The notes under the pieces were generated by a model. The model had not been told where the DNA came from, did no database searches, and saw nothing but the letters and a program-made list of their open reading frames with translations. Both the position numbers and the translations under genes were made by a program. Positions 1-41,362 of a stretch of DNA of 41,362 bases are shown here, piece by piece; position 1 is the stretch's first letter; each line of letters begins with the position of its first letter. The stretch comes from a virus. The DNA lies in the IMG/VR virus record IMGVR_UViG_3300007909_000001, positions 1 through 41,362 of that record; one strand, given 5' to 3'.

Positions 1-15
1 TGCCCTTCGTTGCAA

Positions 16-1392
16 CTATAACCGATTGAATTTCATGTCCGTCACTTCGTACTCATAAGCCTTAGGAACACCGTTCTTATCGCGTTTCACGCACGTTCTA
101 CTGAATGAAATCTCGTTTACGAACAACGCCATAAACTCAATCGCTTCATCTTTTGTAAGTGTATCGAAGTTTTCTAAGACCATCCATCTGAACTTTTCCG
201 CATCTTCAACACTGATTTCGACTTCCTCTTCTAATATCTCGTTTTGTAACGAAGCTATTTCTTCGTTAGCGGATTTTATGTTTCTTTGGAATTCTTCGTA
301 TGTCATGAAGTCGTCGGCATACATTTGTTGATACTTCAATCTCTTTTGTTCTAATTTCGAAATCTCATTCGTAATTGATCGTGTGGGAGCAGGGCTTTTC
401 TTTTTTTCTAACTCCTTTCCTTCCAGTTTGTCGTTTTGAATCTTTTTCATGAATGCTTCTTTAATGTATTTTTCATTCACACGAACAAAGCCGTCACCAT
501 TTTCATAGCATTTGTTGCAGCGGTAGCTATTTTCAGTCTTGACTAGCGTCCTAGAACACTGTGGACATTTTAGCATTCCCGAAAACAATCCGCGTGTGGG
601 GGCCTGCAACCTTACTATGTTTTGCTTTTCTATCCTGCGTGACAAGTCCTCAAATTCTTCTGTCGAAATAATCCCCTCAAATGCTCCTTCCACACTCTTG
701 CCTGCATATACAACAGTTCCGCACAACGCTCGATTGCGCAACACTTGTCGGACTGTCTGATGACTCCAGTTCGCCTTTCGCGTTCTAGTGGGTATATTGC
801 GACGGTTTAACTCTTGTGATACTCCAGCGACGCTACCGAGTGATTTAAATAGCTCTATCATCAATAGCACAACTTCTTTTTCTTCATCGTCAATTACTCT
901 TTTTTTATCCACAATCTTGTATCCATAAGGTTGGGCACCCGACGCTTCGTTATCAATCAATATCTTTTGTTCCATTGTTATCGTGACCCGTTCGCCAAGG
1001 TTTTCACGTTCCCATTGCGCCAAGAGCCCGACGAGTCCTATAAACATCCTACCCATCGCTGTGGTTGTATCGTAGTTCTCTGTCGCTGATTTAAAGGCGC
1101 ACCCGTGTTCATCGAGCAAACTAAGCGTGTCGAAAAGGTCACGAATGTTCCTAGTCATGCGGTCTAACCTATACACTAGCAAGATATTTATTTTCTTGTT
1201 TATAATGTCTTTTTTTAATCGTATGAAATCAGGACGATTCATATCTTTAGCGGAGTGGCCGGGATCTACGTATAGTTCTGTTTTCGTCCATCCTTGGGAT
1301 TCACAGAACAATTTAAGCAAACGTGTCTGTGTATCTATTGAGTACCCTTCTTTGGCGCGTTCCTCAGATGATACTCTGACATATATCCCGAC
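16..1392 (-). CDS. Large serine recombinase (phage integrase), start codon unresolved
   Basis: Site-specific DNA recombinase of the large serine family, expected to integrate or excise phage DNA. The N-terminal resolvase domain shows YVRVSSEERAKEGYSIDTQ, holding the candidate nucleophilic serine, then LLVYRLDRMTRNIRDL and LAQWERENLGERV. A recombinase domain (PYGYKIVD...VRQVLRNRALCGTVVYAG), a zinc ribbon (CPQCSRTL...CNKCYENG) and a coiled coil follow, which is the usual order and about the usual length. The frame is open back to a TAG at 1480-1482. No ATG, GTG or TTG occurs in it upstream of the catalytic segment; the first is the TTG at 1318-1320, which would delete the serine. The end given here is where family similarity begins (VGIYVR). 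The gene may use a rare start, or carry a frameshift near 1390-1427, where ATGs lie in the next frame. Transcribed away from the repressors. Confidence 0.88.
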   Translation of the reverse strand, partial: VGIYVRVSSEERAKEGYSIDTQTRLLKLFCESQGWTKTELYVDPGHSAKDMNRPDFIRLKKDIINKKINILLVYRLDRMTRNIRDLFDTLSLLDEHGCAFKSATENYDTTTAMGRMFIGLVGLLAQWERENLGERVTITMEQKILIDNEASGAQPYGYKIVDKKRVIDDEEKEVVLLMIELFKSLGSVAGVSQELNRRNIPTRTRKANWSHQTVRQVLRNRALCGTVVYAGKSVEGAFEGIISTEEFEDLSRRIEKQNIVRLQAPTRGLFSGMLKCPQCSRTLVKTENSYRCNKCYENGDGFVRVNEKYIKEAFMKKIQNDKLEGKELEKKKSPAPTRSITNEISKLEQKRLKYQQMYADDFMTYEEFQRNIKSANEEIASLQNEILEEEVEISVEDAEKFRWMVLENFDTLTKDEAIEFMALFVNEISFSRTCVKRDKNGVPKAYEYEVTDMKFNRL

Positions 1393-1429
1393 GGTTGCAT
1401 TTGTATTGGTTTCGATTTGTGGCGCATCC

Positions 1430-1443
1430 CTTCTATATAGAAG
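1430..1443. repeat. Perfect 14-bp palindrome upstream of the integrase
   Basis: CTTCTATATAGAAG is a perfect palindrome just upstream of the integrase coding similarity. A second stem (AGAAAGA/TCTTTCT on the minus strand, 1444-1463) adjoins it. It could be an integrase operator, a translation-control hairpin or part of attP, which often adjoins a serine integrase gene. Nothing in the window separates these options. Confidence 0.4.
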
Positions 1444-1643
1444 AAAGAGTTTATTCTTTCTCCAAGCTGTAATTGCTATCTAGTTGCTAGAATAGTTTCT
1501 TTTGTCTAATATATAGAACATTTATTCCTATCATGGTAGAATGGGAATATAAAGCAGTCTAATATTTAACAGAAAAGAAAATATCTTCTGTTATAATGAA
1601 TTAAGCTGTTCGGCTGATTCCGGTCGGAGAGTAGACGAAAAAA

Positions 1644-1868
1644 CTACTCCTTATCGCCTACTTCGATTTTTTCGTACAAATCTTCAATTCGACAGTTCAG
1701 AATTAAAGAGATGTTTAGCGCAACTTCTAGTGACATCCCCTGCACATCGTTTACGTACTTGTTGATTTGCTGGGGCCTCACATTCAGTTTGTTAGCTAAT
1801 TCAACTTGATCCATTTTGGATTCACGGAGCAAGTCTCGAAGTAGGCATCTTCCGACTTTGTAAGCCAA
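1644..1868 (-). CDS. Small Cro/C1-type HTH regulator
   Basis: A 74-residue protein that is almost only a helix-turn-helix of the XRE (Cro/C1) class. The segment MDQVELANKLNVRPQQINKY is a typical first to third helix, followed by SLEVALNISLILNCRIEDLYE. It uses a TTG start, with AGAGGGTG placed five bases upstream. It lies between the integrase and the CI-like repressor in the same leftward direction, so it may tune integrase or repressor expression. There is no protease or dimerisation domain. The family call is firm; the role in the lysogeny switch is inferred from position. Confidence 0.8.
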   Translation of the reverse strand: MAYKVGRCLLRDLLRESKMDQVELANKLNVRPQQINKYVNDVQGMSLEVALNISLILNCRIEDLYEKIEVGDKE

Positions 1869-1922
1869 ACAGACACCCTCTTACTTAAATTGTAAACACA
1901 ACTAGAAAAGGTGGAGATGATT

Positions 1923-1997
1923 ATGACAGACGAAGAATTGCAGTTACTTATTGATTTCGTAATAATTGGTGGTGACCCAAGGCTAACGGTGGCGTAA
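1923..1997 (+). CDS. Possible 24-residue peptide
   Basis: A short open frame preceded by a good ribosome binding site (AAAGGTGGAGATGATT then ATG). It encodes an acidic then hydrophobic peptide, MTDEELQLLIDFVIIGGD and six more residues. It runs opposite to the two leftward regulators between which it sits. I do not recognise it. The strong ribosome binding site is the only evidence that it is translated; it could be a small regulator of the neighbouring repressors or chance. Confidence 0.35.
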   Translation: MTDEELQLLIDFVIIGGDPRLTVA

Positions 1998-2001
1998 AAG
2001 T

Positions 2002-2400
2002 TTAATCATTACGCATTTTATCGTGATATTCAACCGTAAAACGTATACTTTCTAAAAACTTGCCCCTATCTTCTTCATTGAGAGACAGGGTTTTTTCTAT
2101 TAATTGATTTAAAAATTCTACATCTTTTAAATTCATTTCATTCGTCATCCTCAAAGCGCGTTCAAGTTCGTTAGTCGTATTCTCTTTATGGGGGAACAAA
2201 TCATCAACTCTAATGTCAAACACTTCACTTAAAGCGAACAACACGTCTTGCTCTGGGGATATTTTGCCACGCTCATAATCAGATACGGTATTATGCTTTA
2301 CTCCGATCACCTCACCCAATTCCCTTTGTGTCATTCCTATCTTCTTTCTGTAGTAATGAATTTTCTTTCCGACGTACTCAGAAAGTTGCTTGCTATCCAT
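2002..2400 (-). CDS. CI-like phage repressor (XRE family, short form)
   Basis: A 132-residue repressor with an N-terminal Cro/C1 helix-turn-helix (KIGMTQRELGEVIGVKHNTV, then SDYERGKISPEQDVLFALSE) and a helical C-terminal tail rich in charged residues. It lacks the S24 autoprotease domain of lambda CI, so induction would have to work without RecA-stimulated self-cleavage, perhaps through an antirepressor. It is divergent from the Cro-like gene at 2651, with about 250 bp of control DNA between them. AAGGAGAGATGAA precedes its ATG. It is the best candidate for the protein that binds the TTCGG-N5-CCGAA palindromes. Confidence 0.85.
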   Translation of the reverse strand: MDSKQLSEYVGKKIHYYRKKIGMTQRELGEVIGVKHNTVSDYERGKISPEQDVLFALSEVFDIRVDDLFPHKENTTNELERALRMTNEMNLKDVEFLNQLIEKTLSLNEEDRGKFLESIRFTVEYHDKMRND

Positions 2401-2434
2401 TTCATCTCTCCTTATTATAAAAGTCGCCTATAAT

Positions 2435-2443
2435 AATATACCA
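2435..2443 (-). promoter_or_regulatory. Candidate repressor promoter (extended -10)
   Basis: On the minus strand this reads TGGTATATT, an extended -10 (TGnTATAAT-like), about 35 bp before the start of the CI-like gene. No good -35 sits at the right distance, which is common for extended -10 promoters. Consensus reading only. Confidence 0.4.
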
Positions 2444-2490
2444 CATTACAAGAGGTTTATTCACCATAAGCGAAGATAACACTTGAATAC

Positions 2491-2505
2491 TTCGGTCATT
2501 CCGAA
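2491..2505. promoter_or_regulatory. Operator palindrome O1
   Basis: TTCGGTCATTCCGAA has perfect TTCGG/CCGAA arms, with a less symmetric centre than the two related sites. It lies in the control region between the divergent repressor and Cro-like genes. It matches the sites at 2598-2612 and 2843-2857 in both arms and spacing, so it is probably bound by the same regulator. Confidence 0.65.
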
Positions 2506-2589
2506 GAGGTGAAAAGATAGTAAACTACTAAGTTTATTCGATAAAAAATAGAAATATACGTTAAAAGCGAAGAAAAGTCTATAAATCTA

Positions 2590-2618
2590 TTGACAACTTC
2601 GGTATTACCGAATATACT
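2590..2618 (+). promoter_or_regulatory. Early lytic promoter with operator O2 in its spacer
   Basis: TTGACA (2590-2595) and TATACT (2613-2618) are separated by exactly 17 bp, a near-consensus sigma-A promoter pointing at the Cro-like gene. Fifteen of the 17 spacer bases are the palindrome TTCGGTATTACCGAA (2598-2612). A protein bound there would block RNA polymerase directly. By position and strength this is the equivalent of lambda PR. Confidence 0.8.
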
Positions 2619-2650
2619 AGGGTTAGTTAAGAGAGAGGGGGCAGCAAATA

Positions 2651-2878
2651 GTGCAATGGAATTTAATCATCACGCGAAAAGAAAATCACTTAAAGCAAGA
2701 AGATTTAGCCGAATTGTTAAACATTTCCACTGATGCGTACGGATTGAAGGAACGAGGGCAGGTTCAATTTAAGGCAGACGAAATGTTTATGCTGAGTGAA
2801 TACTTCGGAAAGAGTATAGAACAACTTTTTTTACCGTCAAACTTCGGTAATACCGAAAAAATGGAGGTGAGAGCATGA
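2651..2878 (+). CDS. Cro-like HTH regulator
   Basis: A 75-residue XRE-family protein with a single helix-turn-helix (LKQEDLAELLNISTDAYGLK...FKADEMFMLSEYFGKSIEQLF). It is the first gene after the early promoter and divergent from the CI-like repressor, the classic Cro position. It starts with GTG; GAGAGAGGGGG lies upstream. Its 3' end contains a third copy of the operator palindrome (2843-2857), so the last codons (NFGNTEK) also encode a DNA site. The exact effect on the switch is inferred. Confidence 0.78.
   Translation: MQWNLIITRKENHLKQEDLAELLNISTDAYGLKERGQVQFKADEMFMLSEYFGKSIEQLFLPSNFGNTEKMEVRA
2843..2857. promoter_or_regulatory. Intragenic operator palindrome O3
   Basis: TTCGGTAATACCGAA is a perfect 15-bp palindrome with a single central base, differing from O2 only in the centre. 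It lies inside the 3' end of the Cro-like gene, 18 bases before the next start codon. It could act as a roadblock or a looping partner for O1 and O2, and it controls entry into the endonuclease gene that follows. Confidence 0.6.
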
Positions 2879-3420
2879 AAAACAAATACGAAATTCGGGG
2901 TGAAGTAACGGCAATATTTATAAAATCTAAGAAGCACGGTAACTTCGAAACACTTATTGACACTGATGATCTGGAAAAAGTGAAAGAGGCAAATACGTGG
3001 TATGTGAATTTGAATCCTAACAAATCGTTTTACGTGAATGGCTATATCGAAAAAGAAGGCAAAAGACAACTCGTAAGATTGCATCGTCACATCTTGGGTG
3101 TTACTAAACCAAATAAACAAGTAGACCATATATATCAGGACACCTTAGACAATCGGAAGAGTTTCCTAAGATTAGTTAATCCTGCCGAAAACAATCAAAA
3201 CAAACCTATGAATTCCAATAACACAAGCGGCATAACTGGTGTCACATGGGATAAACGAGATAAAAGTTGGATAGCCCAAATCACGGTGAACTACAAAAAT
3301 ATGTATTTGGGTAATTTCCGTAATAAAGATCAAGCGAAAGAGGCTCGTCTAGCGGGTGAAAGAAAATACTTCCACTATAAAAATTACTTACTGGAGGAGG
3401 GCAAGGCGACCCATGAATAA
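2875..3420 (+). CDS. HNH endonuclease with AP2 domain (homing type)
   Basis: A 181-residue predicted homing-type endonuclease. An HNH-like core is seen at about residues 66-105 (RLHRHILGV, then VDHIYQDTLDNRKSFLRL and NPAENNQNK). An AP2 DNA-binding domain follows at about 112-165 (SGITGVTWDKRDKSWIAQI ... YLGNFRNKDQAKEARL). GGAGGTGAGAGC precedes the ATG, and the gene overlaps the end of the Cro-like gene by four bases. It is a free-standing selfish-type element in the early operon rather than an essential phage gene; no intron is apparent. Confidence 0.85.
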   Translation: MKNKYEIRGEVTAIFIKSKKHGNFETLIDTDDLEKVKEANTWYVNLNPNKSFYVNGYIEKEGKRQLVRLHRHILGVTKPNKQVDHIYQDTLDNRKSFLRLVNPAENNQNKPMNSNNTSGITGVTWDKRDKSWIAQITVNYKNMYLGNFRNKDQAKEARLAGERKYFHYKNYLLEEGKATHE

Positions 3421-3544
3421 CCAAGTCATACCAAACGACGTTAAAGCCGCAATGTGGCAATTCTTTTTAAAAACTTCCGTTCCGAGATTGATAGAACAGA
3501 AGCGGAAAGAATATGAAGAACAGCAAAAGGAGGAAATTAAATGA
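3413..3544 (+). CDS. Small hypothetical early protein
   Basis: A 43-residue protein starting MNNQVIPNDVKAAMWQFFLK and ending in a charged helical tail rich in Glu, Lys and Gln. The ATG overlaps the end of the endonuclease gene, with GGAGGAGGGCAAGGCG upstream, and the stop overlaps the next ATG. It looks like a translationally coupled early-operon gene. I do not recognise its family. Confidence 0.6.
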   Translation: MNNQVIPNDVKAAMWQFFLKTSVPRLIEQKRKEYEEQQKEEIK

Positions 3545-3663
3545 CTGACTGGGGACTGTTCACACTCTACGTCGCATTCATCGTTGGATTAGGAGTTGCG
3601 GCACATTTATTGCAAGCGGTTGAACAGAAGAGGTCTGATAAAAAATTCGAGAGGCGGAAATGA
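3541..3663 (+). CDS. Small single-pass membrane protein
   Basis: A 40-residue protein with a hydrophobic segment (LFTLYVAFIVGLGVAAHLL) near the N-terminus and a basic C-terminal tail, suggesting one membrane pass with the tail in the cytoplasm. AAAGGAGG lies just upstream, and the ATG overlaps the previous stop (AAATGA). Function unknown. Confidence 0.6.
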   Translation: MTDWGLFTLYVAFIVGLGVAAHLLQAVEQKRSDKKFERRK

Positions 3664-3664
3664 A

Positions 3665-3997
3665 ATGACAGTATCTCTAAACGAAATTTCAACACTGGCA
3701 CAACGAATTAAATCAATCATAAACGACTCAGAACACACGGTACTCAGTGTCAACGTTTCTACTAGTAGCACCTTTGTACATCTAGACGCTATCAACTTTC
3801 TAACTGAATTCATCGAGTACGACATCGAAGTTGATGACGATGAAGATTACCCATACGAATTCAAAGCAAAAAACGGTGGTGTCGAATTCTCAGCAATGAT
3901 GTCTGTGGAGGAAGTTGTCGATTTAAAAGAATCTATACCCGAACAATGGGAGTATATTCAGCGGAAAGTGCAGGTGGAGCCGAATGAACCTACCTGA
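3665..3997 (+). CDS. Hypothetical early phage protein
   Basis: A 110-residue acidic protein starting MTVSLNEISTLAQRIKSIIN, with a strongly acidic middle (EVDDDEDYPYEF). The ATG at 3665 is chosen because GAGAGGCGGAAATGA precedes it; longer versions would run through the neighbouring small gene. It ends inside the next gene. No domain is recognised. Confidence 0.6.
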   Translation: MTVSLNEISTLAQRIKSIINDSEHTVLSVNVSTSSTFVHLDAINFLTEFIEYDIEVDDDEDYPYEFKAKNGGVEFSAMMSVEEVVDLKESIPEQWEYIQRKVQVEPNEPT

Positions 3998-4181
3998 TAT
4001 AAACGATATCCATCCACAGGAAGAACCAATCCAATTCTTCAAATGTATAGCATGTGGAATTGAAATCTTCGAAGGTGAAGAATATGTAGAACACGGTGGG
4101 AATGCTTTTTGTGATATGGCTTGCTTGTCTAGCATTCTTCTATCAGAAGGGAATGCGGAGAGGAGGATTGCAGGGGAATGA
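3984..4181 (+). CDS. Small zinc-ribbon-like protein
   Basis: A 65-residue protein with two Cys pairs, CIACGIEIFEGEEY and a later CDMAC, the spacing of a small zinc-binding finger. It overlaps the upstream gene by 14 bases and the methyltransferase start by four (ATGA), so it is part of the same translationally coupled run. The zinc-binding prediction rests on the four cysteines; the target is unknown. Confidence 0.65.
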   Translation: MNLPDINDIHPQEEPIQFFKCIACGIEIFEGEEYVEHGGNAFCDMACLSSILLSEGNAERRIAGE

Positions 4182-4825
4182 GAAAGTTAAAAGTGTTGGA
4201 ACTGTTTGCAGGAACTAGAAGTATCGGTAAAGCCTTTGAATCCCAGGGACATGAAGTGTTTTCAGTTGAGTGGGACAAGCAGCATGAAAATATTGATTGG
4301 TATGCGGATATAGGTACGATCACCGCAGCGGACATCATTGAAAGGTTTGGAGTACCTGACGTAATATGGGCATCCCCGGACTGTACATCTTATTCAATAG
4401 CAGCGATCTCCCATCACAGGACACGGGAAGAGGACGGGAATCTTGCACCCAAGTCCGAATACGCTAAGTTATCCGATGCAGTAAACGCAAACGTGTTGAA
4501 GCTTATCTATGATTTACAGCCGAAATACTACTTTATCGAGAATCCTAGAGGTGGTATGCGGAAAATGGCGTTTATGTCCGGCTTACCACGCTACACTGTT
4601 TGGTACTGCCAATATGGGGATACAAGGGCCAAACCGACAGACCTATGGACGAATCATCCGTATCCACAATTCAAACCCGTCTGCAAGAACGGGAATAAGG
4701 ATTGTCACCACGAACCTGCACCTAGAGGTAGCAAAACTGGCACACAAGGCCTAAAGAATTCCCTGGAACGTTCAAGGATACCGTCAGAGTTGTGCGAACA
4801 CATAGCAAGAATATCAGAACAATAA
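4178..4825 (+). CDS. Orphan C5-cytosine DNA methyltransferase-like protein
   Basis: A 215-residue protein with the fold markers of DNA cytosine-5 methyltransferases. Residues 6-16 (VLELFAGTRSI) match the AdoMet-binding motif I. WASPDCTSYS (65-73) takes the place of catalytic motif IV, with Cys69 as candidate nucleophile. ENPRGGMRK (121-129) matches motif VI. The motif IV wording (PDC rather than PCQ/PPC) and the short length, with no clear large target-recognition region, fit a divergent phage subfamily. No restriction enzyme is adjacent, so it more likely protects phage DNA or regulates than forms a restriction-modification pair. Confidence 0.8.
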   Translation: MRKLKVLELFAGTRSIGKAFESQGHEVFSVEWDKQHENIDWYADIGTITAADIIERFGVPDVIWASPDCTSYSIAAISHHRTREEDGNLAPKSEYAKLSDAVNANVLKLIYDLQPKYYFIENPRGGMRKMAFMSGLPRYTVWYCQYGDTRAKPTDLWTNHPYPQFKPVCKNGNKDCHHEPAPRGSKTGTQGLKNSLERSRIPSELCEHIARISEQ

Positions 4826-4905
4826 AAAGAACCGTCTGCAAACGGTCCTAGTTTGAAACGAAACCTATTCACCACCATTTTACCACACAAAGGGAGGATA
4901 TATAC

Positions 4906-5439
4906 ATGCATGAACTACAAAATAGTGAAGTCGAAGAAAAAGTACGCTTCGAAATCACGGATATAGGCAGCTTGAATTGGGTGTTTCGCGAAGTATTAAT
5001 CCCGTTGAAATCCGAAATCGAAACAAACAAAGCGTTAGCTAAAGCGGAAATCGAACGTGTGAATAAATGGTTGGAAGATGTGAATAAATCCAATTCGCAA
5101 AAAGTCGAAGAATGGGAACAGCGTATTCAAGATTATCACTTCCACACATTGTTAAGCGACCCGAAAGCTAAAACGCTATCTACTCCATACGGTAAAAGTA
5201 AATCCAGAGCATCGAAAGCAGCTCCAGAACAAGCTGATAAAGACGCCTTGCTCGTCCATCTCTTAAGTAATGATATGCAGGACTATATCAAGAAAGAACC
5301 GATGTGGGGAGATTTTAAAAAGTCGTTATCCGTTGCGAATGTCGACGGTGTTCTAACCGCGTTCGATGAAACTGGACAAGCAGTTCCTGGGGTAGTTATT
5401 AAACCGGATTCGATTAGCTTTTCTGTCGAGGTGACGTGA
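4906..5439 (+). CDS. Gam-like host-nuclease inhibitor
   Basis: A 177-residue protein resembling Mu Gam-like phage proteins, which bind double-stranded DNA ends and block host exonucleases. A helical N-terminal half with a long coiled segment (about residues 35-80) is followed by the family-typical KTLSTPYGKSKSR region at about 89-101. AGGGAGGATATATAC precedes the ATG. It opens the recombination-replication run, one base ahead of the ATPase gene, which fits a role in protecting DNA ends during recombination. Confidence 0.72.
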   Translation: MHELQNSEVEEKVRFEITDIGSLNWVFREVLIPLKSEIETNKALAKAEIERVNKWLEDVNKSNSQKVEEWEQRIQDYHFHTLLSDPKAKTLSTPYGKSKSRASKAAPEQADKDALLVHLLSNDMQDYIKKEPMWGDFKKSLSVANVDGVLTAFDETGQAVPGVVIKPDSISFSVEVT

Positions 5440-5440
5440 A

Positions 5441-6160
5441 ATGAAAATCACCAATGCCGAAAACATCACGAAAGATAAAGCTACTTACCTTCTGTATGCG
5501 GCGCCAGGCATCGGGAAAACGCACACTATCCGATTCTTACCGAAAGACGAGAGAGTGTTAGTTATCGACATTGACAAAACATCTCACGTTCTAAAGGGAG
5601 AAAAAAATATTGACGTGCTAGACTTCCCGACTGAATCAGCATGGACATCGTGGACGGAGTTATTGAAGATGCTGAAAGGTGGACTGGCCGACGAATACGA
5701 CACGATAGTAGTAGACAATATTTCAGAGTTGGTCAGAGCAATGTTGGCCGAAGCTGGAAGTACCGGAAAAAATAAAGGTGCACCGGAGTTGGCTCACTAT
5801 AACAGATTAGATTTCTTCTTAATGAGGGAAGTTGTTCGAGCCATCAAGGGGTTAGATAAAAGGGTTGTTTTCCTCGCTTGGGAGATGACAGACGAGTGGC
5901 AGACCTCAGCAGGACAAACTTTCAATCGAGTGTACCCACACTTTCGAAAAACGATACTGGAGAACCTAATGGGGTTGTGCGATGTGGTCGGTAGATTAGT
6001 GTATGTCCCTGAATCGGGTAATAGAGGATTCTACTTGCAGCCGAATGACGAAATGTTCGCGAAAAATCAGTTGGATGCCAGGAAGAATTGCTTGCAGGAG
6101 GATATTTTCAAGGTTGGATATGTACCAAGTAAGGGTGGTGCCGATGTTCAAACTCCATGA
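5441..6160 (+). CDS. RecA-like phage ATPase (Sak4-type, AAA_24)
   Basis: A 239-residue nucleotide-binding protein of the phage family that includes Sak4 recombinases. The Walker A is AAPGIGKT (about residues 24-31) and the Walker B is DTIVVDNISEL. It is a single RecA-like core of usual length. Sitting between a Gam-like gene and an SF2 helicase, and not far from an SSB-like gene, it probably acts in single-strand annealing or recombination-dependent replication. The biochemical role is inferred from the family. Confidence 0.8.
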   Translation: MKITNAENITKDKATYLLYAAPGIGKTHTIRFLPKDERVLVIDIDKTSHVLKGEKNIDVLDFPTESAWTSWTELLKMLKGGLADEYDTIVVDNISELVRAMLAEAGSTGKNKGAPELAHYNRLDFFLMREVVRAIKGLDKRVVFLAWEMTDEWQTSAGQTFNRVYPHFRKTILENLMGLCDVVGRLVYVPESGNRGFYLQPNDEMFAKNQLDARKNCLQEDIFKVGYVPSKGGADVQTP

Positions 6161-7475
6161 CTACCAACGAACGCTAGTTAATCGCACCAGGCAGTCGTAC
6201 ATGGACGGTTTTAAATCACCTTGTGTAGTTGCCCCGTGCGGCGCAGGAAAATCAATTATTATATCAGAAATCGCTAGAATGACGACTGATAAAGGTAATC
6301 GCGTGTTGTTCCTCGTCCACAGAAAAGAATTGATTGATCAGATACGCGGCACTTTCAGAAACAACGAAGTTGATATGAGTTTGGTAGATTTCGGCATGGT
6401 TCAGACGGTTGTCCGTAGGTTAGAAAAAACAGCTAAACCAGCATTAATCATCACGGATGAATCGCACCACGGTTTGGCTGCATCGTATCGAAAGATATAC
6501 GCCCACTTTTCAGACGTACCGAAATTAGGCTTCACCGCAACCCCAATCAGAATGAACGGATCCGGTATGGGAGATATCAACGACATCTTAATAGAAGAAG
6601 TCGATGCAGAATGGTTGATTGAAAATGGTTTTCTCTCTCCCTATAAATACTATTCGGTGAAGCTGATAAATGAGGAACATCTGGAAGTGAATAGACTGCA
6701 AGAATTCTCGAATGAATCGATTGGTAACACCTTGAAAGAAAACAAGGCAATCTACGGCGATATGGTACGGCACTATCGAAAGTTAGCGGATGGCGAACAG
6801 ACAATTTGTTATTGCCACAGTATTGAGTCCAGTCTCCAAGCAAAACAGGAGTTTCTTGATAACGGCATAAACGCCGAACACATCGACGCGAAAACACCGA
6901 AAGTCGAACGTGATGAAATCATTCAGAAATTCCGTGATGGAGAAATTCGGATTTTGTGCAACGTTGATCTGATAGGCGAGGGCTTCGATGTGCCAGACTG
7001 TTCCACAGTCATCATGTTGCGTCCGACTCAATCCCTATCCCTCTTTATTCAACAGAGCATGAGGGGCATGAGATACAAGCCTGGTAAGACGAGCATCATC
7101 ATTGATCACGTTGCGAACGTTCACCGATTCGGATTGCCTGATGAAAAGCGTAAATGGAGTTTGGAAGGTAAAAAGAAATCGACTATTAAAATGGAAGTGC
7201 CTATATCAGAATGCATTAATTGCTTTGCTGCATATCCGGCCGGAAGTAAAGAGTGTCCGCACTGTGGGCATGTAAGCAAAACTGATCCTGCTAAAGAAAA
7301 AGAAGTCATTGAAGCTGAATTGGAAGAAATCAATAAAGGTGACATCGTGTTGAAACTCGATTTCCGCGAACCGTCCGACTGCAAAGATATGGGTGAACTG
7401 TACGATTTAGCGAAGAATCGCGGATATAAAAGAGGTTGGGCATATCACCAGTGTAAGTTGCTTGGATTGTTATAG
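6144..7475 (+). CDS. SF2 DEAD/DEAH-box helicase
   Basis: A 443-residue superfamily 2 helicase. After the N-terminal FKLHDYQRTLV come Walker A (VAPCGAGKS), motif II DESHH, motif III (GFTATPIR) and C-terminal motifs (NVDLIGEGFDVPDC and QQSMRGMRYKPGK). A four-cysteine zinc knuckle (CINCFAAYP...CPHCGH) and a tail follow. The ATG at 6144 is preferred because AAGGGTGG is just upstream and FKLHDYQ is the usual beginning of the family. It overlaps the ATPase gene by 17 bases and probably unwinds DNA in phage replication or recombination. Confidence 0.9.
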   Translation: MFKLHDYQRTLVNRTRQSYMDGFKSPCVVAPCGAGKSIIISEIARMTTDKGNRVLFLVHRKELIDQIRGTFRNNEVDMSLVDFGMVQTVVRRLEKTAKPALIITDESHHGLAASYRKIYAHFSDVPKLGFTATPIRMNGSGMGDINDILIEEVDAEWLIENGFLSPYKYYSVKLINEEHLEVNRLQEFSNESIGNTLKENKAIYGDMVRHYRKLADGEQTICYCHSIESSLQAKQEFLDNGINAEHIDAKTPKVERDEIIQKFRDGEIRILCNVDLIGEGFDVPDCSTVIMLRPTQSLSLFIQQSMRGMRYKPGKTSIIIDHVANVHRFGLPDEKRKWSLEGKKKSTIKMEVPISECINCFAAYPAGSKECPHCGHVSKTDPAKEKEVIEAELEEINKGDIVLKLDFREPSDCKDMGELYDLAKNRGYKRGWAYHQCKLLGLL

Positions 7476-7490
7476 AGGGGAGAGGTAATA

Positions 7491-7688
7491 GTGAAAATTA
7501 TTTGGAAAGATAACTTCGATAGAGATTTATATTCCGAAGTAGTTGTTGCTGAAAACGTAGATAAATACGTTGGTCAAGACTTGGTGAAGTTGCACAATGA
7601 TAAATATTGGGATGGTCAATCCAATTCTTACCTTGCATTGGTCGAGGATGATTACGAATTGTATGACGGTTATGCAGATTTACTTTAA
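7491..7688 (+). CDS. Small hypothetical protein in the replication operon
   Basis: A 65-residue acidic protein rich in Asp and Tyr, using a GTG start with GGGGAGAGGTAATA upstream. It contains VKLHNDKYWDGQSNSYLALV. It lies between the helicase and the SSB-like gene with short gaps on both sides, which supports it being real. The family is unrecognised. Confidence 0.6.
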   Translation: MKIIWKDNFDRDLYSEVVVAENVDKYVGQDLVKLHNDKYWDGQSNSYLALVEDDYELYDGYADLL

Positions 7689-7735
7689 TGCAACGCTAAA
7701 CACAAAAAAACTAAACCAGAAAAGGATGATTAATT

Positions 7736-8260
7736 ATGACAGGATTCTCACTAGATTTCGAAAACACATTTGAAGGAACAGGTATTGCAGACGGGACTTA
7801 TGAGGTTGTTATCTCACTAACGGGCGAAGATGCTACTAAAAACGGTGCGGAATATGCGGAATTCAGACTCACGCTCCGCAATGACATTGACCAGAAACAC
7901 AAAAATATGATTATCTTCGAGAAACTTTGGAAGACGAAAGATACAGGGAAATACAACATGATGATGTTTAACACGATTGGGAAAGCTGCACAACTGCCAA
8001 AAGGAAAGTCGTATTCATCCATGAATGAATTGCTTGGTGATTACGTTGGTAAGCCACTGAAAGTCACGGTGAAAAACGAAGAATCTGAGTATAACGGTAA
8101 AACTTACAACAATCTAAACGTAAAAAAATGGGATGTTACGAGTTTCCCGAATGTGCAGCATAAACAGAAGGTGAAAGAAAACGCTGGTGGAGTGCAAAAC
8201 GATCCTTTCGCAGGGAACAGCGGCCCGATAACTGTCGAAGATGACGACCTACCGTTCTGA
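7736..8260 (+). CDS. DUF669 single-stranded DNA-binding-like protein
   Basis: A 174-residue protein of the DUF669 family, seen in many phage replication modules and thought to act like SSB. The beta-rich body starts FSLDFENTFEGTGIADGTYE. The C-terminus is acidic and ends DDDLPF, very like the DDDIPF tip of bacterial SSB that recruits partner proteins. It is followed at once by the primase-helicase, which suggests they act together at the fork. Confidence 0.82.
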   Translation: MTGFSLDFENTFEGTGIADGTYEVVISLTGEDATKNGAEYAEFRLTLRNDIDQKHKNMIIFEKLWKTKDTGKYNMMMFNTIGKAAQLPKGKSYSSMNELLGDYVGKPLKVTVKNEESEYNGKTYNNLNVKKWDVTSFPNVQHKQKVKENAGGVQNDPFAGNSGPITVEDDDLPF

Positions 8261-8277
8261 GAAAGGAATGACGCTGA

Positions 8278-10578
8278 ATGTACTCAAAAATACCTTATGA
8301 ATTAAAAGAACTTGATCGTTGGTGTTGCTTCAAGATTGTCGAACGCAACGGCAGACATACAAAAATGCCTGTCGATGCGAATACAGGCGAGTTAGCAAAA
8401 AGTAATGATGAAGCAACTTGGGCAGATTTCGATACTGCCCTCGCCGCTTCAATAGCTTATGACGGCATCGGATTCTTTTTCAAAGAACCATACGTCGGGA
8501 TAGATATTGATGACGTTGGCGGAGAAATCGAAGATTACAAAAACGATAAACACGATGATAATATCGTTTCCGAATTTGTGGACATGCTCGGCAGTTATGC
8601 AGAAGTATCGCCATCCGGTAACGGAATCCACATCATCGTTAAAGGTGAGTTGCCACCGACTGGCAGACGTAAAGGAAACATTGAAATCTATACAGCAGGA
8701 CGCTTCTTCACAGTGACAGGGAATCACCTGGGCGGTTATACGCACATCACAGACGACGAAGACTACGGAAAGATAAAATTCCTCCACAGTAAATATATAG
8801 AAACGTCTGAACCTACTCCTGTTCGCAACATTAAAGATGGAGAGGGGAACGACCTACCGGAAAGCGATTTAATCCGCATTGCTTCTAATAGTAAGAACGG
8901 GATGCGGTTTAAATTATTTATAAGTGGCGGATGGGAACAATTCTACAGCAGTCAATCCGAAGCGGATATGGCATTCGCGAACGATTTAGCTTTCTGGACT
9001 TCGAGGGATTACGGAAAGATGGATAACATCTTCCGAGGATCTTCTCTCTATCGTGAAAAATGGGACGGCAAGCGCGGGGAATCTACTTATGGAAATGACA
9101 CATTAAATAAAGCAATTGCAGACTGTACAAACGTATTCAGTCCAGCACCACAGGATGATGATTATCAATTGTACATTATGGAACATGACGTGAAAGAAGT
9201 GAAAAACAAATACTTTTCCTACGATGATACAGGCAATGCAGAACGCTTCACATCGTTGCACGGTGAGATTCTGAGGTACAGCTATATTCGGAAGAATTGG
9301 TATTTCTACGACAGCAAGAAATGGGTCACGGATCAAGAAGGAAAAATCAAAACGATGGCCGACCAAGTTCTTGCAAAAATGAAGAGTGAGAGAATATTCA
9401 TCCCCGAAGATGCGGATGAAGAAGTAATGAAAAAAGCGTTTCAGAAACACGTTAAATCAACACGTAATCATAACGGTAAAACGAACATGATTAAAGAAAG
9501 TGAGCATTTATTGCCTGTTAAATCAGAAGCATTCGATGGTGACCAACATCTATTTAACGTACAAAACGGCTACTTAGATTTAAAAGCAGGGAAACTGAAC
9601 GATCACGACAAGGAAAAATACTTCACGAAAATATCTAATGTGGAGTACACAAATAAAGCGGATTGCCCATTATGGGACGAGTTCCTAGAAACTATTTTCG
9701 ATGGTGATAAATCGTTGATTAATTACATTCAAAGAGCGGTTGGTTACTCTCTCTCTGGATCCACAGAGGAGCAAGTGATGTTCGTACTCCACGGAAACGG
9801 ACGTAACGGTAAGTCAGTATTTCTCGACATTGTAACGGATCTATTCGGCAGCTACTCAACAAATATTCAACCACACGCGATTATGGTGAAACAAAATCAA
9901 GGCGGTGCAGCTAATCCAGACATTGCGAAATTAGCAGGAGCGCGCCTAGTAACGACGGTAGAGCCTAACGAGGGTGAAAGGTTCGATGAAGGGTTAATCA
10001 AACAGATGACGGGTGGAGATAAGATTACAGCCCGCTTCCTATATGAAGACGAATTCGAATATACTCCACAGTTTAAAATCTGGATGGCCACCAATCATAA
10101 ACCGTTAATCAGAGGTACGGATGACGGGATATGGCGAAGACTTGCAATCGTACCGTTCACTGTGCAGATACCCGAAAACAGGGTTGATAAGAAACTCTCC
10201 CACAAGCTAAGGAGAGAGATAAACGCCATTCTCCATTGGGCAGTGGAGGGTTATCTAATGTGGCAGAAAGACGGGCTGCAGGAACCACAAGTAATAAAAG
10301 ATCAACGGCAAGAATACCGCACAGAGATGGACGCTGTAGAACTGTTCATCGAGGAATGCTGTGTGAGGGATGACTTTTCCAACGTCCAAGCAAAATCAGT
10401 CTTCCAAGCATATTCAGAGTGGGCGGGAGAAAACAGGCAACACAATATGAGCAGTACGAAATTCGGTAGGGAAATGGGTAAGAAATTTCATAAAAGAAAG
10501 TCTAACGGGGTAGTAGTTTACGGTGGATTGAAGTTACTGGACATACAAAGAAAATTCGAACACACGATGAATTACTAA
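8278..10578 (+). CDS. D5-type primase-helicase replication protein
   Basis: A 766-residue two-part replication protein. The N-terminal part looks like a primase-polymerase: metal-binding DIDD at residues 76-79, SPSGNGIHI at 111-119, and RFFTVTGNH at 142-150. The C-terminal part is a D5-type superfamily 3 helicase with Walker A GNGRNGKS at about 506-513 and LVTTVEPNEGERFDEGLIKQ, then KIWMATNHKP and DGIWRRLAIVPF. AGAAAGGAATGACGCTGA lies ahead of the ATG. It is the probable initiator for the iteron-like region directly downstream. Confidence 0.92.
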   Translation: MYSKIPYELKELDRWCCFKIVERNGRHTKMPVDANTGELAKSNDEATWADFDTALAASIAYDGIGFFFKEPYVGIDIDDVGGEIEDYKNDKHDDNIVSEFVDMLGSYAEVSPSGNGIHIIVKGELPPTGRRKGNIEIYTAGRFFTVTGNHLGGYTHITDDEDYGKIKFLHSKYIETSEPTPVRNIKDGEGNDLPESDLIRIASNSKNGMRFKLFISGGWEQFYSSQSEADMAFANDLAFWTSRDYGKMDNIFRGSSLYREKWDGKRGESTYGNDTLNKAIADCTNVFSPAPQDDDYQLYIMEHDVKEVKNKYFSYDDTGNAERFTSLHGEILRYSYIRKNWYFYDSKKWVTDQEGKIKTMADQVLAKMKSERIFIPEDADEEVMKKAFQKHVKSTRNHNGKTNMIKESEHLLPVKSEAFDGDQHLFNVQNGYLDLKAGKLNDHDKEKYFTKISNVEYTNKADCPLWDEFLETIFDGDKSLINYIQRAVGYSLSGSTEEQVMFVLHGNGRNGKSVFLDIVTDLFGSYSTNIQPHAIMVKQNQGGAANPDIAKLAGARLVTTVEPNEGERFDEGLIKQMTGGDKITARFLYEDEFEYTPQFKIWMATNHKPLIRGTDDGIWRRLAIVPFTVQIPENRVDKKLSHKLRREINAILHWAVEGYLMWQKDGLQEPQVIKDQRQEYRTEMDAVELFIEECCVRDDFSNVQAKSVFQAYSEWAGENRQHNMSSTKFGREMGKKFHKRKSNGVVVYGGLKLLDIQRKFEHTMNY

Positions 10579-10927
10579 ATTAATTACCATTTATTGTGCG
10601 TTGTGAAAAGTATGTGAAGTGTTTCACAAGACTTCGAAAGACTGAATTATCAGAAATGGTTACTATGTACCCAGTCAGTAAATGGCAAATATAAATATGT
10701 AGGGATAGTTGGTGGATAGTTTAGGGATAGTTGAGAGAAAACCCTCCCTGTCTGCAAACCCTTGGTATATTTACCTTTCTATTACTCTTTATTTCTTTTA
10801 GGGATAGTAGGGATAGAAAAATATAAAAGTAGATAAATAAATATATAAATATATTCCTATAGAGAGTTGTTGGAAATGGGGTCAAACTGTCCTAACTATC
10901 CCTGAACGTATTTTAGGAGGTAATTCC
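10579..10927. other. Iteron-rich candidate replication origin
   Basis: This 350-bp stretch has no gene. It holds copies of AGGGATAG: 10701-10708, a shortened copy (GGATAGTT, 10714-10721), 10723-10730, 10800-10807 and 10809-10816, plus an inverted copy AACTATCCCT at 10894-10903. The first three are about 11 bp apart and the fourth and fifth are tandem at 9 bp. A very A/T-rich run (about 10817-10860) lies between the direct and inverted copies, like an unwinding element. An 8-bp inverted repeat TTGTGAAA/TTTCACAA (10601-10608, 10622-10629) is near the left edge. Position beside the primase-helicase supports an origin; function is inferred. Confidence 0.6.
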
Positions 10928-11239
10928 ATGAGAGAAGCCGACATACAAAATTCAATCCGTATAGCGTTAAATCCATACGCAGTTATCTTCCGTGTAAACT
11001 CCGGAAAAGTCAGAATGGCAGACGGACGTTATTTCGATACTGGCGTTCCTGTAGGTCACACCGATTTAGCGGGATTCAGAAAAAGTGACGGTAAAGCAAT
11101 ATATATCGAGGTAAAAACCGAAAAAGGCAAGTTGCGAGAATCGCAGAAGAAATTTATATCTGTCGTAGGTGAGTACCCCGTGATTGTTGGGGTTTGCAGG
11201 AGTCCTCAAGAAGCAATCGATTTAGTTTTAGGTAAATAA
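10928..11239 (+). CDS. VRR-NUC domain nuclease
   Basis: A 103-residue stand-alone VRR-NUC nuclease of the PD-(D/E)xK superfamily. Residues D46 (GHTDLAGF), E61 and K63 (YIEVKTEKG) and Q73 (RESQKKF) match the family pattern. Such proteins probably resolve branched DNA in phage replication. AGGAGGTAATTCC precedes the ATG, and a hairpin terminator follows the stop. The fold call is strong; the exact substrate is inferred. Confidence 0.87.
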   Translation: MREADIQNSIRIALNPYAVIFRVNSGKVRMADGRYFDTGVPVGHTDLAGFRKSDGKAIYIEVKTEKGKLRESQKKFISVVGEYPVIVGVCRSPQEAIDLVLGK

Positions 11240-11242
11240 AAA

Positions 11243-11268
11243 AGGGCATTATTTGCCCTCTTTCTTTT
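11243..11268. terminator. Bidirectional hairpin terminator
   Basis: AGGGCA (11243-11248) and TGCCCT (11254-11259) form a 6-bp stem with a 5-base loop, with an A-run on the left and a T-rich run on the right. It can end both the rightward replication transcript and the leftward ribbon-helix-helix gene, whose last codons it overlaps. Confidence 0.65.
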
Positions 11269-11392
11269 CAACATATTCCTTTAAAATCAAATTCACCATT
11301 TGGCTGAAACTTCTACTTTCTTTTTCACTAATTTCTTTAATCTTGGTATTAACATCTTGATCGATTGTAACGGTTACTCTGTCTTTTATCAT
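11249..11392 (-). CDS. Ribbon-helix-helix (Arc/CopG-type) regulator
   Basis: A 47-residue protein with the ribbon-helix-helix layout: a beta-strand RVTVTIDQDV, a helix NTKIKEISEKES, then SFSQMVNLILKEYVE. The ATG at 11392 is chosen because AAAGGAGTTGTTTTT precedes it. It has its own promoter (TTGTAT, 17 bp, TATAAT) and is divergent from the homing endonuclease at 11516. Three 10-bp-phased AGTATG repeats lie in the shared control region, the kind of tandem site such dimers bind. It is a likely repressor of itself, of the endonuclease, or of both. Confidence 0.78.
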   Translation of the reverse strand: MIKDRVTVTIDQDVNTKIKEISEKESRSFSQMVNLILKEYVEKKEGK

Positions 11393-11413
11393 AAAAACAA
11401 CTCCTTTCAAAAC

Positions 11414-11442
11414 ATTATATAACTTTCTCACATTTAATACAA
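11414..11442 (-). promoter_or_regulatory. Promoter of the ribbon-helix-helix gene
   Basis: Read on the minus strand, TTGTAT (11442-11437) and TATAAT (11419-11414) are 17 bp apart, a good sigma-A promoter leading directly to the regulator's ribosome binding site. Confidence 0.65.
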
Positions 11443-11444
11443 CA

Positions 11445-11471
11445 TAGTATGCATTAGTATGAGGAAGTATG
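11445..11471. repeat. Three 10-bp-phased operator repeats
   Basis: TAGTATG at 11445-11451, TAGTATG at 11455-11461 and AAGTATG at 11465-11471 repeat at exactly 10 bp. They fill the gap between the -35 of the leftward regulator promoter and the -10 of the rightward endonuclease promoter, the expected place for a regulator acting on both. Confidence 0.6.
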
Positions 11472-11478
11472 ATATAAT
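11470..11478 (+). promoter_or_regulatory. Extended -10 promoter of the homing endonuclease
   Basis: TGATATAAT is a perfect extended -10 (TGnTATAAT) about 38 bp before the chosen start. No strong -35 is present. The third phased repeat abuts and overlaps it, so a bound regulator would block this promoter. Confidence 0.55.
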
Positions 11479-11515
11479 AGAGTTAATAGAAATGACAAAA
11501 GGGAGTTGTATTGAT

Positions 11516-12097
11516 ATGGAGTTATGGAAAGATGTCGAGGGATACGAAGGATTGTATCAAGTAAGCAGTTTAGGAAGAATGAAATCACTGTCCAGACCTG
11601 TTAAGCAAAGAAACAATTCGATTCAAGTGAAATCAGGAAAAATTATTAAAGGATATGAAAATAAGAAGGGTTATATCCAAATGGGCATTACGAAAGAAAA
11701 TGAAAAAAACACAAAACCAATGCACAGATGGGTTGCGGAAGCTTTCATAACAAACCTCGAAAACAAACCGCAAATTAATCATATTGACGGTGTGAAAACA
11801 AACAACAACATAAACAATTTGGAATGGGTAACCAATGAGGAAAATGCAGAACACGCAAGGTCGTTGGGTTTAATGATTTACCGTCCGGAAAATTTAAAAA
11901 AAGCAACAATTGCTGCCGTTAAAGCTAATCAGAAGAAAGTGAACAGGTTGTGCTTAAAGGGTGGTAAGACAATAACTTACAATTCTATAAAAGAAGCCGG
12001 AGAAGCGAACGGCAATAAGGAAAAAGGGATAAGCGAAGTTTTGAATGGAAGACAAAAAACGGCGGGTGGTTATAGGTGGGAATACGCTACCGTTTAA
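11516..12097 (+). CDS. NUMOD4/HNH/NUMOD1 homing endonuclease
   Basis: A 193-residue free-standing homing-type endonuclease. NUMOD4 starts the protein (MELWKDVEGYEGLYQVSSLG). An HNH core follows (HRWVAEAFI ... INHIDGVKTNNNINNLEW and NEENAEHA), then a NUMOD1 DNA-binding segment (ITYNSIKEAGEANGN ... GRQKTAGGYRWEY). The ATG at 11516 is preferred because AAAGGGAG precedes it and NUMOD4 begins there; an in-frame TTG/ATG-type extension upstream adds nothing family-like. It has its own promoter and a divergent regulator, so it looks like an independently controlled cargo gene. Confidence 0.87.
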   Translation: MELWKDVEGYEGLYQVSSLGRMKSLSRPVKQRNNSIQVKSGKIIKGYENKKGYIQMGITKENEKNTKPMHRWVAEAFITNLENKPQINHIDGVKTNNNINNLEWVTNEENAEHARSLGLMIYRPENLKKATIAAVKANQKKVNRLCLKGGKTITYNSIKEAGEANGNKEKGISEVLNGRQKTAGGYRWEYATV

Positions 12098-12117
12098 TAC
12101 CAGAAAGGGTGAAACCA

Positions 12118-12348
12118 ATGAAAACACAACCTTATTTCCAAACAATAATAAACGCCGGATCCATTGAAGAACGCGACATGAGAATTAATGAATTATTAGT
12201 CAGAGGGTTCACGGTATATCAACTTCATGAAACGACGACGGATTTTCACGGTAGTAGGGCTGCAAGGTCTAACGGTTATAGACACGGATATGACGGTGGA
12301 AGCAACCAAACGACGTATAGGGCGGTTATGAGGAAAGTTAAATGCTAG
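12118..12348 (+). CDS. Small hypothetical phage protein
   Basis: A 76-residue protein, MKTQPYFQTIINAGSIEERD and onwards, with a short sandwich-like front half and a Gly/Arg/Tyr-rich tail (GYRHGYDGGSN). GAAAGGGTGAAACC lies before the ATG. It starts a dense run of overlapping small genes and overlaps the next by seven bases. The family is unrecognised. Confidence 0.6.
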   Translation: MKTQPYFQTIINAGSIEERDMRINELLVRGFTVYQLHETTTDFHGSRAARSNGYRHGYDGGSNQTTYRAVMRKVKC

Positions 12349-12479
12349 AACGGGTGAATAATAAGCCTATGTGGTTGTTGACTCGACTGGAAGGTCATGA
12401 GCGTGTTTATATCTATGATGTGTTTTTCGGTAAGGAATTGAATCGGATGATGAAAGCGGGATGGAGGGTTATTAAATGA
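12342..12479 (+). CDS. Small hypothetical protein
   Basis: A 45-residue protein (MLERVNNKPMWLLTRLEG ... GWRVIK) fully packed between overlapping neighbours. AGGAAAG lies just upstream. Its start overlaps the previous gene and its stop overlaps the next ATG (AAATGA), which supports translation by coupling. No family is recognised. Confidence 0.5.
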   Translation: MLERVNNKPMWLLTRLEGHERVYIYDVFFGKELNRMMKAGWRVIK

Positions 12480-12628
12480 CAATAATCACACTACAAGAAA
12501 TCCTAATCCTAATCATCGGTGGCGGGTTAATAATGGCGCTGTCGTATTGGATGGGGACGAAGGATGGATTTGATAAAGGTTGGGACAGGTGTATGCGGGT
12601 TGTGGGGAAGAAAGAGGATTCGCAGTAG
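12476..12628 (+). CDS. Small single-pass membrane protein
   Basis: A 50-residue protein with an N-terminal hydrophobic helix (ILILIIGGGLIMALSYWMG), then GTKDGFDKGWDRCM and a basic tail. This looks like the common phage class of tiny one-helix membrane proteins. ATGGAGGG lies upstream, and the start overlaps the previous stop. Role unknown. Confidence 0.55.
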   Translation: MTIITLQEILILIIGGGLIMALSYWMGTKDGFDKGWDRCMRVVGKKEDSQ

Positions 12629-12662
12629 ACACAAAAGGCGAAGTAAGAAAGGGGTCAGAGTT

Positions 12663-12830
12663 TTGAATATGAGTTCTATGTTGCTAGGTGCATGGCTACT
12701 AATTTTAACATTCCTTAACGTGTTCATAATATTTTCAACGGAGGAAGACGAAGAAAAGTTCGTCAACGCTGTGATTATCACACTAACGATATTGACGGTT
12801 TGGGCTATGACACATAATTACTATAAGTAG
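12663..12830 (+). CDS. Small two-helix membrane protein
   Basis: A 55-residue protein with two hydrophobic helices (MLLGAWLLILTFLNVFIIF and VNAVIITLTILTVWAM) joined by an acidic loop (STEEDEEKF). A TTG start at 12663 is favoured because GAAAGGGG sits seven bases upstream; an ATG two codons later is the alternative. Function is not recognised. Confidence 0.5.
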   Translation: MNMSSMLLGAWLLILTFLNVFIIFSTEEDEEKFVNAVIITLTILTVWAMTHNYYK

Positions 12831-12841
12831 GAGTGAGCAAA

Positions 12842-13183
12842 ATGTCAGAATCGAACACAGAACGACTGGAGCGCATAGGTAACTTAACTATTCATCGAGA
12901 TGCTAGAAAACATAATTTTAGAACAGTCGATGAAGCTGATTTTATGTGGTTAATCGAACAAGCAGAACAAGCACAAGAATTAATACAAACCACCAAAGAC
13001 ATTATTAGAACCGCTAATGTGATTGATGAACGGAATCAAGAAATGCGAAAGGCGTTAACACACATAGCAGATCATCTTCACTTGGGGGAAGGGTACGAAT
13101 ATGCAGACCAAGTTGCCAACAGTCTGATTAATAGGGCGAGAGAAGGGCTTGGAAAGGAGTGGTGGCTATATGAACAGAGTTGA
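12842..13183 (+). CDS. Hypothetical coiled-coil phage protein
   Basis: A 113-residue helical protein starting MSESNTERLERIGNLTIHRD. It contains DFMWLIEQAEQAQELIQ, which closely resembles DYKWLFEQAERAQELQK in the gene at 13660, so the two are probably paralogues. AGGAGTGAGCAAA places the ATG at 12842 correctly; a GTG three codons earlier is possible. It belongs to a phage class of small helical proteins with no known function. Confidence 0.65.
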   Translation: MSESNTERLERIGNLTIHRDARKHNFRTVDEADFMWLIEQAEQAQELIQTTKDIIRTANVIDERNQEMRKALTHIADHLHLGEGYEYADQVANSLINRAREGLGKEWWLYEQS

Positions 13184-13400
13184 GCTAACGAGGCGAGAAA
13201 TAAACGGCCTTCACTCACTTAGAGAATTATGGAGCGACTACACAAGGGACGTTTATTGCCAGGAAATAATAAGGGAGAAACTTGACGGTGTTTTGTGGTC
13301 AGAAGTGCTACTAGATGAAACTTTGTTTGAGGTTGAAAGAATGGAGGATTTGAAGTTTATAGACGCTTTGCGTATTGGCTATGTCTTGGTTAAGGATTGA
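13170..13400 (+). CDS. Small hypothetical protein
   Basis: A 76-residue protein, MNRVELTRREINGLHSLREL and onwards, mostly helical and acidic. AAAGGAGTGGTGG precedes the ATG at 13170. It overlaps the preceding gene by 14 bases. I see no motif that allows a functional call. Confidence 0.58.
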   Translation: MNRVELTRREINGLHSLRELWSDYTRDVYCQEIIREKLDGVLWSEVLLDETLFEVERMEDLKFIDALRIGYVLVKD

Positions 13401-13508
13401 GTCTAATACACCGTTCGACTAAACGCGGTATCGGTCCGAATCAGTCCAAAATACGGTCCACGGTTCGGACCATAAACTATGAAACTTTGAAAACGGAGGT
13501 AAATCACA

Positions 13509-13670
13509 ATGCATAACCCATACGAAATACCAATAGCGCCAACAACCCTCATGTGCGCCGATTGTAAGGGGATTGGAACGTTAGGTGGGAGCTTATATCT
13601 GACAGAGTCCTGCACCGCCTGCAAGGGCACTGGGATGGTTCAGAAGGGGAGGGAAGAAGATGAAAATTAA
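13509..13670 (+). CDS. DnaJ-type zinc-finger miniprotein
   Basis: A 53-residue protein with two CxxCxG-type repeats: CADCKGIGTL at about residues 16-25 and CTACKGTGMV at about 35-44. This is the pattern of the DnaJ cysteine-rich zinc domain, cut down to one zinc unit. CGGAGGTAAATCACA precedes the ATG, and the end overlaps the next gene by eleven bases. It may help protein folding or bind a partner; only the zinc site is visible. Confidence 0.65.
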   Translation: MHNPYEIPIAPTTLMCADCKGIGTLGGSLYLTESCTACKGTGMVQKGREEDEN

Positions 13671-14082
13671 TGATTATACGTTTGAAGAAAAACAAACTGC
13701 GTTGGATGAAGCGTTTGCGATTATGAATGCGGATAAAACTAATGCGGAACGGTTGGGAATTATCTTAGAAAGATACAAAAAGTACAACGGATTGAAGACT
13801 AATGATTATAAATGGTTATTCGAACAAGCTGAACGGGCGCAGGAGTTACAGAAAGACAACAAACGACTAGATTACATGTTGGGGCAAACATACGTGGATT
13901 ACCTGACCAACGAATCAGTAAGGATGCAAAACAAGCTGCATGAAGTGGGGAAAGAAAACATGAGATTCCGTGAAGCGTTAGAGGAAGTATTTGAGTTATC
14001 AAAACACGATAACCAATCAAGATATTTGGACAAATGTTATGTGGTAGCCCGTCAAGCACTGGAGGCTGAACGCCGTGACTAA
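13660..14082 (+). CDS. Hypothetical coiled-coil protein, paralogue of the 12842 gene
   Basis: A 140-residue, largely helical protein. DYKWLFEQAERAQELQKDNK matches the corresponding segment of the protein encoded at 12842, and both then run into long charged helices. This points to duplication within the phage lineage. GGGGAGGGAAG precedes the ATG. No enzymatic motif is present. Confidence 0.65.
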   Translation: MKINDYTFEEKQTALDEAFAIMNADKTNAERLGIILERYKKYNGLKTNDYKWLFEQAERAQELQKDNKRLDYMLGQTYVDYLTNESVRMQNKLHEVGKENMRFREALEEVFELSKHDNQSRYLDKCYVVARQALEAERRD

Positions 14083-14206
14083 ACCACTCGGACCTATCAC
14101 GGAAAAGGACTTTCTTTTGTCACTAATTGACACGGTGCTTGACTTGGTAGATATCGAATGGTTCATGGAAATTACTGATCGACTAAAGGAAATGGGGGAA
14201 TTGTGA
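14075..14206 (+). CDS. Small hypothetical protein
   Basis: A 43-residue acidic protein (MTKPLGPITEKDFLLSLIDT ...) using a GTG start. It overlaps the upstream gene by eight bases and shares a base with the next start (TGATG), and GGAGG lies about ten bases upstream. It is supported mainly by tight packing and coupling. Confidence 0.5.
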   Translation: MTKPLGPITEKDFLLSLIDTVLDLVDIEWFMEITDRLKEMGEL

Positions 14207-14625
14207 TGGGAGTTGAAACGGTTGCGAAACGATTGAATAAACTTGAAATACGCAAAAAAAGACTTTGGATATTAGCTGAAATTAACAGGTTGGATGGATT
14301 GCGGTGTGGATTGTGCAACGATGAAATCGAGGGGAATTCATCGGGGAATAGAACCAATTGCCCTTGTCCTGCCGCTGTTGAAATACGAAAGATAGGGGAG
14401 AAATTAAATAAATTAGTTTCGAATCGGAAGAAGATAGAGAGCGAATTACCACCGAAGCCCGACGCTGAAGGTTTGACTGTTGATACGTTGACCATCGGAA
14501 TTTACAAGAAATTCAAAGCAAGCAAGATGACAGACACGCAAATCATGAAACAACTTTGTGTAGGAACTAAAAAGTTTCACAAGTGGAAACAAGAACATGG
14601 GTTGATGGTTGTTAGGGCGAAGTGA
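14206..14625 (+). CDS. Small zinc-site and HTH-like phage protein
   Basis: A 139-residue protein. The first half has a four-cysteine cluster (CGLCNDEI and CPCP, about residues 35-55) within charged helices. The C-terminal part (GIYKKFKASKMTDTQIMKQL and GTKKFHKWKQEHGL) looks like a helix-turn-helix of the kind found in resolvase or terminase-like DNA binders. It may be a DNA-binding regulator; no specific family name is certain. GGGGGAA lies upstream. Confidence 0.6.
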   Translation: MGVETVAKRLNKLEIRKKRLWILAEINRLDGLRCGLCNDEIEGNSSGNRTNCPCPAAVEIRKIGEKLNKLVSNRKKIESELPPKPDAEGLTVDTLTIGIYKKFKASKMTDTQIMKQLCVGTKKFHKWKQEHGLMVVRAK

Positions 14626-14632
14626 TTGAAGG

Positions 14633-15094
14633 GTGGCAGATGATTTAATGTACACATCAAAAATGATCCATCTTCGACCAGAGGATGAGCTGCAGGAAGT
14701 GATAAAAGGGCAGAAAACAATAACGACAACTAAGCTACAGAAATTATTAGAACCGCTGCTTGAAAAACTTTGGTGGCAGGAAGAAACGTTAAACAGAAAC
14801 GTGGTTTCCATTAGGGAATTAAGTCATAAAGTGAATAGATCAGCTCAAGAAGTAAGACGGAAAGACAAAGTGATTGAAAAACGTGTACAAGTATCTAGTT
14901 CTTGGGAAAGTCGGGCGCAAAGTGCGGAAGCGTTATTAAAGCAACGCGATGCTAATGCTCGAAGAAGTTCCGAAGCTTACAATATATTGGCGAAAGAAAA
15001 AAGGATATTAGAAGAGCAATTGAGCAGGGCTAAAAAAGTTATTGCTGGATTGGAAATGGATGCACGTATTGCAAAGTTAGGAGGAGGGCGTTGA
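14633..15094 (+). CDS. Hypothetical coiled-coil protein
   Basis: Up to 153 residues, mostly predicted coiled coil (about residues 40-145), rich in Glu, Lys, Arg and Gln. The GTG at 14633 gives the longest form. An ATG at 14648, with GGGTGG about eleven bases ahead, is an equally likely start. It has no catalytic motif and could be a scaffold or oligomeric accessory protein. Confidence 0.55.
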   Translation: MADDLMYTSKMIHLRPEDELQEVIKGQKTITTTKLQKLLEPLLEKLWWQEETLNRNVVSIRELSHKVNRSAQEVRRKDKVIEKRVQVSSSWESRAQSAEALLKQRDANARRSSEAYNILAKEKRILEEQLSRAKKVIAGLEMDARIAKLGGGR

Positions 15095-15095
15095 A

Positions 15096-15431
15096 TTGGA
15101 AAAACGTTACTACTATATTTCACTAGAAGACGAGACTATCGCTGAGGCTAATGGGATTTCATATCAGACTTTATATCAAAGAGTACACCAATACGGATGG
15201 GATGTTGACCGAGCGATTACACAACGGACAAGAGTTGAGGTTCCGTTTCATAGCGAATGGATTGAGGTTGCAAAGTCGAACGGTATAAAACTCAGTTTAT
15301 TCCGTCAAAGAGTCCGTAGGCATGGATGGGATGAAGAAGTTGCAGCAACTACTCCTATTGTATCGAAAGTGGAGGCAGCTAGGCGGGCAGGGGTAACGGC
15401 TCAACGTAAAAGGGAGGAAATGACATGTTAG
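15096..15431 (+). CDS. Protein with two HTH-like repeats
   Basis: A 111-residue protein made of two similar units: TIAEANGISYQTLYQRVHQY followed by GWDVDRAI, and IEVAKSNGIKLSLFRQRVRR followed by HGWDEEVA. A further short ARRAGVTAQRK follows. Each unit looks like a helix-turn-helix, as in small phage DNA-binding proteins. It uses a TTG start with GGAGGAGGGCG upstream. It probably binds DNA; the target is unknown. Confidence 0.65.
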   Translation: MEKRYYYISLEDETIAEANGISYQTLYQRVHQYGWDVDRAITQRTRVEVPFHSEWIEVAKSNGIKLSLFRQRVRRHGWDEEVAATTPIVSKVEAARRAGVTAQRKREEMTC

Positions 15432-15637
15432 GTCACATAAATAAGAACGCGATCCTCACACAAGTACTGGACAAGCTTATCCAACAAACCAATAAGGGTG
15501 TAGATAAATATGGCACTACTGTTAATCCGGCAGATTATTCAACTGTGGAATGGATTGACCACGCGATTGAGGAATCTATTGACCATATTGTTTATCTTAC
15601 TTGCTTGAAAACGAAGATTGTGGAGGGGAAGAAATGA
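15425..15637 (+). CDS. Small MazG/NTP-pyrophosphohydrolase-like protein
   Basis: A 70-residue helical protein resembling the short phage dATP/dGTP pyrophosphohydrolase-like class. It has GVDKYGTTVNPADYSTVEW, then EESIDHIVYL with the acidic ExxxD spacing that binds metal in all-alpha NTP pyrophosphatases. GGGAGGAAATGAC precedes the ATG. It overlaps the dUTPase gene by four bases, so the two may jointly adjust the nucleotide pool. It is shorter than full MazG, so activity is uncertain. Confidence 0.55.
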   Translation: MLGHINKNAILTQVLDKLIQQTNKGVDKYGTTVNPADYSTVEWIDHAIEESIDHIVYLTCLKTKIVEGKK

Positions 15638-16158
15638 ATCTAACTAAATTATTTGACATACAGAAGCTGCTAGATGCAGCAATCATCGAGAAAAAGGGAT
15701 TGGAAGGGCGTGACACGCTTCCCGAGAAGATTCTAGCATTACAGGTTGAGTTGGGTGAATGCGCGAATGAATGGCGCGGCTTTAAATTCTGGAGTAACAA
15801 TCAGAAACCGGCAATAAGAGTGAATAATCCGATTGAACACGGAAATCCACTACTGGAAGAATACGTCGATTGCCTACATTTCATCTTATCAATCGGGCTA
15901 GAAAGAAAAGAAACTACGATGACGACGCCTTACGACGAATCATGGATAACTAAAGCGAGTAACGTAACGGAACAGTTTAGCCAGTTATTCGATGAGATAA
16001 GTAATTTCTCCAGGTATAAAACGGTTAGCGATTATGCTTCTGTCCTTGATACGTTCATTGGTCTCGGTGAAATGCTCGGCTTCACATGGGAGGAAATAGA
16101 GTCTGCATACCTGGCAAAGAACGAAGTCAATCATTCAAGACAAAATAACGGTTACTAG
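15634..16158 (+). CDS. Dimeric dUTPase (all-alpha NTP-PPase)
   Basis: A 174-residue all-alpha dUTPase, converting dUTP to dUMP and pyrophosphate to keep uracil out of phage DNA. Metal-binding motifs are visible: ELGECANEWRGFKFW (ExxxE) and EEYVDCLHFILSIG (ExxxD). The ATG at 15634 is chosen for GGAGGGGAAGA directly upstream. Length and motif spacing fit the dUTPase_2 family. It sits in the small-gene run next to another candidate nucleotide hydrolase. Confidence 0.88.
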   Translation: MNLTKLFDIQKLLDAAIIEKKGLEGRDTLPEKILALQVELGECANEWRGFKFWSNNQKPAIRVNNPIEHGNPLLEEYVDCLHFILSIGLERKETTMTTPYDESWITKASNVTEQFSQLFDEISNFSRYKTVSDYASVLDTFIGLGEMLGFTWEEIESAYLAKNEVNHSRQNNGY

Positions 16159-16168
16159 GAGGAAATCC

Positions 16169-16315
16169 ATGACAACCACTAAAACAGAAAAGGTGTGCAT
16201 CGAATGTAAGGTTAAGTTAGGCAGGTATTGGGGAATGAATTTTTGCGAAGATTGTTTCCGTCAATTATTACGGGAGCATTTAGCGGAAGAGGACAGGAAG
16301 GCTGATAATGAATGA
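16169..16315 (+). CDS. Small zinc-finger protein
   Basis: A 48-residue protein with CIECKVKLG and CEDCF, a four-cysteine zinc ribbon, followed by an acidic helix. TAGGAGGAAATCC gives an ideal ribosome binding site for the ATG at 16169. It overlaps the next gene by four bases. The binding partner is unknown. Confidence 0.62.
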   Translation: MTTTKTEKVCIECKVKLGRYWGMNFCEDCFRQLLREHLAEEDRKADNE

Positions 16316-16443
16316 CCGTGGACGAGCGTGAGGAAATCATAGAGTGGTTGCTATTGTGGTCGATATGGAATCGTGAGGCGTTGGGGACGTTGAGTAATCG
16401 TAGGTTGCTTGAAGAGTATGACAAATATTTGAAGTTGGGGTGA
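16312..16443 (+). CDS. Small hypothetical protein
   Basis: A 43-residue protein starting MTVDEREEIIEWLLLWSIWN, amphipathic and Trp/Leu-rich. Its ATG overlaps the previous stop (ATGA). It is packed between two confident genes. No family is recognised. Confidence 0.5.
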   Translation: MTVDEREEIIEWLLLWSIWNREALGTLSNRRLLEEYDKYLKLG

Positions 16444-16447
16444 CGGT

Positions 16448-16873
16448 ATGAAAACACTAAACAAACACGATATCCAAAAGCTTGAAGAATACTGGTCCAA
16501 CTATAAACAGAACAAGCAGCAACTTAAATACCGCGAATGGGAGTTAATGAGCCGTAACTCTGACGACGAAAACACGGGTGGTGGCGCAAACTCTGTCCGT
16601 ACAATCTCTAAGCCGACCGAGCAGCTTGCAACACGATTGATAGAGGATAAGCTGTATCAGAATCTAAAGCAGATTACGCACGTTGTGGAGAGCCTATATC
16701 ATGAGTCCGAAGGAGACTTGAAGGTCATTGTGGACATGCGATATTGGGATGCTGAACGTAATTGTTATGAGTGGGAAGAAATTGCCGATCAGTTGAATAT
16801 GTCCAGGAGTAAAGTGTTGAGGTTGCGGAATGGGCTGTTGGATGATACTGCTGATTTGATTGGGTGGGTTTGA
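16448..16873 (+). CDS. RinA/ArpU-type late-gene transcription activator candidate
   Basis: A 141-residue protein resembling the sigma-factor-like late regulators (ArpU/RinA-type) of Gram-positive phages. The N-terminal half is charged and helical; the C-terminal half (YEWEEIADQLNMSRSKVLRL) is a helix-turn-helix like sigma region 4. It is the last regulatory gene before the packaging operon, the usual location. It would switch on late transcription at a promoter near 17130. The family match is by motif and position, not exact. Confidence 0.68.
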   Translation: MKTLNKHDIQKLEEYWSNYKQNKQQLKYREWELMSRNSDDENTGGGANSVRTISKPTEQLATRLIEDKLYQNLKQITHVVESLYHESEGDLKVIVDMRYWDAERNCYEWEEIADQLNMSRSKVLRLRNGLLDDTADLIGWV

Positions 16874-16962
16874 TGGAAGTCTGGACGTGGACATTTATTC
16901 TCGGACTCGCAATTGGTGTAATGCAGGGCGTTACCATTGGTAGATGGAGATGGAAGAAGTGA
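16873..16962 (+). CDS. Tiny membrane peptide
   Basis: A 29-residue peptide whose first 23 residues are mainly hydrophobic (WTWTFILGLAIGVMQGV), with a basic end RWRWKK. The ATG overlaps the stop of the activator gene (TGATG). The stop lies inside the left arm of the first dyad of the next region. Confidence 0.4.
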   Translation: MEVWTWTFILGLAIGVMQGVTIGRWRWKK

Positions 16963-17114
16963 ACTTGTTAACACCAAGGAAGTTCACTCTCATCTGTAGT
17001 AATCTGATAGAGTAGGTTTCTTAGATGGTGACCTACTCATTTCCCCTCTTTTACATCCGCATACACGGCACATAGTGAAAGCTATGTAGAACTGCGCTAA
17101 CGGGTATGCGGATG
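16958..17114. other. Row of strong dyads (structured RNA or late-control DNA)
   Basis: Three successive perfect inverted repeats: AGTGAACTT/AAGTTCACT (16958-16966, 16980-16988), GAGTAGGT/ACCTACTC (17010-17017, 17031-17038) and CATCCGCATAC/GTATGCGGATG (17054-17064, 17104-17114). The third encloses ACATAG/CTATGT (17070-17075, 17082-17087). Loop 1 contains CACCA (16972-16976) and loop 2 contains TGGTG (17026-17030), so the loops could pair. This may be a structured RNA, or binding sites for the late activator, because the right arm of the third dyad lies at the -35 position of a candidate promoter. It is not a tRNA: arm length and spacing do not fit. Confidence 0.6.
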
Positions 17115-17129
17115 ATTCTTTTAAACTAA

Positions 17130-17135
17130 TATACT
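17130..17135 (+). promoter_or_regulatory. Candidate activator-dependent late promoter (-10)
   Basis: TATACT is a good -10, but the -35 position (17107-17112) holds part of the dyad arm GTATGCGGATG instead of TTGACA. A -10 without a -35 behind an inverted repeat is expected for a promoter that needs a bound activator such as the protein encoded at 16448. Transcripts would start near 17142 and meet the terminator at 17154 at once. Confidence 0.35.
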
Positions 17136-17153
17136 TAATCCAATACAATCAAG

Positions 17154-17183
17154 GCTGCATCCAATCGGGTGTGGCTTTTTCTT
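17154..17183 (+). terminator. Rho-independent terminator before the late genes
   Basis: GCTGCATCC (17154-17162) and GGGTGTGGC (17167-17175) pair along 9 bp using three G-U wobbles, with a 4-base loop, followed by TTTTTCTT. It would end early/middle transcription, or a short leader from the candidate late promoter. Confidence 0.65.
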
Positions 17184-17297
17184 ATACATATGAAAGGTGG
17201 TGGTCAAACTGTTCGCTGTTCAATTAGATACAACGGAAAGGATTTGATCCATCATCTCGGTTGATTGTTCCGTCATGCAATCGTAAGGAGTGAAGCA

Positions 17298-17381
17298 ATG
17301 ATTACCACTGGCTTAATACTCACAGCATTCATAACGATTCCTCTACTACTACTCATAAGCAAGGTGAAGAAACATGGCTGA
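17298..17381 (+). CDS. Tiny membrane peptide ahead of the HNH gene
   Basis: A 27-residue peptide, MITTGLILTAFITIPLLLLI then SKVKKHG, one hydrophobic helix with a basic end. TAAGGAGTGAAGC is an excellent ribosome binding site. The stop overlaps the start of the HNH gene, which suggests translational coupling at the head of the late operon. Role unknown. Confidence 0.5.
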   Translation: MITTGLILTAFITIPLLLLISKVKKHG

Positions 17382-17706
17382 ATACAAAACAAAAGAACAA
17401 CAAAAGAAATTCTATAACACTAAATCTTGGAATGGTAAGAACGGATTACGAATGCAAGCATTGAAGAGAGATAATTTTGAATGTAAAATGTGTGCGGCTG
17501 AGGGAAAAGTTCATCTCGATTCCATTAAAGAAAAAGGTAAACGGAAATCAATTGAGTTAAACGTTCATCACATAAAAGAAATAGAACATCATCCGAATCT
17601 TGCGCTTGCGTTGTCGAATTTAATTACTATCTGCTTACAACATCACAACGAAATCCACGACAGATACAAGCCAAGCGAAACATTCGTAAGAGATGAAAGA
17701 TGGTAA
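17374..17706 (+). CDS. HNH endonuclease of the packaging module
   Basis: A 110-residue HNH protein with a zinc site (CKMC at residues 37-40, with Cys87 and nearby His) and the HNH core (LNVHHIKEIEHHP ... LSNLITICLQHHNEIH). HNH proteins placed directly upstream of terminase genes, as here, are known to work with the terminase in cutting cos-type phage DNA. It is therefore more likely a packaging factor than a homing enzyme. GGTGAAGAAAC precedes its ATG. Confidence 0.88.
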   Translation: MAEYKTKEQQKKFYNTKSWNGKNGLRMQALKRDNFECKMCAAEGKVHLDSIKEKGKRKSIELNVHHIKEIEHHPNLALALSNLITICLQHHNEIHDRYKPSETFVRDERW

Positions 17707-17865
17707 TTGTCGTTATAGTTAAAACAATTAAAACAATCTAAACAAACATTAATTCTCAAATACCCCCCATCTCTGAATTGTGTCTTTTAAATAAACAATA
17801 AAGACCGCTGGGGTGAAGAAAAAAGACATATATTGATTTATTCGCGTATAAATACTTGGAATTAA
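17707..17865. other. Candidate cos region
   Basis: This gene-free gap between the HNH gene and the small terminase is the usual place for cos. It contains three tandem 9-mers: TTAAAACAA (17719-17727), TTAAAACAA (17728-17736) and TCTAAACAA (17737-17745), candidate small-terminase binding sites. A C-run (CCCCCC, 17763-17768) and a G-run (GGGG, 17810-17813) flank an A/T-rich core. The exact cut position cannot be read from sequence alone. Confidence 0.45.
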
Positions 17866-17889
17866 ATGGAATTTAAAGGAGGGAGGAAA

Positions 17890-18219
17890 TTGAGTGGTGT
17901 AAACTTGGATGTTATTGATAATGTCGACAAGTCACGCGACCGAATCAAAAGAGGATTACTCAATCAATTATCAGCCGATGGCGTTGACGGTGAGCATTAC
18001 ACAGATATGATTGACAAGTATTTGACTATGTGGGATATGGCCCAGGCATTAGAAAAAGACTTTCGCGAAGAAGGCGTAAAAATCTTCTCCAATACTGGAT
18101 CTAAAATAAATCCTTCAGTACCTGAGTATGCAAGGACGAATAATCAAATGCTGCGGTTGCTTTCTGAATTAGGATTGAAGCCCGTAAGACAAGAGCCTGA
18201 AGATAATGAAGGATATTAA
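17890..18219 (+). CDS. Terminase small subunit (P27 family)
   Basis: The DNA-recognition subunit of the packaging motor, P27-like, 109 residues from the chosen start. It has helical segments (DKSRDRIKRGLLNQL, then HYTDMIDKYLTMWDMAQALE) and the family-typical tail VPEYARTNNQMLRLLSELGL. A TTG start at 17890 is preferred because AAAGGAGGGAGGAAA lies directly before it; the ATG at 17866 would place this site inside the gene. It overlaps the large subunit by 14 bases. Confidence 0.85.
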   Translation: MSGVNLDVIDNVDKSRDRIKRGLLNQLSADGVDGEHYTDMIDKYLTMWDMAQALEKDFREEGVKIFSNTGSKINPSVPEYARTNNQMLRLLSELGLKPVRQEPEDNEGY

Positions 18220-19831
18220 ACATAACAAGTACATCACAGAATATATACAAGCTGTCGAAAAAGGCGAAATCGTAGTTAATGAAGATGTTAGGAAACTGAT
18301 CTCTCTTGTGGAAGAAAAACTAGCGCGGGACGACGTAGTGATTGACGACGAAGCGGTTGACGATGCAATCGAATCTATCGAGAAGTATTTCCCGTTCAAA
18401 TTATTCAAGTGGCAGAAGTTTGTAACGGCTTGTATGTTCGGACTTTTCTTTGATGACGGTTCGCTAGTTTTTAATGAGTTCCTTCTATATATGGGACGAG
18501 GAGCAGGAAAGAATGCATTCCTCGCAGCACTTGCATTTCACTTTTCCGGCAAACAAGATATTCGGGGATACAATGTGGATATCGTGGCCACATCCGAAAA
18601 ACAAGCAAAGACTTCATTCAATGACTTGAAAGATGTATTAGAAGATCATTGGGATGTATTCAAGAAACACTTTAAGAAAACGATGGAAGTCATTCGTCAT
18701 TATAAAACTAAAGCAGAAGTAAGTTATTACACGAATAACGCAAAAACAAAAGATGGTTTCCGTCCTGGTGTAGTCGTATTCGATGAAATCCACGCCTATG
18801 AGACGGAAGACAATATAAAAGTATTTACATCCGGCCTTGGTAAAGTCCCACGTCCACGAAGAATCTATCTGACCACAGACGGAAATGTTCGTGATGGATT
18901 CTTGGATCAAATGAAAGAAGAAGCCGAACGCGTTTTGAATGGCGAACTTCCAAATTCGAGAATGTTCCCGTTTATGTGCAGACTCGATGATCCCGAAGAA
19001 TACCATGATTTCAGAATGTGGGAGAAAGCTAACCCATCCATTGAATACATGCCGGACTTGAAGCTAGAAATGAAGCTTGAATATGACCGCATGAAAGAAC
19101 GTCCATCTGCGCGTATTGAGTTCATGACTAAACGGATGAACATACCCTCTCAACTCTCACAGGATGGCGTAGCAGATTGGGACAAGATAGCGGCAACCAA
19201 TCAACCCTTTCCGGACTTTACGGGGGCTGAGTGCATCGGCGGTATTGACTATGCTGATACGCGGGACTTTGTTGGTGTCGGATTGTTATTCAAAAAGGAT
19301 GGCAAGCGATACTGGAAGAGTCACACGTTCATCAATCATCGTTCGCTGCAACTAACGAACTTTAGGATGGATATTGAATTAGCAATCGAGCAAGGGCTTG
19401 TCACTATCATCCACGAAGAAACAAATAAACCCGAAATAATAGCGACGTGGTTTTTGGAGCAATCTAAGCTGTATAACATTAAGAAGATTACAAGTGATAT
19501 GTACCGTATCAATCACTTACGAGAAGTATTTGAGGAATACGGCTTTACTCTCGATATTGCACGAAGCGGAACCAAGACGCATACCCAAATGCAACCAATC
19601 ATAGAAGAAATGTTTGCATACAAAAACATCGTATTCGGTAACGATATGATGATGCGGTGGTATGTCAATAATACGTATGCAAAGTATGACGGTAAAGGAA
19701 ATATCACATATGAAAAAATTGAGCCGAAGACGAGAAAGACTGACGGTTTTTTTGCATTCCTTCACGCTTTACAGTTTGATATGGAATTGAATGAAAGTAG
19801 TGAGTTTTTCCTTGATTCTATTAGGTTTTAA
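18206..19831 (+). CDS. Terminase large subunit
   Basis: A 541-residue packaging motor ATPase and nuclease of the HK97-like Terminase_1 family. The ATPase half shows LLYMGRGAGKNAFLAAL (Walker A) and VVFDEIHAYE (Walker B). The nuclease half shows GGIDYADTRDFVGVGLLF with its metal-binding aspartates. It has the usual length and order, and stands directly after TerS and before the portal. It pumps DNA through the portal and cuts it at cos. Confidence 0.95.
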   Translation: MKDIKHNKYITEYIQAVEKGEIVVNEDVRKLISLVEEKLARDDVVIDDEAVDDAIESIEKYFPFKLFKWQKFVTACMFGLFFDDGSLVFNEFLLYMGRGAGKNAFLAALAFHFSGKQDIRGYNVDIVATSEKQAKTSFNDLKDVLEDHWDVFKKHFKKTMEVIRHYKTKAEVSYYTNNAKTKDGFRPGVVVFDEIHAYETEDNIKVFTSGLGKVPRPRRIYLTTDGNVRDGFLDQMKEEAERVLNGELPNSRMFPFMCRLDDPEEYHDFRMWEKANPSIEYMPDLKLEMKLEYDRMKERPSARIEFMTKRMNIPSQLSQDGVADWDKIAATNQPFPDFTGAECIGGIDYADTRDFVGVGLLFKKDGKRYWKSHTFINHRSLQLTNFRMDIELAIEQGLVTIIHEETNKPEIIATWFLEQSKLYNIKKITSDMYRINHLREVFEEYGFTLDIARSGTKTHTQMQPIIEEMFAYKNIVFGNDMMMRWYVNNTYAKYDGKGNITYEKIEPKTRKTDGFFAFLHALQFDMELNESSEFFLDSIRF

Positions 19832-19847
19832 AAGGGGGTGATATAAA

Positions 19848-21002
19848 TTGGGATTTTTAGATGCAATCTTCAAACGTAATTCCGAACTAGGCTTCATGTT
19901 CGATGTCGAAATGTTTCAACAGACATCCAATCGGGTCCACATGAAACGATTAGCGATAGACACCTGTATTGCTTTTTTAGCAAGAACTATCAGTCAATCA
20001 GAATTCAGAGTAAAAAAAGGCAAGACATTTGAAAAAGATGAACTGTATTATCGATTGAATGTAAGACCTAGTAAAAATGTGACTGCCAGTACGTTTTGGC
20101 AAACATTTATCCACAAACTGGTCTACGACAACGAATGTTTAATTATCCAAGCGGATGATGGTGACTTATTAATTGCCGACGATTTTCAACATAACGAATA
20201 CGCCGTTTACGAAGATACGTTCACTAACGTTGTAGTGAAAGAATATGAGTTTAAACGTAGCTTCAAACAAAGCGATGTCATTCACCTGCGATACAGTAAC
20301 GAAAAACTAGCACCGATGATTGATGGATTGTTTGCTGACTATGGCGAGCTGTTCGGGAGGGTGTTATCTGCTCAGAAACGGAAGAATCAGATCCGTGGAA
20401 CTGTGGATATGGATTTGATTAACGCTAAAACACAAGAGCAACAGACTCAATTGCAAGCGTTTATTGACAATATGTACAAAGCTATCGATAGCAAAGATGT
20501 CGCTATTATTCCACAACAAAAAGGGTTCGAATATAAAGAACTGTCCGCTAACGGTCAAGCCGGTCAGAGTGTGGACGAGTTAAACAAAGTGTCCGATGGT
20601 TTTTTAAATCAAGTAGCCATGGTTATGGGCATTCCAATAAGCTTGCTTCGTGGGGATATGGCTGACGTAGAGAAGCAGACGAAGAACTATATGTTTTTCA
20701 CTGTCTCACCTATTTTAAAGAAAATCAAAGACGAAGCGGATGTTAAGTTTTTCACGGAGAAAGAATACCTCGACGGGAATTATATTGACATTCGAAAACC
20801 TTCTTATCGTGATATATTCGATCTTTCGACTGCTGTTGATAAATTGAGAGCATCGGGGATTATGAACGGGAATGAGATTCGGACTGAACTGGGGCTAGAA
20901 ACTGTGGATGATGATATTATGACGAAATTCTTTATTACAAAGAACTATCAAGAAAGTTCTGAAGCACTTAAAGGAGGTGAAAATAGTGACAGTGAAACGT
21001 AA
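19848..21002 (+). CDS. HK97-type portal protein
   Basis: A 384-residue portal subunit, forming the ring through which DNA enters the head. Typical segments are IAFLARTISQSEFRVKKGK, YYRLNVRPSKNVTASTFWQT and VAMVMGIPISLLRG. It uses a TTG start with AAGGGGGTGATATAAA upstream. The last bases overlap the protease gene, as in many HK97-like head operons. Confidence 0.92.
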   Translation: MGFLDAIFKRNSELGFMFDVEMFQQTSNRVHMKRLAIDTCIAFLARTISQSEFRVKKGKTFEKDELYYRLNVRPSKNVTASTFWQTFIHKLVYDNECLIIQADDGDLLIADDFQHNEYAVYEDTFTNVVVKEYEFKRSFKQSDVIHLRYSNEKLAPMIDGLFADYGELFGRVLSAQKRKNQIRGTVDMDLINAKTQEQQTQLQAFIDNMYKAIDSKDVAIIPQQKGFEYKELSANGQAGQSVDELNKVSDGFLNQVAMVMGIPISLLRGDMADVEKQTKNYMFFTVSPILKKIKDEADVKFFTEKEYLDGNYIDIRKPSYRDIFDLSTAVDKLRASGIMNGNEIRTELGLETVDDDIMTKFFITKNYQESSEALKGGENSDSET

Positions 21003-21729
21003 ATTCGGCTTCAAAAATCAACAATATAATAAAGACTTATCAAGTATCCCTCATAATTTCTCAGCCGATCATGATGACGAAAAAGGCGTGACGGAACTAA
21101 CGATTTACGGTGATATTGGGGAATCATGGTTTTGGGATTCGACATCAGCGATAGATGTAGATAACGCATTGAAGAACGCAGGCGACAATGATTTAGTTGT
21201 TCGATTAAATAGCCCTGGAGGATCAGCATTTGACGGTATTGCGATATACAACAGATTAAATGACCATAAAGGTAAAGTAACTGTCCATGTAGATGGATGG
21301 GCCTGTTCTGCAGCTTCCGTAATTGCTATGGCGGCAGATGAACTAATCATGGGAGCCGGTTCCATGTTGATGATTCACGAAGCAAGTACGATTGTTTGGG
21401 GTAATAAAGGCGACTTTAGAAAAGAAGCCGAATTACTTGAAAAACTAGAGGATGGAATCATTGACATTTACATGACAAAAGCCAATATTACTCGTGACGA
21501 AATTCGTGATATGGTCAATGCGGAAACGTGGTTTAGTGCGAACGACGCTTTAACAATAGGCTTTGCTACTTCTGCTGCTGCTGCAACAACAACTGTGGAA
21601 GACGACAAAGAAGTTTCTCAATTAAAAGTACAAATGTTAGCTATGCAAAGTGAATTAGATCAATTGAAAAACATAGAACCGGAAAAGCCAGCGCCTGTTA
21701 AACAAAACAGAGCATCTAGGCTTTTTTAA
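20986..21729 (+). CDS. ClpP-type prohead protease
   Basis: A 247-residue serine protease of the ClpP/S14 class that processes the prohead. VRLNSPGGSAFDGIAIYNRL is the substrate-side loop, GWACSAASVIAMAA holds the nucleophilic serine (about residue 108) and MLMIHEAS the histidine (about 131). A glutamine/leucine-rich helical tail may act as scaffold. The GTG at 20986 is chosen for AAAGGAGGTGAAAATA. It precedes the capsid gene, as expected. Confidence 0.92.
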   Translation: MTVKRKFGFKNQQYNKDLSSIPHNFSADHDDEKGVTELTIYGDIGESWFWDSTSAIDVDNALKNAGDNDLVVRLNSPGGSAFDGIAIYNRLNDHKGKVTVHVDGWACSAASVIAMAADELIMGAGSMLMIHEASTIVWGNKGDFRKEAELLEKLEDGIIDIYMTKANITRDEIRDMVNAETWFSANDALTIGFATSAAAATTTVEDDKEVSQLKVQMLAMQSELDQLKNIEPEKPAPVKQNRASRLF

Positions 21730-21754
21730 ATACAAAAAATGGAGGAATTAAACA

Positions 21755-22900
21755 ATGACAATTAAATTCAATAAATCAGAAACATTCCAAAATGCTAAAA
21801 CTGCACTATCTGCGGTACTTTCGAAAGAAAACGTGACAGAAAAAGAAACGACTGACGCTTACGAAAATTATTTCAATGTTTTGCAATCAGAGGTTGCTTC
21901 AGCAATCACGAAAGAAGTAAATAACGAAATGCTTGATCGTTCTATTCTTCAGCAACGCGGCCAAAACGTTTTAACGTCTGACGAAACTAAATTCTTCAAT
22001 GCCGCAGTCCTGGACGGTGGATTCAATGACGATTCAATTCTTCCAGTCACTACGCAAGAACGAGTCTTTGAAGACTTGACGACAGAGCACCCTCTGTTAG
22101 CTGCACTAGGTTTGCAGGATTTAGGTGCAGTAACTCGCTTTATCTATTCAGACGCGACTAAAGCATACGCATGGGGTCCACTATTCGGTCCAATTGCAGG
22201 GCAAATAAACGCGGCGTTCCGTGAAGAACAAATCAGCCAGTTCAAACTTACGGCATTCGCTGTTATCCCGAACGATATGCTAGAACTTGGGCCTGTATGG
22301 GTTGAACGCTATGTCCGTACAGTGATTGTGGAAAGCTATTCCGTCGGTCTTGAATATGGATACGTAAACGGTAAAGGCCCTACTGCTAGTGAACCGATTG
22401 GACTAATGAAAGATGTTGCGGTAAATGGTGCTGTATCTGACAAGGTATCTTCCGGTACACTGACATTCGCTCCTTCTCAATATGGTGAAGTTGTAGCGGG
22501 CGAACTTTACGGAGTAGTTAAAGCACTCTCTGTGGATGCAGAAGGCAAGTCACGCAAGGCTCTAAACAATATTGTTATGGTTGTAAATCCTGTGGATGCT
22601 ATCGGCGTACAAGCCCGTAACACGATCCAAACAGCGAACGGACAATGGGTAATGGCGCTACCTTATAATATTCAACCAGTTGAATCCGAAGAAATTCCAG
22701 TCGGTAAAGCGTTGTTCTTCGTGAAAGGTCAATATCTAGCAGCTATCGCGGGCGGTTACAAACTGAAGAAATTCGATCAGACTCTCGCTATTGAAGATGC
22801 TACTCTCTACACTATCAAACAGTTCGCTAACGGTAAGCCAAAGGACAATAAAGCAGCACTTGTATATGACCTGGCTATCTCGTTTGCGCCAACAGTCTAA
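21755..22900 (+). CDS. Major capsid protein (HK97 fold)
   Basis: A 381-residue HK97-family coat protein. An N-terminal helical delta-like segment of about 90 residues is followed by the core: TTQERVFEDLTTEHPLLAAL, FSDAT-like loops (YSDATKAYAWGPLFG), FRE-type E-loop (AAFREEQISQFKLTAFAVIP) and the P-domain (VERYVRTVIVESYSVGLEYG). ATGGAGGAATTAAAC precedes the ATG. It lies between protease and connector genes. The delta segment may be removed by the protease. Confidence 0.94.
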   Translation: MTIKFNKSETFQNAKTALSAVLSKENVTEKETTDAYENYFNVLQSEVASAITKEVNNEMLDRSILQQRGQNVLTSDETKFFNAAVLDGGFNDDSILPVTTQERVFEDLTTEHPLLAALGLQDLGAVTRFIYSDATKAYAWGPLFGPIAGQINAAFREEQISQFKLTAFAVIPNDMLELGPVWVERYVRTVIVESYSVGLEYGYVNGKGPTASEPIGLMKDVAVNGAVSDKVSSGTLTFAPSQYGEVVAGELYGVVKALSVDAEGKSRKALNNIVMVVNPVDAIGVQARNTIQTANGQWVMALPYNIQPVESEEIPVGKALFFVKGQYLAAIAGGYKLKKFDQTLAIEDATLYTIKQFANGKPKDNKAALVYDLAISFAPTV

Positions 22901-22919
22901 ACAAAAGGAGTGAAAGATT

Positions 22920-23141
22920 ATGCCTTACAAGGTAATTAAGCAATTCAAGGATAAAGAAGATAAAGGCAGGTTGTATGAGGTGGGCGACGAGTATCCGAAA
23001 GGAAGCTTTAAACCTACCAATAAACGCTTAAATGAATTATCCGAACTTCATCCACACTACAAGGCCGCATTCATCAAGGAAGAAGAACAGAAAAAACCTG
23101 TAGACAAGAAGCAACCAAAAGATTCAAAAAGCAAGGAGTGA
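22920..23141 (+). CDS. Small head-module hypothetical protein
   Basis: A 73-residue protein with a compact front (YKVIKQFKDKEDKGRLYEVG) resembling small SH3-like or transport-type phage proteins, and a long lysine-rich, low-complexity tail. AAAGGAGTGAAAGATT precedes the ATG. Such genes are common between the capsid and connector genes; its role is not established. Confidence 0.65.
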   Translation: MPYKVIKQFKDKEDKGRLYEVGDEYPKGSFKPTNKRLNELSELHPHYKAAFIKEEEQKKPVDKKQPKDSKSKE

Positions 23142-23146
23142 TGTAA

Positions 23147-23446
23147 ATGGCTATCACGCCCTTAGAACTAACTGAATTCAAAGATCGCATGCGCATTGAG
23201 GATAACGATGAAGATGAAAATCTTACACGTATCCTCTCGGCGTCTTTTTTTTCCTTGAAAACAGCTTGCGGAGATTACGATTTGACGAACGAATCATTCA
23301 AAGAACTTGTTTTTGAACGTTCCAGGTATGCGTATAACGATGCACTGGAATACTTCAATACGAACTTTTTGAGTCAGATTAATAGTCTTGGAGTAGGTAA
23401 GGCTCTTGAAGAAATTCGAGTAGGTGATACCGATGCAACCATTTAA
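23147..23446 (+). CDS. Head-tail connector (gp6-like)
   Basis: A 99-residue helical protein of the HK97 gp6-type adaptor family, which binds below the portal. It has EFKDRMRIEDNDEDENLTRI, SFFSLKTACGDYDL and FERSRYAYNDALEYF, typical of the family. AAGGAGTGATGTAA lies upstream. It ends inside the head-closure gene. Confidence 0.8.
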   Translation: MAITPLELTEFKDRMRIEDNDEDENLTRILSASFFSLKTACGDYDLTNESFKELVFERSRYAYNDALEYFNTNFLSQINSLGVGKALEEIRVGDTDATI

Positions 23447-23792
23447 GTACAAGCCTAAGCTAAACGCCGGAGATTTAAGACAGACGCTACTTTTTCGATA
23501 CGAAGGTGAAGGGCAAGACGAAGACGGTTATCCATCCACAGTTGATATTGATTACATTTCCACCAAAGCGAAGTTAAGAACCTTGAAAGGTAGAACGTTT
23601 TATGCGGCTGCCCAAGAGAATATGGAGAATAGTCGAGAGTTTACTATTCGGTATCGTAAGGCGCTTGATGAAAATGAGAGACCTAGCGGTTTATTCGTAA
23701 TGTGGAACGGAAAAAGGCATGAAATCGTATCTATTGAAAATGACGACGGTTTAAATGCTTCAATGACTGTCTTTTTAAAGGTTGTGGATTAA
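23433..23792 (+). CDS. Head closure / head-tail joining protein
   Basis: A 119-residue mostly beta protein resembling SPP1 gp16-type head-closure proteins: LNAGDLRQTLLFRYEGEGQD, VDIDYISTKAKLRTLKGRT and MWNGKRHEIVSIENDDGLN. The ATG at 23433 is favoured by GTAGGTGATACCG. It is located between gp6-like and gp10-like genes, the normal order. Confidence 0.82.
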   Translation: MQPFKYKPKLNAGDLRQTLLFRYEGEGQDEDGYPSTVDIDYISTKAKLRTLKGRTFYAAAQENMENSREFTIRYRKALDENERPSGLFVMWNGKRHEIVSIENDDGLNASMTVFLKVVD

Positions 23793-24173
23793 GTGGAACT
23801 TAAATTCGAAGGACTGGATGCGTTGCATCGGCGGCTAGCTGATATGGCTAACTTCAAAGCAACTGAAAAAGTAACGCTTGAAAAAGCAGGTGAACATTTA
23901 CGGAACAAAATCGAAGAAAATGTTTACTCATTCGGTTTGAAAAAACGCTCAGGCAAGTCAGAAAAAAGTTTTGTGCTTAATCGTGAAATCATAAACGGTA
24001 CTATAAAAGTCGGGTTGTCTAATCAGAGTAATGACGCGTTTTATTTGTACTATCACGAACTAGGCACTTCGAAGATTCCTGCTCGACCGTTCATGCGTCC
24101 TACTTTTGAACAGGAGAAAGCGAAAATCGAACAGATCATGGCTCAAGAGATAAGGAGGGGGTTAGGGATATGA
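23793..24173 (+). CDS. HK97 gp10-like tail completion protein
   Basis: A 126-residue protein of the HK97 gp10 family that joins head and tail. LKFEGLDALHRRLADMANFK starts it, and YYHELGTSKIPARPFMRPTF near the C-terminus is the family signature. GTG start, directly adjacent to the head-closure stop, and the end overlaps the next gene by four bases. Confidence 0.86.
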   Translation: MELKFEGLDALHRRLADMANFKATEKVTLEKAGEHLRNKIEENVYSFGLKKRSGKSEKSFVLNREIINGTIKVGLSNQSNDAFYLYYHELGTSKIPARPFMRPTFEQEKAKIEQIMAQEIRRGLGI

Positions 24174-24502
24174 ACAGTTTGATAATGAGCACTCTTAAAC
24201 CTACTGGAGTTCCTGTCTACCCCCTCAACTATCCGGGCGAAGCAACAACGTATATTACGTTCTTTGAATACAACGAGATGGGCGCTCTTTACGCAGAAGA
24301 TGTGGAAGTAAAGACGCGCTATTCCTATCAAGTTGATATTTGGTCAAAAGGTAATTATACGGCTGTCGTTAAACAGGTATTCGAATTAATGACAGCTGCA
24401 GGATTCAGACGTAACGGCGCGCAAGAACTTTACGAAAAAGATACGAAGATAAATCATAAAGTTTTCAGATTTTATTATGACAACACACTAGGAGGAATTT
24501 AA
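24170..24502 (+). CDS. Tail terminator-like protein
   Basis: A 110-residue protein resembling the DUF3168/tail-terminator class. VPVYPLNYPGEATTYITFFE, TRYSYQVDIWSKGNYTAVVK and GFRRNGAQELYEKDTKINHK match its beta-alpha pattern. The family caps the tail tube where it meets the head. AAGGAGGGGGTTAGGGAT gives a strong ribosome binding site. It precedes the major tail gene, the expected place. Confidence 0.75.
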   Translation: MNSLIMSTLKPTGVPVYPLNYPGEATTYITFFEYNEMGALYAEDVEVKTRYSYQVDIWSKGNYTAVVKQVFELMTAAGFRRNGAQELYEKDTKINHKVFRFYYDNTLGGI

Positions 24503-24504
24503 TT

Positions 24505-25092
24505 ATGGCAGGAGTACAAATTGGGTTAAAAGATTTATTCTTTGCAGAGATTGACGAAACGACAGGTACGTACGGTACGCCCTATAAGATTGCAAAGGCA
24601 ATTGAAGCATCGGTGACGGCAAACGTTAGTACCGTGGTTCTCTACGCTGACGATGGAGCGGCAGAAACGGCAAGTTCTGAGGGTGAAACAGAAATTTCAC
24701 TCGGGATTGACCAACTGACTAATGAAGTTTATGCAAAATTGCTAGGCAAAACAATCAATAGTGATGGTGTAGTACAAGATTCAAGCGGCGATATCGCTCC
24801 AAAAGGCGCTTTGATGTTCCGTTCACTTAAATCCAACGGAGGGTATCGCCACATTGTGTACTACAAAGGTTCATTCGCGCCACCAGAAGAGTCTTTCACA
24901 ACTAAAGGTGAATCTATCGAATACAACACACCTACGATTGTGGGGACGTTTGTACACTCTGACACTGTATTGAATGCTAAAGGAGAAGGTTTGAAACGTA
25001 GCGTTGTAGATTCTGACGACACTGCACTATCAGATCCTACTATTGTCACGAACTGGTTCACAGCTGTTTACGAAGAAGTACCAACACCTTAA
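24505..25092 (+). CDS. Major tail protein (phi13-like)
   Basis: A 195-residue tail tube protein of the phi13/TP901-1-like family. It begins GVQIGLKDLFFAEIDETTGT and has VVLYADDGAAETASSEGETE, FRSLKSNGGYRHIVYYKGSF and EESFTTKGESIEYNTPTIVG, all typical. AGGAGGAATTTAATT precedes the ATG. A terminator follows the stop, which fits high expression of this abundant protein. Confidence 0.92.
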   Translation: MAGVQIGLKDLFFAEIDETTGTYGTPYKIAKAIEASVTANVSTVVLYADDGAAETASSEGETEISLGIDQLTNEVYAKLLGKTINSDGVVQDSSGDIAPKGALMFRSLKSNGGYRHIVYYKGSFAPPEESFTTKGESIEYNTPTIVGTFVHSDTVLNAKGEGLKRSVVDSDDTALSDPTIVTNWFTAVYEEVPTP

Positions 25093-25104
25093 TAAAAACT
25101 AACA

Positions 25105-25134
25105 GGGAGATGGGAAACCGTCTCTCTTTTTATT
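25105..25134 (+). terminator. Terminator after the major tail gene
   Basis: GGGAGATGG (25105-25113) and CCGTCTCTC (25118-25126) pair with two G-U wobbles around a GAAA loop, followed by a T-run. It lies inside the tail operon, so it probably lowers transcription of the tail chaperone and tape measure genes relative to the tube gene. Confidence 0.7.
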
Positions 25135-25162
25135 TACTTAAAAATTGGAGGAATGATGGAAT

Positions 25163-25513
25163 ATGGCTAAAGCTTCGACAGCGAAAGTAATGAAAGACGA
25201 AGGTGTAAAAATCACGCTCGACAAAGAACGTACTCTTAAATTCGATATGAATACGCTTTGTGAATTGGAAGATAAGGGCATGGGGTTCGAAGACATAGTT
25301 AAAGGTCTGAACGAAAGAAACTTCAATAAAATCAGAACGATATTGTATGCCATGTTTGCGCACGAAGAAGATGAGGACTTCACAGAAAAGCATGTGGGCG
25401 CATTAGTAGGTGTGAAGAATATCGAGAAAGTTATAACCGCATTAGGAGAATCGCTGTCAACCGCGATGCCTGAAGGCGATGACGAAGAAGAGGGAAACGA
25501 AACGGGGAAGTAA
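25163..25513 (+). CDS. Tail assembly chaperone (gpG-like)
   Basis: A 116-residue chaperone for tape measure folding, of the lambda gpG type. KITLDKERTLKFDMNTLCEL and GMGFEDIVKGLNERNFNKIR, then ILYAMFAHEEDEDFTEKHVG, are typical of the Gram-positive family. The acidic end is EGDDEEEGNE. A slippery heptamer near the 3' end (25492-25498) allows a share of ribosomes to make a longer form. It sits directly before the tape measure gene. Confidence 0.85.
   Translation: MAKASTAKVMKDEGVKITLDKERTLKFDMNTLCELEDKGMGFEDIVKGLNERNFNKIRTILYAMFAHEEDEDFTEKHVGALVGVKNIEKVITALGESLSTAMPEGDDEEEGNETGK
25492..25498 (+). promoter_or_regulatory. -1 ribosomal frameshift slippery site
   Basis: GGGAAAC is a classical X-XXY-YYZ heptamer in the correct register: the zero-frame codons are GGA AAC. 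A shift by -1 enters a frame free of stops from 25483 to the TAA at 25708-25710. The placement before the stop of a gpG-like gene matches the well-known gpG/gpGT mechanism. Confidence 0.82.
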
Positions 25514-25710
25514 GTGATGGACCGACAGAAATTCCATACGACTTCTTTATATACATCGGCACTGTCCATTTAAATAGAACCGAATCAGAAGTGTGGAGGA
25601 TGACACCGCGAAAGATTCTTTCGTTGTGGAACCGTCACGCTATTTTTAATGGTTGGAAAAAGGAAAAAGCGAAATCACAAAAAGTCTATGCCGACCAGGT
25701 GCAATGGTAA
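25498..25710 (+). CDS. Frameshift extension of the tail chaperone (gpT part)
   Basis: About 70 codons read only after the -1 shift, giving a 182-residue GT fusion. The sequence contains PTEIPYDFFIYIGTVHLNRT and EVWRMTPRKILSLW, which matches the T part of siphophage GT chaperones (the xxWRMTPRK pattern). It has no good start codon with a ribosome binding site of its own, which supports synthesis through frameshifting. The GT form recruits the tape measure protein to the tube subunits. Confidence 0.8.
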   Translation, partial: RNGEVSDGPTEIPYDFFIYIGTVHLNRTESEVWRMTPRKILSLWNRHAIFNGWKKEKAKSQKVYADQVQW

Positions 25711-25722
25711 AGGGGTGAAATT

Positions 25723-28700
25723 ATGGCAGAGGATATAGGTAATTTAGCGATAAAACTCTCCATCGACTCGGCTAAGTTTGAACAATCAATGGCTAGTATT
25801 GACCGTAACTTAAAAGCGATGGGACAGGAAATGCGCGGCTTACAGAACCATGGTAATGCTTGGGGTCAGTCCACAGCGGGGCTAACATCCAAACAAGACG
25901 CGCTATCCCGCATGCTCAGTGGACAACAAACCAAGGTTGAGAGATTGAGAGCGGCTTATGACGCAAGCAAAGCTGCTACTGGTGAAAACTCAGTCGAGAC
26001 AGAACGACTTGCTATTCAATTAAACCGCGCTACCGCTGAATATAACCGGACTGAAGCTGAATTAGCGCAAGTAGCTGCAGCACTTCAACGGCAACGGGAT
26101 GAATTGCGGCTGAGTGAAAGTTCATGGACACAGCTAGGCGAACGTATGCGAGCTGTCGGGGCTGTCATGTCAAACGTAGGCAAGGAAATGACCAAAATCG
26201 GGAAAAATATGTCGATGAAGGTTACTGCTCCAATTATGTTGGTAGGTACTTTAGCTACCAAAGCAGCTGTCGAGTTTGAAAGTTCCTTCGCAGGAATTAG
26301 AAAAACGGTTACTGCAACAGAAGAAGAATTTGCCGAGCTCGAAAAAGGTATTCGCGATATGGCTAAGTCCGGTCCCACTGCTGCAACTGAGTTAGCCGCA
26401 ATTGGTGAATCGGCTGGGCAATTGGGCATTGAGACTAAAAATATATTAGCTTTCACGAGCACGGTTAGTGATATTGCGGTAGCTACTAACATGACTGCTG
26501 AACAAGCGGCTACAGACTTCGCAAGGTTTGCTAATATCACAAAAATGCCACAGACGGAATTTGATAAACTCGGTTCCAGTATCGTTGCACTAGGTAACAA
26601 CTTCGCAACAACAGAGTCCGAAATCATGGCAATGGGTATGAGGTTAGCAGGAGCAGGTGCCCAAGTAGGCATGAGTGAAGCCGACATACTCGGATTGTCT
26701 ACAGCCCTTACTTCAGTAGGAATCGAAGCTGAAATGGGAGGTTCGGCAATATCCAAAGCGATGGTCCGGATGCAGTTAGCTTCTACTAGTGGTTTTACAG
26801 GACTTCAAGAAGTTCTAGGCAAAACAGGGATGACGGTTAGAGAATTACAAATGATGGCGTCCCACAGTGGTAAAGCCTTTGGGCATTTGGCTGAAGATAT
26901 GGGCATGACCAAGAAAGAGTTAAATTCACTCTTGACAGCAGGTGTGGATTTAGAAAACTTCGGTAAAATTGCAGGAATGACGGGCGAAGAATTTAAAACA
27001 GCCTTTGAGAAGGATGCTGTTGGTGCGCTTGGTGCGTTTATTAACGGTTTAGGTACTGCAGAAGAAGCAGGAGATTCAGCTATTAACATGCTTCAAGAAA
27101 TGGGTATTTCAGAAGTTAGACTTCGTGATGCTTTACTTCGTGCTGGTAATGCGAGTGAACTTTTCGCGGGTGCGGTTGATCTCTCTAATGAATCGTGGGA
27201 AGAAAATAACGCCTTAACTAATGAAGCGGCTCAACGTTACGCAACAACGGCCTCACAGTTAGAAACGTTTAAAAATAAAATGGTTGACTTAGGTATTACT
27301 TTAGGCGGAATCATTATCCCGGTCTTACTGAAGATTGTGGAAGCCATCGAACCATGGATTGAAAAGTTTGCAGAACTAAGCAAGACTTCGCAGAAAACTA
27401 TCCTTGTTATTGCAGGAATAGCCGCTGCTATTGGTCCTGTTTTAGTTGTTGTAGGTGCATTGGTTAGTTCGGTAGGCGCAATAATGACTGCCTTCGGTAC
27501 AGCATCGATGGCAATCGCAGTCATGACTACAGGGGTGGCATCGGCAGTACCAGGAGTAGGAGCATTAGCGGCAGTATTTACAGCGTTAACAGGACCAATC
27601 GGAATAGCTATTGCGGCAATCGCAGGTATTGGTATCGGAGTAGGATTACTAGTCAATCATCTATCAAAAGATGCGATACCAGAAGTTGATAGATTCGGTA
27701 CAGGCGTTTCGGAAGCTACCCAAAAAGCACTTGGTAGTTTCTTCGAATTATCCGATGGTGCGTCTCAATCCTTAATGGATATGAGTATTCGAAATACAGT
27801 CGTGACGGGTGAAATGGCTTCATCTATGATTGACCAATTTAATACTATGAATACGCAGATATTGGAAGGACTAAATACCAATCACGCGGAACGCATGGCA
27901 GCTACGTCATCATTCTTCCTAAATTCATCCGTGTTAACAGATGCAGAAGAAGCGAAGATATTACAAAAACAAGAAAACAATCACACCCTAGACGTCCTCT
28001 TGCTAGAATCCAAAAATGCAAGAATCGCCGAAATCATGAATGCGGCAAAAAATGCGAAGCGAGACTTGACTGAAGCGGAAGCTGCCGAGATTAATAACAT
28101 TAAAGACAGCATGAATAAATTCGCGGTAAAAGCATTGTCTGCTAGTGAAGTTGAACAGAAAATTATTATGGAAAAAATGAAGCAATCGGCAGGAGATTTA
28201 TCTGCACAGCAAGCAGCGGAAGTTGTCAAGAACTCAGCCGCACAACGTGAAGGTACAGTCAAGGAAGCGGAAAAGCAATTTGATGAAACTGTAGGCGAAA
28301 TTATCCGTATGCGTGACGAGACAGGCGTTATCACGGCTGAACAAGCTACCAAGATGATTGCCGAAGCTACTAGGGCAAAAGATGAAACAGTGAAACATGC
28401 TGAGAATATGCACAAAGATGTTGTCAAAGAAGCGCAAGCGCAAGCTTCAGGCCATATTGAACAAGTAAACTGGGAGACTGGCGAAATCCTTTCTAAGTGG
28501 GAAGTCTTCAAGAATAAGACGAAGACTGTATTTAGCGACATTGCAAAAGGAATTCAAGACGGTTGGAATAAAGCCTGGACTTGGACGAAAGAAAAAGTTC
28601 AATCAATTATGACGTCTGCCACTGAAAAATTTGAGGAAATGAAGAAAGCTGTCGGCGACAAAATGACAGAAGTTAAAACGAAGATTTCCGAAAAATGGGA

Positions 28701-30489
28701 CGAAGCAATGAAGTTCTTTAAAAACATCGACTTGAAACAAATCGGCAAGGACATTATACAAGGTCTTGTTGACGGTATAACCGACAAAATGAAAGTAGTA
28801 GCAGATGCTATAAAAGGCATTACTGACAAAATTAAAGGTGCTTTCAAGAAGGAAATGGAAACCGCGTCACCATCTAAAGTTATGATTCGTAGCGGTAAAG
28901 ATGTGGGTGACGGTATTGCTATCGGTATCACTTCCACAGAAGGCACAAACCAAAAAGCCATCGAAGGTGTCGCAAAAGTACTATCCACAGCCGCTAAAAA
29001 GAATGCAGAAGAAATCACTAAGATTGCCACTGAAGCTGAGAAGAAGCGTACAGAGGTTCAAGCTGATTTCGCTAAGAAGCGTGCTGAACTCGGGCGGAAA
29101 TCTAACCAATCTTCTCAAACTGCATTGAAAACTTCAAAGAATAAAAAAGGCGAGATTGTTACCACTGGTACACAAAGAGTCCATAACATTCGTGCTGATG
29201 CTTCTTCTAAATTGACTAAACTCAATGAGGACGAGCAGAAGAAACTCGCTAGTATTAACGAAAAAGCGTGGAAGGATATGCAGAAGAAAGAAGCTGAAAT
29301 ATCAAAGGTCCGTCTGGAATCCGTCAAGACTTATGTTGCTGATAAAAAATCATTGGACGAACTGTCACTCGTAGCTGAATCAGAAGTGTGGAGGAAATCA
29401 CTCGCTCTGTTCCAGGTAGGCACAAAAGAACGTGTGGAAATTCAAAAGGCGTACCAGGCATCACTTAAAGCGATTAATGATGAAGTCATTAAGGTCAATG
29501 ATGAATACGCAGGTAAGATGATGGTTATTAACGACCGACTACGTAAGGAAGAAGAAGACCTTACGAATATGTATGTCAAATCTGTGGATGATCGCGCGAA
29601 GGCTCTTGAATCGTTTGCCAACACGTTTGATTTGTTCGAAATTAAGCTTGAAAAATCGGGTGCCGATTTACTTACGAACCTAACCTCGCAAGTTAACGGA
29701 TTCAAATTGTGGCAATTGGAAATCGAGAAACTATCCAATAAGGCTATTGATGACGGATTGATTGCTGAGTTACGCGAGATGGGACCGAAAGCTTTACCTG
29801 AACTACTTGCTCTTAACTCGCTCACTGGCGAGCAACTTACTCAGTACTCTGCTCTGTATCAAGAGAAAGCCAAACTTGCACGTACGCAAGCGGAAGCTGA
29901 ACTGATTGGTATGAAAACAGATACGAAGAAACGCATTGACGAATTGCGCGTTACAGCAAACACGGAACTTGAAGCATTACGCGTTGAATGGACAACTAAA
30001 ATTCAATCCATCACAAAAACGACGGATGATGAGCTGAAATCACTTAAACAAATTGGTGTAAACGCAGGACAAGGATTACTTGATGGATTGGCTAGTATGG
30101 AAGGTTCGCTCGTAGCTAAAGCGCGATCAATCGCCCAAGCAGTAAGTGCAGCAATGGCATCTGCATTACAAGTTAAGTCACCTTCAAGGGTCACGATGAA
30201 GATTGGTCAATTCGTTGGCGAGGGTCTAGAAGTTGGAATGGAAAATTCCATTGCGTCGATTAAAAACGCAGCTAGAGCGATGGCAAGTGCAGCTGTCCCA
30301 AATGTAGCAGCCTTTGCTAATCCACAACACGGTGGGTCAATGCACCCTGCTATTGCTTCGAGTGGAATCAACGGTGGAGATACGTATACGGGTCCTATAT
30401 ACGTTAATATCGACGGGAAAGATTTCGATAACATGCGAGATATTACGGACTTCTTTAGTCATCTAAAACAAGTAACTAGGAAGAGTTAA
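25723..30489 (+). CDS. Tape measure protein
   Basis: A 1588-residue protein that sets tail length. The N-terminal 130 residues are coiled coil. A TP901-1-type core follows at about 165-470 (GTLATKAAVEFESSFAGIRK ... MTAEQAATDFARFANITKMP). A long hydrophobic block at about 560-660 can span membranes (KTILVIAGIAAAIGPVLVVV). Then come long helical repeats rich in Lys/Glu, and two copies of a SPSKVM/SPSRVT-type motif (ETASPSKVMIRSGKDVGDGI, QVKSPSRVTMKIGQFVGEGL). Its length predicts a long tail. It is the largest gene of the window, directly after the chaperones. Confidence 0.95.
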   Translation: MAEDIGNLAIKLSIDSAKFEQSMASIDRNLKAMGQEMRGLQNHGNAWGQSTAGLTSKQDALSRMLSGQQTKVERLRAAYDASKAATGENSVETERLAIQLNRATAEYNRTEAELAQVAAALQRQRDELRLSESSWTQLGERMRAVGAVMSNVGKEMTKIGKNMSMKVTAPIMLVGTLATKAAVEFESSFAGIRKTVTATEEEFAELEKGIRDMAKSGPTAATELAAIGESAGQLGIETKNILAFTSTVSDIAVATNMTAEQAATDFARFANITKMPQTEFDKLGSSIVALGNNFATTESEIMAMGMRLAGAGAQVGMSEADILGLSTALTSVGIEAEMGGSAISKAMVRMQLASTSGFTGLQEVLGKTGMTVRELQMMASHSGKAFGHLAEDMGMTKKELNSLLTAGVDLENFGKIAGMTGEEFKTAFEKDAVGALGAFINGLGTAEEAGDSAINMLQEMGISEVRLRDALLRAGNASELFAGAVDLSNESWEENNALTNEAAQRYATTASQLETFKNKMVDLGITLGGIIIPVLLKIVEAIEPWIEKFAELSKTSQKTILVIAGIAAAIGPVLVVVGALVSSVGAIMTAFGTASMAIAVMTTGVASAVPGVGALAAVFTALTGPIGIAIAAIAGIGIGVGLLVNHLSKDAIPEVDRFGTGVSEATQKALGSFFELSDGASQSLMDMSIRNTVVTGEMASSMIDQFNTMNTQILEGLNTNHAERMAATSSFFLNSSVLTDAEEAKILQKQENNHTLDVLLLESKNARIAEIMNAAKNAKRDLTEAEAAEINNIKDSMNKFAVKALSASEVEQKIIMEKMKQSAGDLSAQQAAEVVKNSAAQREGTVKEAEKQFDETVGEIIRMRDETGVITAEQATKMIAEATRAKDETVKHAENMHKDVVKEAQAQASGHIEQVNWETGEILSKWEVFKNKTKTVFSDIAKGIQDGWNKAWTWTKEKVQSIMTSATEKFEEMKKAVGDKMTEVKTKISEKWDEAMKFFKNIDLKQIGKDIIQGLVDGITDKMKVVADAIKGITDKIKGAFKKEMETASPSKVMIRSGKDVGDGIAIGITSTEGTNQKAIEGVAKVLSTAAKKNAEEITKIATEAEKKRTEVQADFAKKRAELGRKSNQSSQTALKTSKNKKGEIVTTGTQRVHNIRADASSKLTKLNEDEQKKLASINEKAWKDMQKKEAEISKVRLESVKTYVADKKSLDELSLVAESEVWRKSLALFQVGTKERVEIQKAYQASLKAINDEVIKVNDEYAGKMMVINDRLRKEEEDLTNMYVKSVDDRAKALESFANTFDLFEIKLEKSGADLLTNLTSQVNGFKLWQLEIEKLSNKAIDDGLIAELREMGPKALPELLALNSLTGEQLTQYSALYQEKAKLARTQAEAELIGMKTDTKKRIDELRVTANTELEALRVEWTTKIQSITKTTDDELKSLKQIGVNAGQGLLDGLASMEGSLVAKARSIAQAVSAAMASALQVKSPSRVTMKIGQFVGEGLEVGMENSIASIKNAARAMASAAVPNVAAFANPQHGGSMHPAIASSGINGGDTYTGPIYVNIDGKDFDNMRDITDFFSHLKQVTRKS

Positions 30490-30516
30490 CGTCACACTGA
30501 GAAAGGAGGTTATCAA

Positions 30517-32454
30517 GTGGCGAATTATTTATTTGATAAATATAACGTTGCGTTTGGTCCGTGGAGTGGAGAGGTACACACATATAGTCCGAACGGCGGT
30601 TCTACAGGTCCTCAATTTTGGGGGTACTACGAACAACCTTTCTGGAATGGTGACGCGTACGTGAATACTGAATTATCGCGATTAATGAACCCACAAACCC
30701 ACTGGTCCGCCAGTAATTATGCAACCAGTTCATCTAAAACACATTGGAAGTTCAATGGTTATACAAGCGAATATTCAGCGACGTACGACCTAACCACTTA
30801 CTCTAGGACCCGAAGCGCGTCCCCGACAACACTAGTTCAAACTGGGATAGTCGGAACTATTAACGAGTATCCAATTCACGGTTATCACAGCGACGGTTTC
30901 TATTACATCCGAACAGGTATTGAAAACAAGCCTTTGATAACGTCACCAAACGGCGGAGAATCATTCAACGAACTTCACACAATCACGTTTTCCGACAACA
31001 AACCGACGGCGGGTATCCGATACCAAATACAACTGTCCCTTAATAACGGACAAACCTGGAAAGATATCATTGCACTAACAACAGTCGGAGCTACTTCCTA
31101 TCCTTACAATTTCATTAATGAACCGGCAACCTCGACGGCAAAAGTTCGCGTCCGCGCTTACGATGGTCAAAACTACGGCGCGTGGGACGAATCAAACGGA
31201 GTATTCACGATTCAACACAATATCGCTCCGACGAATCCGACGAATCTTACACCAAGTGGAATCATTGTTGACAGAACAAAGACACAGCGATTCACATGGA
31301 AACACAATGATGATGATGCGCAGTCCAAAGTAAGCGTCGAATGGCGCCCACAAGGAACGACGGGATGGCACATAAAAGCGGCGAGTGGACCGGATCAATT
31401 TTACTTCATGCCGGGAGACACTTTCCCTAACGGTCAAATTGAATGGCGCGTCCGCACTTATGACCAACAGAATCTATTCAGCCCTTACTCAGCTATAGCA
31501 GTATTCACATCTGCTGAACCGACTAATGCGCCGACAATTGTTCAACCTGTGACACCTGTTTCGATTTCACGTCCTGTTGTCGAATGGATGGGTGGTGCTC
31601 AAGCATCTTATCAAATCATTATCGAGGACGCGTTGGGAGTCGTAGTGTGGGATACAGGCGAAGTTACTTCATCTATCAAAGCGCGGACTGTCGGTGTTGA
31701 TTTACTCAACGGCGGTACGTATACAATTAAGTTGCGTATTAAAGATGCTAGTGGTCTATTTTCATCCTTTGTCGATACAACAATCGTCATATCCTATACA
31801 CCACCTACCAAACCATCTGTAGCAACTTACAAAGAAAAAGCGGGCATAAGATTTGTGATAGACAACCCACCTTCGAGTGGTACACAACCGACAATTGCGG
31901 AAAATGAAATCTACAAGCAAGTTAATAATGAGTGGGTACGCATTGCGAAAAATTTAATTTCCGCATATACGGATTACGCGCTTGCAAGTGAGGAAATCGC
32001 CAATTATCGAATAAGAGCACTCGGTAACAACGGGACTTTCAGCGAATCGGACGTCATCGAAGCAAAAGCACCCAAATTAATAGGCGTGTTCCTCCACGAT
32101 ATTCAAGATCCTGAGATGACTCTTCATCATTTTAAATACAACGGAAACGAAGGTCGGAGTGATAATTTACAACGAGAACACGCTTTTCGCCAATTTGCAG
32201 GACGGACAAGACCTGTTATCGAATATGGTACATTTGCTGATTATCAGATGCATGTAACCATCAAATTGTTGCGGGATGAAGTTGGTCGAAAACGATTAAG
32301 TCAATTTGTAAACGATGGAGCGATCCTCTTATACCGTGATGGTCGCGGACGGAAGATGTATACGACATTGCCCACGCTTTCAATGGATGAAGTCTTTTAC
32401 GGAAATGACGTTAAGCTTACATTCACAGAAATTGATTACAGAGAGGAGGTGTAG
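30517..32454 (+). CDS. Distal tail protein with Ig/fibronectin-like domains
   Basis: A 645-residue tail-tip protein. The N-terminal 130 residues are Tyr/Ser/Trp-rich. Then follow several beta-sandwich repeats of the fibronectin III/Ig type (about residues 140-240, 240-335, 335-430, 430-515), with WKHNDDDAQSKVSVEWRPQG and EWRVRTYDQQNLFSPYSAIA. The last 130 residues (GVFLHDIQDPEMTLHHFKYN ... RPVIEYGTFADYQMHVTIKL) resemble a Dit-like or tail-ring domain. GTG start after AAAGGAGGTTATCAA. It probably binds cell-surface sugars at the tail tip. Confidence 0.75.
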   Translation: MANYLFDKYNVAFGPWSGEVHTYSPNGGSTGPQFWGYYEQPFWNGDAYVNTELSRLMNPQTHWSASNYATSSSKTHWKFNGYTSEYSATYDLTTYSRTRSASPTTLVQTGIVGTINEYPIHGYHSDGFYYIRTGIENKPLITSPNGGESFNELHTITFSDNKPTAGIRYQIQLSLNNGQTWKDIIALTTVGATSYPYNFINEPATSTAKVRVRAYDGQNYGAWDESNGVFTIQHNIAPTNPTNLTPSGIIVDRTKTQRFTWKHNDDDAQSKVSVEWRPQGTTGWHIKAASGPDQFYFMPGDTFPNGQIEWRVRTYDQQNLFSPYSAIAVFTSAEPTNAPTIVQPVTPVSISRPVVEWMGGAQASYQIIIEDALGVVVWDTGEVTSSIKARTVGVDLLNGGTYTIKLRIKDASGLFSSFVDTTIVISYTPPTKPSVATYKEKAGIRFVIDNPPSSGTQPTIAENEIYKQVNNEWVRIAKNLISAYTDYALASEEIANYRIRALGNNGTFSESDVIEAKAPKLIGVFLHDIQDPEMTLHHFKYNGNEGRSDNLQREHAFRQFAGRTRPVIEYGTFADYQMHVTIKLLRDEVGRKRLSQFVNDGAILLYRDGRGRKMYTTLPTLSMDEVFYGNDVKLTFTEIDYREEV

Positions 32455-32457
32455 CAT

Positions 32458-33645
32458 GTGGATTTAGCACGTGATGGCTTTTCACACGATGCAGTAAAAA
32501 TGGTGCTACACTCTCCGAATCGTCAGATTGATTTTCGTTACGAGTTATTAGATAAAGAAAATCGTAGGAAACGAGATTTAAGCAACGTGACAAGCGCAGA
32601 CATCAGCCAGTCGATGCTCGCACAGATTAAACGCACCGCAAAATTTAGTCTGATAGAAAACGAGCAAGGCATTGATTACCTCAATGATCGTATCAAACCT
32701 TACATGAGACTGTGGATGCCACCAGGCAGGATAATAGCAAGAGAATACGCTTTCTTTAGCCACATTCATTCAATGGAATTAAACCGAATAGAAGGGAACG
32801 AAAACTCTGGTTGGATTGAATTCCCCCTTGGAGTTTTTTTATTGTCATCCCCAACACGGAAAGATGATGTCGGCTCTATTGTTCGTGATATTGAAGCTTA
32901 TGATTTATCCCTTATATTACGAGATGACAAGTTTCTTGGTAGGCACACCATTGTGGAGGGTACAGCCTATTATGATGCTTTAATCGGCATAATAATGAGT
33001 GCTGGCATTCGTCATTACAACATCGAGCAGACGGACAAAAAACTACCGCGAACGATTGAGTTTGAACCAGGTGCGGAAAAAATTGAAGCCATCAACGAGC
33101 TACTTTCCCAACTTAATTACACGCCAATTTATGTGGATGAAGAAGGGTATTTCGTTTCTCGTTCATATATATCTCCTGCTGAACGGTCAGCGGACTACGC
33201 CTACATTGACGATGAACAGTCAGTGACATTAATTGGAGCAGAAGAGGAACTTGATACGTTTGACGTTCCGAATGTTTTCACTGTGATTCGGACAAACGAA
33301 GAAGAAGGTCCACTTGTTTCGACGTACGTAAATAATAATCCAGACAGCCCGCTGTCGACAGTAAGTCGTGGCCGAAACATCGTAGATCATCGAGAGATTG
33401 ATAACATTGCGGATCAACAGGCGCTTGATTCGTTTGTAGGGAGAATAGCGTTTGAAGCAAGTCAAGTGTACGGTCGTATCCGTTTTAAGTCGGCACTAAT
33501 GCCTGTACATGGTTATGCGGATGTATTACAGATGCGTTATCGGGAATTAAAGATTGACGGGAAATACCTTGAATTAAATTGGACTATGAAGTTAGAAGTT
33601 GGCGGGGATATGGAACACGAATTACGACAGGTGGTGACGTTATGA
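32458..33645 (+). CDS. Tail hub / baseplate protein
   Basis: A 395-residue protein resembling the N-terminal hub of tail-associated proteins in Gram-positive siphophages. VKMVLHSPNRQIDFRYELLD, SIVRDIEAYDLSLILRDDKF and LPRTIEFEPGAEKIEAINEL are typical hub segments, with LEVGGDMEHELRQVV at the end. It has no lytic domain. GTG start with GAGAGGAGGTGTAGC upstream, four bases after the previous stop. Confidence 0.75.
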   Translation: MDLARDGFSHDAVKMVLHSPNRQIDFRYELLDKENRRKRDLSNVTSADISQSMLAQIKRTAKFSLIENEQGIDYLNDRIKPYMRLWMPPGRIIAREYAFFSHIHSMELNRIEGNENSGWIEFPLGVFLLSSPTRKDDVGSIVRDIEAYDLSLILRDDKFLGRHTIVEGTAYYDALIGIIMSAGIRHYNIEQTDKKLPRTIEFEPGAEKIEAINELLSQLNYTPIYVDEEGYFVSRSYISPAERSADYAYIDDEQSVTLIGAEEELDTFDVPNVFTVIRTNEEEGPLVSTYVNNNPDSPLSTVSRGRNIVDHREIDNIADQQALDSFVGRIAFEASQVYGRIRFKSALMPVHGYADVLQMRYRELKIDGKYLELNWTMKLEVGGDMEHELRQVVTL

Positions 33646-33863
33646 TTACACCTGAAGAATTTGTAGGTTTATTCGGCAAAGAGAAACAATCGAAAAGTGT
33701 TCGGTTCGGAACAATTACGGACGCTACCGGAAAGCCGCGCTTACGACTGGATGGCGAAACAATTGCGTCAGTTAAGCGTTACCCACGATTGGCGTCATAC
33801 ACTCCGGTAATTGGTGATAGGGTTATGATTTTCAGTGGCGTGGTAATAGGTAAGATCATTTAG
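33642..33863 (+). CDS. Small baseplate OB-fold-like protein
   Basis: A 73-residue protein, MITPEEFVGLFGKEKQSKSV and beta-rich continuation (FGTITDATGKPRLRLDGE ... SYTPVIGDRVMIFSGVVIG). This is the pattern of small OB-fold spike or baseplate proteins. GACAGGTGGTGACGTT precedes the ATG, which overlaps the previous stop. Function by context only. Confidence 0.65.
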   Translation: MITPEEFVGLFGKEKQSKSVRFGTITDATGKPRLRLDGETIASVKRYPRLASYTPVIGDRVMIFSGVVIGKII

Positions 33864-33873
33864 GAGGGATATC

Positions 33874-34230
33874 ATGAATGCGACAGAACAACCACTAGTT
33901 AAATCACAAGGTATTCCAGCGCCACAATATTTTAATAAACAAGGAAATAAATTCGAATTTATTGAAGGTGAACACGGGGCAAACGCTTTTATCCAAAAAG
34001 GCACAGTTGCGATGGAATCATGGCAAGGAAACGCGAACGAAGTAAGGACTTTCCCGAGTGAACGTTTCGGCTTTTCCATCGTTAATGACGGGTTGACCGA
34101 TGTAACATTTACGATTAACGGAAATACAAGAGTTGTTAAAAAGTATGAAGTATACGGAGCGTTGTTTGAACCGTTCACAGCTGTGGACATCGTGACAACT
34201 AGTGCATATCGAGCGGAGGTGCTTAGATAA
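33874..34230 (+). CDS. Small tail/fibre-attachment protein
   Basis: A 118-residue beta-rich protein, with YFNKQGNKFEFIEGEHGANA and PSERFGFSIVNDGLTDVTFT. The stop overlaps the start of the fibre gene (TAATGG). AGGAGGGATATC gives a strong ribosome binding site. It probably links the baseplate to the fibre or carries carbohydrate-binding ability; its family is not recognised. Confidence 0.55.
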   Translation: MNATEQPLVKSQGIPAPQYFNKQGNKFEFIEGEHGANAFIQKGTVAMESWQGNANEVRTFPSERFGFSIVNDGLTDVTFTINGNTRVVKKYEVYGALFEPFTAVDIVTTSAYRAEVLR

Positions 34231-36971
34231 TGGCATGGGGTACAAACGGTGGAAAACAAGCTATTGAAGCGGCAAAAGAAGCGTCGGTAATGGCTTATGC
34301 CGCAGAAAATGCCGCACAGGAAGCATTTGCGGCAAAGCAATTGACATTGGAAGCTACAGCAAATTCAAAAATAGAAACTGATTATATCAAAGGCAAGCGT
34401 CCGTTAATCGAACAATCTATCGTAGATGCAGCTGCCTCTAAAACTCAGAGTGCTAATGCGGTGGTCGTGTCAGGTGCAGCTAAAACTACAGCGGAAACGG
34501 TACGGGGTGAATTCGATCGAGTAGTTGCAGAAGCTGGATCTAACAATCCAGAGGTCGTACAGGCTCGTGGTGGAGAGGTCAATTTAGGCGTCAGGATGGA
34601 TAAGGTTACTACGCAGTTGGCGGAAAAGGCGAATCAAACAGACATCGTTAAGGCAGACGGTATTTCTATCGTTGTTGATGACACAGGCGTGTTGTCGGCA
34701 ATAGGGACATCGGGCGGCGGAGTACTGACGAACTTCGACCCCGAAACGACTTACGCGGCGAGTGACATTATTACGTTTATGGGTAAATTGTACGTGTCTA
34801 GGGTGTCTTTTAACGTGGGTAATGTACCCTCAGCGTTAACCAATTTTTGGAGGGAGTACGATGGCGGAGCGTTTGAAATTACCGAGGGGCGTAATCTTTA
34901 CTCACCGGGTCTTGCGAAAGATGGACAGACAATATCTTACGGTAAATCGGGATATACACCTTTAGCCACCTCGTCAGTTCTTGGGCGGTTCCGAGTTGAA
35001 AAAAATACCACGTACACCATATCGACTCCAAATTTAACACACCCGATTACGAATAGGTTTATTTGTCTCAACATAAACGGAGAATATCTCGGGGTGTCCT
35101 CTGCTATATCGACTTATACTGTTGCGGCAGGCATTACGGATAGCTTGCGAAGAGTAGAGAATGGTCGGAGTCAAAGAACGTTCACGATTCACGCGGATAG
35201 CGAAATTGCCTACGTGGACACTAGTTTACTAGACCCCGCCGTAGCGCATACCACGGAGTCTTTTGAAGAACTTCGCAAATTGATTCAAATAGAAAAGGGG
35301 GTTGCTTTCACTTCTTTCGAGCCTCATGGAACGAGTCATATGGAACTTAAATCAGGCGCTTTACCAGTAGGAGCAATTTCGGAATTAAACATGTCTGATG
35401 ATATGAAAAAAGGAGTCGTTGGGGGTATTGCATCTCATAATGATTTAGTATTACTAAAAAACACCTTATCGAAAAGCGAAGGGTTGACCATAACTATAGA
35501 TAATACTCAACAAGACAGTGACATAGCGGTTCGTACACCTTTTAATACTGAATCGGATTTAGTGCATTATGCGCGAGTGCTTAAAAATGACGGAAGAAAT
35601 AACGTAATAAATTTATTAGGGGCAAGACTAATACCTAATTCTTCCGCAGACGCATACTCTATCGGCGTAAATTTGCAGAGTGCAACGGATGACGCTACCC
35701 CTCCTTATTTTAACGGGGATTATGCGGGAGCAAATCACGGGTATTCAAAGGTTATTAAAGTAACGCTGACTAATCATGGGAAAACTTTTGCAGACATCGG
35801 CAGCGAGTGGACTGATAACGTAAACTCTAAATTCTACATCATAAAGATTATTGATAGCAACGCTCTATGGATTTTGGGGACAAATACTGCATCCGTTGAT
35901 TCGCCGTATAGTTCTACTAAATATGTCGGTGGAAGCTTAATACACGTAAATGGCGCGGTTAATACGACCACACTTGCCGGATTCACCTACGCATCAGATC
36001 AATTAATACCCACTACAAAGAATGTCGTAAAAACTGTTTTACTTGACGGCATTAAAAAAGTATTTGAAAACGGAACATATGCCGCTAAGTATGTAGATAT
36101 TGCAGAAAATTATGATTTGGTTAACCCTTTTTCGATGTTAGAAAGGTTGATAGCGAACAAGCCGGTAAACGGGTACACTAAAAACCCTTCACTTGAAATT
36201 GGTGACGCGGTGGCAACTATTTCCAACGTACACAGAATACTAAGCGACGGCACGATGTTAGTTGTCAGTGATTTTATAAATTTCTCTAATATCACTTTTC
36301 GCAGATGGGGTTTGGTGCAACAACAAAAACCAATAGATGCGTATAACGGCGGAGTTCATCGTACTATCCCTAAAACTTTGCCGATAACCATAGATAGCAT
36401 ACATTATGATTTAAGAACGCCTAGAAGTTTAGATTTAGCGAATCCTGCATTAAACTATACTCCAGAGTATTGGGAAGTGCCTAGTTCGCCGCCAGACCGC
36501 TCGGTTGATTTATTCAAGGACAGAGATAACAATAATAAAGTTGGCTTCGCGTTAGGGTATTTACCCTCAGAAATCAGAAAATCGAATTTATCAAACGCGT
36601 GGCTTCTTAACTCTACAAAAAAGAGTTATCCAAATTTTATAAGCCACGATACGGATAAACCTTTACCAAAAGATTCAATAACTCAAGGGGTAGCCTACCG
36701 GAAATATTATGATTTGGAAACGGCGAGGGACAATATTTCTTTTTACCACATACCATTGGGCGATGTTACTTATGTGTATATTGATGCGTTCCAATCTTTT
36801 GATGATTTTATAAAACTACCGTCGGAATTTATGGGAAAAAAGATTGAAGTTATTGAGAAAACTGAAAACGTAGTGATTTTTGGTAATGTTGTAACAGGTA
36901 GATTAAGAATTAAAGTGAGTGAAAAAATCCCTATGTTCGGCTATGCAGTATTAAAAATAACTACGCAGTAG
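34230..36971 (+). CDS. Tail fibre / receptor-binding protein
   Basis: A 913-residue minor structural protein. It starts with an Ala/Glu-rich coiled coil of about 130 residues (AIEAAKEASVMAYAAENAAQ), then a segment like small carbohydrate-binding modules (FDPETTYAASDIITFMGKLY, about 168-212). Large beta-rich regions follow (SHNDLVLLKNTLSKSEGLTI and KTENVVIFGNVVTGRLRIKV at the end). The position after the baseplate genes, and the size, suggest the host-recognition fibre. No enzyme motif is recognised. The 3' end is followed by a terminator. Confidence 0.72.
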   Translation: MAWGTNGGKQAIEAAKEASVMAYAAENAAQEAFAAKQLTLEATANSKIETDYIKGKRPLIEQSIVDAAASKTQSANAVVVSGAAKTTAETVRGEFDRVVAEAGSNNPEVVQARGGEVNLGVRMDKVTTQLAEKANQTDIVKADGISIVVDDTGVLSAIGTSGGGVLTNFDPETTYAASDIITFMGKLYVSRVSFNVGNVPSALTNFWREYDGGAFEITEGRNLYSPGLAKDGQTISYGKSGYTPLATSSVLGRFRVEKNTTYTISTPNLTHPITNRFICLNINGEYLGVSSAISTYTVAAGITDSLRRVENGRSQRTFTIHADSEIAYVDTSLLDPAVAHTTESFEELRKLIQIEKGVAFTSFEPHGTSHMELKSGALPVGAISELNMSDDMKKGVVGGIASHNDLVLLKNTLSKSEGLTITIDNTQQDSDIAVRTPFNTESDLVHYARVLKNDGRNNVINLLGARLIPNSSADAYSIGVNLQSATDDATPPYFNGDYAGANHGYSKVIKVTLTNHGKTFADIGSEWTDNVNSKFYIIKIIDSNALWILGTNTASVDSPYSSTKYVGGSLIHVNGAVNTTTLAGFTYASDQLIPTTKNVVKTVLLDGIKKVFENGTYAAKYVDIAENYDLVNPFSMLERLIANKPVNGYTKNPSLEIGDAVATISNVHRILSDGTMLVVSDFINFSNITFRRWGLVQQQKPIDAYNGGVHRTIPKTLPITIDSIHYDLRTPRSLDLANPALNYTPEYWEVPSSPPDRSVDLFKDRDNNNKVGFALGYLPSEIRKSNLSNAWLLNSTKKSYPNFISHDTDKPLPKDSITQGVAYRKYYDLETARDNISFYHIPLGDVTYVYIDAFQSFDDFIKLPSEFMGKKIEVIEKTENVVIFGNVVTGRLRIKVSEKIPMFGYAVLKITTQ

Positions 36972-37013
36972 GAACAAACACGGTAGTAAGTAAAACAGAA
37001 TAATCAACGAAGC

Positions 37014-37043
37014 AGAACGTCCACTAACAGGGCGTTCTTTTTA
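37014..37043 (+). terminator. Terminator between fibre and lysis genes
   Basis: AGAACGTCC (37014-37022) and GGGCGTTCT (37030-37038) pair over 9 bp with one G-U wobble and a 7-base loop, followed by a T-run. It ends or weakens the structural-gene transcript just before the holin. Confidence 0.78.
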
Positions 37044-37071
37044 TTTATCCAAAAATAAGGAGTGAAAAATA

Positions 37072-37581
37072 ATGGGAGGTTTAAATTTGGGTCAATTAGA
37101 TATAGTACACATGTATTTATTCGGGGGAGTTAAGTTTCTGCATTTCTTATTAATATTAATGGCATTAGATATTATCACTGGGGTTTTTAAAGCTTTCAAG
37201 AATGAAAATTTGTGGAGTCGAAAGAGTCTATTTGGATACGCAAGAAAAATGCTAGTGCTTATCATGGTCATCATGGCAAATATCATCGATCAAATACTAG
37301 GCATGGGTGGGGCGATTACATACGCAACCGTGCTATTTTACATTGTCAATGAAGCTTTATCCATCATGGAGAATATGGCTGAACTTGGCGTAGTCGTACC
37401 GGCTGGATTGGCTCAGAAATTGAAGGTTATCGAATCGAGCAATCAATCATTTTCAGAGGAAATACGCGAGGAGTTAATTGGTTCGAAAGTTGACCGTCAA
37501 TTAGTCGAAGCTAAAATCGACAATCGAATTAGTGCGAAGGTGGATGAATTGATTGTCAAGTCGAACGAAGGTGAAAAATAA
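37072..37581 (+). CDS. Holin (phage_holin_4 type)
   Basis: A 169-residue membrane protein of the toxin-secretion/phage-lysis holin family. The hydrophobic segments are LHFLLILMALDIITGVFKAF, then LVLIMVIMANIIDQILGMGG and YATVLFYIVNEALSIMENMA, with the family motif NENLWSRKSLFGYARK between them. A charged helical tail of about 55 residues follows, longer than usual. AAGGAGTGAAAAATA precedes the ATG. It makes the membrane lesions that release the endolysin gene product encoded next. Confidence 0.9.
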   Translation: MGGLNLGQLDIVHMYLFGGVKFLHFLLILMALDIITGVFKAFKNENLWSRKSLFGYARKMLVLIMVIMANIIDQILGMGGAITYATVLFYIVNEALSIMENMAELGVVVPAGLAQKLKVIESSNQSFSEEIREELIGSKVDRQLVEAKIDNRISAKVDELIVKSNEGEK

Positions 37582-38216
37582 TGAGCGTAACAAGCCAAAA
37601 CAGAAACATCGGTGATTTACACAAGGTAGCACAAGAAGCTTGTAAACTCTTTCTATCCGAGTGTAAAAAGGCGGGAGTTAAGGTATTCATTACAGAAACA
37701 CAACGCTCACAAGCGCGGCAAGATTGGTTATACGCACAAGGTCGAACCCGCTTTCCTGGTCCGATTGTTACCAACACGCGGAACAGCAATCACAAAAGTG
37801 GGTTGGCATGGGACATTGCAGTAAGCCCGCCGTTGTCCTTGTATGACGCATCGACAATGGACAAAGCGGGAGCGATTGCCCGCAAGTTAGGTATCACATG
37901 GGGCGGAGATTGGAAGACTTTCGTTGACCGTCCACACTTCGAAGTTAAATCTAATTGGAAAGCACCTGCCGGTAACGTCGCACAGGACAAGCCACCGACT
38001 CCACAGACACCCATCAAAAAGGAGGTAATACGAATGTTTGACCCAACATCAAAGACGCTTAAAGATAGCGTTATAAACTATCTGGACAATGCAACACACG
38101 ATAAACTGATTAACGAGAAATGGTTAAAACAAGCGAAACAAGGGAAATTGAAGTTGGATGACCTTGTGGCACTGCAAGTGGAGATTGAAGATCGTCGGAG
38201 AGTGAGAAGTAAATAA
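37581..38216 (+). CDS. M15 peptidase endolysin (L-Ala-D-Glu type)
   Basis: A 211-residue endolysin with a VanY/M15C metallopeptidase domain at residues 1-125. NSNHKSGLAWDIA supplies zinc ligands His71 and Asp78, and DRPHFEV supplies His119. The family usually cuts the L-Ala-D-Glu peptide link of peptidoglycan. The C-terminal part (about 150-211; TSKTLKDSVINYLDNATHDK) is a short helical binding module after a Pro-rich linker. The ATG overlaps the holin stop. A very strong terminator follows. Confidence 0.92.
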   Translation: MSVTSQNRNIGDLHKVAQEACKLFLSECKKAGVKVFITETQRSQARQDWLYAQGRTRFPGPIVTNTRNSNHKSGLAWDIAVSPPLSLYDASTMDKAGAIARKLGITWGGDWKTFVDRPHFEVKSNWKAPAGNVAQDKPPTPQTPIKKEVIRMFDPTSKTLKDSVINYLDNATHDKLINEKWLKQAKQGKLKLDDLVALQVEIEDRRRVRSK

Positions 38217-38226
38217 GTACGAAGGA

Positions 38227-38276
38227 AAAAGCGGCTCCTCCACAGATTATATTGTGGAAGGGCCGCTTTTTTTTAT
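38227..38276. terminator. Strong bidirectional terminator after the lysis genes
   Basis: The arms 38227-38245 and 38252-38270 pair along nearly 19 positions with one C-A mismatch and two G-U wobbles, enclosing a 6-base loop. An A-run lies on the left and eight Ts on the right. It closes the late operon on the plus strand and the leftward membrane-protein gene on the minus strand. Confidence 0.88.
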
Positions 38277-38989
38277 TGTGTTTCTCCATTAACATCAATT
38301 CGAGTCGCGTTCATTGCGCCTGTCATTCCTACCACGTTATCTACCCCTAAATCAGACGATGCATATCCATCACCAGATAAAGGTCCCCATACTTCAATTT
38401 GATCACCTACACTTGCCGAAACTTCATAGGGAGGAAAGATAGGCATCACATATCCTTGCTCATTTTTAACTAGTAAGGCATCTTCCATAACTCCGAAGAG
38501 ACCTTCAACTTTTTCAATTTTGATCAATTCACCTTTTAAATGATAATTCATTCCTTTAAATTTTGATTCAGTTTTGTCGTACAACATTGCGCCTGGTTTA
38601 GCGGGATACTCTTCAGCGTTTGCGATAGCATCGGGTTGATAAACTACTTCCCCAGGCGGGACTACTTTTTTCTCGGGTTCTGTTTTCACTTCGGTTTTCT
38701 TTTCTTCTATTGCTTCGGGTTTAGCTTCTTCTTTTGGCTCAGTTTTCACCACTGGTGCTGACGTTTCGATTTTCTTAGGTCCGTCTGCTTGCTCGGTTGC
38801 TGCAGTTTCGATCGTTGCGTCAAAACCAATAGTCGCTAAAACCATCATTGCAAATGTAATTCCTAAAAGTTTCAGGTGCTTCTTACGGGTTACTTTATTT
38901 TTTTTAATTGCAGAAATGATTGTTCGCACGATGAAGTATAAGAGTGCTGCCGTGGACAATAACGCTATGATGAAAAATAAACTATTCAA
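38273..38989 (-). CDS. Membrane-anchored protein with charged linker and OB-like domain
   Basis: A 238-residue accessory protein. Two hydrophobic segments near the N-terminus (SLFFIIALLSTAALLYFIV, about 3-21; LLGITFAMMVLATIGF, about 44-60) are followed by a Lys/Glu/Pro-rich linker (about 70-115). The C-terminal region (about 120-238) is beta-rich (YHLKGELIKIEKVEGLFGVM, VSASVGDQIEVWGPLSGDGY), like an OB-fold/tRNA_anti-like domain. TTG start after AGGAGGTTCACAA. It is leftward and outside the lytic operon, so likely expressed in lysogens; superinfection exclusion is a possible but unproven role. Confidence 0.6.
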   Translation of the reverse strand: MNSLFFIIALLSTAALLYFIVRTIISAIKKNKVTRKKHLKLLGITFAMMVLATIGFDATIETAATEQADGPKKIETSAPVVKTEPKEEAKPEAIEEKKTEVKTEPEKKVVPPGEVVYQPDAIANAEEYPAKPGAMLYDKTESKFKGMNYHLKGELIKIEKVEGLFGVMEDALLVKNEQGYVMPIFPPYEVSASVGDQIEVWGPLSGDGYASSDLGVDNVVGMTGAMNATRIDVNGETQ

Positions 38990-39068
38990 TTGTGAACCTC
39001 CTAATATTTTCTGTTAGTTCTATGGTACTGTATTGTGGATGAAGTGGCAATATGTGGACGACTTCCTA

Positions 39069-39662
39069 CTATTCAACCCTGCGCCATCCATTGACAACAA
39101 AATCCCCCACATACATCAACATATCTGCCCAAGCAATAACAGTTTTATACGGATTTTCAGAGTTGATATATTTCATGACCTTCTTTAATTCGGTTTGGTG
39201 TTCCTCGGTTAGTCGTTTTCTCTTAGAGTAATTTCTCATAAGAGTGTGGATGAAATCGGGATCACGGATGCTGGCGCTAAGTAAGATTGCGACTGCACGA
39301 GAAGGAGTGACATCTAGGGCGAATGCTAACAATCCAATGTTTTCAAAATCATCTGTTGTAAATTTAGCGGTGATTCGTTCATGAAAGCTTTTATCCTTTT
39401 TACGCTGCAATGAAGGATTATCTAAACTACCAAAGTAGATGGTATTTCCAAGTCGCACCCCTCTCCGAAAGTTAGGCTTCAATAATCCCATTACCTCTTT
39501 TGATTGAATACCTTCCGCACACAGGATCACCGCAATGTCTTTGACAGGTAAATCGCATATGTCGGACAAGCGGTAGATGTTTTTCTTTAAATGAACAGGA
39601 ATCACTGGCTTCACATCTCGCTTTTTATCCGACCTAACCTTTCTTTCTCCCCTATCCCCCAC
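39069..39662 (-). CDS. Protein with internally repeated DNA-binding-like unit
   Basis: A basic protein of about 197 residues (200 with an earlier GTG at 39671). The 39662 GTG is chosen for AGGGTGG spaced five bases ahead. Two similar units are visible, about 50 residues each, one near residues 20-68 (LSDICDLPVKDIAVILCAEG) and one near 95-147 (LAFALDVTPSRAVAILLSAS). Each shows a strand, a helix, a turn and a helix, reminiscent of ribbon-helix-helix or small HTH proteins. It may be a plasmid-type copy or partition regulator given the ParM/ParR pair next door. No family is assigned. Confidence 0.5.
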   Translation of the reverse strand: MGDRGERKVRSDKKRDVKPVIPVHLKKNIYRLSDICDLPVKDIAVILCAEGIQSKEVMGLLKPNFRRGVRLGNTIYFGSLDNPSLQRKKDKSFHERITAKFTTDDFENIGLLAFALDVTPSRAVAILLSASIRDPDFIHTLMRNYSKRKRLTEEHQTELKKVMKYINSENPYKTVIAWADMLMYVGDFVVNGWRRVE

Positions 39663-39693
39663 CGTTTCCACCCTCTCTTATCGTGGTATTTGA

Positions 39694-39717
39694 TTAGGAC
39701 ACATTCCGCAGTCCTAA
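39694..39717. repeat. 7-bp inverted repeat upstream of two divergent genes
   Basis: TTAGGAC (39694-39700) and GTCCTAA (39711-39717) are perfect inverted repeats with a 10-base spacer, in the 220-bp control region between the leftward repeat protein and the rightward ParM-like gene. They are a candidate operator for either. Confidence 0.45.
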
Positions 39718-39800
39718 CTATAAATCTACTATACGCAGGATAGGGGAGTGGTATGAATCACTATTTATATGAATATTTGGTTCAATCTACTAATACACTA

Positions 39801-39852
39801 TGTAATGCAACGGTAATTCATTGAGAGTGTGGATGACTAGTTTGGTAATGCA
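39801..39852. repeat. Candidate partition centromere (parC) iterons
   Basis: TGTAATGCA (39801-39809), GGTAATTCA (39812-39820) and GGTAATGCA (39844-39852) fit KGTAATKCA. Their start points are 11 and 32 bp apart, about one and three helical turns. A longer direct repeat AATCTACTA(A)TAC occurs at 39723 and 39784. The iterons lie directly before the ParM-like gene, the usual place of a centromere in actin-type partition loci. Confidence 0.5.
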
Positions 39853-39881
39853 GGAGTATTACATTATAGGAGGATGATAGA

Positions 39882-40742
39882 ATGGGTGGATTAATACTGG
39901 GATTAGATGCAGGGAATCACATGGCGAAGGTGGCAGGACCTTACGGGGTGGATTCATATAGAACAGCCATCTGTGATTGGTTCGAACGGGATGTAGAAGA
40001 GTCATTCGGTAACGATGATATGGAATTTGAAATCTGTGGCAGAAAAGGGTTTGCAGGATCCATTGCTGAACATGAGGATGAATTCGGTGGTGGTTCAATG
40101 TTTGGCGATACCAAGGCGCATGAGGATACGAAAATAAGAGTGCTACTAGCAATCGTTCGTTATGTTAAAAAATACTGTCCACAAGAATACTCAGTAAAAA
40201 TAGTGGTCGGGCAGCCAGTGAAAACACATAAGGAATCCGAGAAAAAGAAAATCAAGGATATGTTAATTGGTCATCATAATTTTGTAGTAAACGGCGCTCA
40301 TAAAAATATAACCATTGAAGCGGTAGAGGTAGCTACAGAGGGTGGTGGTGCGTTCTGGTCAAACCCCGACAATGGCACGATTAGAGTATTAGACATAGGT
40401 AGCGGCACGGTGAATGCGGTCACGACAAAAGATAAGAAGTTCATTAATAATTCGTCGGAGACATTTAACTTTGGCGTCGAAACGATTAAAAATAAAGCTG
40501 ATTTAGATGGGTTGTCCCGCGGTATCATCCGAAATACTACTAAATTGAAGTGGCATAAGAATGACCGGGTATACGTCTGTGGAGGGATAGCAGAACAAAT
40601 AGCGCCTTATATAGAAGAACACTATGCAAATTCAGAGGTGGTCTATCCACAGTTGCAGTGCCAGGACGGTGTTATCGCGGTTCAATCTGTGTTTGCTAAC
40701 GCGGTAGGATTCTATAACATCGCAAAGGGTGTTTACAGATGA
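39882..40742 (+). CDS. ParM/StbA-family actin-like partition ATPase
   Basis: A 286-residue actin-like protein that forms filaments to push replicon copies apart. Phosphate-1 loop LGLDAGNHMAKVA (Asp9, Gly11), phosphate-2 loop VLDIGSGTVNAV (Asp171, Gly173, Gly175) and adenosine motif VYVCGGIAEQI (Gly235-236) are all present and in order. GGAGGATGATAGA precedes the ATG. A small DNA-binding-type gene follows with a 4-base overlap, and iterons precede it. This is the structure of a low-copy plasmid partition locus, unusual next to phage lysis genes. ParM-like proteins also occur in a few phages, where they move DNA. Confidence 0.85.
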   Translation: MGGLILGLDAGNHMAKVAGPYGVDSYRTAICDWFERDVEESFGNDDMEFEICGRKGFAGSIAEHEDEFGGGSMFGDTKAHEDTKIRVLLAIVRYVKKYCPQEYSVKIVVGQPVKTHKESEKKKIKDMLIGHHNFVVNGAHKNITIEAVEVATEGGGAFWSNPDNGTIRVLDIGSGTVNAVTTKDKKFINNSSETFNFGVETIKNKADLDGLSRGIIRNTTKLKWHKNDRVYVCGGIAEQIAPYIEEHYANSEVVYPQLQCQDGVIAVQSVFANAVGFYNIAKGVYR

Positions 40743-40951
40743 GAAAAATTAAGACGACAAGTTTCAATCAACAAAATGGATATGAAGAAAGGTTGCTGGC
40801 ATACGCTGAATCACCCGAACATGGTGACTATAGCAACTACATCAAGCGATTGATTGGACGCGATATGGAGGGGCAGAGTCGCCCTTCAGTGACGGCATTC
40901 GTCGGCGCACCTATAGTTAAGGTGACGGATGATTTTAGCGGTTTCATTTAA
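40739..40951 (+). CDS. Small ParR-like partition adaptor
   Basis: A 70-residue basic protein, MRKIKTTSFNQQNGYEERLL and so on, whose layout (strand KIKTTSFN, helix YEERLLAYAES, helix GDYSNYIKRLIGRDM) resembles a ribbon-helix-helix adaptor. Its start overlaps the ParM-like gene by four bases, as for a ParR/AlfB protein, and it would bind the iterons at 39801. The call depends heavily on context. It ends convergently, overlapping the following leftward gene by eight bases. Confidence 0.65.
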   Translation: MRKIKTTSFNQQNGYEERLLAYAESPEHGDYSNYIKRLIGRDMEGQSRPSVTAFVGAPIVKVTDDFSGFI

Positions 40952-41225
40952 CGTCCTGCTGAATTAAACGTATTAATTTTATAGCATGTAGAATTTCCTC
41001 GTCTGTTGCGCTAATCTTTATTAACTCCACAGGCGTATTAAAGAAGTATCGCGGATCAACTTTGTACACATCAATAATTCTCTGTAGCAGGTCAACAGGT
41101 ATATCGTATTTACCACGCTCTATTTTCGACAGATTGCTTTTGTCATGGCTAATTTTATCTGCTAAATTTTGAAGTGTGTCTTTATTTTCGGTTCTTAGTA
41201 TTCGGATTTTAGTACCGATATTCAT
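40944..41225 (-). CDS. Cro/C1-type HTH regulator
   Basis: A 93-residue XRE-family protein, with NKDTLQNLADKISHDKSNLS and KIERGKYDIPVDLLQRIIDV as helix-turn-helix, and a short helical tail. AGGTGGTGCTCAC precedes the ATG, and TATAAC (within the palindrome GTTATAAC, about 41248) may be its -10. It converges on the partition pair and is the fourth HTH/XRE-type regulator of the window. It may control accessory or immunity genes. Confidence 0.82.
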   Translation of the reverse strand: MNIGTKIRILRTENKDTLQNLADKISHDKSNLSKIERGKYDIPVDLLQRIIDVYKVDPRYFFNTPVELIKISATDEEILHAIKLIRLIQQDVK

Positions 41226-41292
41226 GTGAGCACCACCTAATTCGTTATAACTTATTGATTCGATGAGACGGCAAGGATACCCTTTTTAAGAA

Positions 41293-41331
41293 TAAAAAAA
41301 GAGGGGGCAATTAAGCCTCCTCTCTTTATTT
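41293..41331. terminator. Bidirectional terminator at the right edge
   Basis: GAGGGGGC (41301-41308) and GCCTCCTC (41315-41322) form an 8-bp stem with one G-U wobble and a 6-base loop. An A-run lies on the left, and a T-rich run on the right. On the minus strand it gives a stem followed by a T-run. No gene inside the window needs a leftward terminator here, unless the window is circular and it ends the integrase transcript. Confidence 0.75.
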
Positions 41332-41362
41332 TTAAGGTGTGTTACATGTGAATTGAAGCTTG

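Follow-up and report, generated by a model that had tools for sequence, protein, structure and literature searches.

A two-gene segment (positions 11,240 to 12,097) of the window, the 41,362-nucleotide stretch of viral DNA analysed here, is probably a self-contained, free-standing homing cassette that carries its own predicted ribbon-helix-helix (RHH) repressor, and it represents a minority variant. The genes, promoter motifs, repeats and terminator reported in this segment by the initial annotation are all present. The exact gene pair and its operator were not matched elsewhere but the layout recurs; the architecture is therefore general, whereas this pair and this operator are unique so far.

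Anatomy and insertion site of the segment

The features of the segment and of its two flanking genes are as follows.

10928..11239, plus strand: VRR-NUC phage gene (Holliday-junction-resolvase-like), left flank; PF08774 6.4e-9, phrog_5702 8e-21
11243..11259, no strand: terminator hairpin at the left cassette edge; RHH stop codon (11249-11251) within the loop
11249..11392, minus strand: RHH regulator P0001, 47 aa; RHH_5 / phrog_3180, Arc-like
11414..11442, minus strand: candidate promoter of the RHH gene, TTGTAT-17-TATAAT; sequence motif, unranked by a generic scanner
11446..11471, no strand: candidate operator, three AGTATG copies at 10-bp steps; repeats, shuffle test
11470..11478, plus strand: candidate extended -10 (TGATATAAT) of the endonuclease promoter; sequence motif, poor -35
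11516..12097, plus strand: NUMOD4-HNH endonuclease P0002, 193 aa, I-HmuI-like; profile and structure-sequence matches
12118..12348, plus strand: small phage gene, right flank; its L006 homologue comes straight after VRR-NUC

The unit consists of the divergent genes P0001 and P0002 and contains no methyltransferase. P0001 starts with an ATG at 11392 and reads on the minus strand to its stop at 11249. It matches the Pfam family RHH_5 with 29.4 bits (curated cut-off 26; E 6.6e-7) and the PHROGs family phrog_3180, an Arc-like repressor (1e-7), and shows weak Pfam matches to VAPB_antitox, BrnA and CcdA. P0002 starts with an ATG at 11516 and runs on the plus strand to 12097. Its frame is intact, with NUMOD4 (9e-12), HNH_3 (6e-12) and a C-terminal I-HmuI NUMOD-like DNA-binding domain (PF22083, 5e-9) all present. 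It matches I-HmuI (PDB 1u3e) over the whole length (E 4.8e-17) and keeps all residues that are invariant across an eight-sequence alignment. The frames and the RHH_5, NUMOD4 and HNH_3 matches bear out the earlier description of a 47-residue RHH protein divergent from an HNH endonuclease; the NUMOD4 and HNH assignments stand, whereas the last domain is PF22083 and not NUMOD1. A second probable HNH/AP2-type endonuclease frame (181 aa, recognized by eye) lies at 2875-3420 of the window, and a divergent RHH gene was not noted there.

The leftward promoter motif consists of TTGTAT (11442-11437) and TATAAT (11419-11414) separated by 17 bp, and the rightward motif is the extended -10 at 11470-11478. 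Both motifs and their positions agree with the initial annotation, which had called the promoters recognizable, but neither was ranked by a generic scanner. Over the 2-kb region, promoter-like sites are no more frequent than chance predicts (7 found versus 6.7 expected); the promoters of the window therefore rest more on position than on score. The three AGTATG copies start at 11446, 11456 and 11466, and no such triple at the exact 10-bp step is expected across the whole window. When the 123-bp intergenic region was shuffled 5000 times, an exact 6-mer triple with any constant step of 6-22 arose twice, which supports the repeats as originally noticed. Exact 6-mer triples occur in two other places in the 41-kb window (10703-10705 and 17722); GGATAGT-type repeats with an 11-bp step at 10703-10725, 5' of VRR-NUC, are perhaps the operator of another regulator. 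The AGTATG copies sit between both promoters and reach into the rightward extended -10, and half-site repeats are thus present in or beside the endonuclease promoter. The terminator that had been placed on the left side was recovered. Read leftward, it is AGGGCA-AATAA-TGCCCT-TTTTTT, and a terminator of this kind with the RHH stop in its loop was found in 1 of 100 shuffles.

The left-flank VRR-NUC gene is also kept in the related phages L004-L010. In L006, the helicase and VRR-NUC of which are 69% and 74% identical to those of the window, the site is empty: the gene that comes 12 bp after VRR-NUC is homologous to the 12118 gene (32.6% identity, E 3e-5; L006 is diverged), and the RHH and HNH genes are both absent. 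Among six other close relatives, L007 ends at the cassette site, and L004, L005, L008 and L010 have other sequence with no cassette beyond VRR-NUC. The remaining one, L009, carries at the same site a different RHH gene (RHH_3, 1.1e-13), which converges on VRR-NUC and diverges from an HNH enzyme that likewise differs from that of the window (306 aa, HNH_5 5.7e-10). A single site therefore hosts two cassettes of the same layout made of different parts. The window and L009 resemble each other in the final 40 bp of VRR-NUC (26/30); a reading of this likeness as the edge of a cassette or as a co-conversion tract was set aside, because a protein motif is conserved there.

Occurrence of RHH genes beside mobile nucleases

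The initial annotation had proposed a search for the gene pair and its repeats at other phage loci; the exact P0001/P0002 pair with the AGTATG operator was not found at the other loci searched. With P0001 as tblastn query (E 0.01), 50,697 phage records yielded no match and plasmids yielded two weak ones; P0002 as the sole query recovered just two distant viral loci. The AGTATG triple was located at 20 places in a scan of viral contigs, and an HMM detected no RHH gene at any of them; the operator therefore does not serve as a shared marker. In 299 Bacillales genomes, P0001 matched one genome, at seven loci. A TnpB-like start, recognized by eye, reads away from the RHH gene up to the contig end at four of the seven; of the other three, one has a TnpB-like start that is cut short, one lies on a contig that ends earlier and one is without.

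Taken at its word, the refuting condition of the initial annotation, independent occurrence of the two genes in relatives, applies, since relatives of the two are mostly found apart. A viral NUMOD4-HNH sample (80 loci kept of 588 confirmed) contains one locus with an RHH neighbour, L194, in which a nuclease of the same class as P0002 has a divergent RHH gene; the other 79 have no RHH. In 249 Bacillales genomes, an RHH neighbour was found at one of 19 NUMOD4 loci and was absent from 18. Only a minority of the NUMOD4-HNH family is therefore paired with an RHH gene. Six phage relatives of P0002 that were opened had no RHH annotated alongside, and the HMM search agreed.

Relatives of the L009 RHH were sought by one conserved motif, which gave 26 viral and 19 genome loci, and a divergent homing- or TnpB-type nuclease was identified at 23 of these 45 loci. 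Four loci had no divergent partner, and 34 partners were left after removal of near-identical ones. By our own classing, 16 of the 34 are homing-type or TnpB nucleases, a fraction that overstates the share among all RHH_3 genes because the search was seeded with an RHH known to lie beside a nuclease. The loci of these partners are as follows.

HNH-type: L039, L040, L044, L045, L047 (as a close homologue of L045), L050, L082
Endonuclease by PHROGs, DUF559 by Pfam: L077
HNH remnant: L049
LAGLIDADG: L083, L086
TnpB: L042, L060, L061, L063, L071

The other divergent partners include one IS200 transposase and five XRE regulators. On the other (3') side of the RHH genes (43 genes), no HNH, LAGLIDADG or TnpB was found among the 25 of 43 Pfam families listed. 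The sole structure match of the L083 partner is an entry named CAP repeat. When the 299 Bacillales genomes were searched with Pfam RHH_3, 15 places were identified, three in genomes already recovered by the other searches and 12 others. Among the 12, the RHH gene is divergent from a homing-type enzyme in one (L111, classed from NUMOD3 and PHROGs only), divergent from TnpB in two from one genome (L113 and L121), and closely 5' of and co-oriented with a NUMOD4-HNH gene in one (L112/L131). No solved-structure match was found for the L111 nuclease or for the Streptococcus nuclease described below.

Divergent RHH/TnpB loci (L042, L043, L079-L081, L060-L063, L109, L113, L121 and L122-L128) come from prophages and Bacillales genomes. 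Seven RHH copies are present in genome G210, and six of these lie close to the end of a contig, in keeping with a repeated element; Fictibacillus gelatini contains two near-identical copies. Decayed forms were also observed: an HNH remnant of about 35 aa stands beside an intact RHH in L049, TnpB is in two open reading frames in L071, the RHH frame is broken in L069, and the RHH frames of L113 and L121 contain two TGA codons. A 170-aa frame in L041 (2629-3141) has a nuclease-like N-terminus, recognized by eye, fused into an RHH domain of the same family, and another small RHH-like frame precedes it. The RHH_3 genes divergent from XRE-type repressors (L048, L051, L065, L085 and L091) may form a two-regulator switch.

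Co-transfer of an RHH gene and its nuclease was observed in a parallel system. The L111 RHH matched 26 Streptococcus records and one Synechococcus record, the latter with no nuclease annotated beside the RHH. In all seven Streptococcus phages opened (P7601, YMC-2011, SW2, CHPC873, D1024, CHPC1005 and P3681), the RHH gene occupies the terS-terL interval, and a large open reading frame diverges from it. This frame was classed with PHROGs in P7601 and YMC-2011 only, where it belongs to an HNH/homing endonuclease family (phrog_559, phrog_9084); in YMC-2011 the nuclease gene is split into two frames. The site is empty in the three further phages with this terS that were opened, CHPC979, SW6 and CHPC1029, in which the terS-terL gap is about 40 bp with no insert. 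Percent identities to P7601, the reference, are given in the order terS, RHH, intergenic region, nuclease and terL.

CHPC873: 81.2, 100, 100, 99.6, 91.0
CHPC1005: 84.4, 97.2, 98.1, 98.3, 88.6
D1024: 89.6, 100, 100, 99.7, 97.4
P3681: 94.4, 100, 94.4, 96.6, 93.8

In these S. thermophilus phages the block from RHH to nuclease is 94-100% identical where the flanking terS is 81-94% identical. The block is far more alike than terS in three of the four comparisons, and P3681 gives little contrast. P7631 (L179, 566-697) carries at the terS-terL site a different, unannotated RHH of 43 aa (35% identical to P0001 over 40 residues), together with a 16-bp palindrome, ACACGTATATACGTGT, and a homing-type nuclease, the end of which is 77% like that of P7601. 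The proposal of a homing cassette with its own RHH regulator gains from the recurrence of the layout, from the same-site pair in L009 and from the Streptococcus co-transfer, and loses from the uniqueness of the exact pair.

These observations also bear on an alternative in which P0001 would be a phage regulator of the ordinary Arc type that acts on neighbouring phage genes and stands beside a promoter-bearing HNH gene by chance. P0001 relatives with no adjoining nuclease exist (L037 and L038), RHH_3 relatives pair with XRE regulators as well (5/34), and most NUMOD4-HNH genes are without RHH. This explanation is nevertheless rather unlikely, as both genes lie within the segment absent from L006, a different RHH/HNH pair occupies the same site in L009, and the Streptococcus RHH and nuclease are near-identical across diverged flanks. 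A toxin-antitoxin-like pair, in which a toxic nuclease would be neutralized by the RHH through contact or repression and the unit kept by addiction, would agree with RHH being a usual antitoxin fold and with the weak Pfam matches of P0001, but is very improbable: the genes are divergent and form no operon, the partner belongs to a homing-enzyme family, and RHH-less phages are the majority in the Streptococcus parallel (181 records with terS versus 26 with RHH). P0001 is a 47-aa RHH only, with no toxin-binding extension; this length is presumably too short for the C-terminal toxin-binding tail of RHH antitoxins.

Control regions and proposed mode of action

The anatomy of 23 chosen RHH/nuclease intergenic regions was compared, the related loci among them not being independent. 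The best promoter toward the nuclease beats shuffles at p<0.05 in 13/23 regions (combined p 1.7e-13), the best promoter toward the RHH in 14/23 (combined 1.3e-13), and a palindrome inside the nuclease promoter in 8/23 (combined 1e-5); these promoter-anchored p-values are descriptive, because the tests were framed after the sequences were viewed. The -35 hexamers of the two promoters coincide to within 3 bp in 15/23 regions versus 1.58 expected, often as a single palindromic TTGCAA read in both directions, and a terminator lies across the RHH stop in 13 of 22 regions (L179 left out). In most related regions the nuclease promoter is near consensus, often TTGCAA-17-TATAAT, with the palindrome within the spacer. 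Unlike most of the compared regions, the window cassette does not share its two -35s, and its nuclease promoter contains no palindrome (p 0.98). Tests for palindromes and direct repeats that were run blind over entire intergenic regions gave weak results (Fisher p 0.012 and 0.021). The L040 nuclease start was set by eye in the blind repeat test, because the longest frame begins late and a frameshift in the gene is possible.

The beta-strand of the RHH fold contacts DNA. The nine-residue RHH strand was compared with the 17-bp spacer at 17 RHH_3 loci, L113 being excluded for its broken RHH. Strand and candidate operator vary together (Mantel r 0.42, p 0.0014; 0.41, p 0.0016 with the helices partialled out), and there is no clear tracking of the spacer by helix likeness (r 0.15, p 0.10) or nuclease class (0.14, p 0.08). 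The candidate operator spacers of two RHH types are ACTACATGTAGT and CCATCAATTGATGG, respectively. L044 and L194 encode unrelated nucleases, yet both have the strand NRTRISNAI, and their 29-bp nuclease promoters are identical; over 143 bp the two control modules show 78% likeness, which stops at both start codons. The window RHH is of a different subfamily from most of the RHH proteins compared, and its cassette has neither the palindrome nor the shared -35s, so the RHH_3 specificity statistics do not cover P0001.

There is perhaps an even chance that a portable, nuclease-agnostic control module has been shuffled among HNH, LAGLIDADG, NUMOD3-type and TnpB enzymes. Its parts, in this evenly balanced reading, would be the RHH gene, the shared palindromic TTGCAA -35, the spacer operator and the terminator over the RHH stop. 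The window cassette could, with the same even odds, be a parallel build from an RHH_5 protein and tandem AGTATG sites. The L044 and L194 modules on unrelated nucleases would show such shuffling directly.

For the window, the preferred reading is that of a homing cassette with its own repressor. The cassette would have been inserted between VRR-NUC and the next small gene, and the NUMOD4-HNH enzyme, judging from its family, may nick or cut cassette-free relatives, into which the unit would be copied by repair. The 47-aa RHH may bind the tandem AGTATG half-sites as side-by-side dimers and would then cover the endonuclease promoter at -10 and -35, and probably the -35 of its own promoter too. P0001 is thus predicted to occupy an operator in the nuclease promoter and to keep nuclease expression low after the cassette has become established. 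In a newly entered cell that lacks the repressor, the nuclease would be made first, in a burst, as with restriction-system controllers. The terminator with the RHH stop in its loop may isolate the unit from the host operon. A role of the RHH as an accessory DNA-binding or activating factor that delays, switches on or targets the nuclease would fit its position and the poor rightward -35 of the window, but is very unlikely, as most related nuclease promoters are near consensus and have the palindrome in the spacer, a position of repression.

Comparison with known systems

Free-standing homing endonucleases are usually seen as riding host transcription, and tight control is known mainly in intron-borne enzymes. 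P0002 matches I-HmuI over the full length with the same domain order, but it is free-standing and has its own divergent candidate regulator, unlike I-HmuI, which is encoded in a group I intron. The C proteins of restriction-modification systems are helix-turn-helix proteins that accompany a methyltransferase. They resemble P0001, in its predicted role, as small DNA-binding proteins that time a DNA-cutting enzyme, but P0001 has the RHH fold, and the unit contains neither a helix-turn-helix protein nor a methyltransferase.

Some selfish nucleases seem to carry their own off-switch along, the layout recurring with unrelated enzymes. A dedicated, co-transferring repressor would, if true, explain how such genes keep strong promoters yet persist, for example in a temperate phage, in which cutting must stay off during lysogeny. 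Homing enzymes would further be linked to TnpB and Cas12k elements through a shared control mode. Because S. thermophilus phages have been isolated both with the cassette and with an empty site, this reading is open to test by simple crosses. In the mostly open-access journal papers searched, as judged by titles and abstract openings, no report was found in which an RHH regulator accompanies a homing endonuclease or TnpB.

In the available text of PMC2988022, seven free-standing homing genes of T4 are described as promoter-less cassettes and I-TevI is described as repressing itself. The window cassette resembles the T4 seg and mob genes in that homing genes lie between conserved phage genes. 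The autorepression of I-TevI indicates that repression of homing nucleases exists; a separate repressor gene does not figure in that text, whereas one is predicted in the window.

The closest published architecture, as far as the available text of PMC9938897 (2023) extends, is that of the Arc/RHH regulators divergent from cas12k. Arc_1 and Arc_2 of type V-K CAST are Arc-like RHH proteins of 53-72 aa that have been proposed as repressors; they are encoded closely 5' of and divergent from cas12k, and Arc_2 is an RHH_5 protein (PMC9938897). On this description, Arc_2 and P0001 are both small RHH_5 proteins encoded divergently from a partner gene, in a mobile element in the one case and in a probable one in the other. 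P0001 does not stand divergent from cas12k in a Tn7-like transposon: the V-K CAST partner is Cas12k in a cyanobacterial Tn7-like transposon, whereas the partner in the window is a phage NUMOD4-HNH enzyme. The loci related to the window pair with HNH, LAGLIDADG, NUMOD3-type and TnpB enzymes, whereas the Arc regulators of V-K CAST, as described there, pair with Cas12k.

Follow-up and report, generated by a model that had tools for sequence, protein, structure and literature searches.

In phage lambda, the late promoter pR', with the Q protein, is followed by a short leader and the terminator tR' before the late genes. Gram-positive siphophages carry late promoters of the RinA/Ltr/ArpU/Alt type (phi13 P23, and TP901-1 Alt as cited in PMC13123087). 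In the S. aureus phage phi13, Ltr acts through repeats at -107 to -42 to activate a late promoter located directly 3' of the Ltr gene (PMC13123087); leader RNA and terminators are not discussed in that paper, from which the words 'terminator' and 'leader' are absent. HK022 put, B. subtilis EAR, pLS20 conAn2 and Tn916 canT are cis-acting structured RNAs, each opening a long operon with internal terminators (PMC11658703, PMC8955417). The conAn2 and canT elements act in Gram-positive mobile elements (PMC11658703, PMC8955417), and intrinsic terminators within an operon are regarded as a good indication of processive antitermination (PMC8955417).

The DNA analysed here (the window) is a virus record of 41,362 nucleotides, the nearest relatives of which point to Planococcaceae-type hosts. 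Between its late activator and packaging genes it contains a row of dyads, which an initial annotation took for a possible new structured RNA. The features of this region are:

16448..16873, plus strand: late transcriptional activator of the RinA/ArpU/Alt family (phrog_36, E = 1e-28)
16958-16988: SL1, with arms 16958-16966 / 16980-16988 (9 bp, perfect); the putative DNA operator dyad is 16960..16987, its core GAACTT-N13-AAGTTC at 16961-16985
17005..17013, plus strand: predicted late-promoter extended -10 (TGaTAGAGT), 22 nt past the operator, in line with the consensus TATTATGaTAGTAT of 47 promoters
17010-17038, no strand assigned: SL2, arms 17010-17017 / 17031-17038 (8 bp, perfect), overlapping the -10 as well as the predicted start
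17054..17114, plus strand: SL3, conserved leader RNA, arms 17054-17064 / 17104-17114
17151..17178, plus strand: intrinsic terminator of 12 pairs, past the late promoter and ahead of the late genes
17374..17706, plus strand: HNH endonuclease, the first recognisable late gene
17866..18219, plus strand: terminase small subunit, TerS (Terminase_4, E = 1.4e-9; phrog_5110, E = 1e-26)
18206..19831, plus strand: terminase large subunit, TerL (phrog_9, E = 1.5e-130)

The locus resembles the RinA/Ltr/ArpU/Alt promoters in that an activator of this family (phrog_36) is coded immediately upstream of the late promoter, repeats lie just upstream of the -10, and packaging, morphogenesis and lysis genes are the genes under control. 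It differs from phi13 P23 in its site, a single long dyad as opposed to four direct repeats. As at lambda pR'-tR', a short leader and then a terminator separate the late promoter from the late genes, and a phage protein is, by prediction in the window, bound beside the promoter. Unlike the Q system, the locus showed no Q homology, its RNA leader is structurally conserved, and its characterised relatives need the activator for promoter activity.

By analogy, the window leader and an unrelated leader of Lysinibacillus elements may be likened to put, EAR, conAn2 and canT, as structured RNA (SL3 or the Lysinibacillus leader) stands at the predicted transcript start and intrinsic terminators lie inside the downstream operon. 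At about 60-80 nt both leaders are smaller than these elements, and neither matched them in sequence or in Rfam (plasmids were also searched), although put, conAn2 and canT may be absent from Rfam. The cabRNA of staphylococcal phages is likewise a structured RNA from the late/terminase region, but it arises within terS-terL, whereas the window leader lies upstream of HNH (PMC10686824).

The regulator and promoter class is known; the leader RNAs seem not to have been described before, as far as the searched libraries and papers go, and the function proposed for them is hypothetical. Our best explanation is that the block controls the late operon of a Firmicute temperate phage by means of operator, promoter, SL3 leader and antitermination; taken as a whole, we consider its chances about even. 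If it is true, RinA/ArpU/Ltr phages, among them staphylococcal and streptococcal phages by which virulence genes are moved, use an RNA antitermination step for their late genes that went unnoticed because the late promoter was regarded as a plain case of activation.

Operator and late promoter

The inverted repeats of 9, 8 and 11 bp listed in the initial annotation, together with an enclosed 6-bp stem and a terminator, were all found in place. Their block forms the window's densest 500-base bin of perfect dyads of at least 8 bp (3/27), and 236 nt of it fold at -71.4 kcal/mol, compared with a shuffled mean of -50.6 (z = -4.5, 0/200 shuffles as low). Searches of Rfam with the block, at gathering and relaxed thresholds, returned chance matches only, none of them credible. 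That no protein gene occupies the block holds for 16963-17168, in which there is no plus-strand ORF of at least 30 aa; SL1, however, starts inside a short ORF of 29-32 aa, upstream of its stop codon (16960-16962). In our reading, the row is an operator, a promoter, a leader and a terminator, and not one RNA.

The activator has a C-terminal domain resembling sigma region 4 (AlphaFold model, pLDDT 83). Foldseek compared the model with sigma region 4 at a probability of 0.99 but with E about 1, and the fold search yielded no match at E <= 0.001. By tblastn, matches to the activator were found in 253 phage records.

Behind RinA/ArpU genes in 46 related loci we found a dyad of the form GNACTT-N11-13-AAGTNC; Lysinibacillus, Psychrobacillus and Staphylococcus phages have dyads of this kind. 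Across all 47 nonredundant promoters of the set, the site stands at a fixed distance from the -10 hexamer, 22 nt in 36 and 23 nt in 11, as in the RinA/ArpU/Ltr class; the hexamer usually conforms to TGnTAnnnT, with TGn present in 39/47. The dyad stays beside the promoter despite genes inserted behind the activator gene, at distances of 4 to 784 nt. Changes in the half-sites are Watson-Crick and symmetric: at the variable position 2 both arms change together (AT 10, CG 10, GC 5), and the G-U pairs expected of an RNA hairpin are absent from this position among 27 distinct operators. The loop, TTAACACyA, is also kept in Lysinibacillus. Fixed spacing, symmetric half-site changes without G-U and a retained loop together strongly support SL1 as a protein-binding palindrome, the putative DNA operator of the late activator. 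We note as a caution that palindromic operators which co-vary with their activator can be mistaken for RNA covariation.

Because the -10 stands at a fixed 22-23 nt after the operator dyad, the late start is predicted near 17020 (about 17019-17021). Lysinibacillus loci back this placement, as the same leader there lies some 10-11 nt after the -10 of unrelated promoters. The operator and promoter assignments are, on these sequence comparisons, strongly supported. Start-site dyads resembling SL2 occur in the nearest relatives, and the enrichment of such dyads is modest, those of at least 7 bp being present in 7/47 loci versus 2.6 in shuffles.

Two leader RNAs

SL3 is built of an outer helix, an inner GAAA-type hairpin (stem ACATAG/CTATGT) and a conserved ACTGYRC, and its arms pair perfectly over 11 bp or at 93% over 14 bp. 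It occupies the same position in a second phage (L002) and in a Planococcaceae-type prophage (L153 = L168). In L002, where the activator is 99% identical, SL3 is kept with a changed loop; in the prophage it is kept with a rewritten outer helix (CATCCGCATACACG/CGGGTATGCGGATG versus CACTCACATACACG/CGTGTATGTGAGTG). All 22 of 22 pairs are standard in all three sequences, four having changed on both sides, while a control in which the partner was slid by up to 3 columns left at most 52% paired. A covariance model of SL3 (R2) recognised the three sequences at E below 1e-18. Among the tested loci and 261 Planococcaceae-type genomes R2 found nothing else convincing, with one strong match in the genomes, and a viral scan with the SL3 core gave, besides L135, just apparently coding false positives (L171-L174).

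The prophage locus L168 carries an activator of phrog_248, not phrog_36, has GTGGCAG direct repeats as its operator and is without SL1. Since SL3 is kept there while both activator and operator differ, it is under a constraint independent of either. SL3 is thereby supported as a genuine leader RNA, with three sequences known and two distant analogues, and the expectation of a new structured RNA may be retained for SL3, given its compensatory changes and its same slot in another phage, but not for SL1, read here as a DNA operator. L022 and L021 contain similarly laid out hairpins with ACTGTGC at the corresponding position; their relationship to SL3 is suggestive only. Separately, L002 (3890-4010) and L021 (3470-3600) have in common a block of ~110 nt beyond the leader (CTTGAAGACT...AATAATCGCGG...GTAGTCTTG), which may be a further structured element.

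In Lysinibacillus prophages and phages the slot of SL3 is occupied by an unrelated leader RNA, of which we collected 30 distinct sequences:

L127:10467-10547, also in L131 and L175-L206: Lysinibacillus leader, hairpin plus H-type pseudoknot

Its parts are a hairpin (GCGYACGGAAATRCGY), a second hairpin (CACGT-TCGCTTGT-ACGTG) and an H-type pseudoknot (GCTTGT/ACAAGC). Over the 30 sequences 98% of pair cells are paired, and covariation reaches 0.160 compared with 0.123 in shuffles (0/500 reach the observed value). G-U cells exceed A-C cells by 36 to 3, which argues for a plus-strand RNA. The leader is found behind several promoter types, and in 24/30 sequences a terminator comes no more than about 100 nt after it; 17 of these 24 terminators, which vary in sequence, start 6-8 nt 3' of the pseudoknot (0.6 expected from shuffles). 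In the loci checked, variable cargo genes follow, and then HNH, TerS and TerL. The second hairpin is present twice in some copies (L149, L184, L200), and in L131 a TIR-domain-like protein is coded amid the cargo genes between late leader and HNH (4824-5624). Annotated phages, plasmids and Rfam contained no match to this leader. Its model, R3, found one match over 399 genomes of the class; it did not match the window leader and matched the L021 hairpin weakly (E = 0.43). Two unlisted RNA motifs are thus gained, one of them a pseudoknot conserved in 30 sequences, and both are directly testable.

Terminators, proposed antitermination and alternatives

In 32/44 activator-family loci a strong terminator follows the predicted late start at a distance of at most 400 nt, compared with 0.7 in shuffles; 12/44 had none above threshold, and in L002 the first to pass lies about 600 nt downstream. 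Four Lysinibacillus-type loci have 3-5 plus-strand terminators between leader and TerL. The late operon of the window holds more, intergenic or at gene ends, near 21722, 25127 and 37038, and the plus strand of the window's first 17 kb contains just two weak candidates (274, 620). The window terminator itself (17151-17195, CACATCC...GGGTGTGGCTTTTTCTTATGCA) recurs in L007, L148, L150, L151, L158 and L159; in related prophages it often follows small cargo genes, at times twice per locus.

We propose that the SL1 dyad serves, as DNA, as the binding site (about -59 to -35) of the RinA/ArpU-type protein encoded upstream, which brings RNA polymerase to the extended -10 promoter at 17005-17013. The transcript from near 17020 would carry SL3 and then reach the terminator at 17151-17178, where early or stray transcription would end. 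Polymerase from the activated late promoter, bearing the leader RNA and possibly the activator, would be modified so as to pass this terminator as well as later intergenic ones, and so reach HNH, TerS, TerL and the morphogenesis genes. Because late transcription must cross a terminator after the late start, we infer that the leader may be a cis-acting antitermination (or attenuation) element, and an antitermination leader fits best among the options raised in the initial annotation. The simplest reading is that antitermination is set at the promoter by the leader RNA, by the activator in the manner of Q, or by both; involvement of the RNA is favoured because it persists where activator and operator have been replaced. 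Leaders differ between phage groups, which weakens the case for one common mechanism, and the internal terminators could simply be leaky, tuning gene dosage. The generalisation that many Firmicute temperate phages use exchangeable late leader RNAs, of the SL3 type or of the hairpin and pseudoknot type, to make polymerase terminator-resistant, such that late control combines an activator with RNA antitermination, is accordingly worded here as a tentative one, somewhat short of an even chance; leader RNAs acting in this way would be new in Gram-positive phages.

Antitermination by the activator itself, loaded onto polymerase from its DNA operator while the leader RNA merely times or stabilises the process, would suit the promoter-operator-terminator order seen at lambda pR'-tR' and the sigma-4-like fold of the activator. 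Yet SL3 and the Lysinibacillus leader are kept where activator and operator change, which points to a constraint on the RNA itself, and Pfam, PHROGs and PDB sequence searches gave no Q family match; we regard this course as unlikely. Slightly more doubtful still is that the compact conserved leader, with its terminator close behind, serves as a small RNA which mostly ends at 17178 or after SL3, where a U-rich run occurs (in L168, SL3 is followed by TTTTCTTTT), and has a trans-acting or decoy role. The late genes would then depend on leaky termination, but terminators recur further down the operon, and no other promoter was shown between terminator and HNH to serve these genes.

In Bacillus, hairpins close to the 5' end are known to be stabilising, and the leader hairpins might on this precedent shield an ordinary long late mRNA from 5'-end decay, the terminator being a weak remnant of an old moron; the interval between activator and HNH is indeed a hot spot for cargo genes, where many terminators of this sort occur. 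Stabilisation, however, needs neither the conserved loop, nor ACTGYRC, nor the pseudoknot sequence, and terminators follow closely after the start in most loci, so that we hold it improbable. Least credible, and in our estimation very improbable, is the original proposal of one ncRNA that spans the row, derives from the 3' end of the early transcript and has SL1 and SL2 kissing. The 13-nt loops do share a 5-nt complement (CACCA/TGGTG), but such a match also arises in 7-11% of trials with shuffled or random loops, a rate near the chance estimated at the outset, and it is therefore not significant. Furthermore, the predicted late start lies 3' of SL1 and of the 5' arm of SL2, so the kissing pair could not form in the late transcript, and the overlap of SL2 with the -10/start region leaves the complex unsupported. 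An origin in the early transcript is contradicted in L168, which lacks SL1 and where a terminator (1178) follows the early genes before the promoter of the leader is reached. We return to antitermination at an activated promoter as the preferred reading of the block.

The dyads were also considered as a cos site; they are probably not one, because the annotated 3' cos overhang of the related Psychrobacillus phage Spoks comes after HNH. By likeness to Spoks, the probable cos region of the window is 17706-17866. Upstream of HNH, a 5' region containing a GATTG/CAATC dyad is strongly conserved between the window (17246-17296), L007 (2940-2990) and L148, and may reflect translational control or plain homology of the HNH cassette. 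At 17297-17381 of the window, a small ORF with a good ribosome site, predicted to encode a membrane peptide (MITTGLILTAFITIPLLLLISKVKKHG), overlaps the start of HNH.
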